Shown piece after piece: positions 1 through 28,677 of a stretch of DNA of 28,677 nt. The position numbers and the translations under genes were made by a program. This DNA comes from a virus. Location of the stretch: the IMG/VR virus record IMGVR_UViG_3300042892_002063, positions 1 to 28,677 of that record, one strand, 5' to 3'. Numbering within the stretch: position 1 is the first letter of the stretch; each line of letters starts with the position of its first letter. The notes below the pieces were generated by a model. It saw only the letters and a list, made by a program, of their open reading frames with translations. It made no database searches and was not told the DNA's origin.

Positions 1-1644
1 TTTGCTGTCGCTACCAATGCTGTAAAGATTGCTGGTGATGGGGATTAGATTACCAATCACAGCATCGAGATTGGCTATAGGTGTTATCTTGCTGTTGGCA
101 TAGGTTTGATATGCACCAAGATTGGCGTTGATTGTGCTGATACCAGTGGTATGACTGTCAAGGTTGGCATTGGCATAGGCTTGAAATGAACTTGCAGTGT
201 TTTGAATTTGAATCATTGTACTAGACTGTGCTGCAGCATTGGCGTTGGAAAACGCACGAAATAAGTTACCGTTTATGGCCGAGATACCCACGTTGGCTAT
301 CAAAAAATCCAATTGGTCAGCTTGTGCAGCAGCATTGGCAAACAGGATATTGATATTGGTAGTGGTGGTGCCAAGATTAGAATTAATAGTGTTGATCTGC
401 ACGGTCTGTGTCACAGCATTGGCTGTCCAGGCTGTGGTTACAGAATCCACATAGCTCTTCATTCCTGTGTTGGCGGTAACAATGGCCGCATTGGTGGCTG
501 TGATGTTGGCACGTAGGTTATTTGTTTCTGTTACTCCTGTGGCTATATTGGTTGTGGCTGTACCTAGGTTAGCTTGTATACTGTTAATTGTTGTGGCTTG
601 AGCAGCATCATTGGCCACAAGATTTCCCACTGGAGCCAGGTTGGTTTGTAAACTGGCCACATCAGTCTGCAGATTAACAATGTTGGTAGTGGCAGTGCCA
701 AGGTTGGCAGAAATAGAATTAATCAGGTTACCTTGTGCAGCGGCATTGCTGGACAGAGATTGTAATTCAGCCACCTGGACTTGTGCATTGGACTGCAAGG
801 AGGCCAAGATCACTTGTTGTGCCACGGTGTTGGCTGTCAGTGTACCAAGTGTGTCTGCTTGTGAGGCAGCATTTACTGTGAGCACCGCCAAGGATAACGA
901 CTGTGAGGCCGCATTGGCAAACAGGGTGGTAATGTCTGTGGCTTGTGTGGCTGCATTGGCCAACAAGGTCGTGATATTTGTGGTGGCTGTACCCAGGTTA
1001 GCATCCAGAGTGACAATTCTAGCATTGGCCGCTGTGACGCGATTGGTGTTGGTTAAGATATCGCTGGATTGTGTGGCTGCATTGGCCAACAAGGTTGTGA
1101 TATTTGTGGTGGTTGTACCCAGGTTAGCATTGAGAGCTATGTTGGCTGCAACCAAACTGGTTACACTGGTATTGACTCCGCCTAGATTGGCTTCAATGTT
1201 TTGTATGCGAACATTGGCTGCCGCAACATTGGCATTGATCTGAGCCACGTTGGCATTGACTGGAGACAAGCTGTTACCAGAAACAATCAATGCGTTGGCA
1301 ATGCTGGCAATGTTACTGGACAAATTTGCCGACACCTGGGCATACACATTATTGGTTATGTTGCTGGTTGTAGTAGCATACAACACATTAGCATAGGTGT
1401 TGGCTGCTGTGGTTTGGGCATTTACCCAGGCGTTGCTGGCTGCACCCAGTACATCGTTGACTGTTAACACCACGTTGCCGGTGCGTCCGGCCACGGTTCT
1501 AACAGGTGCATTTATGGTAATGTTAGCATTGCCCGAGGCAATATTAGCAAAATTTGTGTTGATTATTTGAAATGCGTTGCGTAACGTATCACCAGTGAGA
1601 TCGTTTGGGGCGGCACCTAAATAGACATTTGCAAAAGCTGGCAT
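1..1644 (-). CDS. Long repetitive tail fibre protein, partial (C-terminus outside window)
   Basis: The minus frame from ATG 1644 stays open for 548 codons and reaches base 1 without a stop, so the C-terminus lies outside the window. The N-terminus (MPAFANVYLGAAPNDLTGD, then T-L-R-N-A-F and I-N-T-N-F-A-N-I) matches the 'GD-LR-AF-xIN-NF' opening common in T4-like virion proteins. Most of the rest is low-complexity heptad-like sequence rich in Ala, Asn, Thr, Leu and Ile, with recurring units such as NLGTxTTNI and LLANAATQ, as expected of a trimeric rod. Near base 1 it reads L-Y-S-I-G-S-D-S-K, which resembles the start of the 'LGS..RW..LY' tip domain of phage fibres. It follows a CATAAATA late promoter and has AAGG upstream of the ATG. 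The fibre role is inferred from composition and motifs; the receptor is unknown. Confidence 0.8.
   Translation of the reverse strand, partial: MPAFANVYLGAAPNDLTGDTLRNAFQIINTNFANIASGNANITINAPVRTVAGRTGNVVLTVNDVLGAASNAWVNAQTTAANTYANVLYATTTSNITNNVYAQVSANLSSNIASIANALIVSGNSLSPVNANVAQINANVAAANVRIQNIEANLGGVNTSVTSLVAANIALNANLGTTTTNITTLLANAATQSSDILTNTNRVTAANARIVTLDANLGTATTNITTLLANAATQATDITTLFANAASQSLSLAVLTVNAASQADTLGTLTANTVAQQVILASLQSNAQVQVAELQSLSSNAAAQGNLINSISANLGTATTNIVNLQTDVASLQTNLAPVGNLVANDAAQATTINSIQANLGTATTNIATGVTETNNLRANITATNAAIVTANTGMKSYVDSVTTAWTANAVTQTVQINTINSNLGTTTTNINILFANAAAQADQLDFLIANVGISAINGNLFRAFSNANAAAQSSTMIQIQNTASSFQAYANANLDSHTTGISTINANLGAYQTYANSKITPIANLDAVIGNLIPITSNLYSIGSDSK
943..1130 (-). 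repeat. Imperfect direct repeat in the fibre rod (copies 943-1003 and 1069-1129)
   Basis: Two stretches of about 61 nt, offset by 126 nt (42 codons), are nearly identical apart from a few substitutions. Each encodes A-N-L-G-T-(A/T)-T-T-N-I-T-T-L-L-A-N-A-A-T-Q. Looser versions of the same unit recur along the gene, for example near 540-600, 680-750 and 320-400. This looks like internal duplication of a coiled or beta-rod segment. Confidence 0.75.
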
Positions 1645-1665
1645 GAGTTTAACCTTATTATTGTG

Positions 1666-1673
1666 TATTTATG
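1666..1673 (-). promoter_or_regulatory. T4-type late promoter (CATAAATA) for the fibre gene
   Basis: On the minus strand CATAAATA matches the T4 late consensus TATAAATA at 7 of 8 positions. It lies 22 nt upstream of the fibre ATG at 1644 and directly after the terminator of the preceding gene, so the fibre appears to be an independent late unit. Confidence 0.7.
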
Positions 1674-1680
1674 GCTAAAC

Positions 1681-1705
1681 AAAAAAGCCCGCTTTATGCG
1701 GGCTT
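1681..1705 (-). terminator. Rho-independent terminator
   Basis: On the minus strand an 8-bp stem AAGCCCGC/GCGGGCTT with a 5-nt loop is followed by a run of T (complement of the A run at 1681-1686). It lies about 20 nt after the stop of the SGNH-like gene and ends the uvsE/SGNH transcript. Confidence 0.9.
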
Positions 1706-1725
1706 GAAGTATTTAAGATAAGTTT

Positions 1726-2694
1726 TTAGCTAGTTAAATGTGCTTGAATTGTTTTCAACATTTGATCACAATACCATTGATGCATACGGGGCCCGGGATG
1801 AGTATTATCAGACCCAAGATCTATAAATAAGTTCTGCATAAAATCAAAACATCCATGTAATTGTCTGTAGTCTGGTAAATCAGCTGTCCATTTCAACATC
1901 TGATGATCAACAAGAATCCCAAACAAAAAAAGTTTGGCCTGTATTTTTTGACAAAAATTAATAACAGCATATATCTTTGCAAGATTCTGATATGTAATAT
2001 TATCGCCATCCAGCTGATCAAGTGGAATAATTTTGTTGAATTCTAAATTATCTTTATAGGTCTGAGGAGTGATATGATGTATTTTACCGTTTGAATAATA
2101 GGGCAATCTTGTAAAACTAGTCAATCCCCACACTACAATGTCGTTGGGACGAATATCGGATCTTAAAATTTGATCAGCGGCCCATTGGATCGATGACCCA
2201 CCTTTGGTTAAAAAACTCACCGGTAAATTCAAAGCATCTGACAAAAGCTGTCCAAATCTTTGATTTTTTTTAACACCAATACCATGACTGATACTGCAAC
2301 CGCCGACCCAAAGCTGGTATTCCTGGCTTTTTCTGGTATCAACCAAGGCCAACATAGTTGATTTGTTTTCACTCATTAACGGTAGTTGATTGTTATGTAT
2401 TACATTTTTTTGGTTAAGATAACACATCAAATAGTATTCTGTCCAAAATTTCATCATGCTGCCGGAGTTAGTTTGATCACTCCAAATTCCTGGAGGACAG
2501 TAGATTAGTGTGTGAGCTTTGTCTAGGGTTTGAATAAAATCTTGCGAATTTGCAAAGTCACCTAAGCTGACATAATAAGTTCCATCAGTTATGTCATTGT
2601 GATTACTTTGTGTAATTAATTTAGCATCTTGGCTAATTTGTCGAGTTGCCTGTTCTAAGTATTCAGTGACATCTCCTACTACTAGAGTTATCAT
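1726..2694 (-). CDS. SGNH/GDSL-like hydrolase-fold protein with extra N-terminal domain
   Basis: 322 aa. Residues 1-128 form an N-terminal part I do not recognise, with I-Y-C-P-P-G near 64-69. From about 129 the sequence has SGNH hydrolase features: block I G-G-C-S-I-S-H-G with candidate nucleophile Ser134, a Gly-containing block II at K-G-G-S-S-I (about 164-169), and a C-terminal S-D-N-T-H-P-G giving the expected Asp/His pair. The family cleaves esters, often on lipids or polysaccharides; the substrate here is unknown. Its ATG overlaps the stop of uvsE (ATGA, 2691-2694), and AGGAT upstream serves as ribosome site. A terminator follows. A second SGNH-like protein is encoded at 10532-11245. 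The fold is fairly likely; activity is unproven. Confidence 0.6.
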   Translation of the reverse strand: MITLVVGDVTEYLEQATRQISQDAKLITQSNHNDITDGTYYVSLGDFANSQDFIQTLDKAHTLIYCPPGIWSDQTNSGSMMKFWTEYYLMCYLNQKNVIHNNQLPLMSENKSTMLALVDTRKSQEYQLWVGGCSISHGIGVKKNQRFGQLLSDALNLPVSFLTKGGSSIQWAADQILRSDIRPNDIVVWGLTSFTRLPYYSNGKIHHITPQTYKDNLEFNKIIPLDQLDGDNITYQNLAKIYAVINFCQKIQAKLFLFGILVDHQMLKWTADLPDYRQLHGCFDFMQNLFIDLGSDNTHPGPRMHQWYCDQMLKTIQAHLTS

Positions 2695-3725
2695 ACTAAT
2701 CCTAGTTCTACAGCACGATTATATACCTGTTCGCTGGCCAAGTTTTTGCCTTTGCTTTCACATTGTATGTCAAATTGATTCCAGAACGTCAAGGCCCAGT
2801 CTGTGACTGCTGGATTCCAGTAAAAGTCACTGTGTGCTCGCATCTTTTGTCGTTTGTAGCCAGTCTCTAATAACAAGGCATGGTCGGGCATTTGATCCAC
2901 AGCATGATCTACCAAAACATCTTCTCTACTAACCGAATAGTGCATAGCCGGACGCACACCACGCCAGCTGTCAACTATGCCCTTAACTCTATCATCGGTG
3001 GGCTGTATATATTCACCTGTGCGTATCCAGTGGTGGTGTATGTCAAGAACCAATGCACAGTCTTTGGCAAGTTCAAGGCTTGAGTCGACTCCCCAGGAGT
3101 TTTCGTCGTTTTCGATAGTGATACAGTTTCTTGCTTCGGGAGATAACCGTCTGAGGGCATCTCGAATACCCTCGGGACCTCGTTTACCCGAGATGTGGAC
3201 ATTGATCTTGAAGTCTTGAAACGTCCGACCGTATCCCATCCATCTGACCATATCTGCATGATATTCAAACTCCTGTATTGATCTTTCCACAATGCCCGGA
3301 TTCTCTGATGCCAGTACACAAAACTGTCCAGGGTGGAAACTGAGACGCACATCTAGTCTACGTGCTGTTTCGCCAATTGGTGCAAAGATACGTTCCAGGT
3401 GATCCTGTATTGCTTTATCTTGCCACCAGTTGATCCAGTCCTTTTCGGTATAGCCCTGCAACATCTCACTGCCTAAACGCACCATCCTGCGATTTGCCGG
3501 CAATGTGGCCACACGTTCAATCAACTTGACCGCGGCTGCGGCGTTGTGATTCATGATGTCCCACTGCCGCTGTTCAGCTAGATCAGGATGTTCACGCAAC
3601 CAACGCATGGTGGTGCTACGTCCGTTCAGTTCACGGTCTACAGCATTGACCTTCATGCCGCCACATTCGGACGGATCATTTAGCCATTTGCAACAGAAAC
3701 CTATGCGTTTTAGTTCAGTGGACAA
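2691..3725 (-). CDS. uvsE: UV damage endonuclease (UvsE/UVDE family)
   Basis: About 344 aa. UVDE enzymes are TIM-barrel metal-dependent endonucleases that nick DNA 5' of UV photoproducts and other lesions. Family signatures visible here include R-I-G-F-C near the N-terminus, R-L-S-F-H-P-G-Q, K-I-N-V-H-I-S-G, I-T-I-E-N-D-E, and D-I-H-H-H-W, which supply the usual His/Glu/Asp metal ligands. I chose the TTG at 3725 because G-A-G-G-A stands 5 nt before it and homology begins right after it. The ATG at 3797 would overlap the upstream gene by 83 nt and has a non-family N-terminus. The TTG start overlaps the preceding gene by 11 nt. The role is probably light-independent repair of phage DNA in sunlit water. 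Confidence 0.9.
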   Translation of the reverse strand: MSTELKRIGFCCKWLNDPSECGGMKVNAVDRELNGRSTTMRWLREHPDLAEQRQWDIMNHNAAAAVKLIERVATLPANRRMVRLGSEMLQGYTEKDWINWWQDKAIQDHLERIFAPIGETARRLDVRLSFHPGQFCVLASENPGIVERSIQEFEYHADMVRWMGYGRTFQDFKINVHISGKRGPEGIRDALRRLSPEARNCITIENDENSWGVDSSLELAKDCALVLDIHHHWIRTGEYIQPTDDRVKGIVDSWRGVRPAMHYSVSREDVLVDHAVDQMPDHALLLETGYKRQKMRAHSDFYWNPAVTDWALTFWNQFDIQCESKGKNLASEQVYNRAVELGLV

Positions 3726-4002
3726 GATATTCCTCAAATTCCCAATAGGTGCTTCCACGTGCTTCGGCGGCCTGGATGGCCTGCTCAAATCCCACATCTG
3801 TAGCGTCCAAGGATTTTAAGTCTATGGCCGCATCAAGCACCGTTAGTATGGCCACACCGGCTTCGTGTTTGTCTGTGTTGAGCAGGCTTTCACCTATCTC
3901 GATCAGTTCATCCAACACTGTGTCCAACTGTTCTGTGGTCAAGTCTTCTAGTCGAACACGATCTTCTAAAAAATCTTTGATTAATTTTTCTGAATCTGTC
4001 AT
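3715..4002 (-). CDS. Small acidic protein, unknown
   Basis: 95 aa, rich in Asp, Glu and Leu and predicted helical (M-T-D-S-E-K-L-I, then repeated L-x-x-L patterns), soluble, with no motif I recognise. GGAG lies 5 nt before the ATG. The start overlaps the stop of the 58-aa gene upstream (ATGA, 3999-4002) and the end overlaps uvsE, so it is translated within one dense operon. No function can be assigned. Confidence 0.75.
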   Translation of the reverse strand: MTDSEKLIKDFLEDRVRLEDLTTEQLDTVLDELIEIGESLLNTDKHEAGVAILTVLDAAIDLKSLDATDVGFEQAIQAAEARGSTYWEFEEYLVH

Positions 4003-4175
4003 TTCATCTCCATGATATGTTTGATAACTGCCCGGGCATCTTTGTATTTACTGGCTTCCACAGCCTGCTCCAGGTAATCAAACTGCATGGTATGTAAGTG
4101 ATCTAAGAATTCTTGTATGTCTTTTTTGGGAATAGTGTAGCGTATGCTATACAAGGGTTCATCAGGCTTTTCCAT
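3999..4175 (-). CDS. 58-aa small protein, unknown
   Basis: A short reading frame from ATG 4175 to TGA 3999-4001, beginning MEKPDEPLYSIRYTIPKKDI and ending H-I-M-E-M-K. A strong Shine-Dalgarno GGAGGA stands 5 nt before the ATG, and its stop overlaps the next gene as ATGA. The C-terminal half looks helical (Y-L-E-Q-A-V-E-A-S-K-Y-K-D-A). It fills what would otherwise be a gap in the operon, which supports it. Function unknown. Confidence 0.75.
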   Translation of the reverse strand: MEKPDEPLYSIRYTIPKKDIQEFLDHLHTMQFDYLEQAVEASKYKDARAVIKHIMEMK

Positions 4176-4323
4176 TTGATTCCTCCGTTATGATTATTTC
4201 TACTTGATCGTACAAGTTTGTACATTCTTTCATTTCTTCGGCTGTTTGATCAGCACTCCATATGTCGTAGCACCGTTCGTGCCTGCATTCTATGCCGTCT
4301 TTGTAGCCTATCACTGTGATCAT
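4162..4323 (-). CDS. 53-aa small protein, unknown
   Basis: The protein begins M-I-T-V-I-G-Y-K-D-G and has acidic and Cys-containing stretches (C-R-H-E-R-C-Y). I chose ATG 4323 over ATG 4356 because it overlaps the stop of the upstream gene as ATGA (4320-4323) and has GGGGAG about 8 nt upstream. It overlaps the next gene by 14 nt. The V-x-x-Y-K-D-G opening and V-E-I-I-I-T ending suggest a small beta-rich fold, but I cannot assign a function. Confidence 0.6.
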   Translation of the reverse strand: MITVIGYKDGIECRHERCYDIWSADQTAEEMKECTNLYDQVEIIITEESNGKA

Positions 4324-4547
4324 TTTGTTGTCTCCCCAGACTGTTCCTGCAACCACTGTTTTTTAGTTATGACTTTGCCATTTATCTTGATCATGGGTTC
4401 ACCGGTGTCTTCGTCACGAAACTCCAATACCCAATTGTCTTCTCTGTCGCCTGGGCACATTTGATCCACACACCGCAGGTAACCCACAGTCACGTGAATA
4501 ACAAAATACAGCATAGCAAGGGCAAGCCATAGACGCCAAAAATACAT
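4320..4547 (-). CDS. Small single-pass membrane protein, unknown
   Basis: 75 aa. Residues about 3-23 are hydrophobic (W-R-L-W-L-A-L-A-M-L-Y-F-V-I) and form a membrane anchor or uncleaved signal. A polar domain follows with Cys residues (C-V-D-Q-M-C-P-G-D) and a charged tail. AAGGAT precedes the ATG by a normal distance. It is an inner-membrane candidate in a cluster of small early-type genes. Function unknown. Confidence 0.7.
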   Translation of the reverse strand: MYFWRLWLALAMLYFVIHVTVGYLRCVDQMCPGDREDNWVLEFRDEDTGEPMIKINGKVITKKQWLQEQSGETTK

Positions 4548-4548
4548 G

Positions 4549-4758
4549 TTATCCTTGTATAAAAACTTCCACAGTTTGGACGTGTTTCACAAACTCATCG
4601 TAGTTCATCAAACTATACGGGCTATGATTATAAAAGTCAACCGGCATGCGGACACGTTTACCATCTTTGTAGCACTCGTGAAAAGTCTTGATATTGTCTG
4701 GTTCTACATCGTCCCAGGGACAATATTCATATCCGTTATATACATAATGTGATTGCAT
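4549..4758 (-). CDS. 69-aa small protein, unknown
   Basis: The protein opens M-Q-S-H-Y-V-Y-N-G-Y-E-Y and is rich in Tyr, Asp and His. No membrane segment and no known motif. It is separated by 1-2 nt from genes on both sides, with GGAG about 7 nt before the ATG, so it belongs to the same dense operon. Function unknown. Confidence 0.65.
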   Translation of the reverse strand: MQSHYVYNGYEYCPWDDVEPDNIKTFHECYKDGKRVRMPVDFYNHSPYSLMNYDEFVKHVQTVEVFIQG

Positions 4759-4760
4759 GA

Positions 4761-5027
4761 CTACTCCTTGAAGTAAACAGTAAAGGCACGAGCATTAGAT
4801 TTAAGAGTGTCGTGTTCGGGCAAATGCGGACCACGATAGCGGATACGCACCTGATAGCCCAGTTGTTGCAGTCCAGTTCGCACTGCATCCACACGATCAA
4901 TGGGTACCATTCTCAAGCCAGGATACTCTTTGACTGTACGATACAGTTCTGGTAGCCCGGCTATGAAAGCCTCGGTTACCAGATCACCGTGGTGATAGTG
5001 CATGTGACTGTTTTTAGTTCGCTTCAT
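4761..5027 (-). CDS. Small basic protein, unknown
   Basis: 88 aa from ATG 5027 (M-K-R-T-K-N-S-H-M-H-Y-H-H-G); a GTG at 5036 would add three residues. Neither start has a clear ribosome site. The frame overlaps the upstream gene by 14 nt, so translation is probably coupled. The C-terminal half (V-D-A-V-R-T-G-L-Q-Q-L-G-Y-Q-V-R-I-R-Y-R-G-P) looks like a small alpha/beta domain. No family recognised. Confidence 0.65.
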   Translation of the reverse strand: MKRTKNSHMHYHHGDLVTEAFIAGLPELYRTVKEYPGLRMVPIDRVDAVRTGLQQLGYQVRIRYRGPHLPEHDTLKSNARAFTVYFKE

Positions 5028-5430
5028 ATACGGCACGCAATTTCTTCATAAACTCGGCACGCACCTTGGCTGCTTCTTTGGGAGTCAATGGCTTGTCAAA
5101 GTCTGCGGCAGTGGCAGTAGAAGGCTTGACCTTGACGTTTTTGACCACCACTGTTTTTGCTTTTTTGACAGCTTTGGGCTTGGCAAATGGATTGTCGTCA
5201 GTGGCCACTGATACCAATAATGCTTCAATATCTGCACGACCGTTGGCAAAGTTACGAGCCAACAATTCTTTGGCGGCTTGTGATTTAGTTTCAACATTGA
5301 CATTGACCATCTCAACATCTGTGTCGCCTAATTTGCCCAACTGCTGAAAACGAGCTGGACTGGCAGCAGTACGAAACTTTAGTTCACCGTTGACACGACT
5401 GACACCCGCAAAATATATTACTTTACTCAT
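5014..5430 (-). CDS. Lys/Ala-rich small protein, unknown
   Basis: 138 aa. Residues 1-85 form an alpha/beta-looking N-terminal part (M-S-K-V-I-Y-F-A-G-V-S-R). Residues about 85-108 are very rich in Lys, Ala and Val (K-P-K-A-V-K-K-A-K-T-V-V-V-K), like a flexible linker, followed by a helical charged C-terminus (K-E-A-A-K-V-R-A-E-F-M-K-K-L). AAGGAG is well placed before the ATG. It is the first gene after a consensus sigma70 promoter at 5460-5488 and so probably early and strongly expressed. Nucleic acid binding is possible from composition only. Confidence 0.75.
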   Translation of the reverse strand: MSKVIYFAGVSRVNGELKFRTAASPARFQQLGKLGDTDVEMVNVNVETKSQAAKELLARNFANGRADIEALLVSVATDDNPFAKPKAVKKAKTVVVKNVKVKPSTATAADFDKPLTPKEAAKVRAEFMKKLRAVYEAN

Positions 5431-5459
5431 TCCAGCTCCTTATTAGTTAATATACATAT

Positions 5460-5488
5460 ATTATAACATTTCGGGAATTTCGAGTCAA
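5460..5488 (-). promoter_or_regulatory. Consensus sigma70-type promoter
   Basis: On the minus strand TTGACT (5483-5488), a 17-nt spacer and TATAAT (5460-5465). It drives the operon of small genes from 5430 downward. Almost identical over its whole length, including the spacer, to the promoter at 5741-5769. Confidence 0.9.
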
Positions 5489-5506
5489 CCACTGTAAGTC
5501 ATTGAT

Positions 5507-5734
5507 TTATAACAGTTTATACAGCAAACCTGTGGTGTATATGCTTAATAATCCAGCATTTACTGTGATCATGGCCCGATCACGTATCAAAAACGCCCAG
5601 ATCAGGAACAAAAAACTGCCGGTATTTAGGACTATGGCACTGAGTGGGTATACGCCTACGCTGGCAAATACTGCACCAGTCAAAGTTATCACTGTGGCCA
5701 CCCATTTGAAGTAAAATGCTATTGGTTGATTCAT
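5507..5734 (-). CDS. Small three-helix membrane protein, unknown
   Basis: 75 aa with about three hydrophobic helices (roughly residues 8-25, 30-49 and 54-73) and little else, ending T-T-G-L-L-Y-K-L-L. The motif P-L-S-A-I-V-L-N-T-G-S between helices and I-T-V-N-A-G in the third resembles small membrane proteins I have seen in other T4-like phages, none with known function. The only sensible start is ATG 5734, just 6 nt after the -10 box of the promoter at 5741-5769, so its mRNA would be leaderless or nearly so, and no Shine-Dalgarno is present. Confidence 0.7.
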   Translation of the reverse strand: MNQPIAFYFKWVATVITLTGAVFASVGVYPLSAIVLNTGSFLFLIWAFLIRDRAMITVNAGLLSIYTTGLLYKLL

Positions 5735-5740
5735 ACTGCT

Positions 5741-5769
5741 ATTATAGCATTTTGGGAATTTTGGGTCAA
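5741..5769 (-). promoter_or_regulatory. Consensus sigma70-type promoter (near copy of 5460-5488)
   Basis: On the minus strand TTGACC (5764-5769), 17-nt spacer, TATAAT (5741-5746). Only four bases differ from the promoter at 5460-5488 over 31 positions and all four are transitions. The predicted start point falls on or next to the ATG of the membrane protein gene. Confidence 0.88.
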
Positions 5770-5773
5770 CCGC

Positions 5774-5995
5774 TTAATGCAAGGTGGTACTGTCCAATTG
5801 TGCCGGGTCAGTGATACCAAATATTTTGAGAATACGCTGGATTCGCTTGTGCGTTTTAAAAGGTAACGTGTCAGGAAGAAAAACTGACTTCAGTTCACCG
5901 TTGGGACCTACTATAAAACCATAATCATCTTCGGTTATTTCTGTGTCAAACACATCATCGATTGTGACTTCTTGATCTTGGGCTAATTTGCTCAT
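5774..5995 (-). CDS. Small acidic protein, unknown
   Basis: 73 aa. The N-terminus is acidic (D-D-V-F-D-T-E-I-T-E-D-D-Y), then G-P-N-G-E-L-K-S-V and a helical C-terminus containing K-T-H-K-R-I-Q-R-I-L-K-I-F. GGGAG stands 7 nt before the ATG. It overlaps the preceding protease-like gene by 41 nt in another frame. Function unknown. Confidence 0.65.
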   Translation of the reverse strand: MSKLAQDQEVTIDDVFDTEITEDDYGFIVGPNGELKSVFLPDTLPFKTHKRIQRILKIFGITDPAQLDSTTLH

Positions 5996-6599
5996 TGCTT
6001 TGCTCCCATCGTTTAATATATTTAACGGCTTGCTTTTTTAGTTTTAGTACTACTTTTGGATCGTCACGAAAATGGCGTTGATACAAACGATAGGTCTTGG
6101 TGCGTTCCATGCTACGATTGTAGACGATCATTTCACTACACACATTGAAAGCGTGTGCCTGTATTTCGTCTTCGCAACCCAGATAGTCCTGCATGCTTTC
6201 GCTGTAGTACAAATTGGTACGCTCACGATATCCGGGACCATTTCGATAACCACGTTGGCGACTGTACCACTGATGCAGATATTCATGCGTGACCACATCT
6301 GCGATATGAAAAGCTAGATGATTCCAATCTCTGCTGTCAATCGCGGAAGATTTTTCTTTAGTGGGAAAAGCCAAGGTTATTGTGATGCAGGGCTCATCTT
6401 GTTCGTCGTCAGTGCAACGATACTCACCGCCGATCCAGAAATTTCCTGGGGCCACTCGACTGTTGCGTTGTGTGCGAAATTGCAACTGTGGATCACGAAA
6501 CTGCATTCTGATCAAATGCGTGAGACCTTCGGGCGTGTACTTCTTACCACGATGTCTCACAGCAATGCTACTGATACGTCCGAGGATTTCCACAAACAT
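5955..6599 (-). CDS. Putative HExxH zinc metalloprotease
   Basis: 214 aa. Residues 105-109 read H-E-Y-L-H, the HExxH zinc site, with Val/Thr before it and Q-W after. About 36 residues later D-E-I-Q-A-H-A-F places Glu145 as a plausible third ligand, the arrangement of gluzincin-type peptidases. The C-terminus is very basic (K-L-K-K-Q-A-V-K-Y-I-K-R-W). No signal peptide is visible, so it would act in the cytoplasm or in the virion. Its ATG directly follows the TAA of the upstream membrane protein with no ribosome site, so translation is probably coupled. It could instead be a non-catalytic member. Substrate unknown. Confidence 0.6.
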   Translation of the reverse strand: MFVEILGRISSIAVRHRGKKYTPEGLTHLIRMQFRDPQLQFRTQRNSRVAPGNFWIGGEYRCTDDEQDEPCITITLAFPTKEKSSAIDSRDWNHLAFHIADVVTHEYLHQWYSRQRGYRNGPGYRERTNLYYSESMQDYLGCEDEIQAHAFNVCSEMIVYNRSMERTKTYRLYQRHFRDDPKVVLKLKKQAVKYIKRWEQSNEQISPRSRSHNR

Positions 6600-6914
6600 T
6601 TATTTGAACAAAATCAGGGCCATTATGACCGCTTGCACAATAAATCCTGTGCCAATAGTGATAATGTTAAACATGTCCTTGAGTATAATGGCACGACCAA
6701 ACAACAAGACCAGACCGGCCCAGATGAACAACACCACATCAATGGGTGGAGTCCGGTCTGAGAGTCCTGTGAGCAAGGCCAACAGGCTGGGTATGGTAGC
6801 ACAATGAATTACAATGGGAGCCAACCAACCCAGCGTGTCAGCACTGAGTTGACCAAAGTGCTGATTAAAAAATCTGCTGATGGCAGGCTTGAAGTTGTTG
6901 ATATCAAATTTCAT
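6600..6914 (-). CDS. Small membrane protein (possible lysis partner), unknown
   Basis: 104 aa from ATG 6914, beginning M-K-F-D-I-N-N-F. I preferred this start to ATG 6971 because it overlaps the stop of the hydrolase gene as ATGA and has AAGGA upstream. There are two or three hydrophobic segments, roughly residues 27-48, 57-73 and 80-102, separated by short polar loops (G-L-S-D-R-T-P-P-I-D). Position right after a cell-wall hydrolase makes a holin-like role possible, but nothing in the sequence proves it. Confidence 0.65.
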   Translation of the reverse strand: MKFDINNFKPAISRFFNQHFGQLSADTLGWLAPIVIHCATIPSLLALLTGLSDRTPPIDVVLFIWAGLVLLFGRAIILKDMFNIITIGTGFIVQAVIMALILFK

Positions 6915-7492
6915 CGGTTTTCCTTGTAAAATATGTGACGACCAATTTTGGCCACCTGTGGTTTGCCCCAACGTGGATTCACATAATCAGCATGATAGTA
7001 CATGGCGTCTTTCATGCTGGGTAAACGAAAGTTTTCTAGGAGAACTTTTTTGGCCACTTCTTCACTTTCACGATAGTGTGCTTGATAGATTGGTTTGACT
7101 CGGCTGACCCCATCACAGGTCCAACTGAATTGACAAACCACTCGTTCCATGATGACGTTTTTCTTGTACACAACGTCACACACACCCTTGCCAAAACGTC
7201 CGTCCTCCACACGATTCATTGTGACTTGAGCCACTGCCACTTTGCCTTCAAAAGGTTCAGTAGCAGCTTCATAGTATATGTTGCGTGTCAGACAATCAAG
7301 TTGGCGAGTGCGATCTTCTGCACTCACAAATCCCTGACGATAAACCTCATTGTTGACTTTGAGAGTTTGTAGTTTGGTATTGGTCACAACTGCCACAACA
7401 GCAACCAATGCCATAAAGCAAATTAAACGCATTGATGTTTTTACTAGTTGAACAGCATCAAGGTGTTTAATCTTATCCAAAATTGCGATCAT
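6911..7492 (-). CDS. SleB/CwlJ-type cell wall hydrolase, membrane-anchored
   Basis: 193 aa. A hydrophobic segment at about residues 21-37 is a signal anchor, placing the enzyme on the outer face of the inner membrane. The hydrolase domain runs from about 65: L-T-R-N-I-Y-Y-E-A with candidate catalytic Glu75, then G-K-V-A-V-A-Q-V-T-M-N-R-V, G-V-C-D-V-V-Y, Q-F-S-W-T-C, and a C-terminal Y-Y-H-A-D-Y-V-N-P and H-I-F-Y. This pattern is that of the SleB/CwlJ (Hydrolase_2) family, which cleaves the peptidoglycan sugar chain. It is the best endolysin candidate in the window. AGGAGGA precedes the ATG, and the leader carries both a sigma70-like and a weak late-like promoter. Confidence 0.85.
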   Translation of the reverse strand: MIAILDKIKHLDAVQLVKTSMRLICFMALVAVVAVVTNTKLQTLKVNNEVYRQGFVSAEDRTRQLDCLTRNIYYEAATEPFEGKVAVAQVTMNRVEDGRFGKGVCDVVYKKNVIMERVVCQFSWTCDGVSRVKPIYQAHYRESEEVAKKVLLENFRLPSMKDAMYYHADYVNPRWGKPQVAKIGRHIFYKENR

Positions 7493-7524
7493 ATAATTCC
7501 TCCTGGTCTTGGACTTCGTAGTTC

Positions 7525-7532
7525 TATTTAAG
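7525..7532 (-). promoter_or_regulatory. Weak T4 late-like box (CTTAAATA)
   Basis: CTTAAATA on the minus strand matches TATAAATA at 6 of 8 positions and lies 33 nt before the hydrolase ATG. Similar boxes also occur by chance inside genes, so this is tentative. Confidence 0.3.
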
Positions 7533-7549
7533 TATCGAGATTATTAGTA

Positions 7550-7578
7550 ATACTACTATATTAGTGAGAAATAGTCAA
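7550..7578 (-). promoter_or_regulatory. Sigma70-type promoter for the hydrolase operon
   Basis: On the minus strand TTGACT (7573-7578), a 17-nt spacer and TAGTAT (7550-7555), in the 125-nt gap before the hydrolase gene. The -10 box is less perfect than at the other promoters. It gives a leader of about 50 nt. Confidence 0.65.
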
Positions 7579-7617
7579 GGTAAGTATCGTTCAAACCAAA
7601 AAACAGTGGTTAAAACC

Positions 7618-9624
7618 CTACTTATTCTGGGATAAGTACGTGGTTAATGGCACATTTTGAGCTTGACTTTGATAGATTTTGAGTCTGGGGTCGGGATTGT
7701 TGTAGATATTTACACCCACTCCGGTCAAGGCCTGAGTGTTGATAACTTCAGCAACCGCGGCTCGAATTGAGTCACCGGCTGCATCATTGGTCATGATATT
7801 GGCGAAAAATTGATATCCTTCGGTTGATTGTTTGTCACTGGCTGTTTGGCCAATGTTTTCGGCAAAACTCAAAAGTCCCAAGGTGGTACCAGAAGTGAAC
7901 ACCACAGCAGCACGATTCAGATTGGCCACTTCGGTTGATATACGATTCAACATTTGATACCATCCGGTGTTGCAAGATGCGACTGCTTCGGCCAACACAC
8001 CAGTGGTGGGCAACGAACTCAAGGCCGAATTCACTGCGGTCACATTTGACGTGACAATGGTGAATGGCAACAACAACAATGGATCGGGTGGCGTTCCATC
8101 CATGGCACCTGGACTGCTTTCGGGAATTTCTGATGCCAGATAGGCCGCATAGGCATTGCTGTAATCAATGATGGCTCGATCGAGATTGGCCAGAGGTGTG
8201 GTAATGCCGGCTGAGCTGGCCAAGGAATCATAGTTGAGATTGATAGTATAAAATTTGTTGGTATATGGATCGCCGGCACAGGCACCAAGATAATCAATTA
8301 TAACAGGATTGCCCAAGGCACCGGATCCTACGCCAAATTGATTATTTAAGGTGGTAATGGTATTGTTATAAAGTATGTTAGTGTTGGCCCCTGTGGGCAG
8401 GTAAGACAGAACCGGGGTTTCCAACGACAACAAAAATCTACTCATTTCTGTCCAGGATCTAAATCGAGCCTGTCCTAATTTTTTTCCAAGATATTGACCA
8501 AACTCGTCGAATGTTCTTATACTCAAGGCGCCTAATGCTGTGTATAAATCTGCAGATACGACTTTTTGAAGGTCAAGATAATCGGCCAAGGACAATAGCT
8601 GGTTTGTGCTGTTGCTACTGGTTGTTATGTTTGCAGCCGTAGCAACTATTGCCAAATTACTACCTGTCACAGTTTTGTAGATGTTTAGAACCACTGTGGG
8701 ACTGCTGCCAGTCACCGGTTGGGTAGTGACCACTTCGGTTATGGTGGGAAATTCTATTTCTCCCACAAAACTGGAAAACGTGGTCACAGTTTCTTCTTGT
8801 GTGACTGTGGTCCTAACAGAAGGAAAATCGGGCAGGTTAGTAATGTCTAGACCTACTGTGGTCAATTGGTCTGACAAACCGTTGATGTAACCTAGCCCTT
8901 GATTCAATATGTTTTGTCCAAACACATAAGGATCACCAATTTTTGTTAGGTTGTTGATATCATACATGGTGCCCCAGGCTGATACCACATTGGCAATTAA
9001 TCTGGCGTTGGTTCCAATGCCATTGGTCACTAGATCTGCAGGGCCGGCAAATCCAACACCAGTATCGGCATAGGTTTTGTTTTTTAACAGATTAACAGAA
9101 CTCACAGTATCAAATATTTGTTGGCTGTAACCTTGCACAAATTGATAAACATTGGCAAATCCCGTATATCCTGATGCAAATGGCAATTGGGCTTGTTTTT
9201 TAATAATACCACTGACTCCAGTAAGAGCACAATTTTCAATCACGTTGCCATCGAAAGAAGATCCAAAAACATTGCCAGTGGTAGTGTAAATTTTTCCAAG
9301 ATGTGATATAAAACTACCAGTGGCAACCACCAAATTGACAGTCCAAGGTGTGATCGTGGCACTTGAAGTGACGGTTACGTTTCCCGGGTATAAATCTAAT
9401 AAGAAATGGCCAGATGTAATAGTGCTACCAATGGTATTTAATTGAGAAACAATGTTGGATGTGACCGCGGATGTTATGCCTGCATTGATATAGCAGTTGG
9501 CAAACGCTGCCAGAGCCGGTTTGGCCTGATATGCGGTAATGTTGGCCAGCAAGGCCGGACTGACACCAAGACCTTGGCTGTTTATAATGCTACTGGTGGC
9601 ATTGAGTGCGACAGCTGTGGCCAT
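7618..9624 (-). CDS. Large virion structural protein, probably baseplate-associated
   Basis: 668 aa from ATG 9624 (M-A-T-A-V-A-L-N-A-T-S-S-I-I-N). This start overlaps the PAAR stop as TAATG; an upstream start at 9684 would overlap PAAR by 61 nt. The protein is rich in Thr, Ser, Asn, Ala and Val, with recurring short G-x-G and beta-strand-like stretches and repeated N-x-x-T motifs. It has no signal peptide or membrane segment and no catalytic motif I recognise. Cotranscription with a PAAR spike-tip protein from a late promoter suggests a tail or baseplate component near the central spike. It is not recognisably T4 gp5 or gp27. Confidence 0.65.
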   Translation of the reverse strand: MATAVALNATSSIINSQGLGVSPALLANITAYQAKPALAAFANCYINAGITSAVTSNIVSQLNTIGSTITSGHFLLDLYPGNVTVTSSATITPWTVNLVVATGSFISHLGKIYTTTGNVFGSSFDGNVIENCALTGVSGIIKKQAQLPFASGYTGFANVYQFVQGYSQQIFDTVSSVNLLKNKTYADTGVGFAGPADLVTNGIGTNARLIANVVSAWGTMYDINNLTKIGDPYVFGQNILNQGLGYINGLSDQLTTVGLDITNLPDFPSVRTTVTQEETVTTFSSFVGEIEFPTITEVVTTQPVTGSSPTVVLNIYKTVTGSNLAIVATAANITTSSNSTNQLLSLADYLDLQKVVSADLYTALGALSIRTFDEFGQYLGKKLGQARFRSWTEMSRFLLSLETPVLSYLPTGANTNILYNNTITTLNNQFGVGSGALGNPVIIDYLGACAGDPYTNKFYTINLNYDSLASSAGITTPLANLDRAIIDYSNAYAAYLASEIPESSPGAMDGTPPDPLLLLPFTIVTSNVTAVNSALSSLPTTGVLAEAVASCNTGWYQMLNRISTEVANLNRAAVVFTSGTTLGLLSFAENIGQTASDKQSTEGYQFFANIMTNDAAGDSIRAAVAEVINTQALTGVGVNIYNNPDPRLKIYQSQAQNVPLTTYLSQNK

Positions 9625-9956
9625 TACACACCTGTTCCTACATACACATTTGGCGAACCTATGACCACAAAGTGTTGTCCACAACTACAAACAGCCCCGA
9701 GATGGGTAACTGGTTTACCTTCAACCAAGATATTGGGAACACCTTTGGCAACCACAGCAGCGGCGCATACAGGATTGAAGCCAGGTGCTTTGGGATTGTA
9801 AGGATTTCCGTGTATGGTGACCAATGATCCCACATGTGCTACCGGAAGACCGTTGACACGTACCGTGGGGGCTCCCAGAGCTATCACGCCCGGTGGTGGT
9901 GGAAATCCCAGGATACTTGAAGGAATCCCTACGGTGGCTATTGGCACTCCTGGCAT
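9624..9956 (-). CDS. PAAR-domain spike tip protein
   Basis: 110 aa. PAAR proteins form a small cone that caps the membrane-piercing spike of contractile tails; T4 gp5.4 is the equivalent. Visible features are a Pro-Gly-rich opening (M-P-G-V-P-I-A-T-V-G), V-R-V-N-G-L-P-V-A-H-V-G-S with its His, a second half-repeat I-L-V-E-G-K-P-V-T-H-L-G-A-V-C-S-C-G, and a closing V-V-I-G-S-P-N-V-Y-V-G. The His and Cys residues are suited to the zinc site of the family. Its stop overlaps the large structural gene that follows. A perfect late promoter lies 126 nt upstream. Confidence 0.88.
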   Translation of the reverse strand: MPGVPIATVGIPSSILGFPPPPGVIALGAPTVRVNGLPVAHVGSLVTIHGNPYNPKAPGFNPVCAAAVVAKGVPNILVEGKPVTHLGAVCSCGQHFVVIGSPNVYVGTGV

Positions 9957-10268
9957 TTAAGTTATAATTCCGCCTTTGGTCACTGGCTGAATACCTGTGG
10001 TAGTTTGTATGTAGTGTGCTTCTAACTTGTCTACCACTGGGCTATGCATGATTACATGAGCCTTGCTCAGCGTTATACTAGTATTTATATCCGCAGAAAA
10101 CAGGCTTTGCATGAGTCCCAGGCCCTGGGCACTGGGTACCACTGTGCAAGGCCGACTCAGTATGTAAGACTCTGCGGTTTCTTCCACCAATTTGGCTATG
10201 GTTTCATCACCATTGACCAATTTGAAACACACAATACTACCTGTATCGTAACCTTTCTGAATTAACAT
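9957..10268 (-). CDS. Small Sm-like/beta-barrel protein, unknown
   Basis: 103 aa. Residues 9-30 (T-G-S-I-V-C-F-K-L-V-N-G-D-E-T-I-A-K-L-V) resemble the Sm1 motif of LSm/Hfq-like barrels, 'V..F.L.NG....G.l', followed by S-Y-I-L-S-R-P-C-T-V. A later strand, I-T-L-S-K-A-H-V-I-M-H, could be the Sm2 part. AAAGGAT is well placed before the ATG. It sits between glutaredoxin and PAAR with a 2-nt gap to the former. It may bind RNA or be a small virion protein; the fold is a guess from pattern only. Confidence 0.6.
   Translation of the reverse strand: MLIQKGYDTGSIVCFKLVNGDETIAKLVEETAESYILSRPCTVVPSAQGLGLMQSLFSADINTSITLSKAHVIMHSPVVDKLEAHYIQTTTGIQPVTKGGIIT
10082..10089 (-). promoter_or_regulatory. Perfect T4 late promoter box TATAAATA, inside a gene
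   Basis: On the minus strand this reads exactly TATAAATA followed by C-T-A-G-T. It lies inside the small gene 9957-10268 and faces the PAAR and large structural genes. It would switch from the nucleotide-metabolism operon to late virion genes, with a leader of about 120 nt. Confidence 0.75.
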
Positions 10269-10270
10269 TT

Positions 10271-10516
10271 TTATCCTTTAAGTTGTTCGAAAAACTTAGC
10301 TGGCTGTTTAGCCAAGCCAGTATATCCACCTTCTACCAATAACTTGCCGTCCTTGTACAGTTGAGGAACAGTTCTGTGTCCTTCACCCATGATAAATTCT
10401 CTTGCTTCAGAACTCTGATCTATACGCACTTCTTCAAATACAATGCCTTTGAGTTTTAACAATGCCTTGGCTTTGTCGCAAAATGGGCAATGAGCTTTTG
10501 AATATACTGTTATCAT
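10271..10516 (-). CDS. Glutaredoxin
   Basis: 81 aa, a full-length small glutaredoxin. The active site is C-P-F-C (Cys10, Cys13) after M-I-T-V-Y-S-K-A-H. The cis-proline motif T-V-P is at 49-51, followed by Q-L-Y, and the glutathione-binding G-G-Y is near 63-65. Glutaredoxin reduces the C-terminal cysteines of class Ia ribonucleotide reductase, which fits its place two genes after nrdB. AGGAT lies before the ATG. It plays the part of T4 NrdC, though the sequence is more like bacterial GrxC-type proteins. Confidence 0.93.
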   Translation of the reverse strand: MITVYSKAHCPFCDKAKALLKLKGIVFEEVRIDQSSEAREFIMGEGHRTVPQLYKDGKLLVEGGYTGLAKQPAKFFEQLKG

Positions 10517-10531
10517 TTTATTATCCTGTTG

Positions 10532-11245
10532 TTATAGTATTTTATCGTTTTTTAATCGTGCAACAAATTTATCAATCCAATGGGTGTAGCCTTCTTCGCT
10601 AGGGTGAAAATTATCATCACTGAGTAAGTGTAGTTTATCACAATTTTCAAATATACCAAGTTGGCCTTCTAATATCCAATTGGTAAAATCAATTTGGTCA
10701 ATTAATGGTTGTAAACTGGGAAATCTTTTAGTACCATACTCGCATGTGTGTCTAGTCATAACGTCGGGATCTGCAACAAACTGATTTAACATGCAGGTGT
10801 GGTATGCAGGTATACCGAGGCTTTTTAAATAGCCCTGTGTTTTTACAATTTCTAATATGCTGTTGTAATACAACTGTTCATGATCCACAAAGGTATGATA
10901 ATTTTTAAACAGCATGTTGGCAAATGAGTGATCGAGGTGATCCCACCCACCTACACCTCCGGTGCAGACATAATACTTGTCAAACAGGAATTTTTGTTGA
11001 GCCCAGGTTTTAAATAATTCTTTATTTTCCGAACTTACACAAACATCATACCTTGACAGACCGGTCCAGGAAACATAAACGAGATCAAATTTTTCTCGGG
11101 CAGTGGCCATGACAACCGAATCGGCAATGTATCTGTTGCCAACACCAGACTGGGCCAAGTTGACGACCACAGGATCTGGTATGTGTTTTTTAATTATGGG
11201 AGTCAGGTCTTCAGCAAAACTACATCCACTTACCAAAACCTTCAC
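10532..11245 (-). CDS. SGNH/GDSL-like hydrolase-fold protein in the RNR operon
   Basis: 237 aa. Block I is V-S-G-C-S-F-A-E-D with candidate nucleophile Ser9; block II is Q-S-G-V-G-N-R-Y; block III is V-S-W-T-G-L-S-R; and the C-terminal D-D-N-F-H-P-S supplies the Asp/His pair. These are SGNH hydrolase features, though the GCS form is one common to phage proteins of unknown activity. The start is GTG 11245, overlapping the nrdB stop as GTGA, with GAGGA about 8 nt upstream. It separates nrdB from glutaredoxin. Substrate unknown; a role in modifying surface polysaccharide or a nucleotide-linked step are both only guesses. Confidence 0.6.
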   Translation of the reverse strand: MKVLVSGCSFAEDLTPIIKKHIPDPVVVNLAQSGVGNRYIADSVVMATAREKFDLVYVSWTGLSRYDVCVSSENKELFKTWAQQKFLFDKYYVCTGGVGGWDHLDHSFANMLFKNYHTFVDHEQLYYNSILEIVKTQGYLKSLGIPAYHTCMLNQFVADPDVMTRHTCEYGTKRFPSLQPLIDQIDFTNWILEGQLGIFENCDKLHLLSDDNFHPSEEGYTHWIDKFVARLKNDKIL

Positions 11246-12369
11246 AGGCTAAATCCTCGGAATGTGTTGTTGTCCACGTCTTGCTTTGTGCCACCGATCA
11301 CATAGGTGGTGATTTCTGTTTCCTGTGGTGCTACCTGTACTTCGGCGCCGGCTATCCATTTTTGTGTCCAAGGCAAGGGATTACTAGATCCTGGTTTCAT
11401 ACCACAATCCAAGCCCACCGCGGTCATGCGTTTGCAGGTCAACCAATCTATGTACTGACACAACAGCACTTCATTAAGACCAATCATGCTTCCATCCTTG
11501 AACAGATATCGAGCCCAATCTTTTTCTTGTTGAGCAGCACTCAAGAACATGCGTTCACATTCGGCCTTGGTTTCTGCCTTGATTGTCACATAGTCGGGGT
11601 CATCCTGTGGCAACAATTTGAGCAGGGTTTGCGTGGACCCTAAGTGTATGTTTTCATCCCGAGCTATCAGTTTGATAATCTTGGCATTGCCTTCCATCTT
11701 TTTAAGTTCGGCAAATGCCCATGAACAGGCAAAGCTCACATAAAAGCGAATACCTTCCAGAGCATTCACGCTGTTAAGACACAACCATAATTTCTTTTTA
11801 AGCTGATAAGAATCAACTTCGATTTTTTTACCATTGACTGTGTGGGTACCGTAACCCAACATGCGATACCAGCCCGACGCTTCAATAAGGTCATCGTAGT
11901 AACGACTAATATCTTTTGCACAGGCCACAATTTCATCTAGTTCCATGAGTTCATCAAAAATCACACTGGGATCGCTGTACACATTACGAATGATATGTGT
12001 GTAACTGCGTGAATGAATGGTTTCGTTGAATGCCCAAGTTTCAATCCAGGTTTCCAATTCAGGTATGGTGGCCAAGGGCAAGAATGCCAGGTTGGGACTG
12101 CGACCTTGCACCGAGTCCAGCAGGATTTGACGTTTGAGATTTGATGTAAAGATATGCTTTTCAAAATCTGTTAAATCTTTAAAGTCTTTGGCATCATGTA
12201 CCACATCAACTTCTTCTGGACGCCAAAAGAATCCCAGTTGCTTGTCAGTGAGTTTGTCAAATTGACGATACTTGAGTACATCATAGCGTTGCACCGCTGG
12301 AGTACCATTGGTGTCTAAAAATGCCAAGCTCTTGGTATGATCTGTTTTTCGAATATTAAATACGCTCAT
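11242..12369 (-). CDS. nrdB: Ribonucleoside-diphosphate reductase class Ia, beta subunit
   Basis: 375 aa, the same size as E. coli NrdB. It houses the di-iron site and the tyrosyl radical used to reduce ribonucleotides. Ligands and radical residue are all present: Asp85 in L-L-D-S-V-Q-G-R-S-P, Glu116 and His119 in N-E-T-I-H, radical Tyr123 in S-R-S-Y-T-H, Glu in N-A-L-E-G-I-R-F-Y, and Glu/His in A-R-D-E-N-I-H-L. The C-terminus F-R-G-F-S-L has the terminal Leu and aromatic residue that dock on the alpha subunit. AAGGA stands before the ATG, 9 nt after nrdA. Fully intact. Confidence 0.97.
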   Translation of the reverse strand: MSVFNIRKTDHTKSLAFLDTNGTPAVQRYDVLKYRQFDKLTDKQLGFFWRPEEVDVVHDAKDFKDLTDFEKHIFTSNLKRQILLDSVQGRSPNLAFLPLATIPELETWIETWAFNETIHSRSYTHIIRNVYSDPSVIFDELMELDEIVACAKDISRYYDDLIEASGWYRMLGYGTHTVNGKKIEVDSYQLKKKLWLCLNSVNALEGIRFYVSFACSWAFAELKKMEGNAKIIKLIARDENIHLGSTQTLLKLLPQDDPDYVTIKAETKAECERMFLSAAQQEKDWARYLFKDGSMIGLNEVLLCQYIDWLTCKRMTAVGLDCGMKPGSSNPLPWTQKWIAGAEVQVAPQETEITTYVIGGTKQDVDNNTFRGFSL

Positions 12370-12378
12370 TTCTTTTCC

Positions 12379-14676
12379 TTAAATTACACAACTGTCGCAC
12401 TCGGCGGCATCATCTATTTGTTCAACTTGTTGAGGAGCATTTAATTTATCGATGTCGATTTCGCCCTGACCATCATTGGTATTAAAATAGTACAACTGTT
12501 TTCCACCATACTTGTAAAACTGTATGACATCTTTGAGCATGTCGCTCATGGGGATCTTTTCATCCTCGTAGAATCTTGGATTGTAACTAGTGTTTACACT
12601 GATGCCTTGATCAATGTATTTTTGCAACACCGCACACAATTTTAAATATCCTTCGGGACTGCGTTGATCCCATAATAGTTCATAGCGATTTTTTAGTCTA
12701 CGGTATTCAGGAACCACTTGTTTGAGTACACCATGTTTGCTTTGCTTTACACTGACATAACTGCGTGGGGGCTCAATTCCGTTGGTGGCGTTCGAGATCT
12801 GTGCTGAAGTTTCTGCAGGCATTAGAGCCATTAGGGTAGCATTACGCTGACCAGTTTGCTTTATTTGTTCACGTAGTTCTGCCCAAGGCATACGCTCTTG
12901 GTGCGGGACCAATTCGTCAATTTCTGGCTTGCGAGTATCTATAGGAAGAATACCGCGTGCCGATTTCAAATCTCGGGCTCTTGTACAGGCACCTTGTTCA
13001 ATGGCGAGATCAGCTGAAGCCTTTAAGAGATAATAGCTCCAGGCTTCAGCATACTCGTCAACCAAGGTCAGTGCTTCTGGACTGCTGTAACTTACATCGT
13101 TCTTTGCCAGGAAATAAGCAAAGTTAATAATACCTACACCCAAGGGTCTAAATTCTTCAGTGGCTATCTCTGCGGCACGTATTGGATATCCTTGATAGCT
13201 TAATAATGCGTCTAGACCACGTACTGCCAGTTCGCAAGGCTTCTGGAAATCATGTGGGCTTTTTACATTGCCCCAATTGATTGCACTCAGAGTACACAAG
13301 GCAATCCTACCATCCTCGTCATTGACATCCCGTAGTGGAACTGTGGGTAAATCAATTTCACAACAAAGGTTACTCATCTTGACTGGTGCTACACTTTCAT
13401 CAAATGGACTGTGCGTGTTGGCATGGTCCACGTTTTGCAAATAGATACGACCGGTATCTTTGCGTTCCTGCATGAATCTTGTAAACAACTCTGCGGCTTT
13501 GAATGTTTTCTTACGTAGTTTGGTATTGCGTTCTGCACGTTCATACAACTCCTTGAACCGGTCCTGATCTGCAAAGAAGGCTTCGTACATTTCAGGCACG
13601 TCGTGGGGGCTAAAACAGGTAATATCACCACCTTGAATCAATCTTTCGTACATTAATTTGTTGAATTGAACACCATAATCCATGTGACGCACACGATTAT
13701 CCTCGGTGCCCTTGTTGTTCTTCAATACCATGAGGTCTTCAATTTCCAGGTGCCAAACGGGATAGTACAAGGTGGCTGCACCATTGCGTACACCTCCTTG
13801 GCTACAACTACGTGTGGCACTTTGGAATAACTTGTAGAATGGCACCACACCTGTGTGATAAGCATCTCCCGAGCGGATGGGACTACCCAATGCTCTGATG
13901 CGTCCGGCGCCAATACCAATGCCGGCTTTCTGACTCACATACTTAACGATGCTACTAGCAGTAGCATTAATACTATCGAGACTGTCATCTGTTTCGATGA
14001 GGACACACGAACTAAACTGTTTCTGCGGAGTGCGGACCCCAGCCATAACAGGAGTAGGCAAGCTGATATCCCCCAGGCTAATTGCATCATAATAATCTTT
14101 GATCCATTTGAGACGTGTTTCTTGAGAGTAATTCTGAAACAGAGTGGCCGCGATCAAGATATAGGCCATCTGTGGAGTTTCATATATTTCTCCCGTGACA
14201 CGGTTTTGTACCAAGTACTTGCCACGAAACTGTTCCATGGCCACATAGGTAAAATTTTCATCACGATCGTGATGTATGTAACTGTTTAATGTAGCCCACT
14301 CTTCTTCAGTGAAGGCTTCTAACAGTCCGAGATCATAAAAACCTAGGTCAACATTGCGTTTGACCAAGGTCAACAAAGGCCAGGGTGTGTAATTGTTGTA
14401 AATCTGTTTGCGTAGGTGATAATTGATCAGGCGGCCAGCTACATATTGATAATTTGGAGTTTCTTCACTAATTAAATCCGCAGCACTTTTGATCAAGGTT
14501 TCTTGAATATCTGCAGTCTTTATACCGTTGTAAAATTGTATGTGACTTTTTATTTCTACTTCACTGGCACTAACACCTGTAATTCCCTGTGTGGCCCAGA
14601 ATACTACTTTGTGTAACTTTTCTAAATCGAGATCTTCCGTGTGACCTTCTCTTTTTGTTACTTGAATTGTTGTCAT
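12379..14676 (-). CDS. nrdA: Ribonucleoside-diphosphate reductase class Ia, alpha subunit
   Basis: 765 aa, close to the E. coli length of 761. It reduces ribonucleoside diphosphates to deoxy forms to feed phage DNA synthesis. An N-terminal ATP-cone (about 1-92) suggests dATP/ATP overall regulation. Catalytic features: Cys224 in F-S-S-C-V-L-I-E, the N-L-C-C-E motif with Asn436, Cys438 and Glu440, Cys461 in A-L-C-T-L-S-A-I-N-W-G, and the radical pair Tyr-Tyr in K-Q-L-Y-Y-F-N-T. The tail ends C-D-S-C-V-I, a CxxC instead of the wider spacing in E. coli, and is the site glutaredoxin reduces. AGAGG precedes the ATG. No intein or split, unlike some phage nrdA genes. Confidence 0.97.
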   Translation of the reverse strand: MTTIQVTKREGHTEDLDLEKLHKVVFWATQGITGVSASEVEIKSHIQFYNGIKTADIQETLIKSAADLISEETPNYQYVAGRLINYHLRKQIYNNYTPWPLLTLVKRNVDLGFYDLGLLEAFTEEEWATLNSYIHHDRDENFTYVAMEQFRGKYLVQNRVTGEIYETPQMAYILIAATLFQNYSQETRLKWIKDYYDAISLGDISLPTPVMAGVRTPQKQFSSCVLIETDDSLDSINATASSIVKYVSQKAGIGIGAGRIRALGSPIRSGDAYHTGVVPFYKLFQSATRSCSQGGVRNGAATLYYPVWHLEIEDLMVLKNNKGTEDNRVRHMDYGVQFNKLMYERLIQGGDITCFSPHDVPEMYEAFFADQDRFKELYERAERNTKLRKKTFKAAELFTRFMQERKDTGRIYLQNVDHANTHSPFDESVAPVKMSNLCCEIDLPTVPLRDVNDEDGRIALCTLSAINWGNVKSPHDFQKPCELAVRGLDALLSYQGYPIRAAEIATEEFRPLGVGIINFAYFLAKNDVSYSSPEALTLVDEYAEAWSYYLLKASADLAIEQGACTRARDLKSARGILPIDTRKPEIDELVPHQERMPWAELREQIKQTGQRNATLMALMPAETSAQISNATNGIEPPRSYVSVKQSKHGVLKQVVPEYRRLKNRYELLWDQRSPEGYLKLCAVLQKYIDQGISVNTSYNPRFYEDEKIPMSDMLKDVIQFYKYGGKQLYYFNTNDGQGEIDIDKLNAPQQVEQIDDAAECDSCVI

Positions 14677-14685
14677 TGATGCCTC

Positions 14686-15135
14686 TTAGTAAGATTCTAA
14701 TTGTAATTCTTTTTCATTGTACTGCCGTTTAAATTTCAATGTTTCATTGACTAGTTTGATATTTACTACCTCTCCGTCAATCATATTAAGGATATATTTT
14801 CCCTGATCAAAACAGGCTAAATTATAGTCGTACCCTGTTTTAGGATCTTCGTACTGCTTGAACTCTATTATGGTGTTTGTTCTGTGTGTGGTCAGTGCTA
14901 CAGTATAAACTATTCCTAGACATTTTGCAACATCACAATACACATTTTCATAAATTAATGTCCAAGGGTCCGGCCAGGTTGCTGGTGCCGCAGAGTCCAG
15001 ACAATAAGGAACAAAAGGTGCCCCGGCCCAAAATTCTGCAGTTTGGGACAAGGCGTATTCTAATGGCAACGACTCTATAAAAGTTCGAAATTCACGCCAG
15101 GACCTCAGTCGGTCTTCTGGCCTTTGTTGAAACAT
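14686..15135 (-). CDS. Conserved phage protein of unknown function
   Basis: 149 aa. The N-terminus R-P-E-D-R-L-R-S-W-R-E-F-R and the stretches E-F-W-A-G-A-P-F-V-P-Y-C-L-D and W-P-D-P-W-T-L-I-Y-E-N are strongly patterned and look like a conserved T4-like phage family, but I cannot name a function. Y-C-D-V-A-K-C-L-G-I-V-Y-T followed by T-T-H could suggest a transglutaminase-like Cys/His arrangement; this is weak. No ribosome site precedes the ATG; the tail spike stop is 6 nt upstream, so coupling is likely. It may be a spike partner or chaperone by position. Confidence 0.65.
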   Translation of the reverse strand: MFQQRPEDRLRSWREFRTFIESLPLEYALSQTAEFWAGAPFVPYCLDSAAPATWPDPWTLIYENVYCDVAKCLGIVYTVALTTHRTNTIIEFKQYEDPKTGYDYNLACFDQGKYILNMIDGEVVNIKLVNETLKFKRQYNEKELQLESY

Positions 15136-15141
15136 TGGGTT

Positions 15142-16272
15142 TTAAATAAATTGTTTAATATTATACTTCAAGGTACTGGTACCAGACACACTACAGATCA
15201 TGGCGCCATTGCTTCTTACCCACAAGTTGGCACCCAGGCTCGTGGATGGTTCACTGAACTCATCGTCAAACTGTGCCACTCCGGTGCTGCGATTGTATTT
15301 TATAGAACCAATTCTATAATTGGTGCCTGTGGCGATTTCGTAATCAATTCGTCCAGCACCATTGGCCAGAGTGGTAACAGAGTTTGTGCCAGCAGACAGT
15401 GGCACCCGCACAGTATCAAAATGATTGCTGCGAGACACCAATCCAGAAACTGCGTCGGCAATGTTGACAGGTGCGGTAGCGGATCCACGCAAGGTACTGC
15501 TGGATACTTCAACATTGGCTGAGGATCCAGTCACATTTAAATTGTAGTTACCACCAGAAAAATTCACGCTATCAAATACCACATTGGTTGCTGAAACCAA
15601 CAAGGCAGCTGGCACACTGTTGGATGTGGTGGTCATCGACAAATCTCTGACTGTGATGTTACCGGGCAAGGTAGCTCCGCCGGCGCCTAGATCACCGGCA
15701 ATTTGAAACAAACTGTCGCAGGTTTGAATCACTCCCACATTGCTGGAGATAATGCTGTTGTTTTTTCCATCACCTACCAGGGTGCAATTTGGTGGTATGA
15801 CAATGTTGCTGATAATTCTATAGGTGCCAGCCGGAAACTTGATTGTTCTACGAACTGAACTGTAAGAACTGTTCAACGAACTCACATAAATTTGTCTGAC
15901 AGCACGATTTATGGCGGCTGTGTCATCTGTGGCACCATCTCCTACCGCACCAAAGTGTTTGACACTTACTGTTTCGTCCAGTACCTGTTGTAAGGTACGT
16001 TGTATTGGATTGTTTGCATCTATACCAGTGACACTGGTATAACCAGTCTGAGTACCTTTGAATATATAACTAGAAATTAAATCAATGAAATTGGTGTACT
16101 CGGTCAGTATTTCTGTTACACCTTCGGTAGGAGCACCTTCTTCCAGGGTGCCGTTGCCGATGTAGAGTTTACGCTCATCAATACTCCAGCCCAGTTCAGC
16201 ACTGGCCAGGTTGGGTAGATCTTGCTGTAGTCCTCTACGATGCTGAATTCTACTGATTTGAACAATTGCCAT
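15142..16272 (-). CDS. Tail spike with MTD-like N-terminus and pectate-lyase-type beta-helix
   Basis: 376 aa. Residues 1-45 (I-Q-H-R-R-G then L-A-S-A-E-L-G-W-S-I-D and K-L-Y-I-G-N-G) match the small N-terminal domain of phage tropism-determinant and fibre proteins that attaches to the tail. From about 104, V-K-H-F-G-A-V-G-D-G-A-T-D-D-T-A-A-I-N is the classic opening of Pectate_lyase_3 beta-helix spikes, followed by G-T-Y-R-I and regular strand-turn repeats to about 300. Such spikes bind or cut capsule or LPS. No clear catalytic Asp/Glu pair is evident. A late-like box ACTAAATA lies 25 nt upstream. Confidence 0.85.
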   Translation of the reverse strand: MAIVQISRIQHRRGLQQDLPNLASAELGWSIDERKLYIGNGTLEEGAPTEGVTEILTEYTNFIDLISSYIFKGTQTGYTSVTGIDANNPIQRTLQQVLDETVSVKHFGAVGDGATDDTAAINRAVRQIYVSSLNSSYSSVRRTIKFPAGTYRIISNIVIPPNCTLVGDGKNNSIISSNVGVIQTCDSLFQIAGDLGAGGATLPGNITVRDLSMTTTSNSVPAALLVSATNVVFDSVNFSGGNYNLNVTGSSANVEVSSSTLRGSATAPVNIADAVSGLVSRSNHFDTVRVPLSAGTNSVTTLANGAGRIDYEIATGTNYRIGSIKYNRSTGVAQFDDEFSEPSTSLGANLWVRSNGAMICSVSGTSTLKYNIKQFI

Positions 16273-16296
16273 TTACATTAATCCTGAAATATAATG

Positions 16297-16304
16297 TATT
16301 TAGT
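16297..16304 (-). promoter_or_regulatory. T4 late-like promoter (ACTAAATA) for the tail spike
   Basis: On the minus strand ACTAAATA followed by C lies 25 nt before the spike ATG and overlaps the stop codon of the nuclease gene. It matches 6 of 8 positions of TATAAATA, including the core TAAATA. Confidence 0.5.
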
Positions 16305-16998
16305 TTGCGAGATAATACTGTTCTACTCGTTTGTTCCATTCCACACAGTAGTGATCAAACTCTGTGCCTTCCAGCACAAATTCCTGATATTCTGGCGTGC
16401 TTTCGGGAGTTTTTGGTTGGGCACACATGAGAATCACGCCTCTATTGATCGTGGTTCCGTGCATGCTGTTGTGTGCTTGTGCATAAGCACAAAGTTGTAA
16501 AAAATAGTCTTCGATCCATTCACGTTTTTTAAGTTTGTTGGTTTGTTTGAAATCCATGATCGCTGGCACACCCGAGTGTATGCCCACACAGTCTGTGGTG
16601 CCAGCATATAACCCACTATAATACACAGGCACTTCCACACCCCAGAATTCGTTGACTTTGCCCAGACCCCGGAGTATGACTTCGGCAGCCATGTACCACG
16701 AAGGTTGAGCATAGGGGTTGCTGGGCAGATCTTTCATGTCACCAGTTTTGACATAGTGTTCAAGATAACTGTGCATTCTGGTGCCGCGGTTGGCAGCTTC
16801 AGTAGTGATCTGTTTTGCACGTTCTTCGCCCACGGCTTTTTTCCAGTTGTTGAGTGCCTGGATCTTTTCGTAGGGCTTGGTCTTGTCAAGGATCGTGGTA
16901 ACGCTGGGAACATGGCTTCCATCAGGCAAACAATAATGTCGTTTGCCATCCACCGTGGTTCTATCGCACGGCTCATAATTGTATCGTTCAATAATCAT
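16300..16998 (-). CDS. PD-(D/E)XK exonuclease, RecB/Cas4-like
   Basis: 232 aa from ATG 16998, which overlaps the iscA stop as TAATG; ATG 17022 is a less likely start. The fold's motifs are in order: R-G-T-R-M-H with His76, W-G-V-E with Glu122, G-T-T-D with Asp136, I-M-D-F-K-Q with Asp149 and Lys151, and Q-L-C-A-Y with Gln168 and Tyr172. This is the RecB/AddB/Cas4 nuclease core, with a metal-dependent nuclease acting on DNA ends or single strands. The N-terminus I-D/V-D-G-K-R-H-Y and P-S-V-T-T-I-L-D is typical of T4-like phage versions. The CX(n)CxxC cluster that binds 4Fe-4S in Cas4 and AddB is not apparent. Cotranscribed with iscU and iscA. Confidence 0.82.
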   Translation of the reverse strand: MIIERYNYEPCDRTTVDGKRHYCLPDGSHVPSVTTILDKTKPYEKIQALNNWKKAVGEERAKQITTEAANRGTRMHSYLEHYVKTGDMKDLPSNPYAQPSWYMAAEVILRGLGKVNEFWGVEVPVYYSGLYAGTTDCVGIHSGVPAIMDFKQTNKLKKREWIEDYFLQLCAYAQAHNSMHGTTINRGVILMCAQPKTPESTPEYQEFVLEGTEFDHYCVEWNKRVEQYYLAN

Positions 16999-17324
16999 TA
17001 GACTCGGAAACTTTCTCCGCAACCACAGCGATCTTTCTCGGCCTGATTGCGAAATTCAAAACCTTCATTGAGACCTTGACGCACATAATCTATTTCCAGG
17101 TCTTTGAAATAGGGTAGATCTTTTTCACTGATGTAAATACAAAAAGTTTCAAACAAGGTTGTGTGACCTGGATCGAGATTGGTCACACTGTCGAGATATT
17201 CTAGAGTGTAAGCTAGACCTGAACAGCCGGTGGTGCGTACACCTATGTGTATGCCTCGGCCGCGACCACGCTGTCTTATGTTTTGTTCTATGCGTTGTTG
17301 TGCCGCTGGAGTAACCGTGATCAT
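16998..17324 (-). CDS. iscA: A-type iron-sulfur carrier protein (IscA family)
   Basis: 108 aa, full length. It accepts iron-sulfur clusters from the scaffold and passes them to target enzymes. The three cluster-binding cysteines are present: Cys34 in T-T-G-C-S-G-L-A-Y and Cys100/Cys102 in the C-terminal C-G-C-G-E-S-F. The stretch V-R-Q-G-L-N-E-G-F-E-F also fits IscA. I prefer IscA to ErpA or SufA because of overall resemblance and because iscU is adjacent. The start overlaps the iscU stop as ATGA. The residues after about 45 are more divergent than in bacterial IscA, so it is not a recent host copy. Confidence 0.93.
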   Translation of the reverse strand: MITVTPAAQQRIEQNIRQRGRGRGIHIGVRTTGCSGLAYTLEYLDSVTNLDPGHTTLFETFCIYISEKDLPYFKDLEIDYVRQGLNEGFEFRNQAEKDRCGCGESFRV

Positions 17325-17701
17325 TCTGGATGTTTCTTACGGTAGTCTTCTATAGCTGCCTTAATAGCGTCTTCCGCAAGGATACTACAATGGATCTTAA
17401 CCGGCGGGAGTGCGAGTTCCTCTGCAATTTGAGTGTTCTTAATTGTTGCAGCCTGGTCCAACGTTTTACCCTTGACCCACTCCGTAACGAGACTACTACT
17501 CGCAATCGCCGACCCGCACCCGTATGTTTTAAATTTTGCATCTTGTATTATTCCATCTTTGACCATTATCTGTAGTTTCATCACGTCGCCACAGGCAGGA
17601 GCACCTACCATGCCGGTGCCTACATTGATATCTCCGGTGTCCATCTTGCCCACGTTACGTGGATTCTCATAATGATCAATTACTTTTTCTGAATATGCCA
17701 T
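17321..17701 (-). CDS. iscU: Iron-sulfur cluster assembly scaffold protein IscU
   Basis: 126 aa, full length and very close to bacterial IscU. It builds 2Fe-2S and 4Fe-4S clusters with sulfur from IscS. All key residues are intact: Cys37 and Asp39 in A-P-A-C-G-D-V, Cys62 in Y-G-C-G-S-A, and His104-Cys105 in K-I-H-C-S-I. The chaperone-recognition motif L-P-P-V-K (98-102) is kept, so it should work with host HscA/HscB. No IscS, Fdx or chaperone gene is present here, so it must plug into the host pathway. It is first after a consensus sigma70 promoter, with AAGGAG before the ATG. G-K-T-L-D-Q and A-L-P-P resemble betaproteobacterial IscU (from memory). Confidence 0.96.
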   Translation of the reverse strand: MAYSEKVIDHYENPRNVGKMDTGDINVGTGMVGAPACGDVMKLQIMVKDGIIQDAKFKTYGCGSAIASSSLVTEWVKGKTLDQAATIKNTQIAEELALPPVKIHCSILAEDAIKAAIEDYRKKHPE

Positions 17702-17719
17702 AGAAATGCTCCTTACGCT

Positions 17720-17748
17720 ATTATAACGTATTTAATTTGGTATGTCAA
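17720..17748 (-). promoter_or_regulatory. Perfect sigma70-type promoter for iscU-iscA-nuclease
   Basis: On the minus strand TTGACA (17743-17748), a 17-nt spacer and TATAAT (17720-17725), all consensus. It sits in the only gap of the region and gives a leader of about 12 nt containing AAGGAG. No IscR-like operator was recognised. Confidence 0.92.
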
Positions 17749-17753
17749 TAAAT

Positions 17754-18179
17754 TTATTTCGAGGCGGCTCGTTTGGCCATGCTGCTTACTACCTTGGCCG
17801 GATCGCCGGGTGCAGCCGTTTCAGCACCAAGTGGATCACTGCTGTCAAGTTCGCTTTCGGGTGGTGCCAAATAAACATATTTGGTTCCAGTCTTTTCGTC
17901 GTCCTTGATGTCTTTGATTAGAGATTTGATAGAATCGTTGTGTTGGTGTGCTGCATCCAAGGCAGCAAAGTTAAATGCTTCGTTACCAGGAATGTTTCTT
18001 ACTGCATTGATTATGGTATCAACCTTGACACGTGGAGTTACTGCATTGCTTTTTTCGGCTTCGTTGCGTAGCCATTCTAGTGTGGTGATCAAAGCAGAAT
18101 CACCACGTGATTCTGCTTCGTCTTCGATTACTTCGTCTACTATTTCAGCGGACTCAAGAATGATCTCGCTTGCACGCAT
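17754..18179 (-). CDS. Head-associated or packaged protein candidate, unknown
   Basis: 141 aa, acidic N-terminus, middle helical, C-terminus rich in Ala, Pro and Ser (L-G-A-E-T-A-A-P-G-D-P). The opening M-R-A-S-E-I-I-L-E-S-A-E resembles the short targeting peptides of T4-like internal head proteins, with I-L-E as a possible prohead-protease cut. It is one base downstream of the next gene and in the same late unit. A head role is inferred from this only. Confidence 0.65.
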   Translation of the reverse strand: MRASEIILESAEIVDEVIEDEAESRGDSALITTLEWLRNEAEKSNAVTPRVKVDTIINAVRNIPGNEAFNFAALDAAHQHNDSIKSLIKDIKDDEKTGTKYVYLAPPESELDSSDPLGAETAAPGDPAKVVSSMAKRAASK

Positions 18180-18180
18180 A

Positions 18181-18876
18181 TCAACGACGCTCGCGGCCTA
18201 GTTCTTCTTCACCGCCTACGGCAGCATCAGTTGCATCAAAACCATCTGCAGGAGCCATATCGGCATCCATGTCGCTGTCCATACCGCCTTCGGGAGGCAT
18301 TGTGCCAGCAAGACCTTGATCAGCACCCATGCCCATGTCCATGGGAGCAGCCACTTGTTCGCCGCTGAGTTGACGAACTGCTGTGTCTGAACTTTCACGT
18401 GCTGTGCTCAAAGCCTGATACAGGTCGGCCAACATTGGGCTGATACCTGTTTTGAATGTTTCTGCTTGTTCGCTGCCGATTTGATCACGGATTGTGTCAA
18501 TCAGGGCAGGTACTTGTTCGTTTTGGATTTTGCTGATTTTTTCCAGCATGTCTTGTACTGAATCCACAATGTCTTTGGCCGCTAGTACTGCTTCGCTACG
18601 ACCCAGTTCACTTTCCATGAGACCTTGTTCGCTGCCTAGCCATTTGTCTAGACCTTCTTTGACCAGCATGAGTTCCATGTACTTGCTGTTCTTTTCGGCA
18701 GTGTGGGCACCAAAAGATTTTTTAATCTGTGTGATGTTTTCACCCAGAGCCTTGGTCAGGCGCTGAGCCTTAGCATAGGTCATGTTATCGTAGTCCACGG
18801 TAAAACCAAAGCGGCTTTCCATGACCTTGTTGATCTTTTGTGGTGTTACTTCGGTTCGCATTTCAGAAAGTCTCAT
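18181..18876 (-). CDS. Conserved T4-like head-associated candidate, unknown
   Basis: 231 aa. The N-terminal half has the pattern Y-D-N-M-T-Y-A-K-A-Q-R-L-T-K and K-Y-M-E-L-M-L-V-K-E-G-L with helical heptads, similar to proteins I have seen in other marine T4-like phages with no assigned role. Residues about 175-225 are rich in Met, Asp, Gly and Ala (A-A-P-M-D-M-G-M-G-A-D) and disordered-looking, ending L-G-R-E-R-R. This layout (helical, then acidic flexible tail with a basic end) fits a scaffold or internal head protein. GCTAAATA late box lies 25 nt upstream. No catalytic motif. Confidence 0.65.
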   Translation of the reverse strand: MRLSEMRTEVTPQKINKVMESRFGFTVDYDNMTYAKAQRLTKALGENITQIKKSFGAHTAEKNSKYMELMLVKEGLDKWLGSEQGLMESELGRSEAVLAAKDIVDSVQDMLEKISKIQNEQVPALIDTIRDQIGSEQAETFKTGISPMLADLYQALSTARESSDTAVRQLSGEQVAAPMDMGMGADQGLAGTMPPEGGMDSDMDADMAPADGFDATDAAVGGEEELGRERR

Positions 18877-18882
18877 GATGTA

Positions 18883-19419
18883 TTATTCCCATATCTTGTA
18901 GTATTTAGCAGTCTTGTGCATTTTTAATATTCGATCCCGGGCAAGATTCAGCAGGCCTTCTGCTATTTCTAGTCTAGAAATTCTGGTATCAACTATTATG
19001 TAATCTTTGCGTTGTTTGGCTTTTTCTATACTGTTACGCAAAGACAAGACATCCATATAGTGTTTATTTATTTCTCTATCACAGCATAGTATTTGATCTG
19101 CGGTCCAGTACTGCCGTTTGATGGTGTAAATCGTGTACAGAATTGCTGATATTTTGCTTTCAAATCTGTGTACAAATTCACGGTTGTGATCCAGCACATC
19201 GCAGGTCTTGTTGGGGTTGATGTGAACATGATAAAGCCCAATTCTGTAGCCGTTGTTGACGGGTATGCAGACAGGACTTGGCTGTGTGACACGTAGTTTG
19301 CCCAGTTCCCGTTCGGTCCACTGCTTGATATAATCAGTGGCAACATTGGTTAATTTGCGTATTTGGGAATTCGGGGGTCTAACGGATTTTTTTCTTGTAC
19401 GTGATCTGGCCATTTTCAT
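18883..19419 (-). CDS. Basic phage protein, unknown
   Basis: 178 aa, strongly basic (M-A-R-S-R-T-R-K-K-S-V-R-P-P). The middle contains a short beta region (P-V-N-N-G-Y-R-I-G-L-Y-H-V) and the C-terminal half is helical, Arg/Lys-rich. ATG 19413 is an alternative start. It overlaps the preceding small gene by 41 nt. Resembles unnamed proteins of T4-like phages; nucleic acid or virion association is possible from charge only. Confidence 0.65.
   Translation of the reverse strand: MKMARSRTRKKSVRPPNSQIRKLTNVATDYIKQWTERELGKLRVTQPSPVCIPVNNGYRIGLYHVHINPNKTCDVLDHNREFVHRFESKISAILYTIYTIKRQYWTADQILCCDREINKHYMDVLSLRNSIEKAKQRKDYIIVDTRISRLEIAEGLLNLARDRILKMHKTAKYYKIWE
18902..18909 (-). promoter_or_regulatory. 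T4 late-like promoter (GCTAAATA)
   Basis: GCTAAATA followed by C on the minus strand, 25 nt before the ATG at 18876. It lies inside the end of the upstream gene and matches the TAAATA core. Confidence 0.5.
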
Positions 19420-19588
19420 TACGGCGCAACAGTATGTCCTGCGTCGTTAGTTGATTTGCAATCTCTTGCTCGCGTTCGTTGAGAGCGTTTTTTTGTATCA
19501 CTGACTCATGCTGGAATCTGCCCAGCAGATCAGCCTGTTCATTGGTGATGCCAATTTGTATATTGTTCAGTAGTTCTACTATCTTCAT
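19379..19588 (-). CDS. Small coiled-coil-like protein, unknown
   Basis: 69 aa from ATG 19588 (M-K-I-V-E-L-L-N-N-I-Q), which overlaps the upstream stop as ATGA. A longer frame to 19795 reads through the upstream gene in another frame and is composed of shadow-like His/Arg/Gln sequence, so I rejected that start. The sequence E-Q-A-D-L-L-G-R-F and N-E-R-E-Q-E-I-A-N-Q-L-T is helical and charged, ending Y-K-K-K-I-R. Known-looking in phages but unnamed. Confidence 0.65.
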   Translation of the reverse strand: MKIVELLNNIQIGITNEQADLLGRFQHESVIQKNALNEREQEIANQLTTQDILLRRNENGQITYKKKIR

Positions 19589-19845
19589 CTCATTATCAAG
19601 TGTACCAAGAGTCCAATGACTGCTGTCAGTAGCACACCGCCCACTGTGGTACCAATGGTGATTATGGTTTTGTTGTTGTCGTTGCCCACACCGCGAATTG
19701 TGTCTTTGATTTCTACGATATGGCCTTCCAGTTTGTCCATACGACCGTCTAAGTGATTTAATTTTTCTTCCAAAGCCGAGTACCTTTCCGCACATAATTC
19801 TACGTGTGCCTCAAGACTCTTCTTTTCAATATCAGTGGTGGACAT
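19585..19845 (-). CDS. XhlA/holin-accessory-like coiled-coil membrane protein
   Basis: 86 aa. Residues 10-50 form a coiled coil (A-L-E-E-K-L-N-H-L-D-G-R-M-D-K-L-E) and residues about 61-84 a C-terminal membrane helix (T-I-I-T-I-G-T-T-V-G-G-V-L-L). This order is that of XhlA-type phage membrane proteins, which help holin-endolysin lysis or sit on the inner membrane. Not close to the hydrolase gene at 6911-7492. GAGAAG before the ATG. Role uncertain. Confidence 0.6.
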   Translation of the reverse strand: MSTTDIEKKSLEAHVELCAERYSALEEKLNHLDGRMDKLEGHIVEIKDTIRGVGNDNNKTIITIGTTVGGVLLTAVIGLLVHLIMR

Positions 19846-19934
19846 CTATACTTCTCGCTTTCAGGTAGCGACGCTTTTTGTTGAGCCTGTATGTGCCGTA
19901 ATTGTGAGCCTTAATGGTGCCGTAGCATCTATGT

Positions 19935-19942
19935 TATTTATT
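19935..19942 (-). promoter_or_regulatory. T4 late-like promoter (AATAAATA)
   Basis: AATAAATA on the minus strand, straddling the stop of the gene ending at 19938 and 90 nt before the ATG at 19845. It would give an 80-nt leader for the 19845-18883 genes. Confidence 0.5.
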
Positions 19943-20375
19943 CGATTAGCTGTTGTGTAATGTACATATTTTTAATGGTACCGTGTGGGTAAAAAATAGG
20001 CAACATGAACCGAGCTGTTTCGGTCAAACCGGTGATTATGGGCACTTGTTCTAGGTCTTGCAACAGGCCTGCCAAGGGACGTCCGGGCAAGTCATACACA
20101 CCTTCACGTTCAATGGTCCAGGCCCAGGTCCATACCCGGTGTTCTCCCGAGTAGAGATCGCCAAAATGATACTGAGACAGATCAGCTGATTCTGTGATTT
20201 CTGGACCTTGAATGTTCAGCGGTTGTGTGCGTAGACCAATGCATTGTAATAGTGTTTCCCAGTTACGCTGTTGATTGCGTGCCAGACTGTCGGTATCTTG
20301 GTCTCTGATCACTCCCGTGGCAGTGATGTCCACTAGACTAAATCCACGAAAAATTTGCAATCCGGTTGTTGACAT
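19938..20375 (-). CDS. Phage structural-type protein, unknown
   Basis: 145 aa from ATG 20375 (M-S-T-T-G-L-Q-I-F-R-G-F-S). Conserved-looking stretches are R-N-Q-Q-R-N-W-E-T-L-L-Q, G-L-R-T-Q-P and W-T-W-A-W-T. The opening recalls baseplate proteins of the gp25/gp53 group in T4-like phages, but I cannot confirm identity. A terminator lies just upstream, so the gene depends on a late-like GCTAAATA box only about 9 nt before the ATG, and no Shine-Dalgarno is present. Upstream starts at 20384 (ATG) and 20399 (TTG) fall in the promoter and terminator. Confidence 0.65.
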   Translation of the reverse strand: MSTTGLQIFRGFSLVDITATGVIRDQDTDSLARNQQRNWETLLQCIGLRTQPLNIQGPEITESADLSQYHFGDLYSGEHRVWTWAWTIEREGVYDLPGRPLAGLLQDLEQVPIITGLTETARFMLPIFYPHGTIKNMYITQQLIE

Positions 20376-20383
20376 GATACACA

Positions 20384-20391
20384 TATTTAGC
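20384..20391 (-). promoter_or_regulatory. T4 late-like promoter (GCTAAATA) next to the start codon
   Basis: GCTAAATA on the minus strand, between a terminator (20398-20423) and the ATG at 20375. With the usual late start point a few bases downstream, the mRNA leader would be only a few nucleotides. Confidence 0.5.
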
Positions 20392-20397
20392 GGCCAC

Positions 20398-20423
20398 AAA
20401 AAAAGCGATCATAAAGATCGCTT
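20398..20423 (-). terminator. Rho-independent terminator
   Basis: On the minus strand AAGCGATC/GATCGCTT forms an 8-bp stem with a 5-nt loop, followed by seven T. It ends the single-gene unit 20445-20861. Confidence 0.93.
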
Positions 20424-20444
20424 CTTTGTTGATAGAACTAACTA

Positions 20445-20861
20445 TTAGGCCAGTTTGAAGTTGCCAGAACTAGTCACAGTAACTTGAGCCGTACCACCAT
20501 AAACGTTTCCACGACTGCCAATGTTGCCGGCTGCTCTTAGAATTGTTTGTAGATCTGTGGCACTCATTGCTGAACGTTCTGCCAAGATACTGATCTGTTG
20601 TGCACCACTCGTGCCTGCATCAATCTGATACATGGCGATTTGTGCGTTGCTGTTCAAAGTACGTAGAACTGTTTCAACAGCACCACCGGTGCCCAGTTCA
20701 GCTGCTAAATTTGCTGTACCTGCGATAAATGAAACTTTGTAGCATGTGACTGGTGCACTCAAACCAGTGTTGATGATCACGGCGTTGGCATTGATGCTGC
20801 CAAAATTATCAACGTTTCTTACCTGTTGTGCATCTCCTGCTGTGCGTGTTACTATTGCCAT
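20445..20861 (-). CDS. Small Ala/Thr/Gly-rich late protein, likely virion decoration, unknown
   Basis: 138 aa, low in charge and rich in Ala, Thr, Gly, Val and Asn (M-A-I-V-T-R-T-A-G-D). The middle V-T-C-Y-K-V-S-F-I-A-G-T-A-N and N-A-Q-I-A-M-Y-Q-I-D look beta-rich. AAGGAG is perfectly placed. The gene has its own CATAAATA promoter, a 5' leader hairpin and a terminator, a setup expected of an abundant late protein such as a capsid decoration or minor capsid protein. The leader is nearly the same as that of the neighbour at 20971-21282. Confidence 0.75.
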   Translation of the reverse strand: MAIVTRTAGDAQQVRNVDNFGSINANAVIINTGLSAPVTCYKVSFIAGTANLAAELGTGGAVETVLRTLNSNAQIAMYQIDAGTSGAQQISILAERSAMSATDLQTILRAAGNIGSRGNVYGGTAQVTVTSSGNFKLA

Positions 20862-20882
20862 TTTATTTCTCCTTAATTAAGT

Positions 20883-20895
20883 TGCGTGGACCGCA
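20883..20895 (-). promoter_or_regulatory. 5' leader hairpin TGCG-loop-CGCA
   Basis: On the minus strand TGCG-GTCCA-CGCA, about 7 nt after the late box and upstream of AAGGAG. Conserved in place and in stem with 21303-21315, so likely functional (mRNA stability or translation). Confidence 0.55.
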
Positions 20896-20901
20896 TGCTT
20901 G

Positions 20902-20909
20902 TATTTATG
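20902..20909 (-). promoter_or_regulatory. T4-type late promoter (CATAAATA)
   Basis: CATAAATA followed by C on the minus strand, 41 nt before the ATG at 20861 and just after the upstream terminator. Confidence 0.75.
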
Positions 20910-20920
20910 TCAAACTCAAC

Positions 20921-20946
20921 AAAAAAGCAGGACATTGTCCTGCTTT
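20921..20946 (-). terminator. Rho-independent terminator
   Basis: On the minus strand AAAGCAGGA/TCCTGCTTT stem with a 5-nt loop and a T run (complement of 20921-20926). It ends the gene at 20971-21282. Its symmetry could also stop transcription from the other side. Confidence 0.9.
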
Positions 20947-20970
20947 TGTTTGTTGCCCGGTTAAAATTAA

Positions 20971-21282
20971 TTAACGTGCGGCAAAGTATGCTACGACAGC
21001 AGATGTAACACCTGTCACACCACCAAAATTGGACCCAGCTGCTGGAGCTGGACCTTCTGTGATCATGTGTACTGCATCAGTTGTGCCAGCAACAAATGGC
21101 TCACCAGTGGTCTGGTCGCCAGCAATCGCTAGAACAGATGATGTTAACTGAACAAAAGCAACAACAGCGTCTACTTCTGCTTGTGTTAGATTTGTCTTGC
21201 TAAATGATGTCAATGCAAGTTGACGACCTGCTGCACCAAATGATTTTGTGTTACCGTGTACTTTAGTTACTCCGATTGCCAT
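20971..21282 (-). CDS. Small Ala/Thr/Gly/Val-rich late protein, likely virion decoration, unknown
   Basis: 103 aa, opening M-A-I-G-V-T-K-V-H-G-N-T-K-S-F-G. Low charge, rich in Ala, Val, Thr and Gly, with V-T-G-V-T-S-A-V-V-A-Y-F-A-A-R at the end. Same leader layout as the next gene (late box, hairpin, AAGGAG, M-A-I) and its own terminator. I could not show that the two proteins are homologous beyond the first few residues. Probably an abundant virion protein. Confidence 0.72.
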   Translation of the reverse strand: MAIGVTKVHGNTKSFGAAGRQLALTSFSKTNLTQAEVDAVVAFVQLTSSVLAIAGDQTTGEPFVAGTTDAVHMITEGPAPAAGSNFGGVTGVTSAVVAYFAAR

Positions 21283-21302
21283 GTTAATTCTCCTTAAATA
21301 TG

Positions 21303-21315
21303 TGCGTTGAACGCA
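21303..21315 (-). promoter_or_regulatory. 5' leader hairpin TGCG-loop-CGCA
   Basis: On the minus strand TGCG-TTCAA-CGCA, about 7 nt after the late box. The stem extends by two weaker pairs. Matches the leader at 20883-20895 in stem, loop length and distance. Confidence 0.55.
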
Positions 21316-21321
21316 TACTTT

Positions 21322-21329
21322 TATTTATG
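21322..21329 (-). promoter_or_regulatory. T4-type late promoter (CATAAATA)
   Basis: CATAAATA on the minus strand, 40 nt before the ATG at 21282, in the gap after the ligase-like gene. Confidence 0.75.
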
Positions 21330-21339
21330 CAAGTTGGTG

Positions 21340-22416
21340 TTATTTGTTGAAATGACTTTGTCTAAACCCCGTGCTGACCAGCTTATAAGGGCCTTGTGTG
21401 GGACTATTAAATACAAACCCTTCCCCTCCAGCACCGCCTGGGGTAGACATAGCTATGTTTTTAACCTGCTGTGTAAATACTCGATCTAGGTAGTCTTTTA
21501 GTTGATAAATGCTGTTATAAATCATTTTAAGAGCGTTCCAGCCCTGGGTGTTTCTGTATAAAATACCGCCTTGATTGTCACCTATTAGTTTTTTATAGTT
21601 AGCAGGATCGTTTTGTTTTAGCCACTCGTCTACTGATAGATCAGTCTGGCGTGTTATTTTTTGATTGAAATACTGTTCTAGTTTTGCACGAGCGGATTTA
21701 GTGCCCAATTGATTTAAAAAAGTATCTACTAGATTTCCGTATTGACCAAGAATTGTTTCTGCATTTTTGTACAGTTGCGTAAGCTGTCTATCATAGGTGC
21801 CTAGTCCAAATTGATTATCTATATTTGGTCCCAACAAGGCCACGTTGCCAGAGCCTTCCAGTCCTTTGCCATCCCAAGGTCGTTCATTCATGCTGTGTAC
21901 AAATATCACTGCATTTTTACCTGCCAGTGCCTGACCTGCTTTGCTGTTGGCCGGTATCGCATATTGTGCCGTGGGACCACGTAAAACATAGTTTCCTTTG
22001 ACAGGATCGGACAAAGTAAAATAGTCGCCTTTAAACGTCACTGGTTGAGAGCCAACACTTTGCTCTAAACTGGACCATATGGCCTCGAGTTTTTTATATA
22101 AATCTGGACGTTGGGTTCCAGACTTTTTATTTGTATCGTATGCGATCCAGTCTTGTACACTATGAGCCAATATGCCTTTTGGATACATGTACTTGTCTGA
22201 ACAAAAGAACTGTCCTCGAGCGTCGCGGCCAAAGAATAGTGCTACTTCGCCGTCCCACTTGATTGTTACTTGTTCTGGATTGGTGATAATTTCTTTGAGA
22301 GTGTCAACTGCTCGTTTGGCTTCGGCACTACTGGTAAAGATAGCATTTTCAGGATGGGGTATTCTGGGATTGTCCGCAGTACCTTCAAATAAGAAATCAA
22401 CAAAATCCAATCTCAT
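21340..22416 (-). CDS. Ligase-like nucleotidyltransferase with KxDG motif (DUF6267-like), uncharacterised
   Basis: 358 aa from ATG 22416, overlapping the upstream stop as ATGA. The motifs of the DNA/RNA ligase and capping-enzyme superfamily appear in order: motif I V-T-I-K-W-D-G with candidate adenylated Lys53, motif III-like F-K-G-D-Y-F-T (130-131), motif IV E-G-F-V-F with Glu332, and motif V Y-K-L-V with Lys345. I recall similar proteins in T4-like phages under the label DUF6267, with no proven activity. The protein opens M-R-L-D-F-V-D-F-L-F-E-G, where L-F-E fits the T4 prohead-protease site. Co-transcribed with a pol-beta-type nucleotidyltransferase. Target DNA or RNA unknown. Confidence 0.7.
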   Translation of the reverse strand: MRLDFVDFLFEGTADNPRIPHPENAIFTSSAEAKRAVDTLKEIITNPEQVTIKWDGEVALFFGRDARGQFFCSDKYMYPKGILAHSVQDWIAYDTNKKSGTQRPDLYKKLEAIWSSLEQSVGSQPVTFKGDYFTLSDPVKGNYVLRGPTAQYAIPANSKAGQALAGKNAVIFVHSMNERPWDGKGLEGSGNVALLGPNIDNQFGLGTYDRQLTQLYKNAETILGQYGNLVDTFLNQLGTKSARAKLEQYFNQKITRQTDLSVDEWLKQNDPANYKKLIGDNQGGILYRNTQGWNALKMIYNSIYQLKDYLDRVFTQQVKNIAMSTPGGAGGEGFVFNSPTQGPYKLVSTGFRQSHFNK

Positions 22417-23189
22417 AGGTTGTGTCCCATAGTTCTGAACCAAGCAGCCGAGCCAGGTGTGGGTGCTGTTTCGGGCAGTGTGAGTACACCTTTGGCCACA
22501 GCTTGGTGTGCCTGTGCCAGTTTGCCTTCACGATCGGGATCGCCTTCAAGTGCTTTCATCACTGCAGCAGCACTGTCCAAGTCTGCGGCTCGAGCACCAG
22601 GGTTCAACAATATTTTTGCGATTTCGTTACGGTCCTTGCTGACCATGGTGCTGTCAGCATCACGATTATTGAGCGTACCGGCAAAGGCATCCACCTTCAT
22701 GTTCTTAAAGTTGGCAATGCTGTTCAACAAAATATACAGGTGTGCGGCTTTGAATTTGGGGTCAGCATACATGCCACGTGGACCATGTTGATGCCAGTCG
22801 GCCACACGCTTGGCATCGGCTATGATCATGAGATCTACCTGTGCATAACGCTGTTTTCCATCTTGAGCCGAGTAAGGAACATCCACATGTACGTTGCGAC
22901 CTTTGACTGCTGTTTTAAATCCCTTGGCTTGAAAATACTGTGCCAGGGCCTGCTTGGCACCTGTGGCATTGTCTGATCCAAAGTTTTTTACAGCAGCACG
23001 CTCATCGATAAAAAGATCAATGTCACCACTTTCAACCTTGTAACCAGCAGAACCTATGTCGGCTATAATTTTGTTTTGCAAAGCGGAAGGTAATTCTAAT
23101 TTGACTGTGTTGATCACTGTGGCAACATCTTCTTTGGCCACAGCTGACGTGTTGTCGAATACTTTTCCGCCTTCGTAAAGATAAAACAT
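22413..23189 (-). CDS. Polymerase-beta-type nucleotidyltransferase, uncharacterised
   Basis: 258 aa. Gly46-Ser47 then D-I-D-L-F-I with Asp56 and Asp58, and V-D-L-M-I with Asp119, form the GS...DxD...D catalytic pattern of this superfamily (CCA-adding, MNT and related enzymes), which transfer a nucleotide to RNA, protein or small molecules. The C-terminal half is helical. The opening M-F-Y-L-Y-E-G-G has an L-Y-E that could be a prohead-protease site. GGAG stands 8 nt before the ATG. It sits between an unknown protein and the ligase-like gene, with a 4-nt overlap to the latter. All three catalytic acids seem present. Substrate unknown. Confidence 0.7.
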   Translation of the reverse strand: MFYLYEGGKVFDNTSAVAKEDVATVINTVKLELPSALQNKIIADIGSAGYKVESGDIDLFIDERAAVKNFGSDNATGAKQALAQYFQAKGFKTAVKGRNVHVDVPYSAQDGKQRYAQVDLMIIADAKRVADWHQHGPRGMYADPKFKAAHLYILLNSIANFKNMKVDAFAGTLNNRDADSTMVSKDRNEIAKILLNPGARAADLDSAAAVMKALEGDPDREGKLAQAHQAVAKGVLTLPETAPTPGSAAWFRTMGHNL

Positions 23190-23762
23190 TTACTGAACTC
23201 CGGTACGTGCAGGATTGGTTTTAAAAACTTGTGCAGGAGGGGTAGCAGGTGGTACTATAGGGGCATTGTGTTTTTGCGGAGCATTTAACCCAAGTTCAAT
23301 GCCATCTCTGTCGGCAGCTTGTGTCAATAACTTGGCTGTGACTGCATCTACTCCTGCTTGTACAGTTTTGGTTGTGGGGTTGTAGAATACCCACTGATCT
23401 TGATTGTTTACAGTAAAATATATACTCTTAAAATTATAAATCAATGGATCTCGACTGTACAATTTATATTGTTGTACCATTTGAGATGGTCCCGTGGGTT
23501 CTACAACTTTGCCGGTCTTCCAATTAATCGCTGGTAAATTATTGGCTTTTCTATCTTGATCGATTTGAGCTATCATTTGCTGATCTTGTGCGGTTAATGC
23601 AGGGCCGCCGTCACGAAAAAAAGACAGGGCCTTTTTTAAAAGCTCAGGAGCAGCCGTTGTTGCATCTCGGCTTGTTTGTTGACTTTGTGCATTTTGTCTA
23701 GCAGCAGTTCGCTGGCTGAAAAAATCATACACACTTTCTTGAATCACATCTTTAATCTTCAC
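23190..23762 (-). CDS. Unknown protein upstream of the nucleotidyltransferase, packaged candidate
   Basis: 190 aa from GTG 23762 with AGGAG about 9 nt upstream. It opens M-K-I-K-D-V-I-Q-E-S-V-Y-D-F-F, where I-Q-E could be a prohead-protease site. Residues 20-40 are rich in Gln, Ala and Thr and the end is Pro-rich (P-P-A-T-P-P-A-Q). The middle has Y-F-T-V-N-N-Q-D-Q-W-V-F-Y, a small beta element. No catalytic motif recognised. Its stop touches the start of the nucleotidyltransferase, and its start overlaps the upstream gene by 11 nt. Confidence 0.65.
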   Translation of the reverse strand: MKIKDVIQESVYDFFSQRTAARQNAQSQQTSRDATTAAPELLKKALSFFRDGGPALTAQDQQMIAQIDQDRKANNLPAINWKTGKVVEPTGPSQMVQQYKLYSRDPLIYNFKSIYFTVNNQDQWVFYNPTTKTVQAGVDAVTAKLLTQAADRDGIELGLNAPQKHNAPIVPPATPPAQVFKTNPARTGVQ

Positions 23763-24000
23763 TTTTCAATCTCCTGACACCGCGGCGGAATTTTTCTGGT
23801 TCTTGGGTGCGTATGCTGTTGATAAGTCTACGTTCCAATTCGGCAGCCTGCTCGGGTTCGTAGTGTTCGCGAATGTAGTTGATCAGGTTGATGGCTCCGG
23901 CGATCACATTGGATGCACGGCTTTCCACAAGATTTTCACGATCTTTGTGGGCCAACAGGGTGTCTAATTCGTCTAAAATGCTACGTGCTCGCTTTTGCAA
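23752..24000 (-). CDS. Small helical protein, unknown
   Basis: 82 aa from a TTG start with GGAG 6 nt upstream. Charged and helical: L-D-E-L-D-T-L-L, E-S-R-A-S-N-V-I-A-G-A-I-N-L-I and a basic end K-F-R-R-G-V-R-R-L-K. I have seen this pattern in T4-like phages without a known role. First gene after the AATAAATA late box, so it leads the nucleotidyltransferase/ligase operon. Confidence 0.65.
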   Translation of the reverse strand: MQKRARSILDELDTLLAHKDRENLVESRASNVIAGAINLINYIREHYEPEQAAELERRLINSIRTQEPEKFRRGVRRLKSED

Positions 24001-24021
24001 GGTAGGCTCCGGTCTATGTAG

Positions 24022-24029
24022 TATTTATT
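24022..24029 (-). promoter_or_regulatory. T4-type late promoter (AATAAATA) for the nucleotidyltransferase/ligase operon
   Basis: AATAAATA followed by C on the minus strand, 22 nt before the TTG at 24000 and overlapping the helicase stop. Matches the late consensus at 7 of 8 positions. It would put 24000-21340 under late control. Confidence 0.65.
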
Positions 24030-25452
24030 CTGATCGGCTTTTCAAGCCAGCGAGCATTTGTTTGAGTTTAGTACTTTCTACCGTATTGCCCGGTGGTGGT
24101 CCAGCATCACGTTCTAGATCCCAGCCTTCCCGAGTGCGTGGTTCTGGTGGTTTTACCGTGGTTGTGGGCTTGATTTGATTTAAGATATTGTTCATGGGTA
24201 CCTTGCTACTGCCACTGCTGTTTTGTGAATCCGGGCCCGGATCTGTGATACGCATGGTTTCTATGCTGTAGTCCAGATCAATTTTTTGACCAGAGCCTGC
24301 ACCCGAACGGTTCTTCATACATTGCAGTTGATACTTGCCACGCTCTTTCATGGCTCTTGACGTAAAGATACCAAACACGTTGTCTGCTGTGTTGATCTTT
24401 GAAATACCACCCGAGATATGACTGTGATCATAGTCAATTTCTTCCACAGCCGATCGATTCAACTGCGAAGCCGTTACAAAAAACACATTTAATTCTTCGG
24501 CCAAGTTACGCAGTTCCTCACTCACATACTTGTCTTTGACAAACAGGTCATTGGGGCTGACCTTGGCGCTGACTGGCATCAGCAGATCCAAATAGTCAAC
24601 CATGATAAAGTCTACTCTCATGCCTGTTTGTATCTGCATTTCTTTGATGTAGGCTCTGATGTCATTGACTGTGCTTTGTGCTGGCAAGGCCTTGATCCTG
24701 TACTGACCAAATTTCTTCTTGGCCAAGTTCAATTTCATCACAGTATCATCTATATTTTTTCTAATTTCCTTGGTGCTCATGTTGGCAATCATGGCATCGG
24801 TACGCAGACTGCTTAGACCTTCACTGAGTTCCAGACTCACATACACACCATTGAGTCCAGTGGTCAACCAGTTGATGGCTATGTTCATCATGAACAAACT
24901 TTTACCTGATCCTGAACCGCCGGCAAAGATATTCAATTCTCCCTTGCTGAATCCACCATAGAGAATATGATCCAGGCTGGGCCAGCCTGTGCTGACTTTG
25001 TAACCGTTGTCAAAGTAGTCAGTCAAGCGTGTCTTGGGATCACTGAAATAGTCTGTGCCCAGGTCCTTGGTCAGGCTGATTTCCAAGGCATCCTTCATGA
25101 TCTTGAGTATGCCTTCGCTTTGTCCTTTTTCCAACAAGTCAGCACACTGCAACACTGCACGCTCACCTGACTTTTGTTTGGTAAAGGCTTCAAACTGTTC
25201 CAACAACCAGTCTTGATGTCCTTGTACCGCGGCCGGTATGGGTCTGAGTTCTACACTGGTAACTGCTCGGATTTGTTCATAGGTGGGAAGTGTTTTGTGA
25301 TCTTCTGTGTGAGTTTTGATAAATCTAGCCACTTCACGCAGACTGCGGTCAAAATTTTCTGGATTGTAAATATTTTGCACACGCACAAAACTCTGTGCAT
25401 CCTGCATCATCATTTCTAAAAACAGTTTTTGTGTTTCGGTATTGTATTCCAT
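24025..25452 (-). CDS. 41: Replicative DNA helicase, T4 gp41/DnaB family
   Basis: 475 aa, the same length as T4 gp41. It is the hexameric 5'-3' helicase that unwinds the fork and works with the primase. The RecA-type core has Walker A G-G-S-G-S-G-K-S (178-185), Walker B F-I-M-V-D-Y (282-287), the sensor motif T-A-S-Q-L-N-R near 328-333, and N-R-S-G-A-G-S-G near 381-388 for nucleotide contact by a neighbour subunit. The N-terminal 130 residues form the helical primase-binding collar. The C-terminal 70 residues are Pro/Ser-rich and probably flexible. The start is two bases after the primase stop, with no clear ribosome site. Confidence 0.95.
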   Translation of the reverse strand: MEYNTETQKLFLEMMMQDAQSFVRVQNIYNPENFDRSLREVARFIKTHTEDHKTLPTYEQIRAVTSVELRPIPAAVQGHQDWLLEQFEAFTKQKSGERAVLQCADLLEKGQSEGILKIMKDALEISLTKDLGTDYFSDPKTRLTDYFDNGYKVSTGWPSLDHILYGGFSKGELNIFAGGSGSGKSLFMMNIAINWLTTGLNGVYVSLELSEGLSSLRTDAMIANMSTKEIRKNIDDTVMKLNLAKKKFGQYRIKALPAQSTVNDIRAYIKEMQIQTGMRVDFIMVDYLDLLMPVSAKVSPNDLFVKDKYVSEELRNLAEELNVFFVTASQLNRSAVEEIDYDHSHISGGISKINTADNVFGIFTSRAMKERGKYQLQCMKNRSGAGSGQKIDLDYSIETMRITDPGPDSQNSSGSSKVPMNNILNQIKPTTTVKPPEPRTREGWDLERDAGPPPGNTVESTKLKQMLAGLKSRSE

Positions 25453-25454
25453 GT

Positions 25455-26489
25455 TTAATTATATAGTCTTTTCTTTAATAGTTCAATCTTTAATCTGTTC
25501 GACTGTCGGGCATCAATAATGGACTTTAACACAAACAATTTGCCATATGCTTGAACTGCCGAGTTGATGTCTTTGCAGGTTTCTTGCCACACAGGAAAAC
25601 TTACACTCCAACCATATTCCAAGGCCGCATCCACCAATCGGGTGCCGGCAGAGTCAGTGTCCGGAACTACAACAACTTCCCGGCTCAAGCTGTCGATGAT
25701 GTCAGCCTGTTGCTCACTGACCTGGTTGCCTAGTGTGGCCACACCATCCACAGCCATGGCATCAAACGGACCTTCGGCCACTATGACAAACCGGCTGTCA
25801 CCGCGTTGTCGATCCACGTTGAACACATAACCAGATTCGTGGCTGTTGTGGTAACGTGGTTTGATGTCATCGGTCACGGCTCGAGCCGTGTATCCAATGA
25901 TGCGTCCGTGCCAGGTAAACGGAATAATAATTCTTTTGTTTAGATTGTACTGTCGTTCTGGAGTCCAATAAAAATCATATCGGGTAAAATCTATGCCACG
26001 TGTGGCTCCATATAACACAGCAGAGTGCCAGTCTTTGGGCACGTCCTGTGCATCATTGAGCTCATAGAATGTGTTCAAGGCATGAAATGTCTGTGCCTGT
26101 TCGGGCAAGGCTCTGGGACGAAAGTCAATGGGTTGGGTTTCTTCTACTTCTATCAATGTTTCCGGAGCTACCAGTTCACGTATGCGGATAGCATCAATGA
26201 CCAGTCGTTTGACAGTACCCTCATCTGCACCCAACCAGTTCAGTAGTTTGCGAAACTTGTAGGTCAAATGACGACCGGGAACATAACTGGCTTTGAAGTT
26301 GCAATTAAAACAGTGATAGCTGACGCCACCATCAGCGTTCATTACTAGTCCGCCACGACCACGTGTATCCGCCGTTTCGCCATTGTGTGAGCAACAAACT
26401 CCGTTGAAACTGATCCAACCCGACGTGGCGTTGGTTTTACGTCGATGCGGTAATATTTGGACAACTGCGTCGCGAATAGAGTTCAACAT
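25455..26489 (-). CDS. 61: DNA primase, T4 gp61 family
   Basis: 344 aa, close to T4 gp61 (342 aa). It makes RNA primers for the lagging strand together with gp41. The zinc-binding part has Cys32/Cys33-x-His35 and C-F-N-C (60-63), with T-R-G-R-G-G between. The TOPRIM catalytic part has V-I-V-A-E-G-P-F-D-A with Glu239 and V-V-V-P-D-T-D-S with Asp277 and Asp279. It is first after a sigma70-type promoter at 26497-26525; AGGA abuts the ATG so the leader is only about one to a few bases. Confidence 0.93.
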   Translation of the reverse strand: MLNSIRDAVVQILPHRRKTNATSGWISFNGVCCSHNGETADTRGRGGLVMNADGGVSYHCFNCNFKASYVPGRHLTYKFRKLLNWLGADEGTVKRLVIDAIRIRELVAPETLIEVEETQPIDFRPRALPEQAQTFHALNTFYELNDAQDVPKDWHSAVLYGATRGIDFTRYDFYWTPERQYNLNKRIIIPFTWHGRIIGYTARAVTDDIKPRYHNSHESGYVFNVDRQRGDSRFVIVAEGPFDAMAVDGVATLGNQVSEQQADIIDSLSREVVVVPDTDSAGTRLVDAALEYGWSVSFPVWQETCKDINSAVQAYGKLFVLKSIIDARQSNRLKIELLKKRLYN

Positions 26490-26496
26490 TCCTACT

Positions 26497-26525
26497 AGTA
26501 TAACAGAATTTTTGGATTAGGTCAA
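26497..26525 (-). promoter_or_regulatory. Sigma70-type promoter for primase-helicase
   Basis: On the minus strand TTGACC (26520-26525), a 17-nt spacer and TATACT (26497-26502). It lies between the LamG-like gene and the primase, and places replication genes under host-type control. Confidence 0.85.
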
Positions 26526-26578
26526 CGGATCGATAACCAAATCTTAGAATGGTTTGGTAGCACTCTGTGTCCATAATG

Positions 26579-27319
26579 TTAATATCCAAATCTTGCTTTG
26601 TATGTGGCATGTTCAGCCTGTATTTCTGCCAGTGATAATTCTTTGTTCCATACTTTAACAAACCCTACATCTGCATCTACTTGTTCTGAGTTGTCTTGTC
26701 TAGAAAACAATCTCAATCCGTTAAATCCACCATTGGTAGAACCTGTGCCAAAGGTACCGCTTGGAGCAGTTGTGGTTGCTATGTAACTTTTTGATTTAGT
26801 AGCACCAGCTGCTCCAGTTGAACTGAACCATATAAAATGCCAGGCAGTATCTGCAGCATCTGTGTTTGAGCCAATGAATCCATTAGCAAAAGCAATGTTC
26901 ATGCGGGAAGCTGGTGAATCCCACAACCCCATTAGAAAATCTGGACTGGCTGTGTTGGCATTGAGCAATCTACCTGCTGTGGCGCCATTCCACTTGTAGG
27001 CCATGCCCACGGTGTAGGCCTGTGTGCCACTGCTGTAGTTGGGACCAAATGTTAAGAAGTTATTAGTAGATGCCGTTGTTACTCTAAACACACCACCATT
27101 TGCTGCATTCCATGAAATCCTTGGTGTGGGATTTGTCACAGTTATGACATAGCTGCCTGAGCCTGCTATGGTACTGCCGTTCGCAGGCATGGCCGCGTAG
27201 TTGGCCGCATCTAGATCTAACACCAAGCTGGCTGAGGTTATTGGACCAGAAGCCACAACTGCCCTTTTATAAATCCGTTGTGCTGGTTGATGTAACGCAC
27301 TAAATCTTGCAAATTTCAT
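26579..27319 (-). CDS. LamG/concanavalin-like fibre or lectin protein
   Basis: 246 aa. From about residue 26 it reads S-A-S-L-V-L-D-L-D-A-A-N-Y, a typical start of phage LamG-like jelly-roll domains. It ends with V-G-F-V-K-V-W-N-K-E-L-S-L-A-E-I-Q-A, the classic closing of Laminin_G_3 proteins. Other strands include Y-T-V-G-M-A-Y-K-W-N-G and W-H-F-I-W-F-S-S-T. Such domains bind sugars on the host surface at the tip of fibres. It starts 4 nt after the long fibre's stop with no ribosome site, so coupled to it and likely part of the same fibre. Confidence 0.8.
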   Translation of the reverse strand: MKFARFSALHQPAQRIYKRAVVASGPITSASLVLDLDAANYAAMPANGSTIAGSGSYVITVTNPTPRISWNAANGGVFRVTTASTNNFLTFGPNYSSGTQAYTVGMAYKWNGATAGRLLNANTASPDFLMGLWDSPASRMNIAFANGFIGSNTDAADTAWHFIWFSSTGAAGATKSKSYIATTTAPSGTFGTGSTNGGFNGLRLFSRQDNSEQVDADVGFVKVWNKELSLAEIQAEHATYKARFGY

Positions 27320-27322
27320 GGG

Positions 27323-28677
27323 TTATCCATAGTTGCTGATTTGGCCCAACACACGATAAGCAGCGCCGCCCAGGTGTATCAAGCTAAAGCTCATGACATC
27401 TGTATTACTTGCTGTACCCGCGCCAGCAGAGGCTCCAACCCATCGAACAGTTTGATTAACGCCATTGACCTGTACATTGGCCACACGATATGCTGTGGCA
27501 CCTTGGTCAACAACGATAGTAGCACCAGTCACTGTGCCTGTAATAGCATTGACGTTGGTGAAGTTTGCTGTTACATTGGCAGTCAAGGCAGCATAGAATG
27601 TTGACCCAAGATTAAAGTTACAAGTCAAGTTGCCGCCAGTATTACTTATGTTACCATATGTTTCGTAGTAGGCACTTTGTTGTACCACATTACCTGTGGT
27701 TGTTAAGTTGGCCACATTTGCTGTGCCAGTGGCAGTTACATTACCAACATTGATGTCCACATTACCATATACCAAGGGAGCAGAGTAGCTTATTGTGAAC
27801 CCACCGGATGTTACACCGTTGACCGCATAGTCATAGCTCAGTGCTCCGTATGTGAAATCACCGCTGTCGTCACTGACTGTGAGAGTTGAAACTGATGAAC
27901 TGATACTGGTCACACCTGTGATTGTGTCAAATATATTTACACCATTGGCAAAGTTGAATTGACTGGCATTGACATTGCCAGCAATGCTGATGGTGTTGCC
28001 ATATGTGACTTCTTTTGACGTGGTGTTGTAGAACATGACCTGAGTCACATTGGCCACATCATTTCTAACAGGTGCCACAGTGAATGTGTTGGCTGTGGTT
28101 TGATTTAACGTGCCAGTGGTTGCATTGATGATGATTGAGTTGTTGCCTTGATTGGTGTAGCCAGCATTTCTACCGATGGCCACAGCATAGTCGCCTTGAT
28201 TGGTTCTACCAGCACCGGTGCCAACAGCCACTGAACGGTCACCTTGATATTGAGCACCAGCATCGTTGCCAATGGCCACGCTGTATAATCCTTGATCTAG
28301 TGAGCCTGCGCCTTCACCAATGGCCACAGCTGAAGTACCTTGGCTTGTTGCACCTGCACCGAGTCCAATACCTACATTTGCACTGGTCAAAGTATTATTG
28401 ATTGTGTTGATACTGGTGGCTTGCGTGGCTGCATTGGCATTGGCAAAAGTTTGATATGCTCCAACAGCGGACAGGATGTTTACACCATTGGCAAAGTTGA
28501 TGTTGCCATCGGTAGGTAATGTTATGTTACCACCCGCGTCAAAGTTCCAAAGTTTAGGTCCAGCACCACCGTTCTGACCCACTGCTATTCTAACAAGTTT
28601 GGATCCCACTGTGGGGTTAGCGTACACAGCCGCTATGTTGCTGGTGCCAATATTTGCATAATCTTCCACCCACAAGG
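27323..28677 (-). CDS. Tail fibre with YadA-head-like repeats, partial (N-terminus outside window)
   Basis: The minus frame is open to the window edge with no ATG near it (only a TTG at 28675), so the N-terminus is missing; 450 codons are visible. Near the edge V-G-S-K-L-V-R-I-A-V-G-Q-N-G and L-P-T-D-G-N-I-N-F-A-N-G-V-N resemble repeated fibre shaft units. Residues 104-183 hold five tandem 16-residue beta-roll repeats like the YadA head. After that come T-G-N-V and F-N-L-G-S-type shaft strands and a compact end V-N-G-V-N-Q-T-V-R-W-V-G. A trimeric fibre is the natural reading. It shares short modules (N-A-N-A-A-T-Q, A-Y-Q-T-F-A-N) with the fibre at 1-1644. Confidence 0.82.
   Translation of the reverse strand, partial: LWVEDYANIGTSNIAAVYANPTVGSKLVRIAVGQNGGAGPKLWNFDAGGNITLPTDGNINFANGVNILSAVGAYQTFANANAATQATSINTINNTLTSANVGIGLGAGATSQGTSAVAIGEGAGSLDQGLYSVAIGNDAGAQYQGDRSVAVGTGAGRTNQGDYAVAIGRNAGYTNQGNNSIIINATTGTLNQTTANTFTVAPVRNDVANVTQVMFYNTTSKEVTYGNTISIAGNVNASQFNFANGVNIFDTITGVTSISSSVSTLTVSDDSGDFTYGALSYDYAVNGVTSGGFTISYSAPLVYGNVDINVGNVTATGTANVANLTTTGNVVQQSAYYETYGNISNTGGNLTCNFNLGSTFYAALTANVTANFTNVNAITGTVTGATIVVDQGATAYRVANVQVNGVNQTVRWVGASAGAGTASNTDVMSFSLIHLGGAAYRVLGQISNYG
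28127..28366 (-). repeat. Five tandem 16-residue YadA-head-like repeats
   Basis: Five in-frame 48-nt units encode G-x-x-A-G-x-x-x-Q-G-x-x-(S/A)-(V/I)-(A/I)-(I/V). Examples are GLGAGATSQGTSAVAI and GTGAGRTNQGDYAVAI. The pattern is that of the left-handed beta-roll of YadA-type trimeric adhesin heads. The DNA copies have diverged, so this is not a recent expansion. Confidence 0.85.

What the first reader, a model, noticed from the sequence alone, without database searches (positions are those of the whole stretch)
20398..21329. Twin single-gene late cassettes with matching 5' leaders
Two neighbouring genes have the same arrangement: terminator, CATAAATA, a TGCG-5 nt-CGCA hairpin about 7 nt later, an AT stretch, AAGGAG, and an M-A-I start, then each its own strong terminator. 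The leaders align almost base for base from the late box to the ATG while the coding regions do not clearly align. This is a duplicated expression module, fit for very abundant virion proteins, and the hairpin may protect the mRNA 5' end.
Basis: seen in the sequence. Interest (0 to 1): 0.58.

Follow-up and report, generated by a model that had tools for sequence, protein, structure and literature searches.

The report
Hairpin-capped late leaders before twin genes
Two neighbouring genes of an uncultured T4-like phage each have their own late promoter, and their messages are predicted to begin almost exactly with a small RNA hairpin that related phages keep while its letters change, so it probably shields the messages of very abundant, still unnamed phage proteins from decay.

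Summary
The twin leaders are real: box, TGCG-5-CGCA hairpin, AAGGAG and ATG align with one gap (0 of 5000 shuffles). One correction: the upstream gene has no terminator in front; terminators follow each gene. Of 45 IMG/VR loci encoding P1 relatives, 44 carry the leader by my reading, as do 4 of 4 P2 relatives. More distant P2 relatives keep a hairpin at the same place with entirely different stems. Swapping 3' halves between leaders destroys pairing (0 of 1000). Loop length varies and G-U pairs occur, which fits RNA, not a DNA operator. T4 late boxes span -13 to -6, so transcripts should start 0-4 nt, usually 1 nt, before the stem: a 5'-terminal hairpin, the classic shield against RppH/RNase E. 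In a 357-kb relative the twins rank 1 and 2 of 183 ORFs for capsid-like codon usage, implying very high expression. P1 and P2 share a predicted ferredoxin-like fold: probably ancient paralogues. Virion role is unproven; the major capsid gene lacks the leader. Phage Hsp20 genes, some in cultured phages, also start with hairpins, so the idea is testable. No transcript data exist here.

The parts
21322..21329 (-). late-promoter box CATAAATA of the upstream twin gene (P2)
   Evidence: sequence; NATAAATA is the late promoter of T4-like cyanophages (PMC2984593, passages)
21303..21316 (-). predicted +1 (A at 21316) and 5'-terminal hairpin TGCG-TTCAA-CGCA (21315-21303)
   Evidence: sequence; +1 placed from the T4 rule, box at -13 to -6 (PMC1524935); fold; -3.7 kcal/mol for the hairpin, shuffle p 0.014
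21290..21295 (-). Shine-Dalgarno AAGGAG of P2
   Evidence: sequence
20971..21282 (-). P2, 103 aa, family B; low-confidence N-terminus then beta-alpha-beta-beta-(alpha)-beta
   Evidence: ORF; 45 relatives; model
20923..20947 (-). terminator between P2 and P1
   Evidence: stem of 11 pairs, (listed on the plus strand; near-palindromic stem, T run on the minus strand read)
20902..20909 (-). late-promoter box CATAAATA of the downstream twin gene (P1)
   Evidence: sequence
20883..20896 (-). predicted +1 (A at 20896) and 5'-terminal hairpin TGCG-GTCCA-CGCA (20895-20883)
   Evidence: sequence; fold; -4.2 kcal/mol, shuffle p 0.026
20869..20874 (-). Shine-Dalgarno AAGGAG of P1
   Evidence: sequence
20445..20861 (-). 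P1, 138 aa, family A; residues 1-31 low confidence, then beta-alpha-beta-beta-alpha-beta
   Evidence: ORF; 45 relatives; model
20403..20423 (-). terminator behind P1
   Evidence: stem of 8 pairs, (listed on the plus strand; T run on the minus strand read)

Best explanation
Each twin gene is a self-contained late transcription unit of a T4-like phage. RNA polymerase with the phage late sigma factor starts at the box, and the transcript begins with one unpaired A followed at once by a short hairpin. The hairpin hides the 5' end from the pyrophosphohydrolase RppH and from RNase E's 5' sensor, so the mRNA lives longer, while the AT-rich linker and AAGGAG behind it stay open for strong translation. 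The pair arose by tandem duplication of one cassette (leader plus gene); the proteins diverged, the leaders stayed alike. Shown: leader, its conservation, compensating changes, position next to the predicted +1, capsid-like codon usage. Inferred: the start site, the half-life effect, the enzymes avoided, high protein level.
For: 44 of 45 P1-relative loci and 4 of 4 P2 relatives carry the leader (my reading). In 77 leaders a stem of 4 or more pairs starts within 4 nt of the predicted +1 in 72: 57 with exactly one unpaired base, 11 with two, 3 with four, 1 with none; loops of 3-7 nt in 71 of them and 11 in one; 21 distinct stems. Swap test on 18 representatives: -84.7 against -15.0 (sd 6.6), 0 of 1000. 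Predicted folds show a small hairpin and mostly open SD. Other late-box leaders of the same phages mostly lack it: hairpin at 3 of 18 sites (G001), 3 of 14 (G003), T4 0 of 17; in G001 and G003 the hits are the twins and an HSP20 gene. T4 late sigma gp55 has a relative in 3 of 6 records. Codon usage ranks 1 and 2 of 183. [quoted passage not shown] the T4 gene 32 leader hairpin stabilises mRNA (PMC8948821, passage citing Gorski 1985).
Against: No transcript end or half-life has been measured; +1 is taken from T4. Stems are short (4-5 pairs, about -2.5 to -5 kcal/mol) in the TGCG group and there nearly invariant, so compensation shows only between groups. 15 of 77 leaders are not better than shuffles at 0.05 and 5 have no stem of 4 pairs at offset 4 or less. 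A fixed-column pair count is weak: 76% paired against 69% shuffled (11 of 500), covariation score reached by 85 of 500 shuffles (several rows are misaligned). The major capsid gene lacks the leader. The host and its decay enzymes are unknown.
Confidence: 0.6

Rival explanations
1. The hairpin is a binding site for a protein, for instance the gene products themselves, which have an RRM-like order of strands and helices, and serves autogenous control of translation or stability.
For: Predicted beta-alpha-beta-beta-alpha-beta fold with RRM and ribosomal S6 among the weak structural neighbours; twin leaders co-vary within a phage, as a shared binder would require.
Against: Loop length and sequence, and the stem outside the TGCG group, vary freely. 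Structural matches are not significant by Foldseek (best PDB E 5e-3), Z stays under 8, and the fold is very common. The hairpin does not cover the SD.
Confidence: 0.15
2. The hairpin acts in transcription (promoter escape, pausing, insulation from read-through), not on the finished mRNA.
For: It lies entirely in the first 15-25 transcribed bases, at a nearly fixed distance from the box.
Against: Other late boxes of the same phages do without it. It does not cover the SD, unlike the T4 gene e hairpin, which blocks early read-through and is lost from late transcripts (PMC3014915).
Confidence: 0.12
3. The inverted repeat is a DNA operator (palindromic protein site) overlapping the start of transcription.
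For: In the TGCG group the stem letters are nearly invariant.
Against: Distance between half-sites varies from 3 to 7 nt (11 in one), letters change completely in relatives, and G-U pairs occur (L026, L006, L038, L209, L228).
Confidence: 0.05
4. Part of the pattern is mere recent common descent of one leader, with no function of the hairpin.
For: The TGCG group is nearly invariant and many loci are near-duplicates.
Against: 21 distinct stems in 77 leaders and the swap test; the same arrangement in the otherwise unlike leaders of phage Hsp20 genes.
Confidence: 0.04

Closest known systems
5'-terminal stem-loops that stabilise mRNA in E. coli (ompA, papA)
   Same: stem-loop at the very 5' end, open linker and ribosome site behind; the review ties the effect to RppH and RNase E needing single-stranded 5' ends (PMC3997798, passages)
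   Different: here it is coupled to a phage late promoter and kept as a shape rather than a sequence; stability was not measured
T4 gene 32 leader with CUUCGG hairpin
   Same: phage mRNA stabilised by a leader hairpin (PMC8948821, passage)
   Different: gene 32 is a replication gene with its own transcription pattern (recalled); here late box, stem 0-4 nt after +1, other genes
T4 gene e hairpin overlapping late promoters
   Same: late box next to a hairpin in T4-like phages (PMC3014915, passages)
   Different: there the 5' arm is upstream of the late start and the hairpin hides the ribosome site in early read-through RNA; here both arms are in the late RNA and the site is open
freshwater-2 RNA (Rfam RF02980)
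   Same: true copies in relatives of these phages sit right behind a late box and before AAGGAG-ATG
   Different: three stems and another gene; the window leader scores 23.6 bits against a cut-off of 49.9 and aligns only outside its hairpin
T4-type late promoters (NATAAATA)
   Same: box and expected +1
   Different: T4 sites lack the hairpin: 0 of 17 in about 100 kb

Membership tests
T4-type late promoter | NATAAATA box at -13 to -6 | tested here: met
   both boxes match in sequence; the start site itself is not measured
T4-type late promoter | phage encodes the late sigma factor gp55 | tested here: inconclusive
   found in 3 of 6 records of relatives; the window is a 28.7-kb fragment and was not searched for it
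mRNA-stabilising 5'-terminal stem-loop | stem begins within a few nt of the transcript's 5' end | tested here: inconclusive
   predicted 1 unpaired base from the T4 rule; no mapped 5' end
mRNA-stabilising 5'-terminal stem-loop | base pairing is kept by selection | tested here: met
   swap test, 0 of 1000; 21 distinct stems; the fixed-column count is weak
mRNA-stabilising 5'-terminal stem-loop | longer half-life that depends on the stem | not testable with these tools
   needs an experiment
freshwater-2 RNA (RF02980) | covariance-model score at or above 49.9 bits | tested here: not met
   23.6 bits
T4 gene e type early-read-through switch | hairpin covers the ribosome site, late start inside the hairpin | tested here: not met
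   both arms downstream of predicted +1, AAGGAG unpaired in the folds of both window leaders
virion structural protein (P1, P2) | match to a known structural family | tested here: inconclusive
   PHROGs none for P1 and P2, only weak scattered hits among 28 B members; Pfam Tail_P2_I 15.2 bits under its cut-off 20.6 for P1

The most novel reading that the evidence does not exclude
A whole branch of T4-like phages of aquatic bacteria uses late promoters fused to a hairpin at +1 as a dedicated high-output leader class: a structural 'cap' that evolves freely in letters, is matched between twin genes of a phage, and is attached to small ferredoxin-like proteins, Hsp20, a gene behind gp23 (freshwater-2 RNA) and, in phage HTVC008M, the tail sheath. 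It would be a phage answer to the lack of an mRNA cap, and would assign a setting to an orphan Rfam family.
Probability: 0.4. Interest if true: 0.72.

Novelty: new variant of a known kind. Interest (0 to 1): 0.6.

Why it matters
How phages keep late mRNA alive is little studied: whether RppH acts on T4 mRNA was 'not yet investigated' in the 2010 review (PMC3014915, passages). A leader class whose hairpin sits at +1 and changes letters but not shape gives a clean, portable test, and the Hsp20 leaders put it in cultured phages. It also points to protein families without a name that look as strongly expressed as the capsid, and gives a context for Rfam's freshwater-2 RNA.

Tried and rejected
DNA operator: rejected, loop length varies and G-U pairs occur. 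Plus-strand terminator: the scan lists both hairpins as terminator-like on the plus strand, but the T-rich tail is just the reversed box and no T run follows. Membership in freshwater-2: rejected. General leader of abundant virion genes: rejected, since gp23 lacks it; a sheath family search gave only one sub-threshold hit in 11 records. P1 and P2 in cultured phages: tblastn of P1, P2 and two distant B members against 50,697 records found nothing. Host: a scan of 84,980 bacterial and archaeal genomes with family A found no relative. PDB sequence search with family A: nothing meaningful; structural neighbours only at the level of a common fold. Rfam at gathering scores: 0 matches in 13 sources and one tRNA only in 8 further sources. 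P1 against P2: hhalign with the wider B alignment gives probability 35%, E 4e-4 over 71 columns, suggestive only. Sheath leader of HTVC008M: hairpin at +1, but in phage Mosig the first stem lies about 22 nt in and in Melnitz 3 nt in, so not a firm class member. The fixed-column pair count did not give strong support; the misaligned rows (L209, L215, L228, L227, L245) were left in. Rows dropped: two of 79 collected leaders (a double regex hit in L016, and L236 whose box was mis-cut) and L241 without a box; one search counts only sites with an SD-like match and an ORF of 60 aa or more; searches use different filters, so their counts differ. Literature: no paper on late boxes joined to +1 hairpins in searches (open-licence papers only); for most hits I saw only the listing.

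Full report
What is there. The window is a 28,677-bp virus record of IMG/VR with its main genes on the minus strand, among them a DnaB-type helicase, a Toprim primase-like protein and a ribonucleotide reductase. Two small genes, P2 (20971-21282, 103 aa) and P1 (20445-20861, 138 aa), each have their own leader: CATAAATA, 5 nt, A, TGCG-5 nt-CGCA, an AT-rich stretch, AAGGAG, 7 nt, ATG. The leaders align with one gap at score 32; the best of 60 comparisons with other gene starts is 7, and 0 of 5000 shuffles reach 32. Terminators follow P2 and P1 (listed on the plus strand, T runs on the minus strand read by eye), but none precedes P2: its box lies just behind the end of a DUF6267-family gene. The boxes alone are not significant (3 found, 1.73 expected).

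Relatives. P1 has 45 matching loci and P2 four in IMG/VR. Reading the 49 upstream stretches, 44 of 45 and 4 of 4 show the same leader, the exception being L020. A strict pattern occurs in 20 of 20 records tried, which were chosen because they hold such leaders or relatives: twice in 8, once in 12; even the 357-kb, 289-kb and 104-kb contigs have just two, side by side. The leader precedes several protein families: A (P1), B (P2) and C, in the pairs A+A, A+C or B+A. A profile search with B gave 45 loci.

The hairpin is kept as a shape. In distant B relatives the box and position stay but the stem is rewritten: GTGC/GCAC, TACGC/GCGTA, TGAATC/GATTCA, GAAGAC/GTCTTC, GTGTAAA/TTTACAC. Of 77 leaders, 72 have a stem of 4 or more pairs starting 0-4 nt after the predicted +1: 57 leave exactly one base unpaired, 11 two, 3 four, 1 none; 62 of 77 beat dinucleotide shuffles at 0.05; 21 stems are distinct. 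With six more leaders, 81 of 83 have a hairpin; for 18 representatives of distinct stems, true pairing sums to -84.7 kcal/mol against -15.0 (sd 6.6) when 3' halves are swapped, 0 of 1000. Representatives were picked as the most stable per stem, which favours the true value somewhat. A fixed-column count on an 18-row alignment is weak, because in the TGCG group the stem hardly varies and several other rows are misaligned. Loop length varies and G-U pairs occur, which speaks for RNA and against a DNA operator.

Where the RNA starts. In T4 the late box spans -13 to -6 (PMC1524935, passages); NATAAATA is the late box of cyanophages (PMC2984593, passages). This puts +1 on the A just before TGCG. 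Relatives carry a gp55-like late sigma factor (3 of 6 records) and a gp23 capsid gene (4 of 11 records). The start is inferred, not measured.

Specificity. Among sites with late box, SD and ORF, a hairpin of -3 kcal/mol or better at offset 2 or less is found at 2 of 5 (window, the twins), 3 of 18 (G001), 3 of 14 (G003), 2 of 4 (G004), 2 of 5 (G014) and 0 of 17 (T4). The hits in the relatives are twin-family genes and, in G001, G003 and G014, an HSP20 gene (the G001 and G014 copies typed by Pfam). Random 36-mers of the same DNA give 0.045 to 0.083. The gp23 gene lacks box and hairpin directly in front. With the same test, 50-kb stretches of two cultured phages gave 1 of 8 sites (S-PM2, by eye probably a terminator) and 2 of 7 (HTVC008M: tail sheath and Hsp20).

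Expression. In 160 kb of G001, the twin genes rank 1 and 2 of 183 ORFs in codon likeness to that phage's own gp23, corrected for amino-acid content (z 7.2 and 6.7; next 4.8); the B gene ranks first of 15 in two other phages. This implies very strong translation, not a virion role.

Proteins. Models of P1 (pLDDT 74, pTM 0.67) and P2 (pLDDT 77, pTM 0.65) have a low-confidence N-terminus and the same beta-alpha-beta-beta-(alpha)-beta order. Both resemble ferredoxin-like proteins at Z under 8, and P2 weakly matches relatives of P1 in BFVD (E 5e-3; compare). A and the second-gene families align at probability 97%, E 8e-11; A and B at 35%, E 4e-4. An ancient tandem duplication is likely, not proven. 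Twin leaders are more alike within a phage (0.598) than across phages (0.329; same slot 0.322 and 0.367), 0 of 20000 permutations over 15 genomes; two near-identical genomes were dropped. This fits concerted evolution or a shared factor, and partly reflects deep divergence between groups.

Mechanism. [quoted passage not shown] a Bacillus RppH needs at least two unpaired 5' nucleotides (PMC3997798, passages). A stem that leaves one base free is what such protection would need. A T4 precedent is the gene 32 leader (PMC8948821, passage). I hold 5'-end protection most likely (0.6), then protein binding (0.15) and a transcriptional role (0.12).

Wider setting. Phage Hsp20 genes show the same principle: box, 5 nt, then a stem at once, with changed letters, in HTVC008M, Mosig, S-CRM01 and the uncultured G001 and G014. 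In six more cyanophages the hairpin directly follows a TAAATA-type box in four (S-RIM12, P-TIM40, metaG-MbCM1, S-SSM4) and a TATAAT-type box in S-BM3; MA10 has no such box and its hairpin was read by eye. Not all T4-like sheath genes follow: HTVC008M does, Mosig does not, Melnitz starts at the fourth base. True freshwater-2 RNAs (63-65 bits) lie in 3 of 30 relatives' records, right behind a late box.

Verdict. Virion identity and mRNA protection remain to be tested.

Noticed in passing
L272 1501-1580 (+), L273 1501-1579 (+), L274 1501-1579 (-): Rfam freshwater-2 RNA (63-65 bits) in relatives' records lies directly behind a T4-type late box and before AAGGAG-ATG; in G021 and G023 it follows the gp23 capsid gene. 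It looks like the structured 5' leader of a late mRNA.
   Followed up: partly
L288 31889 (+), L291, L292, L250 19843 (-), L264 8912 (-), L294-L299: Phage Hsp20 genes have a hairpin right at the predicted +1, with rewritten stems and often a CUUCGG-like cap, in cultured pelagiphages and cyanophages; no Rfam match at gathering score in the loci scanned (without L294-L299).
   Followed up: partly
L288 6785 (+): Tail sheath gene of Pelagibacter phage HTVC008M: late box, 5 nt, then a 7-pair stem GAGATTA/TAATCTC at +1; Mosig does not share the position.
   Followed up: partly
window 1666-1673 (-): Third CATAAATA, 21 nt before the ATG of a long open frame (MPAFANVYLG..., 548 aa, runs off the window), behind a T-rich stretch but without this hairpin: a short, plain late leader.
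   Followed up: no
window 20971-21282 and 20445-20861: Unlike families behind these leaders share the first 3-9 residues (M-A/P-I-G-x-T-R), as if leader and first codons were exchanged as one unit.
   Followed up: no
L255 13898 (-): A RecA-like gene (MATTLAEIRAKL..., name recalled) of the 357-kb relative has a CTAAATA box and an 8-pair hairpin at +1, but the start codon is far downstream.
   Followed up: no
window 21340-22443 (-): Gene in front of the twins matches DUF6267 and phrog_455, both of unknown function.
   Followed up: no
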